This document shows positions 1-44,222 of a stretch of 44,222 bases of DNA, piece after piece. Where the stretch lies: positions 1 to 44,222 of the IMG/VR virus record IMGVR_UViG_3300012017_001125. The stretch is one strand, 5' to 3'. This DNA is from a virus. Each line of letters begins with the position of its first letter. Position 1 is the first letter of the stretch. The position numbers were made by a program, and so were the translations under genes. Below the pieces are notes generated by a model. That model searched no databases, had not been told where the DNA came from, and worked only from the letters and a program-made list of their open reading frames with translations.

Positions 1-832
1 TCTTAGTACCGTCTACATATGGTCCTTGCCAATCGTTAGTGTTATTGAAACCAGCACCAGAGAAACCTTGGATATGATCTTCTAGACCTTTAACTAATTG
101 AGCTAAGTAATTAACTGAAGAAGCACCAACGTAGAATCCAGTAGAACCTACTTGAACACCAACAGTACCATTGATAATACCAGCTACATTATAACCGTCA
201 GTAATGTTTGTGATTTCGAAAATTGGGAAACCATCGATTCTTGATAAACCTACGAAAGTTAATGTAAGTACACCAGCGTTTGTAACAGTGTAAGAAGTAC
301 CAACACCAAATGTACCTGCAGTAGCACCAGTAACACCAGTTCCTGAAGCACTTTGATAAACTGGAAATTTAATCAAAGATGGCGCTTTTGCTAAACTGTC
401 TCCAGACGTAGCAGCAGTAGCACCGTTAGTTTTACCTCCTGAGTATACGTAGTCTAAATAAGACAAGATACCAGTAGGACCAGACATAGGGATAACAGGA
501 ACGATATCAAAACCTACGGTCTTAGCAGCTACCTGAATAGCTAATGGTAATAATGATGGGAATTTATCTCCAGATCCGGCGTTTGATGCGTTGTAAAAAC
601 CTGCATTAGCATTACCTGTAAATGAACCCATTCCCGGGAATAACGGGGGAGCAACTGCGCCCATACCGTTTACGACGCCTAATGTGTTATAAGCACCAGC
701 AGACTCGTTTAATGAATGGTAATGACAATATTTTGTCAACCACCCTTTTTTGCTTTCTTCTGTGATCCCAGCTTTGCTCTCGATAATCGGAGACCAGGTA
801 TCATAGATTTCTTGTTCGTTAATTAGTTTCAT
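1..832 (-). CDS. 23: Major capsid protein, gp23-like (C-terminus beyond window)
   Basis: This is the N-terminal 277 codons of a T4 gp23-type major capsid protein, the subunit that forms the icosahedral shell. The frame starts with ATG at 832 and is open to the left edge, so the C-terminus is missing. The core stretch around residues 95-130 (SLLPLAIQVAAKTVGFDIV, then PVIPMSGPTG and YLDYVYSGG) is the family signature; in T4-like phages the same place reads roughly VGFDLVPVQPMSGPTG. The first residues include a helix with Asp-Thr-Trp-Ser-Pro-Ile as in gp23. Leu41-Asn42-Glu43 followed by Ser fits the gp21 cleavage rule (Leu/Ile-X-Glu), so the mature protein probably begins at Ser44. It follows the protease gene by 18 bases, and the leader is A-rich with no Shine-Dalgarno sequence. 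Confidence 0.93.
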   Translation of the reverse strand, partial: MKLINEQEIYDTWSPIIESKAGITEESKKGWLTKYCHYHSLNESAGAYNTLGVVNGMGAVAPPLFPGMGSFTGNANAGFYNASNAGSGDKFPSLLPLAIQVAAKTVGFDIVPVIPMSGPTGILSYLDYVYSGGKTNGATAATSGDSLAKAPSLIKFPVYQSASGTGVTGATAGTFGVGTSYTVTNAGVLTLTFVGLSRIDGFPIFEITNITDGYNVAGIINGTVGVQVGSTGFYVGASSVNYLAQLVKGLEDHIQGFSGAGFNNTNDWQGPYVDGTK

Positions 833-850
833 GTTTGTTTTATATTTTTT

Positions 851-2872
851 TTATCTTTTTTGAAATTTTTGTTCTAACGCTGAAGCTATGTAATTCATAT
901 AATCACTTGAGTAGCCTTGGGTAGAACTATTTTCGTTTAGATTCTCATTCTCGTCCAATTTTTGAACTCCGAAAGTTTTAGTTCCTAATTGACGAGTAGA
1001 CCAGAAATTCTTAATTTGGTATTCAGTATCTAATCTGTAAAAGTGGCTTTGAGCAACGATTGATTGCTTATGCCCCTCGTTTAGAGACTCCCAAATTGAA
1101 GAGTATTCTTCCGGTATTTCATCGATAAATTTAAGACCTGTTGATCCCTCGTTAATCGATTCGTTTAGTAAACCTGTTTGAGCCTTTTGTGTGTTGGCTT
1201 GAGACTGAAATCTAGTAGCAGCCTCGCTTATATTTGACTCGGTTTTTTGTGTTTTAACCGATTCAATCAAATTATCTATACTTGAAGTAAGATCTCCATA
1301 GCTTCCAGCAAATCCAGACTCATTTAGTCCTGCATGGTAGCTAACATTAACATTTTCTCTTAAGTTACCAACATTAACTGAAGGTGTACCCGAATATAAT
1401 CCAGAATTATTAATAGTTTCTGAGATATACTCACTGTAATCAATACCTCTTTTAACTTTCTCAGCTAAATATTCTGAGTAATCCAAACCTCTATTTATAT
1501 TTTCAGATAAATAATCCGTATAAGAAATAGTTTTACTTAAATTCTCAGCAAGATATTCGCTGTATTCAATACCATCATTTAATTTTTCAGCCACGTATCC
1601 AGTGTAAGCAATTCCATTATTAACATTCTCCGCGATATGTTCGCTGTATGCAATGCTGTTATCAACATTTTCTCCTAAATACTCAGAGTATTGAATAGAG
1701 TGGTCTAATTTTTCAGCTAAATATTTAGAGTATTCGATATTTTTATCAACACTTTCTGCTACATATTCAGTATAGTTAATTGACTTATCTACGTTCTCCG
1801 CAAGATATTTAGAATAAGAAATACTTTTATCCACATTCTCTGCAAGATATTTAGAATAAGAAATATTTTTATCTACATTCTCAGCTAAGTACTTACTATA
1901 ACTAATGCTATCATCTAAGTTCTGCGCAAGATATTCACCATATTTCATTGAATTATCTAAATTTTCAGCAAGATATTCCGAATATTTTTCTAGCTTAGCT
2001 ACTCTATTCTCAAGTTGATTAACTAAAGTTTTAGAGTAATCTGTATTAGATTCAGAAATTGAATTTTTCTGTTGTCTAATAGTTGTCAACTCATTTTTCA
2101 TTGAATCCATTTCTTTCTTAAGAAAGATGGAATATTGGTTCAATTCATCAGCGGTAACAAATTCATTATTCTCCATAAGGGATGTTTTATTTTTATCTAT
2201 TTTTAAGAGCTTATTAAATTCTTCTTTGTTTTCAACTCTATATATCTTCATTGAGGATTCATTTTCCATACCTAAAGATTCATTTAAACAAGTTAATGTG
2301 TTTATAATAGTATTATTTCTCTTTTCAAAGAATTCTTCATAACTAAAACCTGCACTCTCGTACACTCTTTCTAATTGTGCGTCCTGAAAACCAGGATCTG
2401 CAACTAAGTCATACGTGAATATCTTTTTGATTTGTACTTTCTTATCACCACCAACTGATCCAGCAGCTCTAGAAGATATAGATAGAGGAACACCAGCATC
2501 AACTAAATTCTTAGCTATTTTTCCAGCAGGAGTATCCAATAATCTAACTTTAATTTTAAGCTGTCTGTTTGACTTATCGTAATCCAATTTCTCTATAATA
2601 TGAGAAATGTTTTTAAGGGAAACATCAAATTTTTCAGGATGGTCTAATTCACCAACCAGTCTTCTTTGTTTTATTTTATCTTTAAGATAATCCAAGTGAG
2701 GTAGATATTCTTTTTCCTCGTAGATTCTACTATTATTATTTTCTTTACCGAAAACAGCAGCAATACCTTCTAAGACATATTCATTTAATCCCTCTTTTTT
2801 TGATTCAAGAAAAAGCTCTTGTCTTTCAAGAATAAAAACAAGTTCTTCATTAAGTCTCCGTGTTTCTGGCAT
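851..2872 (-). CDS. 21: Prohead core protease gp21-like fused to a repeat-rich scaffold
   Basis: The N-terminal 165 residues match the T4 gp21 prohead protease (peptidase S80-type serine protease that degrades the scaffold and trims capsid proteins). The match covers GELDHPE around His78, corresponding to the T4 GELNHPP catalytic-His motif, and VPLSISSRAAGSV around Ser133/134, corresponding to the T4 VSSRGLGS catalytic-Ser motif. T4 gp21 is about 212 aa; this protein is 673 aa. Residues 297-492 are 14 tandem 14-residue repeats, and the C-terminus (SIWESLNEGHK and on) resembles a scaffold core protein. No separate gp22 gene lies between this gene and gp23, so I infer the scaffold is fused here. 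Several LNE/INE sites in the tail could be self-cleavage sites. A GATATATA promoter motif lies 25 bases upstream of the ATG. Confidence 0.88.
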   Translation of the reverse strand: MPETRRLNEELVFILERQELFLESKKEGLNEYVLEGIAAVFGKENNNSRIYEEKEYLPHLDYLKDKIKQRRLVGELDHPEKFDVSLKNISHIIEKLDYDKSNRQLKIKVRLLDTPAGKIAKNLVDAGVPLSISSRAAGSVGGDKKVQIKKIFTYDLVADPGFQDAQLERVYESAGFSYEEFFEKRNNTIINTLTCLNESLGMENESSMKIYRVENKEEFNKLLKIDKNKTSLMENNEFVTADELNQYSIFLKKEMDSMKNELTTIRQQKNSISESNTDYSKTLVNQLENRVAKLEKYSEYLAENLDNSMKYGEYLAQNLDDSISYSKYLAENVDKNISYSKYLAENVDKSISYSKYLAENVDKSINYTEYVAESVDKNIEYSKYLAEKLDHSIQYSEYLGENVDNSIAYSEHIAENVNNGIAYTGYVAEKLNDGIEYSEYLAENLSKTISYTDYLSENINRGLDYSEYLAEKVKRGIDYSEYISETINNSGLYSGTPSVNVGNLRENVNVSYHAGLNESGFAGSYGDLTSSIDNLIESVKTQKTESNISEAATRFQSQANTQKAQTGLLNESINEGSTGLKFIDEIPEEYSSIWESLNEGHKQSIVAQSHFYRLDTEYQIKNFWSTRQLGTKTFGVQKLDENENLNENSSTQGYSSDYMNYIASALEQKFQKR
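1397..1984 (-). repeat. Fourteen tandem 42-bp (14-residue) repeats in the scaffold part
   Basis: Residues 297-492 of the protease-scaffold protein are 14 consecutive units of exactly 14 residues, with consensus Y-S-x-Y-L-A-E-N-(V/L)-D-x-x-I-x. The Tyr at position 1, Glu at 7 and Ile at 13 are the most constant. DNA copies differ from one another; units 3, 4 and 5 are nearly identical in protein (YSKYLAENVDKSIS). Hydrophobic positions at 1, 4/5, 9 and 13 suggest a long amphipathic helix that is not a canonical a/d heptad coil. Confidence 0.95.
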
Positions 2873-2892
2873 TTTATTTTTTATTTTTATGT

Positions 2893-2906
2893 CATTTATA
2901 TATCAA
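2893..2906 (-). promoter_or_regulatory. Putative late promoter (GATATATA) for protease and capsid genes
   Basis: The minus strand reads TTGATATATAAATGAC here; the core GATATATA is at 2904-2897, 25 bases before the ATG at 2872. The overlapping TATAAATG is one base from the T4 late-promoter consensus TATAAATA recognised by gp55. The same 8-mer precedes five other genes in this window. Confidence 0.7.
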
Positions 2907-2939
2907 CAAGCATTCGAATAATTTTTATCCTTTTTATGA

Positions 2940-5663
2940 TTATTGATATTTTATTCTTGCTTCAACTTCCTCAGCAAATTTCTTGGCTATTTCAAATTTC
3001 TCACCGTCGGTAACACTATATCTTCTTGTTTTATCACCAAATGCGGCAAATCTGTTCTTTAATTTAACTTCAGTAACCTCACCCTTAGCATCCATCATCG
3101 ATTTAGCGAAACTAATTGCTTTCCAATCAGGAATACCTAATATTTCTTTCTTTTTGTTGTCTAAAAATTCGTCCATAATGTTTATACCACCACCAACGTT
3201 CTTATCTCTAATTACTGTAGAGTTCCTTTTATCTTTAATCTCTACATCCTTAGGGTCAGCCTTTAAGAAATAATTATCATCGGGCTTATCTTCCGGTTTC
3301 TCTAAATCAGGTTGTTGATCTCTTTTTAATTCCTCGTCATCTTTATTTTTATTCGGATCATCAATTATTACTGGTATTGGTTTATCTTCTTTTCTCTTAT
3401 AAGCATAAACCCCTCTTTTAGGATCTTCTAAATCCTCTCCTGTAGTATTAACGTCAACACCAATAGATTCATTAGCTTTTGCCTCATACGATTCATCAGT
3501 AAGTATAAATTGGGTAAATACTCCAGCTTTATATTTTCTAAGACTAGGATTTGCGTATTCCCTATCAGTAACTTTATATATTGCTACTTTTGCAGGCCCT
3601 ATTTTATCTTCGGTAGATAGTGAAGCAGTATCCGATCCTGTGCCCTGAGCATCAACATCTCCCGTTCCCTCTTCTGGATTTCCTTCCTGTTCATTCTCAT
3701 CTTCAAAAATTCCTAAATTAGCTTTAGTTAACGACGAATTAAAATCAGAAAAACTTGTTATTACATCAGACGATTCCATTAAAACTCTTAAACCCTCGGA
3801 ATTAAAATCATCTGACTCTTCTACTACTTCCTCTTCTCCTTTTTTCTTAATTTTTCCAAAAACATCTTCACCTCCTTCGGTTGGATAAAATACTTTTTCC
3901 AAATCACTATCAGACATATTAGCTAATTCTTCGCTTGTTATTAATCTTCCCGCTACATTAATAATATTATCCTCAGAATCTGTATAATAAAACTGATAAG
4001 TTCCTGGCGCATTCTCGTCAGATAATATTAGCTGATCCGAAGAGTTATTGTATTCTGTCATGAAAGCGCTCCAGTCACATATTCCTTGAAAATTAAATAA
4101 TGCTGCTACTTTATCAATCCCGTCAACGAAAGAAAGTTTAAAATCCATGTCCTCGTTGTCAAATGTTCTTTGAATAGTTTTTCCTATTTTACTAAAAACA
4201 TTAGTTGCATCCTCTGCCTGATCATTAACTATATTGCTGTTATCCAAAGCAATTAAAACTATATCATGAGAAGCTAGCTGTTTCTGAACTTCCTTAGAGT
4301 TAACCTGTGTTAATATGAATATAGAATTGTTATCTTTAACCGCGATCTTTACTAGTTCACAAGTAGTTCTTGTTTCATTACTAAACAAAAGGCTAACTGC
4401 AGCTCCACCCCAACCACCAGCTGGTTGAGACCAGCATACCGTAATAGGAACTCCAATTGGAATTTCTCCAGGATTCATCGAAATATGAGCAAAACTCTCA
4501 ACTTCACCAAATCTAGGAGCTTGGTTATTACTAAACCAGTTCCACGTAGAACCAACAGCATCAATAACCATAAGTACTTCACCTACAAAAGGTATTGCTT
4601 TACCACCTGCTTTACTAAACCCTCTACCAAATCCCTTGCCAAAAGCTTTAACTGCTGCTCCTACTCCTACTTTTCCTAGCGTATAAGCGGCCTTAGCCCC
4701 TTTAAAACCCCTTGATGCTGCTTGAACTGCTATTCTCGTATTTTTAAGAACCGCCATTTCTTTGGCTATACCCCAGATACTCTTAATCTTACCCGCTGAA
4801 AATTTACCTGCTTTGCTCCAAAAACCAGGTGCTGCTCCTGCTGCAGCTTTGGCAGCCTGAGCCGCAGGGGAAAATCCTTTTATTGTTTTTAACAAGACTC
4901 TAGTTCCTATAGCTCCACCAGCTATTTTAAGTGCACCAAAAATAAGAACTCCTGCTCCTGCAGTGGTTGCTAAAATCGTAGCATCCTGAACTACCCTACC
5001 TATAATATCTTCTGGTGTATCGTCAATAGAAACAGGTCCTCCTGGAACCATCTCGGTAGTATTTATTAATGTAAATTTGGATTCAGCTGATGTTTCAGCA
5101 TACCCTTCCATTTTATATGCTTTTAATGTTTCTAAAAGATTTTCCTTACTTTCAGGATCTTCTAAAACTAAAAATACAGCTTTAGCGTCACCTGTAGCTA
5201 TTTGTTCAGCAGTAGTGGATTCTTTTAAAATCCCTTTACTTTTTAATGAATTGTATGCAAAGTGAAATTTTACAGCATCCTTTACGGTAGTTTGATCATC
5301 GCCACCTGATACTGGAGCGTCCCCGTCTTCGAAAAGATGTTCACCCTCAGAGACCATTCTTCCGAAATCGGCAAAAGACACAACATTTGATTCTGATATT
5401 AGAGACTCCTCGTCATATCTTTCCCTGCACTCTCTTAAATATTCAGTTAAGTTACCTGTATATTTAGAAAGGTCCTCAGAGTCTGCAACCCATTGTCTTG
5501 GATTTGCTTTCAACCAATTTGCAAAATCCTCGGATTTTGCCCACCATTGAAAATCTTCAAATGATGCTGATTCAGCATTTTCCATAGTCATTGGAATGGT
5601 AATGATCGGAAAATCGTTTCCTAAAACGTATTCTGTATTTTTTGGTAAAATGATTACTGCCAT
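2940..5663 (-). CDS. Large virion-associated protein with a membrane-active-looking Gly/Ala/Lys segment
   Basis: I do not recognise a family for this 907 aa protein. Three parts can be seen. Residues 1-215 are acidic and contain Trp-rich helices. Residues about 220-375 are rich in Gly, Ala and Lys with hydrophobic stretches (ATTAGAGVLIFGALKIAGG and KAIPFVGEVLMVIDAV), like pore-forming or membrane-inserting segments. The C-terminal half is charged and low in complexity, with Asp/Glu/Lys/Pro runs near residues 620-680 and 760-820, ending in a basic helical domain. It lies between a nucleotidyltransferase gene and the protease-scaffold gene in the head cluster, so I infer a head or ejected protein that could help DNA cross the cell envelope. 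The start is ATG at 5663 after an AATAAATAAATC leader. Confidence 0.6.
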   Translation of the reverse strand: MAVIILPKNTEYVLGNDFPIITIPMTMENAESASFEDFQWWAKSEDFANWLKANPRQWVADSEDLSKYTGNLTEYLRECRERYDEESLISESNVVSFADFGRMVSEGEHLFEDGDAPVSGGDDQTTVKDAVKFHFAYNSLKSKGILKESTTAEQIATGDAKAVFLVLEDPESKENLLETLKAYKMEGYAETSAESKFTLINTTEMVPGGPVSIDDTPEDIIGRVVQDATILATTAGAGVLIFGALKIAGGAIGTRVLLKTIKGFSPAAQAAKAAAGAAPGFWSKAGKFSAGKIKSIWGIAKEMAVLKNTRIAVQAASRGFKGAKAAYTLGKVGVGAAVKAFGKGFGRGFSKAGGKAIPFVGEVLMVIDAVGSTWNWFSNNQAPRFGEVESFAHISMNPGEIPIGVPITVCWSQPAGGWGGAAVSLLFSNETRTTCELVKIAVKDNNSIFILTQVNSKEVQKQLASHDIVLIALDNSNIVNDQAEDATNVFSKIGKTIQRTFDNEDMDFKLSFVDGIDKVAALFNFQGICDWSAFMTEYNNSSDQLILSDENAPGTYQFYYTDSEDNIINVAGRLITSEELANMSDSDLEKVFYPTEGGEDVFGKIKKKGEEEVVEESDDFNSEGLRVLMESSDVITSFSDFNSSLTKANLGIFEDENEQEGNPEEGTGDVDAQGTGSDTASLSTEDKIGPAKVAIYKVTDREYANPSLRKYKAGVFTQFILTDESYEAKANESIGVDVNTTGEDLEDPKRGVYAYKRKEDKPIPVIIDDPNKNKDDEELKRDQQPDLEKPEDKPDDNYFLKADPKDVEIKDKRNSTVIRDKNVGGGINIMDEFLDNKKKEILGIPDWKAISFAKSMMDAKGEVTEVKLKNRFAAFGDKTRRYSVTDGEKFEIAKKFAEEVEARIKYQ

Positions 5664-5670
5664 GATTTAT

Positions 5671-6468
5671 TTATTCTGTGTAAATTTTATCGTATGATTT
5701 AAAAATAATATCTATTAACTTATTTATATATCCCTGATTCCTTAGCTTTTTAAAGACAAGATTTCCTACTGACATATCACCGCCTTTAGTTAATGACTCT
5801 CTTCTCATTTTAAATATTTTTTTCTTTATTTTTTCGCATCTTTTATAAAGATTTTTTGCATTGCTTGGTAGGTTACCTGATATCATTAACCTTGTATGCA
5901 TATTTTCTATATCAGAAACTATAGATTCGTATTTCTTATTTACCTGTATATCATCAATTCTAGGAAGATCGTAAACTGGTTTTATTACCCATTCATTATT
6001 TAAAAGAGAAAATACAGCGGAAGAGTTATGCTCTTCTTCTACATCTTGCAGGTATACCTCAACATCATAGTTTCTGATTTTTATGTCATGTCTAAGATTC
6101 CATATAAATCTAACTCCGTCTATTGCTGATTTTAATATCTTGGGATTTTCGTCATCAATCCCGTCCAAGTTTACTAGTATATGGACGTCCAGATCAGAAT
6201 ATTTAGTGTAATTAAAATTAGCAAGGGAACCGGTTAATACAATATCTCTAATTGATCTTTCTCCTAATATATCAGCATATTTAGTATAGAATTCCTTAGC
6301 TATTTTTATTAGCTTTCTTTTAATTCTCTGATCAAATACCCATTTTATCTCACCTTTTCTGTCTTTCCTTTTATCCCAAAATGCTGGATTAAGTGAATCG
6401 TGATAATAAGGCGTTTCCTCCTCGTTAACATTATTGTTGAATGATATGTAATCTAAAACTCTGGCCAC
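5671..6468 (-). CDS. Nucleotidyltransferase of the Pol-beta superfamily (GTG start)
   Basis: The protein has the nucleotidyltransferase signature Gly80-Ser81 followed by Ser91-Asp92-Leu-Asp94 (in LTGSLANFNYTKYSDLDVHI), and a third acidic strand, DVEVY at residues 135-139, supplies the likely third metal ligand. Such enzymes transfer a nucleoside monophosphate to a protein, RNA or small molecule; the substrate is not evident here. Related orphan nucleotidyltransferases occur in other T4-like phages. The C-terminal 90 residues are basic and helical. The frame opens with GTG at 6468, which directly follows a run of nine T on the coding strand, and there is no ATG until about residue 195, so the GTG start is the only credible one. 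A promoter motif sits 20 bases upstream inside a hairpin. Confidence 0.8.
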   Translation of the reverse strand: MARVLDYISFNNNVNEEETPYYHDSLNPAFWDKRKDRKGEIKWVFDQRIKRKLIKIAKEFYTKYADILGERSIRDIVLTGSLANFNYTKYSDLDVHILVNLDGIDDENPKILKSAIDGVRFIWNLRHDIKIRNYDVEVYLQDVEEEHNSSAVFSLLNNEWVIKPVYDLPRIDDIQVNKKYESIVSDIENMHTRLMISGNLPSNAKNLYKRCEKIKKKIFKMRRESLTKGGDMSVGNLVFKKLRNQGYINKLIDIIFKSYDKIYTE

Positions 6469-6508
6469 AAAAAAAAAGCTTTTCTTGTATATATCAAAGA
6501 AAAGCTTT
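6469..6508 (-). terminator. Perfect 12-bp terminator hairpin with a promoter motif in its loop
   Basis: Arms 6475-6486 (AAAGCTTTTCTT) and 6497-6508 (AAGAAAAGCTTT) pair perfectly around a 10-base loop. On the minus strand the stem is followed by nine T (6477-6469), a classical intrinsic terminator. The loop on the minus strand contains GATATATA (6495-6488), the same motif seen upstream of other genes, and the next gene starts right after the T run. Confidence 0.85.
6488..6495 (-). promoter_or_regulatory. Putative late promoter core inside the terminator loop
   Basis: GATATATA on the minus strand, preceded by TTT, 20 bases from the GTG start at 6468. Spacing matches the other copies. A transcript from here would have a leader of only about a dozen bases, rich in T. 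Confidence 0.55.
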
Positions 6509-6574
6509 AGATGTTATTGTAAAGTGAATATTTAACTAGGAAAGCATACCTTTAGCATAACTTCCATTACTGTA

Positions 6575-6646
6575 CTAACTCGAGAAGATAGTAGGGAAAG
6601 AGCTGTTAACTAATTCTCTTGCTTGGTCTAATGTGCGTTTTTCCAT
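6575..6646 (-). CDS. Possible 23-residue peptide, or the start of a frameshifted small gene
   Basis: A short frame starts with ATG at 6646 and reads MEKRTLDQARELVNSSFPT followed by IFSS and TAG. Its leader (AAAACTATATACAAA) is the A-rich type used by the neighbours. It lies alone between two strong terminators, so it is a self-contained transcription unit. In the next frame the sequence continues after the Ser codons as a plausible amphipathic helix (SRVSTVMEVMLKV) ending at TAA, 6532-6534, so the gene may have lost or gained a base. No promoter motif of the GATATATA type is seen upstream. I do not recognise a function. Confidence 0.45.
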   Translation of the reverse strand: MEKRTLDQARELVNSSFPTIFSS

Positions 6647-6690
6647 TTTGTATATAGTTTTAATTGGTTATGAAGTAAATGTACAAATCC

Positions 6691-6700
6691 CCTACGTAGG
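6691..6700. other. Perfect 10-bp palindrome CCTACGTAGG
   Basis: The palindrome lies 45-54 bases upstream of the 23-codon frame and just beyond the terminator of the gene at 6766-7236. It could be an operator or part of a promoter region, or chance. Confidence 0.25.
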
Positions 6701-6716
6701 AAAAAACCCTAGGCAC

Positions 6717-6748
6717 AAAAAAAATCCCTGGGGGTTACCAGGGATTTT
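6717..6748 (-). terminator. Intrinsic terminator after the 156 aa gene
   Basis: Arms 6721-6731 and 6738-6748 form an 11-bp perfect stem (AAAATCCCTGG with CCAGGGATTTT) with loop GGGTTA. On the minus strand the stem runs into eight T (6724-6717). It begins 18 bases after the stop codon of the gene at 6766-7236. Confidence 0.9.
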
Positions 6749-6765
6749 AATTTAATTTATTGGAA

Positions 6766-7236
6766 TTATCTCCCGAAATAATCTTTAACCTCTTTTGCGG
6801 TAAGAAGTTCATATTCAGAATAACCATTCGTTAAAACTAGAAATTTTCCGTTTGGTATGGTGAAGACATAACTATCGTTCGGTACTTTAAAATTATCCCC
6901 TATTTTATAAAGATCGAAAACCCCCTCGCTAAAGCAAGCAAATTCAGAAGTATCTCCCATACCTGGAAGTACCTGTATACTTATTTGACTGGCGTAATCG
7001 TCTCCATACACATTGTCTTTCGGTACAAATTGTTCTAACTCTCGGATGTAAGCTGCCTCTGATAGGCTATTTATGGTACCAACTGCTAATCCGCCACCGC
7101 CCATATCGGCTATACAAATTACCCCGTTCCTGTAATCATTAGAACCTTCTCTAAAACCTGCATTAGGGTTAGGTGTTCCAATCCTTGGATCTTCTCTGAA
7201 AGATTCAAATTGTGCAATGTGTTTTGTTATGTTCAT
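6766..7236 (-). CDS. Hypothetical 156 aa protein
   Basis: I do not recognise this protein. It begins MNITKHIAQFESFREDPRIG, an N-terminal helix followed by Phe-Glu-Ser-Phe; short N-terminal leaders of this sort occur on many T4-like phage proteins and include the T4 internal-protein capsid-targeting peptide, but no clear Leu/Ile-X-Glu site follows it here. The rest looks like a small beta-rich globular domain with a glycine run (MGGGGLAVGTI) near residue 45 and a C-terminal segment TNGYSEYELLTAKEVKDYFG. The gene is a single unit with its own terminator. The start ATG is at 7236 after a leader containing AATATATATAG. Confidence 0.7.
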   Translation of the reverse strand: MNITKHIAQFESFREDPRIGTPNPNAGFREGSNDYRNGVICIADMGGGGLAVGTINSLSEAAYIRELEQFVPKDNVYGDDYASQISIQVLPGMGDTSEFACFSEGVFDLYKIGDNFKVPNDSYVFTIPNGKFLVLTNGYSEYELLTAKEVKDYFGR

Positions 7237-7254
7237 TTTTAGTTATTATTTTAC

Positions 7255-7265
7255 CTATATATATT
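7255..7265 (-). promoter_or_regulatory. Weak variant of the late promoter motif
   Basis: The minus strand reads AAATATATATAGGTAAAA, ending about 20 bases before the ATG at 7236. It lacks the leading G of GATATATA but has the same TATATA core and spacing. Confidence 0.35.
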
Positions 7266-7308
7266 TTTTTTTTTTAAGTAATTTTTGGATTCTAGAAAAT
7301 AATATGGT

Positions 7309-8034
7309 CTATGGCAAGTTCACTTGTGGGCTCCTCATTGAAAGTTTTTTCATAATCTCCATAACAGTAAGCACGTCATTCTCACAGTACTCTTTTATTT
7401 TATCATGATTTTTCTCTTTCCAAAAAACATTGCTTACCTGTGATCCATCCATAGATCCCTTAGGCGATTCTATACCAAGAGAACAAGAAAGAAGATCTAG
7501 ACTTAAATATTTTTGTTGTACCCAACTACCAAAAGAAAAAACTTCAGAAGTATCTATATAGGGTATCTCCCATGGTTTTTTGTCCCATATCTGTATATTA
7601 GGAGAAGGGTTTATTGATTGGTATAACATTCTTTTTCCTAAACATGGAACATCAAAAGCCTTAATGTTATGACCACATAGTTTCCATCCCTTAATATATG
7701 CGTTATTAAAAACTTTATTTGCCTTCGATAAGATATCAATTTCATTCTCCCCGTTAAATGAGATAAATCTTTCTAAACCATCCTCATCGAAAGACCCAAA
7801 TGAAATACAAACCACTTTTGCAAATTCAGGCTCTAGTGGAGATTTTTCTTCATATATTTTAGATTCACTTGCTTCAGATAAATCAGGGAAAGAATCCCTA
7901 TAATATTTACATCTTTTATTCCATAGCAAAGCTAGTCTTTCGTTTTTTAAAAGAAGCTCGTCGTATGATTCATATCCACTAGAAGTCTCAACATCAAAGT
8001 AGAGATATTTTTTAATTAATTCGTCTTTAAACAT
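7309..8034 (-). CDS. DEDDy 3'-5' exonuclease, PolB-exonuclease-like
   Basis: All the DEDD exonuclease motifs are visible: Asp14-Val-Glu16 (LYFDVETSSGY), His122-Asn123 with Asp128 (CGHNIKAFDVPCLG), and Tyr216 with Asp220 (EYCENDVLTVMEIM). The final Tyr-x3-Asp makes it the DEDDy type. Size and layout match the stand-alone exonucleases related to the proofreading domain of family B polymerases. It would remove 3' nucleotides from DNA, most likely in replication or repair. It is next to a UvdE-like gene and downstream of RNase H, ligase and clamp-loader genes. The start is ATG at 8034. Confidence 0.85.
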   Translation of the reverse strand: MFKDELIKKYLYFDVETSSGYESYDELLLKNERLALLWNKRCKYYRDSFPDLSEASESKIYEEKSPLEPEFAKVVCISFGSFDEDGLERFISFNGENEIDILSKANKVFNNAYIKGWKLCGHNIKAFDVPCLGKRMLYQSINPSPNIQIWDKKPWEIPYIDTSEVFSFGSWVQQKYLSLDLLSCSLGIESPKGSMDGSQVSNVFWKEKNHDKIKEYCENDVLTVMEIMKKLSMRSPQVNLP

Positions 8035-8070
8035 GTGGTAAAAATAATTAAAATCCCCGGTATAAAAAAA

Positions 8071-8970
8071 TTATTTAGTGGATATCTTATTGATAATAAT
8101 AGGGGGTAAAGATTTATACTTTTTTAAATAATTAATGTATGTTATCTCCTTACCTAAAGAATCTAAAATAATCTCACATCGTAGTCCAAACGTAGGTATT
8201 CTCATTGTTAATCCATCGGATGGAAGTGGACTAAGAAAAATCCCATCGTTGTTAATATCCCTAGATTCCGAATGTATTATTAAAGGAGGATTACTATTAG
8301 TCCATGTAGTAGAAGCTAAATAAAGTGCTTCTCTTATCGTTAATCCACCATCATTAAAATGATGAGGTAGTGTTCTAAAGCATATAGGAAGTCCTGCATC
8401 GTAATATATTCCAGTTAAAAGATCAGTAACAGAAAAAAGACTTGGTTTGTCGTCATTAGTAACGCATATCTTAGAAGAAATTATAGGATCGAGATCCCTT
8501 ATTCTCCCACAAAAAATTCTCATGGTATCTTTTCTATTTCCATAAGCAGAGCCTATTCTTATAATTATAGAAGGATACCCAACACCAATAGATTCAAGAA
8601 ACCCACCAATGAAGATTAAAAATTTAGTTGTTAAAGTAAAAATACTATTAATCTGACTACCTAAAAAATAATCCTTAGTAATTAAAAAATATATTTTAAT
8701 ATTTTCCCGTCTTATTATTTCCTGTATTTCTAGAAGCATAAATGATGTTTCACTATCGGTCTCGTCTATAACAGAATCAAATACCGATGGATCAAAATCG
8801 ATCTCTCCTGAATCTATGCAAACAGATTTACACTTAATGGATGAGTTAAATTTGCAAAGATCTGTAACTAAATTTAAAAGATCTTTGTATGAAGATATTT
8901 TAAATCCGCTACTTGTCCATGTTTTAGGTATTCCTAAATAAGAAATAGCTGGGTTGTTATCAGATATCAT
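8071..8970 (-). CDS. uvsE: UV-damage endonuclease UvdE/UvsE-like, divergent metal site
   Basis: The TIM-barrel UvdE family is recognised from IRIGSAYGNRKDTMRIF (residues 138-154), NDDKPSLFSVTDLL (172-185), PHHFNDGG (202-209), a Thr-Trp pair (222-223) and PPLIIHSES (228-236). The 299 aa length is normal. UvdE enzymes nick DNA 5' of UV photoproducts. Several positions that bind metal in characterised enzymes look changed: the Glu of the usual LENDD motif is Thr (VTNDD), the Asp before the HH pair is absent, and the C-terminal LEAKGKE-like motif reads LDSLGKE. These comparisons are from memory of the family. The gene sits in a replication and repair cluster. The start is ATG at 8970. Confidence 0.75.
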   Translation of the reverse strand: MISDNNPAISYLGIPKTWTSSGFKISSYKDLLNLVTDLCKFNSSIKCKSVCIDSGEIDFDPSVFDSVIDETDSETSFMLLEIQEIIRRENIKIYFLITKDYFLGSQINSIFTLTTKFLIFIGGFLESIGVGYPSIIIRIGSAYGNRKDTMRIFCGRIRDLDPIISSKICVTNDDKPSLFSVTDLLTGIYYDAGLPICFRTLPHHFNDGGLTIREALYLASTTWTNSNPPLIIHSESRDINNDGIFLSPLPSDGLTMRIPTFGLRCEIILDSLGKEITYINYLKKYKSLPPIIINKISTK

Positions 8971-9005
8971 TTTACTTGTTATATCCGTTTATAACATTTA
9001 GGTTC

Positions 9006-9488
9006 CTATCCCCCTGTTGTTTCTAATCCTAGCTCGCTAGAACTATAAACTGTCTTGGAATTAAATGCTGAGCTAACAACATCGTTGTTTTTGTAATTAG
9101 ATTTAGATTCAATATTACCGTGATCTCCACCCTCTGCAAATGCTATAGAATTTGATTTAACCTCTATCACTCTTTCAGTCTCTTTCCCTTTATTATAAAC
9201 CTGTATAAAGTATCTATATTCATGATTATCTGGATTTCTAAAAGATCTGACTATAACCCCTATTACTTTGTCCTTAGAATCTAGAGGCTGAGATATAACA
9301 ACATCGCCAATTTGGAATTCTGATCCCTTCACCGTTTTTTCTGTATTAGGATCCTGTCCAACAGAAACAGAAAGATCACTAAAAGGTTTATAGTTTATCT
9401 TAAGAACACCGCTAGCTCCACCGTAACCATAGGTGTCGCCAAAAGCACCCATATCAAAATATTCGTTTATAGATTTAATGTATTTCAT
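9006..9488 (-). CDS. Hypothetical protein with a possible capsid-targeting leader
   Basis: I do not recognise this 160 aa protein. It begins MKYIKSINEYFDMGAFG; a short basic amphipathic start followed by Ile-Asn-Glu resembles the T4 internal-protein leader MKTYQEFIAEA, which directs proteins into the prohead and is cut after Glu. Residues 55-105 look like a small beta-barrel with a hydrophobic/charged pattern (FQIGDVVISQP, KVIGVIVRSFRN), as in KOW or SH3-like folds. The C-terminus is Ser/Asn-rich. The gene overlaps the preceding one by 14 bases, so the two are probably co-translated. Confidence 0.65.
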   Translation of the reverse strand: MKYIKSINEYFDMGAFGDTYGYGGASGVLKINYKPFSDLSVSVGQDPNTEKTVKGSEFQIGDVVISQPLDSKDKVIGVIVRSFRNPDNHEYRYFIQVYNKGKETERVIEVKSNSIAFAEGGDHGNIESKSNYKNNDVVSSAFNSKTVYSSSELGLETTGG

Positions 9489-10047
9489 CCGAATATGTAT
9501 CCGAATCTGTTTGATTTTTTTGAATCTGTATTATATCTCTTATCTTAGAAGCAAATTCATATTGTTCGGTTTCTATTGCTTTTTTCAGCATACTTTCTAA
9601 ATTGACCACGTCTTTATCCTCTATATTAGAAATCTCCCCAGATTTTCCAGTTTCTATGATAAAGGTTCTTTGCGGGGAGTAAATAACTTCAAGACTGTTA
9701 TCTATGGATATTTCACTGAAATCTATAGCATCCTCATCGTCCGCCATCTCTTCTGTAATTCTTTTAAGATCCTCTTCTGCCCATTCGGAATTGTTCCAGA
9801 ATATCATCCAGTATCCATAAATTAACTCGGCATAATCGTTTTCTACCACGTATTTAAGAAGCCCCTTAAGTTCATTTTTAATGTCATTCTTAGTTATACC
9901 ATCAGAAAATGGTTTTCTTTTAACCCCGGGAATAGCAGATATTCCTTCACCTACCCCATGTTTAAAACATTTATTTACTTCAAAGATAGAATCCCAATCT
10001 AAGCTTGCAATAACTTTGTCTATAATTTTAGAATATTTGTTCTTCAT
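9475..10047 (-). CDS. Hypothetical protein with a UVR-like C-terminal motif
   Basis: The 190 aa protein is unknown overall. Its C-terminal segment LESMLKKAIETEQYEFASKI (about residues 149-168) resembles the UVR motif of UvrB and UvrC, a helical hairpin for protein-protein contact (pattern L..x.L..A...E.YE.AA.IRD.I). The N-terminal part has a segment rich in Trp and aromatic residues (YGYWMIFWNN) and an acidic stretch. The gene sits between the RNase H-side genes and the UvdE-like gene and overlaps its downstream neighbour. A role in repair is inference from context only. Confidence 0.65.
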   Translation of the reverse strand: MKNKYSKIIDKVIASLDWDSIFEVNKCFKHGVGEGISAIPGVKRKPFSDGITKNDIKNELKGLLKYVVENDYAELIYGYWMIFWNNSEWAEEDLKRITEEMADDEDAIDFSEISIDNSLEVIYSPQRTFIIETGKSGEISNIEDKDVVNLESMLKKAIETEQYEFASKIRDIIQIQKNQTDSDTYSDEIH

Positions 10048-10048
10048 G

Positions 10049-10477
10049 TCAAGAATTATTTTTTACCCCTATTTGATCTGCTATATCATTCATCCATAAA
10101 TTATACCTCTCCGGATAAAATCTCTTTAAATCGGAAAGATCCCTCTTGGATACATTATATCTATCTCTAACAAAAAGTTCAATATTTTCCCATGAAGCTA
10201 ATGGATCTTTTTTAATTTTATTTTCTTTTTTAATCGTTTTGGTGTAAATCCATGTTGGTGTTTTAGCATATCTAGAGGAAAGATTTTTTCTCCACCAATC
10301 GATTGTAGCATCTGGATTTATTTTTATTTTATTAAATTTATTAGCTATATGCGGGAATTGTATAGCCATAATACGATTAATCATGAAAAAATTCCTAGAT
10401 TTATCATTTTTAGATATCTGAGCCCATTTTTTTTGGTCCTGAGAAAATATATTTTTAATTACATCAAATAATTCCAT
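10049..10477 (-). CDS. Hypothetical 142 aa protein in the replication cluster
   Basis: I do not recognise it with certainty. It is basic and helical, with NFFMINRIMAIQFPHIANKF near residues 29-48 and a Trp-Trp pair (DWWRKNLSSRY). It is encoded next to the RNase H-like gene with no gap, three genes after the clamp-loader ATPase. In T4 the clamp loader has a small second subunit, gp62, encoded beside gp44; no gp62 is otherwise apparent here, so this protein is a possible but unproven candidate. I see no sequence match to gp62. Confidence 0.6.
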   Translation of the reverse strand: MELFDVIKNIFSQDQKKWAQISKNDKSRNFFMINRIMAIQFPHIANKFNKIKINPDATIDWWRKNLSSRYAKTPTWIYTKTIKKENKIKKDPLASWENIELFVRDRYNVSKRDLSDLKRFYPERYNLWMNDIADQIGVKNNS

Positions 10478-11614
10478 TTAAATAAAATTTTCAAAAGGAT
10501 CAAATCCTTTAGGTTGGTAGTTTAAAGTAATCCATTCAGTACCTTCTAATAGCTTAATCCTATCCAGAGTAACAGATTTTTTATCTAATGATATACCTCT
10601 TTTAATTTCACCATTGCATGAATCCTTTACAAAATCAGGTATTACTTCGTAATTAAGCCACATCAGCTTAAAGTTTCTAATTATGTTTTCTCTTACTTTG
10701 TTTCTATTCTCTGTGCTATCTACTGATTTTGCTGTTCTCAATACCATACCACTAATCCAGTTTAGATAAACATCATCGCTTAACATTTTAGAAAATTCAA
10801 TATTTTCCCATTCAGATAAAGAAAATGCCTCGAATACGGCATCAGCCTTTTTCTGGGTAAATCCCATAATCCTTGATCCAGATATTTGTTCCCATACGCT
10901 GGGTATTGAATCTCCCTTATCACCACTTAATATTTTAGTAAAAATAAAAGATCTACTTTCAACCTCCTCTATAGTTGATTTTTTAAGTAAAGCTTTGAAT
11001 TTTTCTTTTTCGGGTGAAATTGCAGATGCCATATTAAAAATACTTACTGATTCATTACAATTTAGCCATTTGTTTTCCCATCCATTAGGAACAAATAATG
11101 TATTTTTTTTATTATTATTATTCCATATTATGGTCCAAGAATTTTCAGTTATTTCTGCTAATTGATGGAGGTCTTTATCTCCAGTTATAATCAGACAGTT
11201 TTCTTTTTTCTGTTTGAAGTAGTCCACCCAAAACATTAATAAATCGTCCCCCTCTGCTCCATCCGCCTTAGAAAAAATAAATCCCATTTTTTCTAAGTGG
11301 TTGCCAAAAGATTTCATTAGATCAAAAAATATTGTCCAGTCTGTATTCTCATCTCTGACTCTACCTGATTTATATCCACCGTCTTCTATTTCAATATCCT
11401 TTCTCCAACTTCTGCTATCACAGGTAAATATCATTCTTCCCCCTTGTGGTATTATTTTTAAAGAAGAACAGAGATCGGTAGATATTTTTCTAATAAAAGC
11501 CGATTGTTCTTTTTTATCCTTTAATATTTTACCAGGATCAACATTTCCGTATCCTCCAAAAACACCAAAAGTTTTATGAAAAATATAATTACCATCTATT
11601 AATATATTAACCAT
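10478..11614 (-). CDS. rnh: 5'-3' exonuclease, T4 RNase H / FEN family
   Basis: The FEN/PIN-like nuclease motifs are in order: Asp7 in LIDGNYIFHKTF, EGDDLL at 121-126, TGDKDLHQL at 144-152 and SGDKGDSIPSV at 230-240. In T4 RNase H the corresponding regions are EADDII, SSDGDF and KGDKKDNV. The enzyme removes RNA primers and flaps from the lagging strand, acting with ligase and the clamp. At 378 aa it is longer than T4 RNase H (305 aa). It overlaps the kinase gene by 16 bases and is followed directly by a 142 aa gene. The start is ATG at 11614. Confidence 0.85.
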   Translation of the reverse strand: MVNILIDGNYIFHKTFGVFGGYGNVDPGKILKDKKEQSAFIRKISTDLCSSLKIIPQGGRMIFTCDSRSWRKDIEIEDGGYKSGRVRDENTDWTIFFDLMKSFGNHLEKMGFIFSKADGAEGDDLLMFWVDYFKQKKENCLIITGDKDLHQLAEITENSWTIIWNNNNKKNTLFVPNGWENKWLNCNESVSIFNMASAISPEKEKFKALLKKSTIEEVESRSFIFTKILSGDKGDSIPSVWEQISGSRIMGFTQKKADAVFEAFSLSEWENIEFSKMLSDDVYLNWISGMVLRTAKSVDSTENRNKVRENIIRNFKLMWLNYEVIPDFVKDSCNGEIKRGISLDKKSVTLDRIKLLEGTEWITLNYQPKGFDPFENFI

Positions 11615-12111
11615 TTATTTTTTATTAAATTTAATTCATCCACCCCAAAATTAGGATTTGTTATTATATGATCAAAATCTAAAAAATTTTCAAAATCGAC
11701 CCGGTCAGTTCTTAATCTTCTTTCAACATCATCTATATCTCCCCTTTCTATTAGTCTCACTTTCCTTGTGTTCTCGCTTATATCCACGTAGATAACAAAT
11801 GATTTTTCCCTGTCATTTTGAGGCATTTTAGATAAACCCGAGGGGGTCATTATAAAAAGGTTAGAAGCATTAAATTCTTCGATTGATGTTCCATAGTGCC
11901 ACGTGTTAAAAATTACTTTCTCATAAAAAGGAACCGTATAAAAATAATTTTCATTAACAAAATAATAATCCTCACCATTTATTTCATTATTTCTAATTGG
12001 TCTAGATGTATGAGAAACACAATATCTGAACCCCTCCTGAACTAATTGCTTTCTCAAATAGTCCTTACCCGATCCTCCCTTTCCTATTATAATAACTCTT
12101 TTGTAATTCAT
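11599..12111 (-). CDS. Guanylate-kinase-like nucleoside monophosphate kinase
   Basis: The P-loop GKGGSGKD (residues 10-17) is followed by SHTSRPIRNNEINGEDYYFV (33-52). That matches the guanylate kinase pattern T-T-R-x-x-R-x-x-E-x-x-G-x-D-Y-x-F, with Ser/His replacing the first Thr. Residues WHYGTS later fit the nucleotide-binding region. The 170 aa length suits a compact phage dNMP kinase, and T4 encodes a deoxynucleotide kinase, gp1, for the same need. It would raise dGTP or other precursor pools. It is placed between the clamp loader and the RNase H gene in a tightly packed replication operon. Confidence 0.75.
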   Translation of the reverse strand: MNYKRVIIIGKGGSGKDYLRKQLVQEGFRYCVSHTSRPIRNNEINGEDYYFVNENYFYTVPFYEKVIFNTWHYGTSIEEFNASNLFIMTPSGLSKMPQNDREKSFVIYVDISENTRKVRLIERGDIDDVERRLRTDRVDFENFLDFDHIITNPNFGVDELNLIKNKWLIY

Positions 12112-12121
12112 TATGTAGAAA

Positions 12122-13066
12122 TTACTGAATTAGTTTTTGTATACTAAAAACTAATGAAAGTAGAGAAACCATAGGATCAATTACCTGAGTCCTTTGTGAT
12201 TGGTGATCGGCAACCAGAACTATCACACCAGGAATAATATTAACTAGGTCCTTTTTGTTTTTTATTAGCCAATCAACAAATTCAGTACCTAAAGCTGACA
12301 TTACATCATCAACCTTTCCTTGATATTCACCGGATATGTTTTGATAGTTTTTAACAGGATCTTTAGATGAAACAATAAGTGTGTAAATATCTTCGTAAGA
12401 CCAACCAAATTCATTTATTTTAGAGATATCAATTATCTTAGTTCCTTCAATCATCCATGTCTGAACCCTATTTAATGCAGATCTAAAATCGGGATAATAA
12501 TTTTTCTGAAACTCCATTAAAGAATCATCATCTATTTCAATTCCTGTTTTATTTAAAATAAGTCTTATCCTGTTATTCCATTCAAGTTTAAGTGCCTCTT
12601 CCTCTTGGCTAGAAACCGGATTAAAATCTATAACTTCAAATCTACTCTGAATAGCTTCAGGAACTTTATTTATGTAATTGCAAGTAGCTATAAATCTTGC
12701 ATTTCCAGCAAACTTCTCTATAGTTCCTCTCAAAGCCTTGTAAAATTGATCCGATGCACCATCAAACTCATCCAATATGACTACTTTCTTGGATGATTTT
12801 CCATCCATGATCGATATAGTTGAGCAGAAGTCGTTTATCTTAACTCTTATAGTTTCTACTGAGCTTTCGTCAGAAACATTTATAAATAAATGAGGGAACG
12901 GAGCAGCTAAAATTTTAGCAAGTGTAGTTTTTCCGCACCCAGGAGATCCACTTAAAAGAACATTGTGGTTTAATCCATTTTCAAATATCCTAGTTATTCG
13001 AGAAGGAAGTATCATGTGCTTTAGATCTTTAGGTCTAAGCTTTTCTGTTAGCAATTCTTGTATCAT
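12122..13066 (-). CDS. 44: Sliding-clamp loader ATPase subunit, gp44-like
   Basis: This is an AAA+ clamp loader: Walker A SGSPGCGKTTL (39-49), Walker B KVVILDEFDGAS (94-105), sensor 1 ATCNYI (127-132) and an arginine-finger-like SRFEVIDF (141-148). The N-terminal TEKLRPKDLKHMILP is the usual RFC/gp44 opening. The length of 314 aa is close to T4 gp44 (319 aa). It would load the phage clamp at primer ends for the replisome. The last part (residues 200-314) is the helical collar domain. It follows the ligase gene. The ATG at 13066 has the leader AAAAAATATAAT. Confidence 0.9.
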   Translation of the reverse strand: MIQELLTEKLRPKDLKHMILPSRITRIFENGLNHNVLLSGSPGCGKTTLAKILAAPFPHLFINVSDESSVETIRVKINDFCSTISIMDGKSSKKVVILDEFDGASDQFYKALRGTIEKFAGNARFIATCNYINKVPEAIQSRFEVIDFNPVSSQEEEALKLEWNNRIRLILNKTGIEIDDDSLMEFQKNYYPDFRSALNRVQTWMIEGTKIIDISKINEFGWSYEDIYTLIVSSKDPVKNYQNISGEYQGKVDDVMSALGTEFVDWLIKNKKDLVNIIPGVIVLVADHQSQRTQVIDPMVSLLSLVFSIQKLIQ

Positions 13067-13115
13067 ATTATATTTTTTATAATTTTTTCCGTTTCCATAT
13101 ATTTTAAAATTAAAA

Positions 13116-14450
13116 TTACTTACATAAACCCCTCATATCATCAGCTACGTCTTTATCGTGTCTTAGCTCCACAAATCTAGGTAAAAATAACGACCAGTTG
13201 TTGTTTTTGTCATTAATTATAACATTATATAAAACTGAACACACTTTGTTTATATGGGAATCAGGATCTTTGCTTATTTCTTGTAGATCGTGGTCAGTAA
13301 ATCCAGAGCCAACCTTTACTTTAATTATTCCTTCTGAATCCTCGCAAAAGAAACCGCCGATAAAGCCTTCCCTTTTTCCTTCCCCTGGATACCATCCTGT
13401 TATTATAAGATCGCATTCATTGACCTCTTTAAACTTTACCCATGATTTAGATCTTTTACACTCATATACTTCGTCGTTCTTACATATAACCCCCTCTCCG
13501 CCTTGATCTATTATATTTTTATAAATTGAAGCTATCTGGTCCGGGGTTTCTATTTCCCACATTTGGGCTAATGTTACATTCGATCCATTTGGTATATCCT
13601 TTAGAATATTCTCTAATGATTTTCTTCTTTCTTTGTATTTTTTATCTCCCTTTCCTTTAATTAGAGTCTCGCTGGATTCTAAATCAAAAACATTAAAGAT
13701 CATACCTTTTTCTATTTTAGAATCTACCTTTCCTTTAAGAATCTGTGTTACCTTTCCGCTAACAGATTTTCTGTTTAGATCGGTAAGTTCCCCATCAAAG
13801 AAAAAATCACCTGATATTCCATTTACTTTTATTGCTGTTTCAAGAGATTTAGATAATTCAGGAAAACAAGCAGAATCTAACTCATTAAAAGCTCTTGTAA
13901 AATAAGAAAATTTATGATCCTTCCAAAGAGCAATAACTCTTACCCCATCATATTTTTCTTCGCAGTAAATGCGGTCCCATTTTTCTAAGGCCTCTGGATC
14001 GGCGGTAGCTAACATAAGCGAAGGATCCGGTATTATTTCTTTACCGATTGATTTATTGATAAGCTTAGCTCCTATACCTATATTCATTCTCTTTGTAATA
14101 ATTTTCATCAGAACTTCTCTTAACCGAAGATCCTCAAATTCATCATCACATATTCGCGAGGAAACTATATCTTGAGCTCTCTTCCTAAGTAAATCGTTTG
14201 CAGCTGGCACTCTTTTTAGCTCTTCTGCCAGATCTTTAAAATCATCCCAGTGGTTATAATTAATTTCAGACAAAGACTCGTTAAAAGAGATCTTATGAAG
14301 TTTTGTGGTAACAAACGGATTGAAGCAGATATCCAGTAGATACAGAAATCTTTCCGTTTGGTTTTCTGAAATTATTCTTTGTTTTGCTTTTTGTGAACCC
14401 TCTCCGGTTAGGGATTCTAGGTCTTTAAATAATTGAAGTTCCTTTCTCAT
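13116..14450 (-). CDS. 30: ATP-dependent DNA ligase, gp30-like
   Basis: The nucleotidyltransferase motif I, EEKYDGVR with Lys166 as the adenylated residue, is followed by motif III-like FDGELTD, motif IV GGEGVICKND and motif V SWVKFKEVNECDLIITGW. The C-terminal OB-fold contains GFIGGFFCEDSEG. Length (444 aa) and architecture fit T4 gene 30 ligase (487 aa), which seals nicks in Okazaki fragments and during recombination. It is the first gene of the replication cluster, 45 bases after the second portal gene. The start is ATG at 14450. Confidence 0.92.
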   Translation of the reverse strand: MRKELQLFKDLESLTGEGSQKAKQRIISENQTERFLYLLDICFNPFVTTKLHKISFNESLSEINYNHWDDFKDLAEELKRVPAANDLLRKRAQDIVSSRICDDEFEDLRLREVLMKIITKRMNIGIGAKLINKSIGKEIIPDPSLMLATADPEALEKWDRIYCEEKYDGVRVIALWKDHKFSYFTRAFNELDSACFPELSKSLETAIKVNGISGDFFFDGELTDLNRKSVSGKVTQILKGKVDSKIEKGMIFNVFDLESSETLIKGKGDKKYKERRKSLENILKDIPNGSNVTLAQMWEIETPDQIASIYKNIIDQGGEGVICKNDEVYECKRSKSWVKFKEVNECDLIITGWYPGEGKREGFIGGFFCEDSEGIIKVKVGSGFTDHDLQEISKDPDSHINKVCSVLYNVIINDKNNNWSLFLPRFVELRHDKDVADDMRGLCK

Positions 14451-14495
14451 TAATATTTTTTTGTAAAAATACCAAAAAACCCCGGAGATAAAAAA

Positions 14496-16106
14496 TTATA
14501 AGGTGACTGCTCCTCCTCCTGCTTCTTCTTCTCCGCCTTCTTCTCCTCCCTCTTTCTTAGCTTTTTCTGCCTCTTTTTCTGCCTTTTCTTTATATCTCTG
14601 ATTCATTTTTATTTGATCTGGATTCATTCCTAAGAATCTCTGAACTAAGAAATCAGGATCAAAATATCCTTTTTCTTCCTCACCAATCTTAATTTTTAGC
14701 TCTTTTAATCCGTTTATAAATTCAGTTCTTTTTGTAAATCCAGTAAGTTCCACCATTTCTTCAAACTCACTATCCCTGTTATAATTTAATCCTATGTTTG
14801 CTTTAAATCCTTTATCTCTAGATAGCTCCGGATAGTCTAAACACATTTGAATATAAAGGGGTTTTACTAAAATCTCTTGGAATATAGATCTTAGCCTTCT
14901 TAAAAATTTCTCGAATCTTATCTCGTCTCTTTCTAGTTGATCTATACTAGTCTGATAATTTCCAGGAGTTGTATTTTTAGAAGCAAATCTAGCATAAGGG
15001 ATTTTAGAATCCATTTTTAATTTATTGAAGAAGTATACTACATTCTCCATTACGTTAAAGTCCGGTCCACTTGAATTAAGTGACGATATATCTGGGGTTT
15101 GCCCGTCCTTTTCGGGAAAAAGATAATTTTTATAAAATTGAACTTTAGGCCTTCCGTTTACTGTTAATTCCCCCGATGAATCATTAATAGATATATCTTC
15201 CTTGTAATTGGACATTAGCTGGCCAAGTGTTTGCATTGCTTTTTGTGGAGATTGACTACCAATAGGAATAATAAATTTTAAACGATAAGATGAATTCATT
15301 ACGTTCCAGATAATTCTGGAATTCTCCATTATTCTTAAAATATTATATGACCGAACTAATCTTTCTATATAGCTAACCCTAGAGATAGTATTTCCCTTAG
15401 CGTAAGAAATATAAATTATCTGTTCATTAGTTAGTTTTCTTGTCATTTGTGGATTCTTTGGGTATTGGATCCAAAATTGTCTATATTCATTTTCTGCCAC
15501 TTTCTCTACTACTGGTTGAAGAGAAGTAGGGTCAAGTTCTTTAAATCCTATTATCTCTCTTCCTTTATTGTCATAAATTATCTCAAATGCTAAAAATCCA
15601 TCAATTAAAAATTGCTTAAAATACTGCCAACCAAGAATTGTATTTTGAAAACCAAAAACATTGTATATTCTATTATAATGGGATGATATTTTATCCTTAA
15701 TCTTATCTTTTAAATCTAAATTAACGAAAGATGGCTGAGCGAAATAATTACGATCATCATATACTATCGATTCATCAGTTATTGTATCTAGAATAAACTC
15801 GATCTCACCATTTAACGAAAACTTCCTTAAATAATTTCTTTTCTCGATATAGTCCCTATCAAAATAAGCAATATATTTTCTTACTTTGGTATCTTGATAA
15901 GATGCTGTCCATTGAAAAGCATCATTCTGTGTAAATCCACTTCCTTCTTGGTTAAAAAAATATCCCTCCGTTTTACCAATAGCCTGTGAATTTCTAACAA
16001 CCATATCATCATATTGCATCCCAAATTTTGCAACATTAGAAAGGTTCTTCAGGATATTACCTAAAGCTGATTGATTTGGTTTTAAAAAATCTAAAAATCC
16101 TGCCAT
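14496..16106 (-). CDS. 20: Portal protein, gp20-like, second of two paralogues
   Basis: This is a gp20-type portal, the ring at the packaging vertex. It carries the family landmarks FKELDPTSLQPVVEK, IIYISYAKGNTISRVSYIER, YNILRIMENSRIIWNVMNSS and RDEIRFEKFLRRLRSIFQEI, matching T4 ELRRLDPRQVQYV, YRITRAPDRRVWYVD and ITRDELTFAKFIRELQHKF. It is 536 aa against 524 in T4. The C-terminus is a Lys/Glu-rich coil ending EEAGGGAVTL. The neighbouring upstream gene encodes a clear homologue with the same order of motifs. The start is ATG at 16106, MAGFLDFLKPN. Confidence 0.93.
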   Translation of the reverse strand: MAGFLDFLKPNQSALGNILKNLSNVAKFGMQYDDMVVRNSQAIGKTEGYFFNQEGSGFTQNDAFQWTASYQDTKVRKYIAYFDRDYIEKRNYLRKFSLNGEIEFILDTITDESIVYDDRNYFAQPSFVNLDLKDKIKDKISSHYNRIYNVFGFQNTILGWQYFKQFLIDGFLAFEIIYDNKGREIIGFKELDPTSLQPVVEKVAENEYRQFWIQYPKNPQMTRKLTNEQIIYISYAKGNTISRVSYIERLVRSYNILRIMENSRIIWNVMNSSYRLKFIIPIGSQSPQKAMQTLGQLMSNYKEDISINDSSGELTVNGRPKVQFYKNYLFPEKDGQTPDISSLNSSGPDFNVMENVVYFFNKLKMDSKIPYARFASKNTTPGNYQTSIDQLERDEIRFEKFLRRLRSIFQEILVKPLYIQMCLDYPELSRDKGFKANIGLNYNRDSEFEEMVELTGFTKRTEFINGLKELKIKIGEEEKGYFDPDFLVQRFLGMNPDQIKMNQRYKEKAEKEAEKAKKEGGEEGGEEEAGGGAVTL

Positions 16107-16128
16107 TAGCTATAATATTATATTCTCC

Positions 16129-17754
16129 TTAAGTTGCAGGAGCCGTTTCTTCTTCAGTTGTTTCCTCTCCTTCTGCAGGTTTAGCTTCTTCCGCTTCGCC
16201 TTCTTTCCCTTTTTCTTTTTTTTCTTTTGCTTTTCTTTTTAATGCCTCTTTGTTAGCATCAATATCTTGCTTAGAAATTCCTAGATATGTTTCTATAAGG
16301 AAAGCATTAGAGAAAAATGGTTTTTCCTCATCCCCCATAATACCTCCTAAAGCAGCTACCGCTTCTTTTCTTTTGTTTATTATATCAATCTCCTGATTTA
16401 ATTTAAATGGATTATCTGAGAAATAGTCAATACCTAATTGGCTCTTAAACATAAAATCGTCTTCCAATTTAGGATATTTATTTACCATTTGCAACCAAAG
16501 CGGTTTTGTTATTATTTCCTGAAACATTGATCTTAATCTTGAAATAAATTTTGCGAATCTTATTTCTTCTTTGTCTAATCCTTCTGCCCCGTTAGAATAT
16601 GGTGATGTTGTACCGCCATCTGGATTATGAAATCTTGAAGGAGGGACCTTAGATTCAAGTATAAATTTATCAAAGAAATATGCTAAAGGAGCTGGGTCAT
16701 TAAGATTTGGTCCATCTGTTGTTATAGGTTCTATGGAAGGTGTTCCGTTAACACCAGAAGGCATTAGATAATTCTTATAAAATTGTATCTTTGGTCTTCC
16801 GTCTACGCTTAATTCCCCGCTCTCATCATTTAATTGAATATCTTCTTTATAAATGCTCATTAATTCACCTAGAGTTTGCATACCTTTTTGCTGGGACTTA
16901 CTACCAATAGGAACCGTCATCTTTAATTTAAAAGAAGCATTCATTACTGACCAAATTACCCTCGTGTATTCTATAATTCTAAGAATATTGTAAGGTCTTA
17001 TTAGTCTTTCTATATAACTTACCCTAGATACTGCGTTACCCTTAGCGTACGAAATATAAATTATCTGCGGATCATAAAGAACTCTTTTTTTCTTAGGATC
17101 CTGAGGATATTGTGTCCACGTATTAACAAAAGATCCATCTATTTGTTTCTCTACACTAGGTATTAGTGTTACTGGGTCTAATTCTTTAAATCCAACTATT
17201 TCTTTACCCTTATCATCATAAATAATTTCAAAAGAAAGAAATCCATCAATTATAAATTGTCTAAAATATTGCCATGCTGTAATATCATCAGAAAATCCCC
17301 ATACGTCATATAGTTTTTTAAATACATCATATAGATCATCCTTTAACTTTTCGTTAATGTCACTGAGATCAATAAAATCAGGATATGCGAAAAAATTAGC
17401 AGGATCATAAGAAATAGACTCGTCACATATAGTATCTAAAATCCATTCTATTTCAGGATTAAGAGAAAACTTTCTTAAGTATTCCCTTTTGCCCTTATAA
17501 TCCTTATCGAAATATCCAATAAATTGTCTGGATGATATATCCTGCTTAGCAAGAGTCCAGAGCATGCTTTCGTCCTCTACGTTGGATTTATTCTTATTTA
17601 AAAATGATGCCTCGGTTACCCCAACAGCTTGAGAGTTACGTATGACCATGTCATCGTATTTCATACCGAAGGTACTTAACTTTCTTACGGAATCCCGGAT
17701 TCTCTGTATAACAGGAGTTTGTCCAGGATTATTATTTTCAACAAATCCAGCCAT
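16129..17754 (-). CDS. 20: Portal protein, gp20-like, first of two paralogues
   Basis: The same gp20 landmarks as in the adjacent gene are present: FKELDPVTLIPSVEK, IIYISYAKGNAVSRVSYIER, YNILRIIEYTRVIWSVMNAS and KEEIRFAKFISRLRSMFQEI. The two proteins align almost end to end (541 and 536 aa). They differ most in the N-terminal 40 residues, around residues 330-380, and in the acidic C-terminal tail (here EEAKPAEGEETTEEETAPAT). Only 22 bases separate the genes, so they are co-expressed. Whether both enter one dodecameric ring is not known. Genes for gp4 and gp55 homologues lie just upstream. Confidence 0.93.
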   Translation of the reverse strand: MAGFVENNNPGQTPVIQRIRDSVRKLSTFGMKYDDMVIRNSQAVGVTEASFLNKNKSNVEDESMLWTLAKQDISSRQFIGYFDKDYKGKREYLRKFSLNPEIEWILDTICDESISYDPANFFAYPDFIDLSDINEKLKDDLYDVFKKLYDVWGFSDDITAWQYFRQFIIDGFLSFEIIYDDKGKEIVGFKELDPVTLIPSVEKQIDGSFVNTWTQYPQDPKKKRVLYDPQIIYISYAKGNAVSRVSYIERLIRPYNILRIIEYTRVIWSVMNASFKLKMTVPIGSKSQQKGMQTLGELMSIYKEDIQLNDESGELSVDGRPKIQFYKNYLMPSGVNGTPSIEPITTDGPNLNDPAPLAYFFDKFILESKVPPSRFHNPDGGTTSPYSNGAEGLDKEEIRFAKFISRLRSMFQEIITKPLWLQMVNKYPKLEDDFMFKSQLGIDYFSDNPFKLNQEIDIINKRKEAVAALGGIMGDEEKPFFSNAFLIETYLGISKQDIDANKEALKRKAKEKKEKGKEGEAEEAKPAEGEETTEEETAPAT

Positions 17755-17772
17755 TTCTAATTATAGATTGAA

Positions 17773-18378
17773 TTATAGTTTTAATTTCGATTCATATTCA
17801 CTATATATCCCAGATAATTTTAAGCCCTCTATTAAATTAACGGTTAAATATGGTATTCTGATCCAATCCTTGTAAACAATTGATCCCATATTCTTCATAA
17901 AGGATGTTTTAAATCCAAAAAGAGATGATTTATATCCAGTTCCTTTTAAAATTTTATTTAATTCAGTATCTTTTAAATTTAAAGGAGATGGTATTCCACC
18001 TTTTGATTCGGTAATATCATTATCTTTTAACGTTTGCTCAAATAAATCAGAGATTGTACTTATAATCTCTATTCTATATTTTGTGGGGGTAGTTACTAAA
18101 TCTATTCCTTTCATTATTTTAAACCCACCAGATTCAAAAAAATCAGTACATAAAATTACAGGAAATCTATCTATAAACTTTCTTTCCTTGCTAATTTTAG
18201 AATCAGTTAAATAATTAAAATAGTAGATTTTACCAGGTATTATGGAAATCGGCTGAGTCATAAATCTTTTATTATTCTTAAAATAATCTTTTAAGAAGTA
18301 TTCATCAGTCTGTTTAAAGATATCCTTCCCGCCTTTTATATTATTACGGTATTCTAAAATTAACTCCTTAAAACTCAT
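17773..18378 (-). CDS. Hypothetical 201 aa protein beside gp4 and portal genes
   Basis: I do not recognise the family. The segment SIIPGKIYYFNYLTDSKISK near residues 45-64, followed by DRFPVILC, resembles an opening seen in some T4-like phage structural proteins, but I cannot name it. The central part is basic and ends with a hydrophobic PYLTVNLIEGLKLSGIY. The gene overlaps the gp4-like gene by four bases (ATGA) and is followed 18 bases later by the portal pair, so it probably acts in head assembly or completion. The start is ATG at 18378. Confidence 0.65.
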   Translation of the reverse strand: MSFKELILEYRNNIKGGKDIFKQTDEYFLKDYFKNNKRFMTQPISIIPGKIYYFNYLTDSKISKERKFIDRFPVILCTDFFESGGFKIMKGIDLVTTPTKYRIEIISTISDLFEQTLKDNDITESKGGIPSPLNLKDTELNKILKGTGYKSSLFGFKTSFMKNMGSIVYKDWIRIPYLTVNLIEGLKLSGIYSEYESKLKL

Positions 18379-18860
18379 TTGCTTTTAAAAAGAAAGTTTT
18401 CGTCTATTACACCAAATTTAAATCCTCTTTTTAATGCCCATTCTTTTGCTGCCTTAAATTTTGACTGATTCGTTATCCAAATTTGCATATTTCTGTTGTA
18501 AGATTTTAGCTTACTAAGAGTATTTACCCCTTCATATATAGGTTTTTTTGTCTGTTTTTCTGGTTTTATCTCAATGATCCAATCCTGTTCTTCCCCGTTT
18601 TCTTTTAATGCTTTTATATAGAAATCGACATTATATTTATGATCTTTCTTATCTAATGGATTATAATAATCTATCGATACTGGTTCTGAGCTCCATTTTA
18701 AAATTGATTCGTTAGTATCACAATAGGTACAAAATCTATATTCCCAAGAGGATCTATATATAATATTGTGTATATCTCCTATATATTTTTCAGGATTTCT
18801 TGGTTCATATTTACCTGACCGATATTCCCCGTTAGGTTTTACTTTCTTAATATCAACCAT
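18375..18860 (-). CDS. 4: Head completion protein, gp4-like
   Basis: Residues 16-40 (GKYEPRNPEKYIGDIHNIIY, then RSSWE) match the T4 gp4 opening GKWVPKNISKYRGDPKKITYRSNWE. The later WSSEPVSIDYYNP and DWIIEIKPEKQT correspond to T4 WGSETAVIPYFCN and FFIEIKPKKET. The IEIKP element and the restriction-endonuclease-like fold are typical of gp4 (also called gp50), which is needed to complete the head after packaging. Length 161 aa compares with 150 in T4. It lies between the gp55-like sigma gene and the portal genes. Confidence 0.9.
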   Translation of the reverse strand: MVDIKKVKPNGEYRSGKYEPRNPEKYIGDIHNIIYRSSWEYRFCTYCDTNESILKWSSEPVSIDYYNPLDKKDHKYNVDFYIKALKENGEEQDWIIEIKPEKQTKKPIYEGVNTLSKLKSYNRNMQIWITNQSKFKAAKEWALKRGFKFGVIDENFLFKSK

Positions 18861-18871
18861 TAAAAATAATT

Positions 18872-19234
18872 TTATACGTTATATGTATTATTATCACCCG
18901 TAATATAGCTAAATGGTATAGTTCTTGGGCTTTTAGGCGGATGTATTTTTTTCCACCCTTTAGCAAAACCATTCTTAGCTATTTGCGTGAAATATGCAAA
19001 CGGGTTATTTGATTTATCCGGATTGAATCTATTCCAATACTTACAAAGATCCTCCATTGCAAAAGCCATGCAATCTTCTCTGTCCTCTGGGTCTTTATAT
19101 GACATTTTTTTAGATATGCCATTTATCATTAAATTAAACATATAAATTGTATCCGGTGTTAAATGTCCTTTTTGTTTAGATTCCACTACCGCTATCAATA
19201 ATTCGCTATTTTTTACATATTCTTTAGCCATCAA
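18872..19234 (-). CDS. 55: Late-transcription sigma factor, gp55-like
   Basis: The opening YVKNSELLIAVVESKQKGHL followed by MINGISKKM and EDREDCMAFAMEDLCKYWNR aligns with T4 gp55 YVNNKELLQAIIDWK, IAEGLSKRF and SWKQEMIADGIEASIKGL. NPFAYFTQIAKNGFAKGWKK corresponds to T4 [20 protein letters not shown]. gp55 is a minimal sigma that directs host polymerase to TATAAATA-type late promoters. This protein is 120 aa against 185, so it keeps the sigma-region-2-like core but has a shorter C-terminus. The GATATATA motif found upstream of other genes is the natural candidate target. The first two codons are both ATG; either could start. Confidence 0.85.
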   Translation of the reverse strand: MMAKEYVKNSELLIAVVESKQKGHLTPDTIYMFNLMINGISKKMSYKDPEDREDCMAFAMEDLCKYWNRFNPDKSNNPFAYFTQIAKNGFAKGWKKIHPPKSPRTIPFSYITGDNNTYNV

Positions 19235-19293
19235 TATTTAATTATTTTTGTTTGTTTGTTATCTATTCTACCGATAAAACACGGAAAGATTTC
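19235..19293 (-). other. Upstream region of the gp55-like gene
   Basis: The stretch lacks the GATATATA motif. The minus strand carries GTGTTTTATCGGTAGAATAG some 40 bases before the start, which could be a promoter of another class (host or ECF-type), but I see no repeat of it elsewhere. The gene lies just after a terminator, so it needs its own promoter. Confidence 0.3.
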
Positions 19294-19323
19294 AAAAAAA
19301 ATGTAGTCCTATTTGAACTACAT
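19294..19323 (-). terminator. Intrinsic terminator after the 74 aa gene
   Basis: Arms 19301-19307 (ATGTAGT) and 19317-19323 (ACTACAT) pair around a nine-base loop, and on the minus strand the stem runs into eight T (19301-19294). It follows the stop of the small acidic gene by about 22 bases and separates it from the gp55-like gene. Confidence 0.85.
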
Positions 19324-19345
19324 CCCTTTGTGTTTTTTATGATAA

Positions 19346-19570
19346 TTATTCTTTTTCTTCCTCCGTTTCTTCTTCTTCTTTCTCTGTTATTTCTTTACCC
19401 GTTGGTGCTTTACTTAAAGTGCCTTTAGATGATTGTATAAAAGAAGCTCCTGGCTTGTTTTGGTTTTCCGCCTTGGGCGCAAAATAGAAGTTCCGACTAA
19501 GATTTTTTTTTACATCGGCGTTTTCCTCGTTAATATATGAGAAAAAATCAAGAATTTTATTTGATGACAT
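19346..19570 (-). CDS. Small acidic protein with a possible prohead leader
   Basis: I do not recognise this 74 aa protein. The first 20 residues (MSSNKILDFFSYINEENADV) form a hydrophobic helix ending in Tyr-Ile-Asn-Glu, which fits the Leu/Ile-X-Glu cleavage rule of prohead proteases. The middle is Asn/Pro/Lys-rich (APKAENQNKPGASF) and the end is a run of Glu with Thr and Lys. It follows the 931 aa gene by 11 bases and is the last gene before a terminator. It may be a packaged internal protein, but this rests on the leader only. Confidence 0.65.
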   Translation of the reverse strand: MSSNKILDFFSYINEENADVKKNLSRNFYFAPKAENQNKPGASFIQSSKGTLSKAPTGKEITEKEEEETEEEKE

Positions 19571-19581
19571 ATCTTAAATTA

Positions 19582-22377
19582 TTATTCTTCATTATTCATA
19601 GTTGAATTATATCCATGTAAAGAATCCATCTTTATATCAATCGTTCCTTTGTGGTCTCCAGGGGCTTTAGAAAATCCATGTCCTTTTGAAAAATTAGTTA
19701 AAAGCTTCTTCTGATCTGATAAAGACATTTCTGATTTATTAAGTCTGTTTCCGTTTCCACTTAAAATACCAAAATTTTCTTTAACCTCTTCTTCGGAATC
19801 ATCATCTTCAGCTGAATCCGAATTATCCTCTGCCGCTTGACTGAGTGCTTCCTCTAAATCGGTAATTTCACTTATTAAAAAATCTGATGTTTTTCCAGTA
19901 TCTAAAAGAACTGTATATCTTCCAGATGTAGCATCTATTGAAATTATCTTACCAGTATCACCGGATTCTTTAACTTTAATAAAATCACCAATGTTAAATT
20001 TCTCATCCTCGAAAATTTCTAAAGAATTTTCTAATTCTATAGTTGATTCGGATGAAGATATTTCTAGATTAATTTGGTTCCATTTTTCCCTAAGAAATAT
20101 AAGTTCTCCCTCTAAAAGTTTTTTAGCTTTCATAATCTCAGGAGAAGCAGAATACAAAGGATTATTTGACATTAAAGATTCCAATTTGTTTATTTGTTCT
20201 TCAACTTTAGAAATATTCCCGATAACTTTATCTCTATCATTTACCATGATAGATTTAATCTTATTTTCTCCAACTAAAAATTCGGTTAATCCTTCGGAAA
20301 TATCATATCTCATAAATTCTTTAACCATTGATACTGCTTGATTACCAGTAACCTTATAAATTGAGTTTTCATTCATTCCTTGGTTAATCTTTTGTAGGTA
20401 AATCTGCTTGTTCCATTTGATTAAATTAATAGCGAGTCCTTCGAATACATTAGAAGATATACTCTTAGCAAAATCAAGTTCAACTATATTTCGGTAATTT
20501 GTGTAAAGTCTCATAATATCGGAAACTACTTGAGTTTCATTTACTGCAAAATACGTAGCTGATTCTAATCCCAATATTTTAGCTAAGCCCGAAGGATCAC
20601 TAAATCTGAGTTTTCTTTTCCCTAAATAAACCGATACTTCTTCTCCTTCTTCTATAATTCTAACCGTACTCTTACCTATTTGAATAAAAATTCCTTCCTC
20701 GTTAATTCTAACGTAAGGCTTATTAAAAGATTCTATTAATTGAATATAATCGCTAGATAGTCCAGTAACTTCTTTCTTTGTTAATTTCTTAATTGCTGCA
20801 GAATTAGACTCAAAAACATTTCCACCTAGATAGAAAATAGATTTATCACTTCCTAACATAACAGGAGAGAAAACTTTATATACACTAGATTCGCCTTGAG
20901 CTATACTAGGAATTTGTAATTTTCTATTATCATTATTTTCATTAAGATTTATAAAGTTAATTAGGTTTCTAACCACTGGATTAAATGACCATCTAGAAAT
21001 ATTCTTAACCAATAGAGCATTTGATTTACTCTCCAAAATTAACCACTCATTAAGAGTATCACTAAGATCGGAATAGAAAGCAGAGCTACCTGAATTTTTA
21101 ATTGTCTCAATAACTTTAGAGACTTCTATTTCTCTTGAAAGTACTTCTAATTTTTCAGTAAGCCCGTGGGAAACAGATTTAACTGTATCATCCCAGTTTA
21201 GCGGCTGAATGTCATTTAAAAAATTATGAATTAATGCAAATTCGGGTATTTTATTATTTATTATAAGATTCCGGTATTGCTCACATATAATTCTAGCTTT
21301 AGGGTAGGTATAAATAGATGTTGTTTTTATCATATCTATAGATTCTAATATCCCAAGATTGTTAACCTCGTTAGATTTTATAAACTCTTGAGCTGCTCCG
21401 TCAATTGAGCTTATACTATCAAGTTCGCTCAGGAAGGATGCCTCTTCGTTGAAGAATTTATTACTTATTTCCTGATAAAATAATTTTGCTTGGTCAAGTA
21501 ATGATTTCTTAGGAACTGCTAAGAAAAAAATTTCCATTATTTTTTTTAGAGTATTGATACCAACTATACCGTCCGGTGTTAATTTATATTTTTTCTGGAA
21601 AGCTTTAACTGCATATAATAAGGAGTCACCAAAAATACCATCAATAGGTTTAACCCCTAAGTATTTTTGTAATTCTTTTACTCTTTCTCCTTTATCTCCC
21701 TTTTTTAATGGCTTATAAGCTTTCTCTATTGCAGCTTTATCCGTTAATGCTTCATTTACAAAGGATTCATCTTCGTTGCAGAATTTATCCCTTATCATCC
21801 CATAAAATAATGATGCTTGGTCAGCTAATGATTTATCAGGAACTAATGCATGAAAAATTTCTATTATTTTTTTTAGAGTATCAATACCAACTATACCGTC
21901 CGGTGTTAATTTATTTTTTTTCTGGAAAGCTTTAACCGTAGATACCAAAGATTCACCAAAAATACCATCAATGGGTTTAACACCTAAGTATATTTGTAAT
22001 TCTTTTACCTTTTGTCCTTTATCCCCCTTTTTTAATGGTTTAAAAGCTTTATCTATTGCAGCAGGATCCGTTAATGCTTCATTTATGGTGCCGTATGAAC
22101 CAGAATTACCTAACGTTTTATTATTATTTATTCCACCCCAAGACTCCATTATGGAATCTGCAACTTTTCTAGAAGCTTCCATTTCTTCATTCCTTATAGC
22201 ATCAAAATGTGTTTGAATTTTGTTTTCGGTGTCATCGGATATATTATGATTCTCTAAAGATTCAATTAATAGATCTTTAGAAACGGATCCCCCGTTAATG
22301 AAGTTTTCACAAAGGGCTTTAACCTCCGATGATTTTGTTATGTTTTTTAGCTTTTTTACTTGGTTTAAGAATTCCAT
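19582..22377 (-). CDS. 931 aa protein with two peptidoglycan-binding domains
   Basis: Two PG_binding_1-like domains lie at residues 113-173 and 222-282, each with KPLKKGDKG, VKELQ, YLGVKPIDGIFG and KLTPDGIVGI, the usual three-helix cell-wall-binding fold. They sit in two tandem 109-residue units (101-209, 210-318). No lysozyme, amidase or peptidase motif is evident. Residues 320-780 are helical and unknown. Residues 800-830 (FNIGDFIKVKESGDTGKIIS) look like a KOW/SH3-like barrel, followed by a very acidic stretch and a conserved-looking end. INE and VNE precede each duplicated unit, so the protein might be cleaved in the prohead. I infer a virion protein that docks on peptidoglycan during entry. 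A GATATATA promoter is 22 bases upstream. Confidence 0.75.
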   Translation of the reverse strand: MEFLNQVKKLKNITKSSEVKALCENFINGGSVSKDLLIESLENHNISDDTENKIQTHFDAIRNEEMEASRKVADSIMESWGGINNNKTLGNSGSYGTINEALTDPAAIDKAFKPLKKGDKGQKVKELQIYLGVKPIDGIFGESLVSTVKAFQKKNKLTPDGIVGIDTLKKIIEIFHALVPDKSLADQASLFYGMIRDKFCNEDESFVNEALTDKAAIEKAYKPLKKGDKGERVKELQKYLGVKPIDGIFGDSLLYAVKAFQKKYKLTPDGIVGINTLKKIMEIFFLAVPKKSLLDQAKLFYQEISNKFFNEEASFLSELDSISSIDGAAQEFIKSNEVNNLGILESIDMIKTTSIYTYPKARIICEQYRNLIINNKIPEFALIHNFLNDIQPLNWDDTVKSVSHGLTEKLEVLSREIEVSKVIETIKNSGSSAFYSDLSDTLNEWLILESKSNALLVKNISRWSFNPVVRNLINFINLNENNDNRKLQIPSIAQGESSVYKVFSPVMLGSDKSIFYLGGNVFESNSAAIKKLTKKEVTGLSSDYIQLIESFNKPYVRINEEGIFIQIGKSTVRIIEEGEEVSVYLGKRKLRFSDPSGLAKILGLESATYFAVNETQVVSDIMRLYTNYRNIVELDFAKSISSNVFEGLAINLIKWNKQIYLQKINQGMNENSIYKVTGNQAVSMVKEFMRYDISEGLTEFLVGENKIKSIMVNDRDKVIGNISKVEEQINKLESLMSNNPLYSASPEIMKAKKLLEGELIFLREKWNQINLEISSSESTIELENSLEIFEDEKFNIGDFIKVKESGDTGKIISIDATSGRYTVLLDTGKTSDFLISEITDLEEALSQAAEDNSDSAEDDDSEEEVKENFGILSGNGNRLNKSEMSLSDQKKLLTNFSKGHGFSKAPGDHKGTIDIKMDSLHGYNSTMNNEE
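21424..22077 (-). repeat. Tandem 327-bp duplication (2 x 109 residues)
   Basis: Units 22077-21751 and 21750-21424 encode residues 101-209 and 210-318 of the 931 aa protein. Each begins with Ala-Leu-Thr-Asp after (I/V)NE and contains one peptidoglycan-binding domain. Stretches such as the coding of LTPDGIVGI are nearly identical at DNA level, so the duplication is fairly recent. Confidence 0.93.
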
Positions 22378-22395
22378 AGTTAATTTTTTTTTTCA

Positions 22396-22409
22396 GATTA
22401 TATATCCAA
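22396..22409 (-). promoter_or_regulatory. Putative late promoter (GATATATA) for the 931 aa gene
   Basis: The minus strand reads TTGGATATATAATCTG with the core ending 22 bases before the ATG at 22377. It shares TTGGATATATAA with the copy at 24549-24557. Confidence 0.7.
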
Positions 22410-22455
22410 ATTGAATATAAAACTTTTACAGTATATATTTAACTTCATACCTGTT

Positions 22456-22941
22456 TTATCTTCCGATTAGAATCTCTAATCTTATTTTTATATCAGTGTG
22501 TGGGTTACAAAAAGTAATACCTCCTTCTTGTTGGGTTGTTCCTGGTTTACTTAAGTTCCATCCCTCGTGACCGGCATCTGTTGTAGATGTTCTTTTACCA
22601 CTTAAAATCATAAGTTCCCCCATGTAATAATCTTTTCCTTGATATGTCCAATTTAAATATTTTTTAGATTCAACTACAGTATTAGGAAATATTGCCTTCA
22701 CTGCAATATATGAAACAAATCCATATTCATCGGTTACATCAGGTTGGCTTAAAAGATAACAGGAAGACTCGTTTAGTATTGCTCTATTCCTAGAAAAATT
22801 TTGTACCTCTAATGAGAGATCAGACATGCTTAAATATTGCTGAGGATTATTTGTTTCTCCTGTATCCAATACAAGATTTCCCCGATAAAATCGAAATCCC
22901 TCTAGTACTTCGTACGGACATGTTATGGGTTTTGTTGCCAT
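22456..22941 (-). CDS. Virion-like hypothetical protein, paralogue of the next gene
   Basis: I do not recognise the family. The C-terminal half (LNWTYQGKDYYMGELMILSG, later GGITFCNPHTDIKIRLEILI) matches the C-terminal half of the neighbouring 222 aa protein in order and spacing, so the two are paralogues. The protein looks beta-rich with little charge and resembles small structural or fibre-associated proteins. AILNES near residue 55 contains Leu-Asn-Glu before Ser, a possible protease site. The gene is one base from its upstream neighbour. It ends just before the promoter region of the 931 aa gene. Confidence 0.7.
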   Translation of the reverse strand: MATKPITCPYEVLEGFRFYRGNLVLDTGETNNPQQYLSMSDLSLEVQNFSRNRAILNESSCYLLSQPDVTDEYGFVSYIAVKAIFPNTVVESKKYLNWTYQGKDYYMGELMILSGKRTSTTDAGHEGWNLSKPGTTQQEGGITFCNPHTDIKIRLEILIGR

Positions 22942-22942
22942 T

Positions 22943-23611
22943 TTAATTTGCTGCTATTACTATTAACTTGACATTATAGTCAGTAGGATTGGTAAATATA
23001 AATCCACCGTTGTAGCTATTAGCACTACCAGTGTGACCATAAGTAGAAAAAGGATCAACGTCCCAGCCTCTCCACTGGGATCCGTTCTTAATTGCTCCAG
23101 TTAGGACCATAATTTCTCCCATTATATTTCTTTCGTTTGCCTTATAATCCCAGAAAAGAACCTTCTGATCTTCCGTTGTTTCTGGTAGATAATGTGCTCT
23201 TGCTATTAACATAGAAACTTCCCCAGTAGTACCATAAAAAGATCCAGGATCTAGATTTGCTGATGATCTAGGACCAATAATCATTGACACCTTCTGAAAC
23301 TCAGAAAAATTCTGGAGAGGATGGAAAAAATCAATTAGATCTAGGTAATTTAGTGTTTGCGACTGTTGTACTACCTTAAATGATTCCTTTATGAATTTTA
23401 TTTCAACAGGGTCATTGAATCTTTTAAGAGTTGCTTCAACCCTTTCTAAATCAAGTGTTATTTCCGCTATATTTGTATATCTTGTAACAAATCCTCCGGT
23501 TGATCCACCTAAAGGATCTATTGGATATGCTGCACTACCTCCCGAGAAAAATTCCGATCCAATCTCTGAAGCACTTCCTCCGTAAAAGTCATTATTTTGG
23601 TTTTCTGCCAA
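22943..23611 (-). CDS. Virion-like hypothetical protein (TTG start)
   Basis: This 222 aa protein shares with the next gene a C-terminal module: LFWDYKANERNIMGEIMVLT, a Gly-Trp pair, then GGFIFTNPTDYNVKLIVIAA. The N-terminal 45 residues are Gly/Ser-rich (GGSASEIGSEFFSGGSAAYP), and a helix with ITLDLERVEATLKRF follows. The first codon must be TTG at 23611 because no in-frame ATG occurs before about residue 105; the start reads MAENQNNDF and the leader AATAATAAATAAAC is of the usual A-rich kind. It is in a run of membrane and virion genes, so a structural role is inferred. Confidence 0.7.
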   Translation of the reverse strand: MAENQNNDFYGGSASEIGSEFFSGGSAAYPIDPLGGSTGGFVTRYTNIAEITLDLERVEATLKRFNDPVEIKFIKESFKVVQQSQTLNYLDLIDFFHPLQNFSEFQKVSMIIGPRSSANLDPGSFYGTTGEVSMLIARAHYLPETTEDQKVLFWDYKANERNIMGEIMVLTGAIKNGSQWRGWDVDPFSTYGHTGSANSYNGGFIFTNPTDYNVKLIVIAAN

Positions 23612-23620
23612 GTTTATTTA

Positions 23621-24244
23621 TTATTTTAATCTAGTAGGATCCTCGTATATAAAGTTATTCCTGTTTTTTCTGATATGATCTTGCTGTGTATTCTGGTTAT
23701 CCAAAACATCATCCTCTGTTATTATTTCTTCCTCTGCAGTATTTATAATTGCTTCATCTTCTAAGATATCTATATTTATCACATTATCTTTTGCTATTTC
23801 TTCATCTTCATCTGGTTTAATATAGTCAACTAGGGATTTAATAAATCCAAGAGCTACGAAAGGAAGAATTGCTCCACTTATTATAGATAAAGTTCTTTTC
23901 TGATAAATTAACTCCTCATCAACTAAGCCAAAAAGTTCGATCCAGGAATTAAAATTGTCTAGATGCGTATAAGCATAATATGTATTCCCCATTGCCTGCA
24001 TAGCAGTTAAAAGAATAAAAAGTGTCCAAACCATTGTTTTGTTCATTTTATCTAAAGCTATAAGACTAGCTAATGAAGCAGCAGCACCTATCTCAAAAGC
24101 AATAGCTAAAGCTATAGACAGCCATTCTGGATTAGAGAGTCTAAAAAAATCAATAACATGTATCGTAGAAATTATGGAAACAACTAAATATAGACTAACA
24201 AATGTTGTTATGATAAAACCACGAACTAAATTAATCCTTTTCAC
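23621..24244 (-). CDS. Membrane protein with four predicted helices
   Basis: Hydrophobic segments at about residues 8-30, 43-65, 70-90 and 115-138 (for example GFIITTFVSLYLVVSIISTI and LSIALAIAFEIGAAASLASL) predict a four-helix inner-membrane protein with an acidic cytoplasmic tail of about 65 residues (EDEEIAKDNVINIDILEDEA). The gene overlaps the single-helix gene before it by 14 bases, so the two are expressed together. A role in lysis, superinfection exclusion or envelope remodelling is possible; no signature decides. Confidence 0.75.
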   Translation of the reverse strand: MKRINLVRGFIITTFVSLYLVVSIISTIHVIDFFRLSNPEWLSIALAIAFEIGAAASLASLIALDKMNKTMVWTLFILLTAMQAMGNTYYAYTHLDNFNSWIELFGLVDEELIYQKRTLSIISGAILPFVALGFIKSLVDYIKPDEDEEIAKDNVINIDILEDEAIINTAEEEIITEDDVLDNQNTQQDHIRKNRNNFIYEDPTRLK

Positions 24245-24527
24245 TCCTGTTAATTTTATTTTTTATATCAGATAAAGATGATCTACCTTTATCAAAATCA
24301 TCTTCGTAAATAAGAAAATTAAACATGGTCTGGTCCATTTCATATTTAACCTGATCCCTTGTAACCATTGTATTCTGCACAGAATCAATTTTTACAGTTA
24401 TGATTTTTACATTTTTTTCGATTTTGTCTATATCTCTTCTAATGCCGCACTGTCTAAAAAAGATAATAATTATCAATAAGAGAACGATTGCCCAGTAATT
24501 TGTTTTAATTTTTTCTAATATTTTCAT
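24231..24527 (-). CDS. Single-pass membrane protein with coiled-coil
   Basis: The 98 aa protein starts MKILEKIKTNYWAIVLLLII and has one N-terminal transmembrane helix (residues 11-25) followed by FRQCGIRRDIDKIEKN and a predicted coiled-coil. The layout fits an inner-membrane-anchored protein facing the periplasm, as in spanin-like or adaptor proteins. It is the first gene of a pair with the four-helix membrane protein. A promoter motif containing a full TATAAATA lies 22 bases upstream. Confidence 0.75.
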   Translation of the reverse strand: MKILEKIKTNYWAIVLLLIIIIFFRQCGIRRDIDKIEKNVKIITVKIDSVQNTMVTRDQVKYEMDQTMFNFLIYEDDFDKGRSSLSDIKNKINRSEKD

Positions 24528-24544
24528 GATTAAACGATTTTTAC

Positions 24545-24560
24545 TATTTATATATCCAAC
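24545..24560 (-). promoter_or_regulatory. Putative late promoter with exact T4-type TATAAATA
   Basis: The minus strand reads GTTGGATATATAAATAG. GATATATA and the T4 late consensus TATAAATA overlap here, so this is the best single link between the motif and gp55-type promoters. The ATG it serves is at 24527. Confidence 0.78.
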
Positions 24561-24577
24561 TTAAAAACTATAGCATA

Positions 24578-24607
24578 CAAAAAAAGCTAGAGTATATCTA
24601 GCTTTTT
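24578..24607 (-). terminator. Intrinsic terminator after the 179 aa gene
   Basis: Arms 24581-24591 (AAAAAGCTAGA) and 24597-24607 (TCTAGCTTTTT) form an 11-bp perfect stem with a five-base loop, followed on the minus strand by a T run. It begins 11 bases after the stop at 24618 and stands just upstream of a late promoter. Confidence 0.9.
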
Positions 24608-24617
24608 ATATTTTAGA

Positions 24618-25157
24618 TTAACCTAAAGTAATGCCTTGCATAGCAGCAGCTAATTGTTTTTCTAAATCTTTAATAGTTGAAGCATCAGTCTTAGCATCAT
24701 TTAATGCCTGATCGAAAACTTTATACATTTTGATAAAATTCTCTGCACTAATAATACCTACCCCTTTTGATTTACTAAGAAAATAGTGGCTTGCCTCTAA
24801 AGGAAGTGCACCAAGATAAATTACGCCATCTTTAATTCCAGCTTTTTTAATTCTGGCAATCTGTTTATTGATTTCGATTATACCTAAAGCTTCAGTAGAA
24901 TTCCATTCCGCTGTTTCTCTCATAAATGTCTCGTATTCATTAAATACCGATTCAGAGCAAGTTACTGCATACACTTTACTTTTAAGTTCTTCCTTTTTAT
25001 CGCTTATCTGCTTCTCTATTAGCTCAACCATATCGGAGTCAACAATTACGTTACCGTCAAAAGATCCGGATTGTGAGTTTTCGAAATCTACCATTGAAGA
25101 TCCACCTGGCATTTCAATAGGATTTGTGTTTAATTCTTGTGCTTTTTTCTTTGTCAT
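24618..25157 (-). CDS. Hypothetical 179 aa protein
   Basis: I do not recognise this protein. It begins MTKKKAQELNTNPIEMPGGS, then a Ser/Gly-rich acidic stretch, a helical part from about residue 45, and ends in a predicted helix with LEKQLAAAMQGITLG. A small domain with IKDGVIYLGALPLEASHYFL near residues 112-131 is the best-ordered part. It has its own terminator, and the leader is T-rich on the plus strand (A-rich on the coding strand). It is the last gene of a unit that starts near the deaminase or sigma gene. Confidence 0.65.
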   Translation of the reverse strand: MTKKKAQELNTNPIEMPGGSSMVDFENSQSGSFDGNVIVDSDMVELIEKQISDKKEELKSKVYAVTCSESVFNEYETFMRETAEWNSTEALGIIEINKQIARIKKAGIKDGVIYLGALPLEASHYFLSKSKGVGIISAENFIKMYKVFDQALNDAKTDASTIKDLEKQLAAAMQGITLG

Positions 25158-25200
25158 TTTTCTATTTTTTTATTTTTAGTTATTTTTTACGTTTTTGTTT

Positions 25201-26004
25201 CTAATCTATTTTAAAAATATCAAATTCTGTTCTGTTCTGATTAAGATATGCTCTTAAAATTTCTCTAAAATCTTTAGCTGGATAAATCTTAGGATCTTGA
25301 GGACCTAAATGAAGAAGAAACCCACTCTCAGTATCTATACCGATTTCCTCTAATATAAGACGATATAAACTTATCTGAATCGAATATTCATTATGATCGT
25401 TCGCATATAAATTATTAAAAGGTCTAAGCAATTTTTTAAATCTTCCCTTAGGGTGTTTATCATCTTTAAATTCACCGTTGGTTTTCCAGTCACCTATTAT
25501 TAAATGTACCTTTTCTGTTAAAGGATCAAGCAAAAGTAATGGCTGATCGATTGTACCTGCAAGTCTCCATTTTTTAGAAAATATCTTCAGCTCGGATTTT
25601 AATGGGGTTAGCTTATGCAATCTTTTTTTATATACATCCATAAATTTTAGTACCCTATTTCTAACATCCTCGTCATCGGGAATTTCCGGATTTTTCCCCG
25701 ACCAAAAATCCTCTATAAATTTATGAACTACCGTCCCAAGATTTCTCGACACATCCCCTTTAGTTTCCCATTCATTTAATATAACGGAAACATCTACTCC
25801 CCTTTCCGATGCTTTCCTCGCTGACCAATAATCCTTATCAAAGGCAACTTTAAATACTTTAATAAAAGTAGTCACTGAATCATATTTTACTCCTGAATAT
25901 CTATAAACATGTGATTCCTCGTGGAATGTAAAGTTACTATCCTCATAGATTCTCAGCTTTTCCTCTATTTCATTCTTTTTTAATAATACTAGATCTTCAG
26001 ACAT
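25201..26004 (-). CDS. PD-(D/E)XK exonuclease of the RecB/Cas4 type
   Basis: The nuclease motifs are visible: His94 in GTVVHKFIEDF (89-99), Asp153 in RLAGTIDQPLLLL (147-159), Asp172-x-Lys174 in IIGDWKTNG (169-177) and the downstream Gln-rich helix EYSIQISLYRLILEE. This is the order in RecB-family and PDDEXK_1 nucleases. Such phage enzymes act in recombination or DNA processing. No iron-sulfur cysteines typical of Cas4 are present. It lies between an unknown membrane gene and a 179 aa gene, away from the main replication cluster. Confidence 0.8.
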   Translation of the reverse strand: MSEDLVLLKKNEIEEKLRIYEDSNFTFHEESHVYRYSGVKYDSVTTFIKVFKVAFDKDYWSARKASERGVDVSVILNEWETKGDVSRNLGTVVHKFIEDFWSGKNPEIPDDEDVRNRVLKFMDVYKKRLHKLTPLKSELKIFSKKWRLAGTIDQPLLLLDPLTEKVHLIIGDWKTNGEFKDDKHPKGRFKKLLRPFNNLYANDHNEYSIQISLYRLILEEIGIDTESGFLLHLGPQDPKIYPAKDFREILRAYLNQNRTEFDIFKID

Positions 26005-26015
26005 TATAAGCTATA

Positions 26016-26450
26016 TTAAAAAAATGACAATAAAAAATCTCTATGATAAATCATCAAGGATAAAAGTGTTATCTCTGAAATAAATCTTAAAATCCAAAGC
26101 CAGGTAATATGTCTAAAAAGAAACTGATAAACAACAAGGTATGATTCATCATCTGTTCCTTTAACTGGTTGTACCCACATTGTTATAATCTCCTCCAAGT
26201 TAAGGGATTTAAGGTATTCGTTTATTGGCTTTATTTCATTTACTACAAAAGAAGGTCTGGATTCTCTAGGTAAGTCTACAGAAGCAAGAACCTGTAAAGG
26301 AAGATTAATAACAGTATAAATCCTATTTAAATTGTCTTTTCTCAAGTTTATTCTCTTCCATGTTTGAGAATTCTTTTCCTCTGCTTTTATAATTCTAGAG
26401 TAATCCCTATAGAGTTTTATCTCTTTTATAATTTTAAAAATTCTAAACAT
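26016..26450 (-). CDS. Hypothetical protein with C-terminal membrane segments
   Basis: I do not recognise it. The N-terminal 95 residues are basic and soluble-looking (MFRIFKIIKEIKLYRDYSRI). The C-terminal 40 residues are strongly hydrophobic (VYQFLFRHITWLWILRFISE followed by ITLLSLMIYH), suggesting one or two membrane helices. It is encoded between the ECF-like sigma factor and the nuclease gene with short gaps. A tail-anchored membrane protein is the most that can be said. Confidence 0.6.
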   Translation of the reverse strand: MFRIFKIIKEIKLYRDYSRIIKAEEKNSQTWKRINLRKDNLNRIYTVINLPLQVLASVDLPRESRPSFVVNEIKPINEYLKSLNLEEIITMWVQPVKGTDDESYLVVYQFLFRHITWLWILRFISEITLLSLMIYHRDFLLSFF

Positions 26451-26470
26451 ACTTCTTTTTATATTATATG

Positions 26471-27079
26471 CTAATGTGGTTTATTGTTTCCCAACATTTT
26501 TTTCCTAATTTTACATCTGGCTCTTCTAATTCTAGTTGCTATAGATCTTTTTTTGATTCCATATTTCTCAGCAATATCTTTATACTTCATGTTATTAATC
26601 TCCCTATCTATCATAATATCACGATAAAGCTCAGGTAAATCCCTAATCTCATCCAACACAGACTCGTATATTTCATCGACACTGTTTTCCTCGCCAAATA
26701 TAAAATTATTAGGATCTTCCTCCATAAGATATACTCCACCTAGATCACCGATTTCATTTTTGGAGGACAAAAAATCTAACTCTGAATCGTTATAGGAAAA
26801 ATATCTTTTTCTTGATTTCAATAAAAGAAGCGATTCGTTCCTCGCTATATTATAACACCACGTTGAGAAATTTCCCCTCTCCTTATCATATTGGTCTATT
26901 TTTAACCAAATCTTAGCCATTGTGTTTATAAAAGCATCTTGTGCTAATTCATTTTCCTTCATTATAAGAAAACAGTGATTTAATACACCTGGTCTTAACC
27001 TGTCAAATAATGGTTGAAATTGTTTATCCGATCTCGTTTCCATAAAATCCTCGGCTAGTTTCTGTATATTTTTCTCCAT
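26471..27079 (-). CDS. Sigma-70 family factor of the ECF type
   Basis: Region 2 lies at about residues 46-92 (AQDAFINTMAKIWLKIDQYD, then FSTWCYNIARNESLLLLKSR) and region 4 at about 149-196 (LPELYRDIMIDREINNMKYK, then DIAEKYGIKKRSIATRIRRA). The linker between them is acidic. This is the two-region ECF layout. It is a second, different sigma factor from the gp55-like protein. Its target promoters are not evident. The next gene downstream encodes a membrane protein rather than a recognisable anti-sigma factor. It may serve an earlier transcription class than the late one. Confidence 0.85.
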   Translation of the reverse strand: MEKNIQKLAEDFMETRSDKQFQPLFDRLRPGVLNHCFLIMKENELAQDAFINTMAKIWLKIDQYDKERGNFSTWCYNIARNESLLLLKSRKRYFSYNDSELDFLSSKNEIGDLGGVYLMEEDPNNFIFGEENSVDEIYESVLDEIRDLPELYRDIMIDREINNMKYKDIAEKYGIKKRSIATRIRRARCKIRKKMLGNNKPH

Positions 27080-27085
27080 GTAATA

Positions 27086-27652
27086 TTAAATATTAATTTT
27101 TATTATTTCTATTCCAGCTTCAGCAAGAAAAGATAACGATTCGGTTTTTCTATAAATCTGGTTAAAAACTACTCTTTTTATACCAGATTGTATAATAAGT
27201 TTTGAACATTCATAACAAGGGGATAATGTAACATATAAAGAAGAGCCATCAGAACTTTGAGTTCCCCTAGCTAATTTAGTTATAGCATTGGCCTCAGCAT
27301 GAAGTACATACGGTAATGTTATTCCCTCTGTTTCACATATATTAGGAAATCCAGTAGGCGATCCGTTATACCCGTCCGAAATAATTGCCCTATTATTTAC
27401 TATTAAACAACCTACTTTTTTTCTTTCGCAGTAAGAATTCTTTGCCCAGGTTTTAGCCATTTCTAAATATATCTTATCGCTTTTATGTTCAATTATAAGT
27501 TCGTTATAATCAGAAGTAAATACCTTGTAATAAAATAATCCATCAGAATCTTTAAATTTTACAATCTTCCAATTAAAATTACTAAAAAAAATATCGTCTA
27601 AAAAAGATAAATCGTTAGCTTTAAACTCATTAATAGATTTTTCTTTGGTCAT
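27086..27652 (-). CDS. cd: dCMP deaminase
   Basis: The cytidine/deoxycytidylate deaminase zinc motifs are HAEANAI (residues 118-124) and PCYEC (145-149), with the substrate region GYNGSPTGFPN between residues 94 and 104. dCMP deaminase makes dUMP for dTTP synthesis, as T4 cd does. The N-terminal ~65 residues are an extension of unknown role. I chose the ATG at 27652; the frame can be extended upstream to a TTG at 27682 (MATTIVDNFY), and neither leader is decisive. The gene is seven bases from the sigma gene. Confidence 0.87.
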   Translation of the reverse strand: MTKEKSINEFKANDLSFLDDIFFSNFNWKIVKFKDSDGLFYYKVFTSDYNELIIEHKSDKIYLEMAKTWAKNSYCERKKVGCLIVNNRAIISDGYNGSPTGFPNICETEGITLPYVLHAEANAITKLARGTQSSDGSSLYVTLSPCYECSKLIIQSGIKRVVFNQIYRKTESLSFLAEAGIEIIKINI

Positions 27653-27716
27653 ATAAAAATTATCAACTATAGTAGTTGCCAAATGTAATTATAAGTTTAG
27701 ATAAAAAAAAATATTA

Positions 27717-29318
27717 TTAAATTCTTTTTGAATTTGGTCTGAACGGGGATTCCGTAGAGGATACCATCAATGGTCCCTCTAATAGGGATGCTATTCTATA
27801 TAATATTGACTTCATATCATCTATATCCGTTTTTGATAGATTTGTTTCATTCTTATTGGGGGTTTGCCCAGTAGTTGATTCGGGTTTTAATTTATCTGCT
27901 TCACCTTTATTATTAACTATAGATTCGCTTGGATTGGTCTTAATATTTTCTGATGTTCCAGGATCATTTAATATAGCGTTGTCCGATTTTTTTTCCTCTG
28001 ATTCTATTTTTTTAGGGTCTATTTTTTTAAGGGGGAGTACATCTGAAATTAATTTTGTACCATCCGAGTTATCTACAGATGGCTTATCGTCTTTAAATAG
28101 TTTTGATTCCGATAGTTTATCTAAACCACTCTTAATTCCTATATCTGATGCTTTTTTTAATAATGGGTTATTTATCTTTATGTTTTTAGAAAGAAATTCT
28201 GACGCCTTTCCAGTAATTCCAGAAATATCCATGCCTTTTAAAGCCTCCATTCCAGATTCTTTCAAACCCCCTATTAAACTGCTAAATTTACCCCCACCCT
28301 CCGCTTTATTTTCTAACCTTTCTGCTTTTTTTTCAGTCCTAGATTTATCTTTAGCTATTTGTTTTTCTGTTTTACCTTTTTTTTCACTAAGATTTTGATC
28401 CGCACTAATTAATTTTTCATTAGATAAAACATTATTTCCTTCTTCCAATTTAACAACCTCCGGTCCTTTTTCACCAACCAGATAGCTTCCCGTTTTATCG
28501 ATTGTTCCGCCTTCGGCAAATGCACCTAATATTTTCTTACCAAATCCACCCGATAATATATCCTTTGCTTTACCACCAGCCCCCTTTACTTTATCAGTAA
28601 TATTTTTAAATTTCTCTCCCGGTAGATCAACACCTAATTTTTCAGTTACACCACCTAAGTCTTTTGTGAGCCCCTTTATTCCACCAAATGATCCTTTTAT
28701 GCTCTCAAAACTTTTAGGGATATCTTTTAAACTTTTTATATCTCCTATGCTTTTACGTATTTCACTAAATGATTCAGTTGCTCCTTTAAAATCCTCTCCC
28801 ATCTTCTTACCAAATCCACCCGATAATATATCCCCTACTTTACCACCAGCTCCTTTTACTTTATCACTAATATTTTTAAATTTTTCACCTGGTATATCAA
28901 TACCTAATTTTTTAGTTATACCACCTAAGTCTTTTGTGAGATCCTTTATTCCACTAAATGATTTGGTTATACCCTCCAAACTTTTAGGAATATCTTTTAA
29001 ACTTTTTATATCCCCCAGGCTTTTACCTATTTCACTAAATGATTTGGTTGCTCCTTTAAATTCATCCCCTATTTTCTTAAAATCTAATTCTTTAATGTTC
29101 TTAGTAATATCACCAAACCCTTCCGATAATTCATTAAAGTTTAGATTTTTTAAATCCCCACCTAATTTAGTTATAGTGTCCTTTAAATTTTTATCAGTAT
29201 CCTTATTCGATTTTTGCAATTCTTCGTTGGTATTGGTATTTGTTTTTACCACACCGGTCAGTTTCTCTATATTTCTACTGAGATCCAGCATCATAGCTGT
29301 TAGTTTAGGATCTGACAT
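27717..29318 (-). CDS. Tail tape-measure-like protein
   Basis: The 533 aa protein carries the segment FAEGGTIDKTGSYLVGEKGP (residues 267-286), the GGxxxxxxxxLVGExGPE motif common in tape-measure proteins of tailed phages. Residues 83-262 are two tandem 90-residue units, and the whole N-terminal half is a Gly/Lys/Ser/Asp helical repeat pattern. A helical domain follows, with a disordered Asn/Ser/Pro-rich part and a final hydrophobic helix (ILYRIASLL). It is downstream of the gp26-like gene, the usual place for a tape-measure gene. A tape measure sets tail length; this one is short for a tail with a full-length sheath. Confidence 0.7.
   Translation of the reverse strand: MSDPKLTAMMLDLSRNIEKLTGVVKTNTNTNEELQKSNKDTDKNLKDTITKLGGDLKNLNFNELSEGFGDITKNIKELDFKKIGDEFKGATKSFSEIGKSLGDIKSLKDIPKSLEGITKSFSGIKDLTKDLGGITKKLGIDIPGEKFKNISDKVKGAGGKVGDILSGGFGKKMGEDFKGATESFSEIRKSIGDIKSLKDIPKSFESIKGSFGGIKGLTKDLGGVTEKLGVDLPGEKFKNITDKVKGAGGKAKDILSGGFGKKILGAFAEGGTIDKTGSYLVGEKGPEVVKLEEGNNVLSNEKLISADQNLSEKKGKTEKQIAKDKSRTEKKAERLENKAEGGGKFSSLIGGLKESGMEALKGMDISGITGKASEFLSKNIKINNPLLKKASDIGIKSGLDKLSESKLFKDDKPSVDNSDGTKLISDVLPLKKIDPKKIESEEKKSDNAILNDPGTSENIKTNPSESIVNNKGEADKLKPESTTGQTPNKNETNLSKTDIDDMKSILYRIASLLEGPLMVSSTESPFRPNSKRI
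28533..29072 (-). repeat. Tandem 270-bp duplication (2 x 90 residues) in tape measure
   Basis: Residues 83-172 and 173-262 are two copies of a 90-residue unit beginning near (D/E)-x-FKGAT(K/E)SFSEI and ending ILSGGFGKK. They align without gaps and share GDIKSLKDIPKS, TKDLGG, PGEKFKNI and DKVKGAGGK. Removing or adding a unit would change the ruler length. Confidence 0.92.
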
Positions 29319-29337
29319 ATCTGTATATATTCAATTA

Positions 29338-29601
29338 TCACTTGGCTGAAAAATTAAATAATTGGGTAACCCCGCTTTCGGCCTGTGCTTCTGTATTTTT
29401 TTTCTCTATGGTATCATTTAGTTTATCTATCCATATTTGATATTCATAAAAAGGAATAGATTCCAGCCAATTTGGATCTATCTTATGTTCATACCAAAGT
29501 CTAAATTTAATATCAAAGAAGTTCTCTAAAGATATCTGAAATAAGGAAAAGAGATCTGATCCCTCCGGGAAAGTTAATATCAGCGATGACCTCCCCTTCA
29601 C
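29338..29601 (-). CDS. Small baseplate/tail assembly protein or frameshifted extension
   Basis: The frame can start with GTG at 29601 and overlaps the end of the upstream 370 aa gene by 89 bases in the +1 frame. Residues 22-60 read SISLENFF-like text and then FRLWYEHKIDPNWLESIPFY, the pattern of small proteins encoded just before tape-measure genes. The overlap region of the two frames encodes similar motifs (NFPGG in one, FPEGSDLF in the other), so the true product may be a fusion made by +1 frameshifting or the two frames may have been split by an indel. It is followed by the tape-measure gene 19 bases later. Confidence 0.65.
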   Translation of the reverse strand: MKGRSSLILTFPEGSDLFSLFQISLENFFDIKFRLWYEHKIDPNWLESIPFYEYQIWIDKLNDTIEKKNTEAQAESGVTQLFNFSAK

Positions 29602-30625
29602 CGCAAATATAGCATTTATGTTTAGCCTCCAATTTTGTTCCTATTTTAATCTTTTCAGAAAGTCCGAAATACAAACTATATTCTTCTTTCGTCCAGAAAT
29701 CCGATTCCCTTAATTTTAATTTAATTTTATCAAAAGTTAAATTTCTCCATTCGTTAAAAATAAAAGGGGCAATCTGAATAAATCCCTCATCGATCTTGTT
29801 ATTTATAGAATATTCTTCCCTAATAAAATCCGAAATAGCCTGGGTAACACCTATACTGGGAACGAACATTTCTATATTTTTATTAGTTCTCTTAATAGTA
29901 AAAATAAAGCTTCTTGTATCGTTATTATAATATTTCAAAATATCACCCTCTATTTCATATGAGTTTAAAACACCTGTTCTTAACTCTAATCCCTCGTTAA
30001 TAGTACATTCTGGTGTTTCTTTACATTTTTTCTTTGTTTTAAGTATAATAGAATTTTCTCCTCTTACAAATGTTAAATCCCTTATAGCCATAATAACAAA
30101 AAATCTATCCTCTTGTTTTAAATCTTTATACGAAACTACACCTTCCTGAGCAAATTCCATTCTAAAGCATCTATCTAAGATATAACTAAGTTTTTCTTCT
30201 ATGCTTAAATTATCGTCATCATCTATCGTAGAAAAATGTCTGATTTCTCTTACCTCAGCAGCTCTTATTGCAACTCTTGTTTTATCTGGATAAAACATTC
30301 CTTTAGATGGTAATATATTAACCGGGAGGTTCTTCCAGCCGTTATCAAATGATGGAGATTCTGGGATATTCTGAGCCTTGCCTAAAGAATCCTTATTTAA
30401 ACCCTTATCTGGATTTACTATATTTAATTTCTTTTCGATAGGTTGTTCCCTTTCTGGTTCAGTATTATTAATGATCTGACCATTCTCGATTTCAGATTTA
30501 ACCCCTGCCTCTTTTTCTATTGTTACTACCGATGATTCTCCTTTATTTATATGATCATCATATTCAATTCCACCTTCTATTTCTTTCATTCTTAAGATCT
30601 CCCCGGGGGATAGTTTATTTTCCAT
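29513..30625 (-). CDS. Baseplate hub or tail-assembly protein, gp26-like
   Basis: Residues 1-95 are disordered and acidic. The domain from about residue 99 starts LPVNILPSKGMFYPDKTRVA, then VREIRHFSTIDDDDNLSIEE and LDRCFRMEF, a pattern I associate with T4-like baseplate hub (gp26) relatives. The match is moderate and from memory. A zinc-ribbon-like HKCYICGEGEV is at residues 334-344, near the C-terminus; only one Cys pair is present before the stop. The stop TGA follows a CTT codon. The downstream overlapping frame may continue this protein. The start is ATG at 30625. Confidence 0.65.
   Translation of the reverse strand: MENKLSPGEILRMKEIEGGIEYDDHINKGESSVVTIEKEAGVKSEIENGQIINNTEPEREQPIEKKLNIVNPDKGLNKDSLGKAQNIPESPSFDNGWKNLPVNILPSKGMFYPDKTRVAIRAAEVREIRHFSTIDDDDNLSIEEKLSYILDRCFRMEFAQEGVVSYKDLKQEDRFFVIMAIRDLTFVRGENSIILKTKKKCKETPECTINEGLELRTGVLNSYEIEGDILKYYNNDTRSFIFTIKRTNKNIEMFVPSIGVTQAISDFIREEYSINNKIDEGFIQIAPFIFNEWRNLTFDKIKLKLRESDFWTKEEYSLYFGLSEKIKIGTKLEAKHKCYICGEGEVIADINFPGGIRSLFLISDIFRELL
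29561..29572 (-). promoter_or_regulatory. Candidate +1 ribosomal frameshift site
   Basis: The coding strand reads TTT CCC GGA GGG here in the 370 aa frame. A +1 slip on CCC would join DINFP to EGSDLFSLFQ of the overlapping frame. A Shine-Dalgarno-like GGAGG follows. A second candidate is CTT TGA at the stop codon (29513-29518), the bacterial prfB-type site. Confidence 0.4.
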
Positions 30626-30661
30626 AAAATTATATTTTTTCTATTATATAACAGAAAACAG

Positions 30662-30690
30662 AAAAAGAGGCCAATTTGACCTCTTTTTTT
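30662..30690 (-). terminator. Intrinsic terminator after the tail-tube genes
   Basis: Arms 30662-30670 (AAAAAGAGG) and 30680-30688 (CCTCTTTTT) with a nine-base loop; T runs flank both sides, so it could act in both directions. It lies 22 bases after the stop of the second tail-tube gene. Confidence 0.88.
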
Positions 30691-30712
30691 TCATATTTTT
30701 TTATAAAATTAT

Positions 30713-31288
30713 TTAGATAAACGTATCTTCCCAGTAATCACAGATCCAACTAGCAGTAATATTATATATTGCCGGGGTCTCGTAATCCAATTCCATGGCA
30801 TTTACAGCTTCACTTAAAAAGCAAGAAGGAATTCTTATTCTTCTAAAAACGTCTCCCCTTTTATTAAATACTTGAATTACCATAGATCCGACATAATCAG
30901 ATTTAATACCCATAGCTCCAGTTAAAGGGTTATAAATTAAATCCGACCATTGTCTTAATATTTTATAAACAGTCATAGAATTTTGATCATTAAGGTTGAC
31001 CTCGAATTCCATAGAAAGTGTCATATCTGAAGTAGAAGGCTCACCTCCTGCATATCTTCTCGTAGCAAATTTATAGTTTTGCTCTATAGTTGCTGAAGGA
31101 GAAATATCTACAGTTAAACCTGTTATAGACTTAACCTGTTGAGCTAATATACCTTCCCCATTAAAAGTAGTAGCTGAGTCTACTATTCCTGACGGAGGAT
31201 TTATTATAACCTCAAACTGATTTAAATAAACAGGTTCAAAGTTACTTATACCTGCTTTTGAATTGCTAAAATGTGGTAGTCCTGCCAT
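30713..31288 (-). CDS. 19: Tail tube protein, gp19-like, second paralogue
   Basis: The protein shares with its neighbour the opening MAGL(P/S)HFSNS, then EPVYLNQFEVIINPP, LRQWSDLIYNPLTGAMGIKS and the ending CDYWEDTFI. The last part matches the T4 gp19 ending ALDYWE. Tail tube proteins stack as hexamer rings inside the sheath. Length is 191 aa against 163 in T4. It is 16 bases from the other tube gene and followed by a terminator. N-terminal residues 40-90 differ most from the paralogue. Confidence 0.9.
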   Translation of the reverse strand: MAGLPHFSNSKAGISNFEPVYLNQFEVIINPPSGIVDSATTFNGEGILAQQVKSITGLTVDISPSATIEQNYKFATRRYAGGEPSTSDMTLSMEFEVNLNDQNSMTVYKILRQWSDLIYNPLTGAMGIKSDYVGSMVIQVFNKRGDVFRRIRIPSCFLSEAVNAMELDYETPAIYNITASWICDYWEDTFI

Positions 31289-31304
31289 TTATTTAAATTC
31301 TTTT

Positions 31305-31859
31305 TTATAAAAATAGGTCTTCCCAATAGTCAACTGCCCATACCATATCATCTATCTTGTATAGATCAGTTGATGTATAGTTTAGGTTCATTGGAGAGAT
31401 TGGCTTTGTAAGAAAGCAATCTTTACAAGTAATCCTTCTAAAAACATCTCCTTGTTTATTAAAGATGTTAACTACTACAGTTCCTACATAATCATTCTTT
31501 AATCCCATTGCTCCTGTTAGAGGATTGTAAATTAAATCAGACCATTGTCTTAATGTTTTAAAAACATACATTGAGTTATCGTCATTTAAATTAACCGAAA
31601 AACTAACGCTAAGGTCAAAGTATGTCTGATCTGGTTTAGCACCTGCGTAATTTCTTTTAGCAAACTTAAATTTTTGGGTAGCTAATCCTGGATTTTTATC
31701 CAAAGAAAGTCCACTTACTTTGGATACATGTTGAAGTAATATCTCGCCTCCAGCAACCGCTGCCGGGGGAATAATAGTAACCTCAAATTGATTCAAATAA
31801 ACAGGTTCAAGCCTATTTATTGATGATAACGAATTTGAAAAGTGGGATAATCCTGCCAT
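31305..31859 (-). CDS. 19: Tail tube protein, gp19-like, first paralogue
   Basis: The 184 aa protein has MAGLSHFSNSLSSINRLEPV, then NQFEVTIIPPAA, LRQWSDLIYNPLTGAMGLKN and AVDYWEDLFL. It aligns with the next gene over its full length and with T4 gp19 at the conserved ends (NLFQVEI at the start, DYWE at the end). It follows the sheath gene by 39 bases, exactly as 18-19 in T4. Two tube genes imply either a mixed tube or a specialised ring at one end. Confidence 0.91.
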   Translation of the reverse strand: MAGLSHFSNSLSSINRLEPVYLNQFEVTIIPPAAVAGGEILLQHVSKVSGLSLDKNPGLATQKFKFAKRNYAGAKPDQTYFDLSVSFSVNLNDDNSMYVFKTLRQWSDLIYNPLTGAMGLKNDYVGTVVVNIFNKQGDVFRRITCKDCFLTKPISPMNLNYTSTDLYKIDDMVWAVDYWEDLFL

Positions 31860-31898
31860 AATTAATTATATTTATCTACCTTCTTTAAAAATCATAAA

Positions 31899-34800
31899 TT
31901 ATACAAATTGTATAAATCCTCCAGAAGCAATTCCGCCTGTTCTAGTAACAGTTATTCTATTAATAAACTTCTGAATTCCTCTTGCTGGTTCTATTATGAC
32001 ATCAATTATACCCATATTCATATCTATAATTGCAGGGGTATTATTAGAAGCATCCATAATTGTTTGGTAAGCATAAATACCTCCTCCTGCTCTAACACCA
32101 TCTAGATAGTTGTCTACAAGTGTTTTAATCTCTAATCTAATTGAATCCTCATTAAAATCGAATAGGTAATTAGCCAAAATTTCCTGTACGTCATTTTCAA
32201 CACTAATTAATAGATCTCTAACGTGAACGAGATTAAATGCTGAATTAACTTGCTGATAAGCAGTTTGATTACCAAATATAACTACACCTATTCCTCTTCT
32301 TTTAATAATTGGATTAATTCCAAAAGGTTCTAAATTCCCTCTGTCCTCTTCAGTGAAATCATATTCAACTCCTACTATATTACCTCCACTAATTACTCCC
32401 CTCTTTTGTCCTGCTATAATAGCATAAGGTTCTCCGTTAGCAAATTTTCTAAGGAAATTATTGGAAACGTATGCTGCAGGAGGTACTTCAATATTTCTAT
32501 TAGATTCTCTTACAGTAATATAAGGTGAGTAAAATGCTGCATATTTAGCTCCATCAGCTTCACTAGGTAAACTAAATGTATAAGATGGATTTAAAGATAA
32601 ATTACCACCCTCTGCTATATAAGAAGTATTTAATCTTGGATAAGGATTAGCCGCAGTAGGTGCATCAGTAAATCTTGGATCTGTGCTAGCTCTAAATTGT
32701 GCCATAGAAGGGGCATTTATAATAGCCAACGCCTGTTGTCTTAGTAAAGCCAACCTAGAAAGCTGATATTTAGAACTTGGTAGGATCTGGCCAGAGAAGG
32801 TATCAATAATATATCGGTAAGATATAACGTCCTTAGCTGCTAATGTCTTAGCAATATTTGTTTCGTACATAACATCAAGAATTCTTGATATCCTAGCATC
32901 ACTTCCATTTGGCCTGTGTAGATCATTCATTAAGAATCCACTTAAATATGTGAAATCAAAAGATCTTGTAAACTGAGCTATTGATTTAAATTTCTGAACT
33001 CTAACCCCGTTTCCTGAATTATAATAAAAAACTGGTCTAGCTGATGTAACTCTGTATGTTCCAGAAGTAGTTGTAGAGGAAACTGTAGTAATCTTAGCTA
33101 GTCTGTTTTGTATATTTCCCGTAGAAGGCTCACAGATATCAAGATCAGTCGAAACAACCAAATCACCAACCGAGAAAGGTGCGTTTCCGTTAACATCCTG
33201 AGTTACAAGGAAAGTTGTTACGTCAATTCTTGTACAATCTACAAATTCGTTTATTGATCCTTCCTGAGAAATTATATCGATATTCTGGGATCCTACTGTT
33301 AATCCAACGTTATTAGATGCGTAAGATGTACCAAATGCAGTTATATTTGTTACCGTGGTCTCAGATAAAGAAACATTGGTATATGCTCTGGTATTAACAT
33401 AATTGAACTGATCCTTATCTACTGTCTGCTCAAACTCTAGATATTGTACGCTGGATCCACTACTGTTTGTCCAGATTATGTCGCTATTAGTGATTTCAGC
33501 ATATTTATTGTCCTGGTATAATTGGGAAGCATTATACCCAACTAATACGTTAGAAACACCAAGAGGTGCGCTAGGTCCAGTTACCCCGTTAGGTGTAGCT
33601 GTGCTAACTATATCAACATAATCAGAATTACCAAATTGATAAGCATTGGTATAGAAAGGTTGATTACTTCCAGATGCTCCGGTATTGTAAGAAGTTAGGT
33701 TGTATGTAGGTGTTACTGTAATACCTTGTGATCTGTAGAATCCAGTATCTAATGGGTGAGTGAAGAATATTCTTAATTCCCCCGATACGTCCCTAGTGCC
33801 AGTTACTTTTAACTTGACTAGATCCGCCTCTGAAAATTGATTTATTAATCCTCCGGTTAAACCTCCAGTATACCCAGAGACAACTCCTAAAATAAACTTT
33901 TGATCATTCGAAGAGGATACTGTTAAGAAAGTCTTAAGCTCGTTCTTTTGAGCTGCAGTTTGTAAATACCCAGAGGTAGCACCAGTACCTGATGTTTGAA
34001 GATAATGTAGTCCTCCATCAAAAGCATTAGGATCGTAAGTAGCAAAAGATTGATAAACAACCCCTGCAGTCGTACCAGCTACATCTTGTAATGTGTATAA
34101 AGTACCAACCTTTGCTCCCGATGTGTAAGCGGTAGCCCCAGTAGCACTAACAAATCCAGTTGCCCCAGTTACGCCAACTACATTTTGTGTATATAGGTAA
34201 TCAGCAACAAGAACCTGATCATAGCTTAAGAAATTAATTCTAGGACTAGCTAAATCGCTATCTCCAGTTAATTCGTCAATCAGATGATTTCCAACTAAAT
34301 CTAATTTCGATCCATTAGTACAAATATTATCGAATGCTTGTTCGTCTATAGCACAGAATAATCCTGTAGATGGAGTGCTATTATTAACTAGAGTCTGTAT
34401 GTATTGATTTATCCCATTAAGATCTACGAAATCAGGTATAATGCATCCAGTAACCGAGGTAACAATAGAAACATCGGGCTCCGATAAAAAGCTATCTATT
34501 CTACTTTTAATAAATCCATTTTCCGTAAAATAAGTGCTCCACTGAGGATCTATAGATAGAGATTGGTAATTTGTCCAATCTCCAAAAACTGCTATGACGT
34601 CAATAAAATAATCAGATATGTAATCAAATGGATGCATGAAAGTCGGAACGTTATTAGCTCCATACCAATCTATAGCGAATATATCATATCCTCTAAGGGG
34701 TTTAGATGAATCCGTTGATTTTCTAACTATAATGCTCATCGGGGATTTACCCAAATTAACCAAGCTAAATAATTTACCCTGGTCAGAAACACTAAGTGTA

Positions 34801-35249
34801 GCCAAGAAATAATTAGGATCAGCGAACCAAAATCTCTCCTTATTATAATAGGATGAATATAGTTTACTCGTTACCACCCCGTTATACTCTTCAGTGTCAA
34901 GTGAATATGCTTGATAATCAACCTCATCAGGGTTAGCTGAATCGTAATCATCATTTAATTTTAAAAGATTTAAAGCAAACACTGGGCCTGCATTTAAACA
35001 CGTTAATATGGACCTTTGAAAAAAGGATCCTTTATTTTCTAAAGATCTATCGATCTCTCCAAAAATAGAAATTAGTGTAGTCACATCTGGTATATAAACC
35101 GGTGTATTAAAAGGTCCCTTATTAGAAAATCCTACTACCAGACGTATTGTCTGGGATGTAAGAATTACATTTTGGGACGCATCAAATTCTAGGGTATAAA
35201 CCCCGGATGCTCTAAACTGAGAGTAATCTATTTTTACCTTATTTGCCAT
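31899..35249 (-). CDS. 18: Tail sheath protein, gp18-like, unusually long
   Basis: The N-terminal SGVYTLEFDASQNVI then RLVVGFSNKGPFNTPVYIPD and the C-terminal FINRITVTRTGGIASGGFIQ are typical of contractile sheath proteins. At 1116 aa it is far longer than T4 gp18 (659 aa). The excess is in the middle, about residues 350-760, a Ser/Thr/Gly-rich beta region with TGATG-like runs (GVTGATGFVSATGATAYTSG) that is probably surface-exposed on the tail. The C-terminal core from about residue 800 is the polymerising domain. It is transcribed from its own GATATATA promoter 29 bases before the ATG. Confidence 0.9.
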   Translation of the reverse strand: MANKVKIDYSQFRASGVYTLEFDASQNVILTSQTIRLVVGFSNKGPFNTPVYIPDVTTLISIFGEIDRSLENKGSFFQRSILTCLNAGPVFALNLLKLNDDYDSANPDEVDYQAYSLDTEEYNGVVTSKLYSSYYNKERFWFADPNYFLATLSVSDQGKLFSLVNLGKSPMSIIVRKSTDSSKPLRGYDIFAIDWYGANNVPTFMHPFDYISDYFIDVIAVFGDWTNYQSLSIDPQWSTYFTENGFIKSRIDSFLSEPDVSIVTSVTGCIIPDFVDLNGINQYIQTLVNNSTPSTGLFCAIDEQAFDNICTNGSKLDLVGNHLIDELTGDSDLASPRINFLSYDQVLVADYLYTQNVVGVTGATGFVSATGATAYTSGAKVGTLYTLQDVAGTTAGVVYQSFATYDPNAFDGGLHYLQTSGTGATSGYLQTAAQKNELKTFLTVSSSNDQKFILGVVSGYTGGLTGGLINQFSEADLVKLKVTGTRDVSGELRIFFTHPLDTGFYRSQGITVTPTYNLTSYNTGASGSNQPFYTNAYQFGNSDYVDIVSTATPNGVTGPSAPLGVSNVLVGYNASQLYQDNKYAEITNSDIIWTNSSGSSVQYLEFEQTVDKDQFNYVNTRAYTNVSLSETTVTNITAFGTSYASNNVGLTVGSQNIDIISQEGSINEFVDCTRIDVTTFLVTQDVNGNAPFSVGDLVVSTDLDICEPSTGNIQNRLAKITTVSSTTTSGTYRVTSARPVFYYNSGNGVRVQKFKSIAQFTRSFDFTYLSGFLMNDLHRPNGSDARISRILDVMYETNIAKTLAAKDVISYRYIIDTFSGQILPSSKYQLSRLALLRQQALAIINAPSMAQFRASTDPRFTDAPTAANPYPRLNTSYIAEGGNLSLNPSYTFSLPSEADGAKYAAFYSPYITVRESNRNIEVPPAAYVSNNFLRKFANGEPYAIIAGQKRGVISGGNIVGVEYDFTEEDRGNLEPFGINPIIKRRGIGVVIFGNQTAYQQVNSAFNLVHVRDLLISVENDVQEILANYLFDFNEDSIRLEIKTLVDNYLDGVRAGGGIYAYQTIMDASNNTPAIIDMNMGIIDVIIEPARGIQKFINRITVTRTGGIASGGFIQFV

Positions 35250-35274
35250 TACATTAAAGATATTTTTGCTTCTA

Positions 35275-35288
35275 GACTATATATCAAA
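35275..35288 (-). promoter_or_regulatory. Putative late promoter (GATATATA) for sheath and tube genes
   Basis: The minus strand reads TTTGATATATAGTCTA with the core at 35285-35278, 29 bases before the ATG at 35249. Confidence 0.7.
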
Positions 35289-35329
35289 AATAAAATAGTA
35301 ATTGTTGGGGGGTTTTATAAATATCATTT

Positions 35330-37150
35330 TTAGAGTAGATTATTGAAATCTTGATAATTTTTACCGTCCTTTGTAGAATAGCCTTTCCCACCTTCATTAG
35401 AGAAGTCAGATTCTAATTTTTTAATAATCATATCCTTGTATGCGTTGTCCTCCAATTCATCAAATACCTCCCCTACTATTTGATTAAAATAATAACCATC
35501 GAATAATCCCGGTAAATTTACGAGCGTCATAGCAACATCATCGTGACCGCTCTGGCTCGAATAAGTTCCTGAGTTATTTAAACCAAAAGTGAATAATTCA
35601 GGAATAGTCCATTTTTTATCATTAACCATTATTCTGTCCCTTCTCATTAGACTTCTAAGAAGTTCGCAGTATTTCATTTTGTTCTTCTCGTTGTACTTGA
35701 TGCCTGGTTTTAGTACTCTTGCAGATTCAGTGTGTTTAGTAAAAAGAAACATTTCATCATAAAAATCATCCCTCTGGGAAAGCTTATCATAAACTAATTC
35801 CCCTTTGTAATTCATCTCTAAAGCTATTTTAACTCTATCAACTTGAAAAACTTCAGAACATAAGATTTGTAAAAACCTAGTAATGTCTTCAAGTTTAATC
35901 TCATTGTCCCTAAAAACACCAATCTGGATTAAGCCAAAAAAATCTGCTTCGTCTTCAAATTCTTCCATTTTTTCTATAACAACCTTAGGAAGAGGGGTAA
36001 CTTTAAATATATTTATAACAGTAAAGTCACCTTTTGCACCGCTACTAAGATCTACAGAAAAAACAAATTTCTTCCCCGGTAGATTAGCTTTATCTAAATC
36101 AAATTTAGGATGCCATATAAGATTCTCGTAATTGACATCTGCATAATGAAGATTTGTAATTTCTCTCCAACTATATTCTACCTCGTTATTTCTTATTTTT
36201 CTGAGTTCATCAGATCCTAGTAAAAGACTCGAAGAACTAAGAAATTGATTTCCATATTCTTGATTAAAAAGCTCCTCACTTCCTAAGTTACCTATTTCTC
36301 TTTTTTTCCACTCGTCATCCCTACCTGGAACTTGCCACCAATCTACCCTTATTGGATTAAAGCTATTTTCTCCGGTTAATGCACCCTGGTAAATCTCGTA
36401 AAATTTATTCATCCCGTTAGGGGTTGATGTAATAATAATTCTAGAAACATCTGATGAAGATACCGTGGGATATGTTGATCTAAAGAAAGCCTCTATAAAA
36501 TTAGAATTAATATGGGCAAACTCGTCCATGTATAAAAAATGTATGGTAAAACCAATACCAGAAGTCTTGGTTGTAGTTTTAGCTAACACCCTACATCCGT
36601 TATCGAATCTCATTGTCATTACATTATTAACCACCATACCGGGTTTCATATAAAAAGGCAGTCCTTTAATAATGGTTTTTATCTTATCCATTAATTCTTC
36701 CGCAGTATCCCCAACATTGGCAAGAATCATCGCGTTTTTATCATGATTGAATAGAAGATACCAAACTAATATTATTGATGATGTAATTGATTTACCAACC
36801 TGTCTTGGGGCTAAAAATATATTGAATCTGTGATTTTGATACTCTCTTAATACTGATGTTTGATAATCTCTTAGACCTATGTAATCTAAGCCGGTATCTG
36901 TCATTACTTTACAATATTTAGCAAAATAACTTACGTCCTCCGCACATTTTTTCATCTCTAATATTTCAGATCTACTATATTCCCAAAGAACATTAGATCT
37001 TTTTAGCTCCGGATCATTGTCATGAAATGGATTATCTATAGATTTATAATCTAATCCTTCCTCATCAACTTTTCTTAATAATTCTTCTATCCTGGAGGTA
37101 GACCAGTGATTAGTTTCTATCTCATTTATTTTTTCTATCCCCGTTTCCAT
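35330..37150 (-). CDS. terL: Terminase large subunit, gp17-like
   Basis: The ATPase motifs are a Walker A LAPRQVGKS (113-121), Walker B FLYMDE (205-210) and the coupling motif TSTPNG (241-246). The nuclease domain has Asp367 in FSVDLSSGAKGDFTV, Glu445 in ALEMNYKGELVYDKL and a final Asp pair in GHDDVAMTLVN near residue 540. This is the T4 gp17 arrangement; length 606 aa against 610. It is the packaging motor that docks on the portal and cuts DNA to length. It overlaps the upstream small-subunit candidate by TAATG. Confidence 0.95.
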   Translation of the reverse strand: METGIEKINEIETNHWSTSRIEELLRKVDEEGLDYKSIDNPFHDNDPELKRSNVLWEYSRSEILEMKKCAEDVSYFAKYCKVMTDTGLDYIGLRDYQTSVLREYQNHRFNIFLAPRQVGKSITSSIILVWYLLFNHDKNAMILANVGDTAEELMDKIKTIIKGLPFYMKPGMVVNNVMTMRFDNGCRVLAKTTTKTSGIGFTIHFLYMDEFAHINSNFIEAFFRSTYPTVSSSDVSRIIITSTPNGMNKFYEIYQGALTGENSFNPIRVDWWQVPGRDDEWKKREIGNLGSEELFNQEYGNQFLSSSSLLLGSDELRKIRNNEVEYSWREITNLHYADVNYENLIWHPKFDLDKANLPGKKFVFSVDLSSGAKGDFTVINIFKVTPLPKVVIEKMEEFEDEADFFGLIQIGVFRDNEIKLEDITRFLQILCSEVFQVDRVKIALEMNYKGELVYDKLSQRDDFYDEMFLFTKHTESARVLKPGIKYNEKNKMKYCELLRSLMRRDRIMVNDKKWTIPELFTFGLNNSGTYSSQSGHDDVAMTLVNLPGLFDGYYFNQIVGEVFDELEDNAYKDMIIKKLESDFSNEGGKGYSTKDGKNYQDFNNLL

Positions 37151-37944
37151 TATTCGAGTATATCATCCTCTATAGAAAAATCTTCACCTGGATCTTCCTC
37201 GTTAAAATTTAATTTATTATTCTGGTTCTGCGAATCTAATATTTTTTTATCTCTAGCATTCACAACAGAATTAAGGTTAACCACCTCGGGTTTTATGTCC
37301 ACGATCTCCGAGCCAATAATATCTCTTAGCCCCTCCATTATTCCTCTTGTACCTCTAGATCTAATTCCCCCGTCTTGTGTAACCGCAGTATTATTAACAT
37401 AAAATCCATTATCGCCTAATGTCTGATCCATTACTATACCTTGGGAATGCTTCTTCTCGTCAATTTCTATCCTTGTTTTTTTGTAGTTCTGTTCCATTTT
37501 TTCAAGGTATGCCTGATAATCTTTAGGCATCTGCATTATCTGGGATTGCAATTGAGCTAAAACTTCAAAAAGTCTAGGATGCATATTACCAAGATCTATC
37601 TCCTCTAAAATTTTTGTTATAGCATGCTGAGCACTTTTTAGCTGGAACATCATCGATGACAAATTCATCGCATCTACCTTCTTTTTAAACTCCACGTGCG
37701 AAGCCTCGCCCATGCTCGTGTCGTCCATGTAAAATTTTGTTATTGTATCAAGTAAAGCCTTAGCATCAGATAAAGCAGCAGATTTTTCCCCAGTAAAATC
37801 CATTAAATCTGTAGTCTTTAATCTTGGTAGTTCGTCGTTATCTGGGATTATATTTTCTAGAGCCTCTTGCATTATTATAGAATCTAGGCTCTCCCTTATT
37901 TTTTCTTCTACAACTTTCTCTGGTTTCGGTTTTCTTCTAGGCAT
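37150..37944 (-). CDS. 16: Candidate terminase small subunit, gp16-like
   Basis: The 264 aa protein is directly upstream of the large terminase and overlaps its start, as gene 16 does in T4. A central helical segment (ALLDTITKFYMDDTSM, then PRLFEVLAQLQSQIMQMPKD and YQAYLEKMEQNYKK) resembles the central coiled-coil of gp16 (SPRHMEVFATLMGQM). The N- and C-terminal parts are acidic and low in complexity. gp16 helps recognise DNA and stimulates gp17. Length exceeds T4 gp16 (164 aa), and no helix-turn-helix is evident, so the assignment rests on position and the coil. Confidence 0.75.
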   Translation of the reverse strand: MPRRKPKPEKVVEEKIRESLDSIIMQEALENIIPDNDELPRLKTTDLMDFTGEKSAALSDAKALLDTITKFYMDDTSMGEASHVEFKKKVDAMNLSSMMFQLKSAQHAITKILEEIDLGNMHPRLFEVLAQLQSQIMQMPKDYQAYLEKMEQNYKKTRIEIDEKKHSQGIVMDQTLGDNGFYVNNTAVTQDGGIRSRGTRGIMEGLRDIIGSEIVDIKPEVVNLNSVVNARDKKILDSQNQNNKLNFNEEDPGEDFSIEDDILE

Positions 37945-37947
37945 AAA

Positions 37948-40437
37948 TTATCTATTTCTTGCAAACTTCGGAATATTCAGAAGCGGTTTTGCGTTATCAA
38001 TAATATGGGCTAACTGTGCATCTCTTACTGTATTCTGGTTTAATACGGTAGATTGCGTATCTATATCTATCATATTCTTAAATAATCTAATATTACTAAG
38101 CCATATAGGCCCGGTGTAGATTTTGTAAGAATTATTATCGGTTTCGTAGAAAGGACTAAGGGTATCAGTTACCTCATTGACGGGTGCTTCGAATATTATA
38201 TTGTCTGTAAACATTCTAACAGATTCGTGCACTTTCTTAAGCTTACTAGTTTGATCATTAGGGTCACTTGAATCATAAGTTATCTCCCAGATATTTGCTG
38301 ATATTTGTTTATAAACATTAGAGAAATTGACAACTACCCCATACCAATCACCAAACTCAGGTATGAATTGTAAAGGAGAATTTATTATAGTGTCATTTAA
38401 TCTAATAACTATGCTTCCTTCTTCCAGAAAATTATTTGTTAACTCGTCCATAACTCCAGAATGAATCAGATCTATTCTAATCCCTTTTATTTCTTCTAAA
38501 TCATTTAGATATAATCCGCTAATTAAATTTCTACTCTGAGCTTTCTGCATCTTCCAAATAATCGTACCTAGAGAGAAATTAGTTGAATTGTTATCTACTG
38601 AGAATCTATAATCATCTATAACTTCTCTAACCTCGTATCCACCGGAATGAAGCTTGTCACCCTTTATTGCAACATAACCTTCTGGGTTGCTATCATAAGA
38701 TTGCCAAACTTGTAAATTATGTTTTCTTGGGTAGCTATTAAAATATAACAGATCATCCGTTGATGACTCCAGTGATAAATTTATTACTGGATAGGATCTT
38801 TTTGCAAGTTGCTGATTATCATAAAAATTCTTAAGACTAAACCAACATGTATAGGCAAGTTCCGTTTTTGAGTCACATTTAGGTAATACCTTATATCTAA
38901 CAGCATTTCTATATCTTTTAGAATCATAATTAAATTCAGAGTCGTCAGCAAAAGACTGATACAGATCATAATAGTTATTTAGAACTATAGTCCAGTTATT
39001 ATTAAGATCATACTCTACAATAGAAAGGTCCTTGTAAATATAAGATCTAATTGGATCCTGTGAAAGCTGTGTTATAGTTGTAGCATACTGCTGGGGTTTA
39101 GCACTTTTAATTTCTTCCGAATGTACTTCCTCACCAAAAAGATCACTAGTAGTAAGAGATATACCATCAAGCTCCTCTTTGTATGCTGGATCTTGGTAAT
39201 ACGTATTAGATCTTGGCGTATATTTCTTAAGCTCTATCTTAAAATAAACAGGAGCATTCATAAAATCTCTAAATAGATACGTAGAGTTAATTTGATATAT
39301 CCTATTTGTTAATGGAAAATAAATTATATCTCTTTTCCTTGGCTGCGATCCTTTTCCGAATATCGATTCAAAATATCTTTTATCTATTTGTATTTCAAAG
39401 GGGTCTTCGAATTGCAAACCAAATGGGTCGAAATTTATTTTATTATCAGGAAATTGGTTTTGTGGAACCAGCGCCTTTATACATTTCTCGTCAACTACAT
39501 CAAATATAGTATATTCCTTAAGTACCACATCTTTTCCTCTAGCTTGTGGTTGTACTGAATAATAATTAACCTCTAGACCAAATACGTTATTAACCATCAA
39601 ACTCAGATCCTGATACATATTTAATGCCCTATTAACAGCATAAGGATTAAATGTAAAATTACAATTTGAGAAAAGGATAGGTCTAGTAGAAACCTCATCA
39701 GTACATATTGGGGCAGGTCTGTATATTACCACTTCCGGATCAACCTCATAATTTAAATCTAGCTCGAAGTTAACTATAACTATGGAGGGATCTATGGGTT
39801 CTTCCGTGTTATAAACTATCGTTCCATCATCATTAACTAGAACACAGGTAAATCTAAATTCCGGGTAAAACTTATTATTAGGATCTAGTGGGATATCAAA
39901 AAGATCCGAATATTCGTTTGTTAAACCGCCTAAAGCAGTTCCGACATTAGTCCATAGAGACCATGTTGTTCCGTTTATGCTGTATCTGAAATCTATGGAT
40001 ATGTCATTTCCATCTAATATTGACGAGCTATTGTTACTATTAGATGCATCAATTATCCACCCATTAAAAGAAGTAACATATTCAAATGGATTATCCCAAG
40101 TTAAAACCCTATAATTTCCTATATAGGTAAAGTTTAATGCACTTTCTAGCTGTTCTATTCTTAGATCATAATATTCAGCTGTTTCGCATGGCTTATAGAA
40201 TATTTTACCTTCTATAGTAACCTGATGATATTCACCACACCCTATTTGTTTAGATCTAGCTTCCGCTGCACCGATAGTTGAAAAAATATTCTCTACTGAT
40301 GAATTCTTAACCTTAGAAGTATTTTGAAGTCCATCGTGATAATTATATCTTTGATTAGATAAATTATACTGTTCCCCGTTTGTGTTTTTAACTGGGGATC
40401 CATCTTTAGGAAATTTATTCTCCGGATACAAGCTCAT
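37948..40437 (-). CDS. 14: Expanded neck protein with gp14-like core
   Basis: Residues about 285-415 match T4 gp14: VNYYSVQPQARGKDVVLKEY, then FGLQFEDPFEIQIDKRYFE, then DIIYFPLTNRIYQINSTYLF, against T4 CYYVPREYVSPDLIFGEDL, FGMQVQDEVTLSINPNLFK and [20 protein letters not shown]. gp14 joins the neck to the tail. The protein is 829 aa against 256 in T4. The first 280 residues are a beta-rich extension and the last ~300 look like a LamG/concanavalin-type beta-sandwich (VNFSNVYKQISANIW, then YKIYTGPIWLSNIRLF), which often binds glycans. It is three bases from the gp16-like gene. A GATATATA motif is 21 bases upstream. Confidence 0.8.
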   Translation of the reverse strand: MSLYPENKFPKDGSPVKNTNGEQYNLSNQRYNYHDGLQNTSKVKNSSVENIFSTIGAAEARSKQIGCGEYHQVTIEGKIFYKPCETAEYYDLRIEQLESALNFTYIGNYRVLTWDNPFEYVTSFNGWIIDASNSNNSSSILDGNDISIDFRYSINGTTWSLWTNVGTALGGLTNEYSDLFDIPLDPNNKFYPEFRFTCVLVNDDGTIVYNTEEPIDPSIVIVNFELDLNYEVDPEVVIYRPAPICTDEVSTRPILFSNCNFTFNPYAVNRALNMYQDLSLMVNNVFGLEVNYYSVQPQARGKDVVLKEYTIFDVVDEKCIKALVPQNQFPDNKINFDPFGLQFEDPFEIQIDKRYFESIFGKGSQPRKRDIIYFPLTNRIYQINSTYLFRDFMNAPVYFKIELKKYTPRSNTYYQDPAYKEELDGISLTTSDLFGEEVHSEEIKSAKPQQYATTITQLSQDPIRSYIYKDLSIVEYDLNNNWTIVLNNYYDLYQSFADDSEFNYDSKRYRNAVRYKVLPKCDSKTELAYTCWFSLKNFYDNQQLAKRSYPVINLSLESSTDDLLYFNSYPRKHNLQVWQSYDSNPEGYVAIKGDKLHSGGYEVREVIDDYRFSVDNNSTNFSLGTIIWKMQKAQSRNLISGLYLNDLEEIKGIRIDLIHSGVMDELTNNFLEEGSIVIRLNDTIINSPLQFIPEFGDWYGVVVNFSNVYKQISANIWEITYDSSDPNDQTSKLKKVHESVRMFTDNIIFEAPVNEVTDTLSPFYETDNNSYKIYTGPIWLSNIRLFKNMIDIDTQSTVLNQNTVRDAQLAHIIDNAKPLLNIPKFARNR

Positions 40438-40455
40438 TCTATGTTAAGTACTTTC

Positions 40456-40468
40456 ACTATATATCCTT
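40456..40468 (-). promoter_or_regulatory. Putative late promoter (GATATATA) for the neck-terminase operon
   Basis: The minus strand reads AAGGATATATAGTGAA with the core ending at 40458, 21 bases before the ATG at 40437. Confidence 0.7.
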
Positions 40469-40521
40469 AAAAAATAAAGGAAGAATCCGATTAAAGACAG
40501 AAAAATATTTCCGCTCTTAAA

Positions 40522-40797
40522 TTATGAATTTTTAGTAAAAATACCAGACTCAAAATCAAGTTTACCGTTACCATATTCAGAAATTACTCTCTTTTGTAAC
40601 TCCTCCTCTTTTTGATACACTAAAGCCGCTTGGTCATGTAAATTGTTCAATTGGGAGTTAATTATTTCAAGATCTTTCTCATAAAATGATTTTTGGACAC
40701 TGAGTCTTCCAACTTTAATAACATTATCCATTAGTTCATCTTTAAGAGTCTGAACCTCCAATATCAATTCCTCCGGTAATTTAATAGTTTCTTCCAT
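40522..40797 (-). CDS. Small coiled-coil protein
   Basis: The 91 aa protein is mostly a coiled-coil (EETIKLPEELILEVQTLKDE, then VQKSFYEKDLEIINSQLNNL) ending in a short conserved-looking YGNGKLDFESGIFTKNS. Similar short coiled-coil proteins with a G-x-L-D-x-E-x-G tail are common in phages of Bacteroidota, function unknown. I chose the ATG at 40797, which has the leader AAAACAAAAA; an upstream TTG at 40842 would add 15 residues (MELYPDKNYKIEKQK) but is a weaker start. It precedes the neck gene, which has its own promoter. Confidence 0.75.
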   Translation of the reverse strand: MEETIKLPEELILEVQTLKDELMDNVIKVGRLSVQKSFYEKDLEIINSQLNNLHDQAALVYQKEEELQKRVISEYGNGKLDFESGIFTKNS

Positions 40798-40842
40798 TTT
40801 TTGTTTTTCTATTTTATAGTTTTTATCCGGATAAAGTTCCAA

Positions 40843-41036
40843 ATTAATTAATTAAAAAAGAAATTAATTTAAAATATTGTTCCTTATCTATTAAGGAAAA
40901 ATCATATTCAAATTATTGTTAATATTAAAAAATCACATTAGCAAAATCATTGGAAGTATTATAAGTAGCAATTATATGCTCTAACTTTTATCATTCGTAT
41001 TTTTCTATATTATATGTAAAATACGAAATGAGTTTC
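40843..41036. other. Non-coding gap with two hairpins
   Basis: No convincing gene is seen. One hairpin at 40880-40898 pairs TTCCTTA with TAAGGAA around TCTAT. A larger one at 40992-41030 pairs CATTCGTATTTT with AAAATACGAAATG (one bulged base) around a 14-base loop. Neither is followed by a long T run on the minus strand. They may end the fibre transcripts or stabilise their 3' ends. Confidence 0.6.
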
Positions 41037-41086
41037 TTATATTGAATCTTCTAATAAAGTTATATCATCCTCAATAGGACTTTCAT

Positions 41087-41242
41087 CTATTCACCTTTAA
41101 GAGATTTTAATTCTTCATATAAAGCTAAGAGTTGTGCTTCTTTTTGAGCAATTAGTTCTTCTTGAGTAGGTCCTTCTACTTCGATAAACTCGACTCTTAT
41201 AAGTCCAGTTTCATCATAAATTTCATTTCTTATTTGTGCCAT
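41087..41242 (-). CDS. Small 51 aa coiled-coil protein in the fibre cluster
   Basis: The frame runs from ATG at 41242 to TAG at 41087 and reads MAQIRNEIYDETGLIRVEFI, then a helix QEELIAQKEAQLLALYEELK. The leader CATAATTACATAATC is A/T-rich without a Shine-Dalgarno. It is 10 bases after the fibre gene at 41253. Another frame continues directly past the stop as IDESPIEDDITLLEDSI ending at TAA 41037-41039, so the C-terminus may be extended by a -1 frameshift or cut by an indel. Function is not known; the context suggests a fibre-associated or assembly protein. Confidence 0.7.
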   Translation of the reverse strand: MAQIRNEIYDETGLIRVEFIEVEGPTQEELIAQKEAQLLALYEELKSLKGE

Positions 41243-41252
41243 GATTATGTAA

Positions 41253-42422
41253 TTATGTTGATGTTAAAATTATTGAAGGGGGATATCCTTGTGCTAGAGT
41301 AGCTGTTGATGTAGTTAATGTAGCTGGTGCACTGAGAAAGGTTGCGCTTGTATTTGTAGTATAATAAGCACCATAAAAACTATTACTAGATATTGGTATT
41401 GCGTTGCCAGGTTCTATTATAATAAGTGAAAGAGATATATTTGTATGAACACCTAGCCAATAAGTTGTTCCTGCTGTAAATGTATAAGTTTGAGTAAATG
41501 TTTTATCTCCAGCTGTACTACAATCAAAAGTAGAACTTTCTAATAATTTAGTAGTAGGCGAACCGTTTAAATTCGAATACACAAGTATTCTTGCTGATGC
41601 TCCGGCAGTAGCATTAGGTACATTAATCTTAAGACTTGAAATAGTTAATGTATTTGCTGGTATAAATGGAGATAGTATAACGGTATTGGGTGTAAAACTA
41701 GCATATGTAAAAGATGACACTCCCATTATACGAACACTATATTGTCGACCTGTAATCGGTTTTGTTAAAACATGTCCTCCACTAATTCCATTTGATCCGG
41801 AAGTTCCACTAGATCCACTAGATCCTGAAGTACCACTAGTTCCACTACTTCCTGAAGCTCCTCCTCTTCCGTCAAGTCCTCCAAAAACTATATTGATGCT
41901 ACAGCCATCACCAATAGTAAAATTAGTCGAGTTTCCTATCAAAGAACCTCCAAGACTAATATAATCATTTAGATAAGTATTTATAGCAGTTATATCCCAA
42001 ACATCAACAGTGGCTACACCATTTGTGTTTGACGTAATATACACTTTTGCAGATACTGATCCAAGAATGCTATTAAAATAATTTGCCAAAGAATTGCCAT
42101 CATTATCCGTTGGACTGATAATTATTGAATAGTAATCATCACTATATTGGTATGCAAAACCACCAGTGGATGGAAAAGAAGCACCTCCATCATACGTATA
42201 TTGAAGTCCACCTTTGTCACCTTGTGATCCTCGTTCCCCGTCTCTAACACCTAAACTCGCAATAATTGAACCTTTCTCCGATACAGATAATCTACTAAAA
42301 TCATGAGCATATTTATCGATATTAGGATCGTCGTCATATACCATATATGTAGTAGTATCAGGACCGATAGTTTCCGTTACAGACCAAGATGTTTCAGTTA
42401 TTTGTTCTATTATTTTTGCCAT
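41253..42422 (-). CDS. Tail fibre/adhesin with a short collagen-like segment
   Basis: The 389 aa protein starts MAKIIEQITETSWSVTETIG and includes GERGSQGDKG near residue 80, then a globular part, then an uninterrupted Gly-x-x run (GLDGRGGASGSSGTSGTSGS and on) at about residues 178-214, and a beta-rich C-terminal domain (residues 220-389, Ser/Thr-rich) that ends the protein. The layout is typical of trimeric fibres: an N-terminal attachment part, a collagen-like shaft and a C-terminal knob. It is in a cluster with other fibre-like genes at the start of the virion region. Confidence 0.75.
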   Translation of the reverse strand: MAKIIEQITETSWSVTETIGPDTTTYMVYDDDPNIDKYAHDFSRLSVSEKGSIIASLGVRDGERGSQGDKGGLQYTYDGGASFPSTGGFAYQYSDDYYSIIISPTDNDGNSLANYFNSILGSVSAKVYITSNTNGVATVDVWDITAINTYLNDYISLGGSLIGNSTNFTIGDGCSINIVFGGLDGRGGASGSSGTSGTSGSSGSSGTSGSNGISGGHVLTKPITGRQYSVRIMGVSSFTYASFTPNTVILSPFIPANTLTISSLKINVPNATAGASARILVYSNLNGSPTTKLLESSTFDCSTAGDKTFTQTYTFTAGTTYWLGVHTNISLSLIIIEPGNAIPISSNSFYGAYYTTNTSATFLSAPATLTTSTATLAQGYPPSIILTST

Positions 42423-42440
42423 TGTTATCTTTTTATTTAT

Positions 42441-42890
42441 TTATTCAATGTATATTATAAATGAAGTTGATATATTGGTTGGTGCAGTAGTAGCTGGACA
42501 TGTCCATTTGAATTCTATATAATCTCCTTGAGTAACAGCTATACTTAATGAAGTGCTACTATATATCGTTGGATTAGTATTATGTGCTTGGGCCGAGCCA
42601 ACTGCTGTGTCTGTAGTATTATTTAGTCGTATATTTAAAGTTCCTGTATTTCCGGATACAGATGCAGTTTGATTAAAAAACCCATAACAAGATTTAATAG
42701 TTCCTGTCTTTGGTATATAAAGCCTTTTTGTAGCAGCAGTGGTTGTACTATTTGCATTTGCAGCTCCACCTCCATAATAAGTTGTTCCTGCTACAGGTGA
42801 GAATATTGCATTTGCGAGAGTTCCTCTAAGAGAATATCCACCACCGAAAGCTGCTATTATAGTTTCTCCGTTTATTTTACTTATTGACAT
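42441..42890 (-). CDS. Fibre-associated beta protein, second paralogue
   Basis: The 149 aa protein opens MSISKINGETIIAAFGGGYS and contains RLYIPKTGTIKSCYGFFNQT and SLSIAVTQGDYIEFKWTCP. The preceding gene encodes a close homologue with the same segments. The pattern of alternating small and hydrophobic residues suggests a jelly-roll-like domain, as in receptor-binding or fibre-tip proteins. Function by sequence is not established. The start is ATG at 42890. Confidence 0.75.
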   Translation of the reverse strand: MSISKINGETIIAAFGGGYSLRGTLANAIFSPVAGTTYYGGGAANANSTTTAATKRLYIPKTGTIKSCYGFFNQTASVSGNTGTLNIRLNNTTDTAVGSAQAHNTNPTIYSSTSLSIAVTQGDYIEFKWTCPATTAPTNISTSFIIYIE

Positions 42891-42906
42891 ATTCTATATA
42901 TTGTAT

Positions 42907-43350
42907 TTATTCAATATAAACTACAAATTCACACAATACTTTAGTTGGAGGATAAAAAGGACATCTCCATCTGAATTCTATATAATCTCCTAGAGTAACT
43001 GCTATACTTAATGACGTATTACTATACAGAGTTACAGTAGCAAAATGCGACTGTTGCTGGATTAATGTATATGTTCCATTATTTACGTTTATGTGAAGAT
43101 CTCCTACTGAACTAACTACCTGAGCTGTTTGATTAAAAAAACCATAACAGAATTTAATAGTTCCTGTCTTTGGTATATATACTCTTCTAGATTGTGCAGT
43201 AGTTGAAGCTGTGCTAGTTAATGCATCTCCTCCATAATAATTAGTGTTAGAAGTTGGATCGAAATCTGCTGTAGATAGAGATCCTTGAAGTGCATAGCCC
43301 CCACCAAAAGCAGCTATTATAGTTTCCCCGCTTACTTTACTTATCGACAC
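42907..43350 (-). CDS. Fibre-associated beta protein, first paralogue (GTG start)
   Basis: The 147 aa protein opens with GTG (MSISKVSGETIIAAFGGGYA) and has RVYIPKTGTIKFCYGFFNQT and SLSIAVTLGDYIEFRWRCP, matching the next gene almost residue for residue at these segments. Between them the surface-like middle (residues 25-60 and 85-105) differs. Such a pair may give different host-binding specificities. It lies 15 bases after the collagen-like fibre gene. Confidence 0.75.
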   Translation of the reverse strand: MSISKVSGETIIAAFGGGYALQGSLSTADFDPTSNTNYYGGDALTSTASTTAQSRRVYIPKTGTIKFCYGFFNQTAQVVSSVGDLHINVNNGTYTLIQQQSHFATVTLYSNTSLSIAVTLGDYIEFRWRCPFYPPTKVLCEFVVYIE

Positions 43351-43365
43351 TTTCTACTCATTATT

Positions 43366-44222
43366 TTAGTTTTCAAGCCATTCATTAGATGGATTAAAAT
43401 AAATTCTATTATTAGTACCATCTATCGAATATCCAAGATGTCTTATTACTGTTCCTGTTGTACTAGGAACAGTACTAGTAATTCCAGAAGGTGTTCCTGA
43501 TAAGTATAATTTAGCTCCTGTAGTAAATGACCAACTAACGTTTCTAACATAACCTCGTATTAAAACTCCATCAGCAGTAGGTGACGTACCTAAAGCAATA
43601 CCAAGTAAACCATCTGAAGACGCAACAACATCTGAATCAGTCGCCGTCCAGACTTGGGAAGCATTTAAGTAATATACATTTCCTGCAACTAGAGTACCTG
43701 TTCCTATTTTTAATATATCACCATATCCTGTAACCGATGAACTTAAGTAGGACAAGTCATGTTTAAGTCTATATGCTCCTGCTAATTCTAGTGTGCTTCC
43801 GTCGAATTGAAGATTAACCTCCCCGTTTATAGTTCCGGTTGTACCAGTACCGGTCATTACATAATTATTGGTGTTGTTAAGAATACTAGCAAATCCTGAT
43901 GAACCCGATGAACCACTTGATCCACTTGTTCCTGATGTTCCACTTGATCCACTTGTTCCTGATGAACCTGATGAACCACTTGTTCCTGATGTTCCACTTG
44001 ATCCACTTATTCCTGATGAACCTGAAGATCCTGATGAACCACTTGTTCCTGATGTTCCACTTGATCCACTTGTTCCTGAAGATCCTGATGTTCCACTTGA
44101 TCCGCTTGTTCCTGATGAACCTGATGAACCTCTAGATCCACTTGTTCCTGATGAACCTGATGAACCACTAGATCCACTTGTTCCTGATGAACCTGATGAA
44201 CCACTAGATCCACTTGTTCCTG
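43366..44222 (-). CDS. Collagen-like tail fibre (N-terminus beyond window)
   Basis: The frame is open from the right edge to the stop at 43366; ATG at 43857 is internal. About the first 109 visible codons are an unbroken series of Gly-Xaa-Xaa triplets made almost only of Ser and Thr, joined by FASILNNTNNYVMTGTGTTG to a beta-rich C-terminal domain (LAGAYRLKHDLSYLSSSVTG, then GYVRNVSWSFTTGAKLYLSG). The shaft is probably a triple helix or triple-stranded fibre, and the end a knob. The 5' end is outside this window. Low-complexity frames on the other strand here are not genes. Confidence 0.8.
   Translation of the reverse strand, partial: GTSGSSGSSGSSGTSGSSGSSGSSGTSGSRGSSGSSGTSGSSGTSGSSGTSGSSGTSGTSGSSGSSGSSGISGSSGTSGTSGSSGSSGTSGSSGTSGTSGSSGSSGSSGFASILNNTNNYVMTGTGTTGTINGEVNLQFDGSTLELAGAYRLKHDLSYLSSSVTGYGDILKIGTGTLVAGNVYYLNASQVWTATDSDVVASSDGLLGIALGTSPTADGVLIRGYVRNVSWSFTTGAKLYLSGTPSGITSTVPSTTGTVIRHLGYSIDGTNNRIYFNPSNEWLEN
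43894..44222 (-). repeat. Collagen-like Gly-Ser/Thr-Ser coding repeat
   Basis: All codon triplets from 43894 to the right edge keep Gly in every third position, 36 complete triplets and part of another, with 9- and 18-bp DNA periodicity. The other positions are Ser or Thr except one Ile. Longer identical blocks near the edge (GGAACAAGTGGATCTAGTGG) suggest recent expansion. Confidence 0.95.

Follow-up and report, generated by a model that had tools for sequence, protein, structure and literature searches.

A putative +1 frameshift at TTT CCC linking a short and a long form of a gp26/gp51-type phage tail assembly chaperone

One gene in the window, the full 44-kb stretch of the virus record analysed here, very probably yields two tail assembly chaperones through a +1 slip at the codon pair TTT CCC, to judge from sequence comparison. 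The gene (ORF1) and an overlapping +1 frame both lie on the minus strand. Dual coding, the +1 frame, the position of the switch and the family identity are each well supported by comparison with relatives. A preliminary description of this DNA had read the overlap as a possible +1 programmed frameshift, and that reading is now well supported, since the frame, the conservation of the site, the switch in codon phase, the absence of a start, purifying selection and homology all agree; a +1 slip at TTT CCC in a tail assembly chaperone gene ahead of the tape measure fitted every comparative test run. The source, a large tailed virus of bacteria, appears to make this tail-building helper in two lengths.

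Gene layout and family identity

The zero-frame, short form of ORF1 (29513–30625, minus strand) comprises 370 aa and resembles a diverged gp26-like tail assembly chaperone. As described earlier, it ends at a TGA (29513–29515, minus strand), which lies 19 codons past the start of TTT; the TGA and this distance were kept in 80 of 80 loci of the window's type. The +1 frame (ORF2) is open for 100 codons from 29640 to 29341 (minus strand), with its stop at 29340–29338. It overlaps ORF1 by 128 nt and runs on for 58 codons beyond the ORF1 stop, in keeping with the original observation that it stays open there. The part that would be translated after a slip (29341–29571, minus strand) corresponds to the C-terminal domain of a long gp51-like form, and the predicted fusion of ORF1 with the +1 frame is 428 aa long. 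The sequence TTT CCC GGA GGG occupies 29572–29561 (minus strand), the site TTT CCC itself lying at 29567–29572, and the parallel segments that had been noticed in the two frames are both present (NFPGGIRSLF in frame 0 and FPEGSDLFSLF in +1). The ‘half zinc-ribbon’ seen at the end of the 370 aa frame fits a CYIC motif on a predicted β-hairpin.

Directly upstream of ORF1 are two adjacent tail-tube paralogues (30713–31288 and 31305–31859, together 30713–31859, minus strand), identified by PHROG tail tube matches, and a sheath gene also lies upstream. Directly downstream is a tape-measure-like gene (27717–29318, minus strand). The chaperone gene is thus placed between tail tube and tape measure, the downstream label, which goes back to the preliminary description, being plausible but its PHROG tape measure match weak (E 1e-5). 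Elsewhere, the window encodes two adjacent, different portal proteins, both PHROG_213, at 14496–16106 and 16129–17754.

ORF1 matched PHROG_36717 (1.7e-19) and had no match in Pfam at 1e-3. An AlphaFold2 model of ORF1 alone, as distinct from the joined product, had a pLDDT of 88. When compared with BFVD using Foldseek, this model matched homologues from PAU and Tenacibaculum (E 1e-24 to 1e-5), and the matches bearing the names ‘Baseplate hub subunit’ and ‘Baseplate hub assembly chaperone’ had E values of 1e-9 to 1e-5. No relative was found among solved structures, either by sequence or by the fold of the ORF1 model. PF12322 was reached by the relative L001 (9.8e-7), whilst the joined product of the relative L202 matched PHROG_150 (2.4e-10). 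The +1 ORF matched PHROG_634, ‘baseplate hub assembly catalyst’ (2.6e-5, or 1.2e-4 on the joined product), and the match begins within the overlap. In profile matches, T4 gp26 consisted of PF12322 alone and T4 gp51 of PF12322 (residues 1–201) followed by a C-terminal PHROG_634, so that gp51 can be regarded as the joined product's natural equivalent in a single frame; the extra C-terminal domain of gp51 is carried by the window's long form, within the +1 ORF. Assignment of ORF1 to the T4 gp26/gp51 tail assembly chaperone family is therefore well supported by these profile and fold matches. For T4, gp26 and gp51 are both given as hub assembly chaperones, gp51 being required for assembly but missing from the virion (PMC3004832).

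Conservation of the overlap among relatives

A tblastn search found 31 phage records, and 13 divergent loci were fetched from phages, these being Lak and other huge phages, Bacteroidota jumbo phages and Sphingomonas phage PAU. Scans of IMG/VR yielded 80 loci of one group (L120–L199) and 80 of the window's own group (L204–L283), the latter retrieved through ORF2, with some contigs already among those retrieved earlier. A scan of genome contigs found no relative. The comparison of fused and split forms that had been suggested for relatives gave the +1 split in all 13 divergent loci (for Lak L004, provided that TAG is taken as a sense codon) and in the 160 closer loci, ORF2 being short in one of these, perhaps at a contig end. 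Two further Lak-type loci (L200 and L201) resembled L004 in that ORF2 needs TAG as sense and is otherwise cut short. A 297-aa single ORF in L029 (2471–3391), with a gp26-like part and an ORF2-like C-terminal tail, may be an in-frame fusion; it had no match to PHROG_634 and was not counted as evidence.

Beyond the ORF1 stop, the dN/dS of ORF2 was 0.05–0.09 against the divergent relatives, and the median for ORF2 in L120–L199 was 0.11. These low values, the PHROG_634 match inside the overlap and the recurrence of the overlap in 13 + 160 loci indicate that it is not due to chance, and a conserved dual-coding overlap in the +1 phase is what a +1 programmed frameshift entails. The probability that a sequencing error or a decaying gene accounts for the split is negligible: whilst a single indel could split a fused gene, the same split occurred in independent contigs and in divergent phages, and both frames were under purifying selection. 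Near-identical copies of the locus in two other metagenome contigs (L015 and L016) argue against sequencing error in particular, and the check for an indel proposed at the outset found no extra base in such contigs.

It is very unlikely that ORF2 is an independent small protein whose translation starts internally or by termination–reinitiation. No ATG, GTG or TTG precedes the conserved motif in L001, L007, L012, L025 and L035 or in 17 of the 80 window-type loci. In favour of such initiation, the +1 frame of the window contains a GTG at 29601, and in L012 the sequence ATGATG is found at the stop of ORF1. A conserved start belonging to the second frame, which had been named as a sign against frameshifting, was sought elsewhere in the relatives and none was found. 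Overlapping genes are common in phages, and annotators call distinct small ORFs at loci of this kind, but a separate protein would leave both the conservation of TTT CCC and the phase switch unexplained, and the domain in question is fused in T4 gp51. Small ‘hypothetical’ genes are annotated right after ORF1 in L008, L010, L011, L012 and L013 (MA9V1_007, BPT24_131, PTm1_ORF-023, MaF61 ORF156 and PAU gp94); these look like misannotated long-form ends.

The TTT CCC site and the upstream hairpin

TTT CCC was invariant and at the same place in all 160 close loci (L120–L199 and L204–L283), and its distance to the zero-frame stop was fixed within each group (19 codons in the window's group, 21 in L120–L199). 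The pair is rare, accounting for two of the 11,619 codon pairs counted in the main ORFs of the window, where CCC makes up 9 % of Pro codons. In most of the divergent loci the base after TTT is still C (the pair being TTT CAA in Lak and L001, TTT CGA in L012 and TTT CCC itself in Sphingomonas phage PAU), so that a slip-prone site is conserved across both sets. L006, L008/L009 and L011 keep the +1 overlap without a TTT_C site, and their site must therefore differ or sit elsewhere.

Synonymous change ran at about 1.1 of expectation along ORF1; from TTT onwards it fell almost to 0 in most codons. In window-type loci, zero-frame position 3 was the most variable upstream of the site (0.40 vs 0.13 and 0.12), and past the site it was zero-frame position 1, the wobble position of the +1 frame (0.117 vs 0 and 0.005); the codon phase switched within three codons of the start of TTT CCC. 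This change of wobble phase places the shift in window-type loci at TTT CCC NNN, ahead of CTTTTC and CTT TGA. The test is weaker for L120–L199, where hardly any position varies in either frame. In L001, L007, L025, 10 loci of L120–L199 and 16 window-type loci the +1 frame has a stop two codons ahead of TTT, which sets the 5′ limit of the shift in those loci.

Entry into the +1 frame at another point, by a prfB-like slip at CTT TGA (raised in the preliminary description) or by a −2 slip on CTTTTC, is very unlikely. Both CTT CTT TGA and CTT TTC are present in the window and its close relatives, but the +1 frame of window-type loci is already constrained at codons 3–8 after TTT, before or at both sites and some 15 codons earlier than CTT TGA. 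The stop context is also absent from L120–L199, which end in AAA GAA TAA or AAA AAA TAA, and a −2 slip is further opposed by the lack of TTTTC in Lak and L010. A prfB-type site, with CUU UGA and a Shine–Dalgarno sequence about 3 nt upstream, was considered and rejected, the shift lying about 18 codons before the stop and GGAGG 17 nt from TTT. Slippage of the RNA polymerase in place of ribosomal frameshifting would result in an identical protein, yet it carries a very low probability, as TTTCCC contains no long homopolymer run and the TTTCAAGG of Lak and L001 would lend itself to slippage even less.

Upstream of the proposed +1 slip site is a hairpin, GCGGUGA-AGGGGAGG-UCAUCGC (29583–29604, minus strand), whose 3′ end is 10 nt before TTT and whose loop contains GGAGG, complementary to the anti-Shine–Dalgarno sequence (29590–29594, minus strand), 17 nt before TTT. 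The GGAGG after CCC to which attention had first been drawn is present, but this upstream copy in the loop of the hairpin (29604–29583) is the likelier stimulator. The Shine–Dalgarno spacing of prfB is generally cited as 3 nt, which is shorter than the 17 nt in the window. Hosts of the relatives are mostly Bacteroidota, in which Shine–Dalgarno pairing is little used at initiation.

The hairpin had a folding z of −3.4 in the window, and the synonymous-codon test for it gave p 0.008. When codons were redrawn with the protein kept, p ranged from 0.008 to 0.11 over seven lineages (Fisher 1.7e-6), all carriers of a GGAGG-type element picked after the sequences had been seen; control windows reached p 0.05 in 5 % of cases. 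Pairing was kept at 97.8 and 96.4 %, with compensatory changes in relatives, compared with 18–65 % for slid versions, and synonymous change in the GAG GTC codons of the loop GGAGG was almost nil in both groups. No such hairpin was present in Lak or Chryseobacterium phages, and in L001 and L013 it was weak. No downstream RNA stimulator was seen (z +1.3), and a search of Rfam gave no match. Stimulation of +1 frameshifting by a hairpin located upstream is known from yeast and from a 70S system (PMC3639245, PMC6321510), which makes a stimulatory role plausible here; the hairpin with its GGAGG loop probably promotes the forward slip.

Proposed mechanism and comparison with known systems

The majority of ribosomes would read ORF1 through to the TGA and produce the short gp26-like form. 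Some would pause when UUU occupies the P site and CCC is the following codon; tRNA-Phe might then re-pair from UUU to UUC, or a Pro tRNA from CCC to CCN, so that one base is skipped. Either slip would produce an identical junction in the window (...INFPEGSDLF...), whereas in relatives with TTT CAA the two could be told apart. The slip would add 76 residues, giving the long gp51-like form with its C-terminal domain, and the hairpin with the GGAGG loop, refolding behind the ribosome, would favour forward movement. If the system works as in lambda gpG/gpGT, coating of the tape measure would fall to the short form and recruitment of tube subunits to the long one. The slipping tRNA, the role of the hairpin, the efficiency of the shift and the chaperone mechanism in the window's phage are what we infer. 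A wider reading, possible but doubtful, is that the +1 chaperone shift is an ancestral trait of a wide range of huge and Bacteroidota phages and is driven by a refolding upstream hairpin with an anti-Shine–Dalgarno loop. This would be a natural counterpart, in a phage, to the +1 stimulation by upstream hairpins that has until now been demonstrated in designed constructs.

The chaperone identity and paralogy of gp26 and gp51 were previously known (Vladimirov, Gautam and Davidson, Virology 2022, as cited in PMC10885494 and PMC12846349), and the idea that the paralogy is novel was dropped in view of that earlier work. According to later citations of the same paper, some T4-like phages have a short gene plus a long one that is fused, and poly-T −1 signals in T4-like chaperone genes are likewise reported as known (PMC12846349). 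In the literature searched, where Vladimirov et al. (2022) is represented by its citations, no report of a +1 form in these phages was found; within that literature the +1 variant appears to be new, and so do its slip site and the hairpin. If the reading is correct, it provides a compact +1 site together with an upstream RNA element that is a candidate stimulator. It would also correct the annotation of a tail gene in phages that are among the largest known, whose long-form end has been entered as a hypothetical protein of its own.

Lambda G/GT and other −1 tail chaperones also make a short and a long form by frameshifting between the tube and tape-measure genes, although lambda G/GT shifts by −1 and belongs to a different protein family. 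A 2016 review described G-T frameshifting as conserved except in T4 (PMC5009743). The G-T gene of HSTV-2, an archaeal myovirus, has an inferred +1 tail chaperone shift (PMC5009743), which resembles that of the window in its direction and in the kind of gene affected. The phage +1 shift at CCC_U in Listeria phage PSA (PMC5009743) also uses a CCC codon, but the PSA sites lie in capsid and tail-shaft genes, with a stop codon or pseudoknot next to the slip. A UUU_C +1 site is also present in influenza PA-X (UUU_CGU; PMC5009743 and its references), but there the ribosome is eukaryotic, the level very low and the protein unrelated.

The closest comparisons are within the family. T4 gp26/gp51 share with the window the PF12322 fold, a short and a long form, and the extra C-terminal PHROG_634 of the long form, but T4 uses two separate, divergently transcribed genes where the window has one gene and a +1 frameshift. 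In cyanophage-type loci (L039–L118), T_TTT_TTC lies in frame ahead of the gp26 stop in 80 of 80, with a long −1 ORF in 78; gp26 and the overlapping gp51-like ORF have the same two domains as in the window, but in the −1 phase. If the present reading holds, members of a single chaperone family arrive at the same pair of products in three ways, namely gene duplication in T4, a −1 frameshift in the cyanophage type and a +1 frameshift in the window's group, and the evolution of recoding would become testable within that one family.
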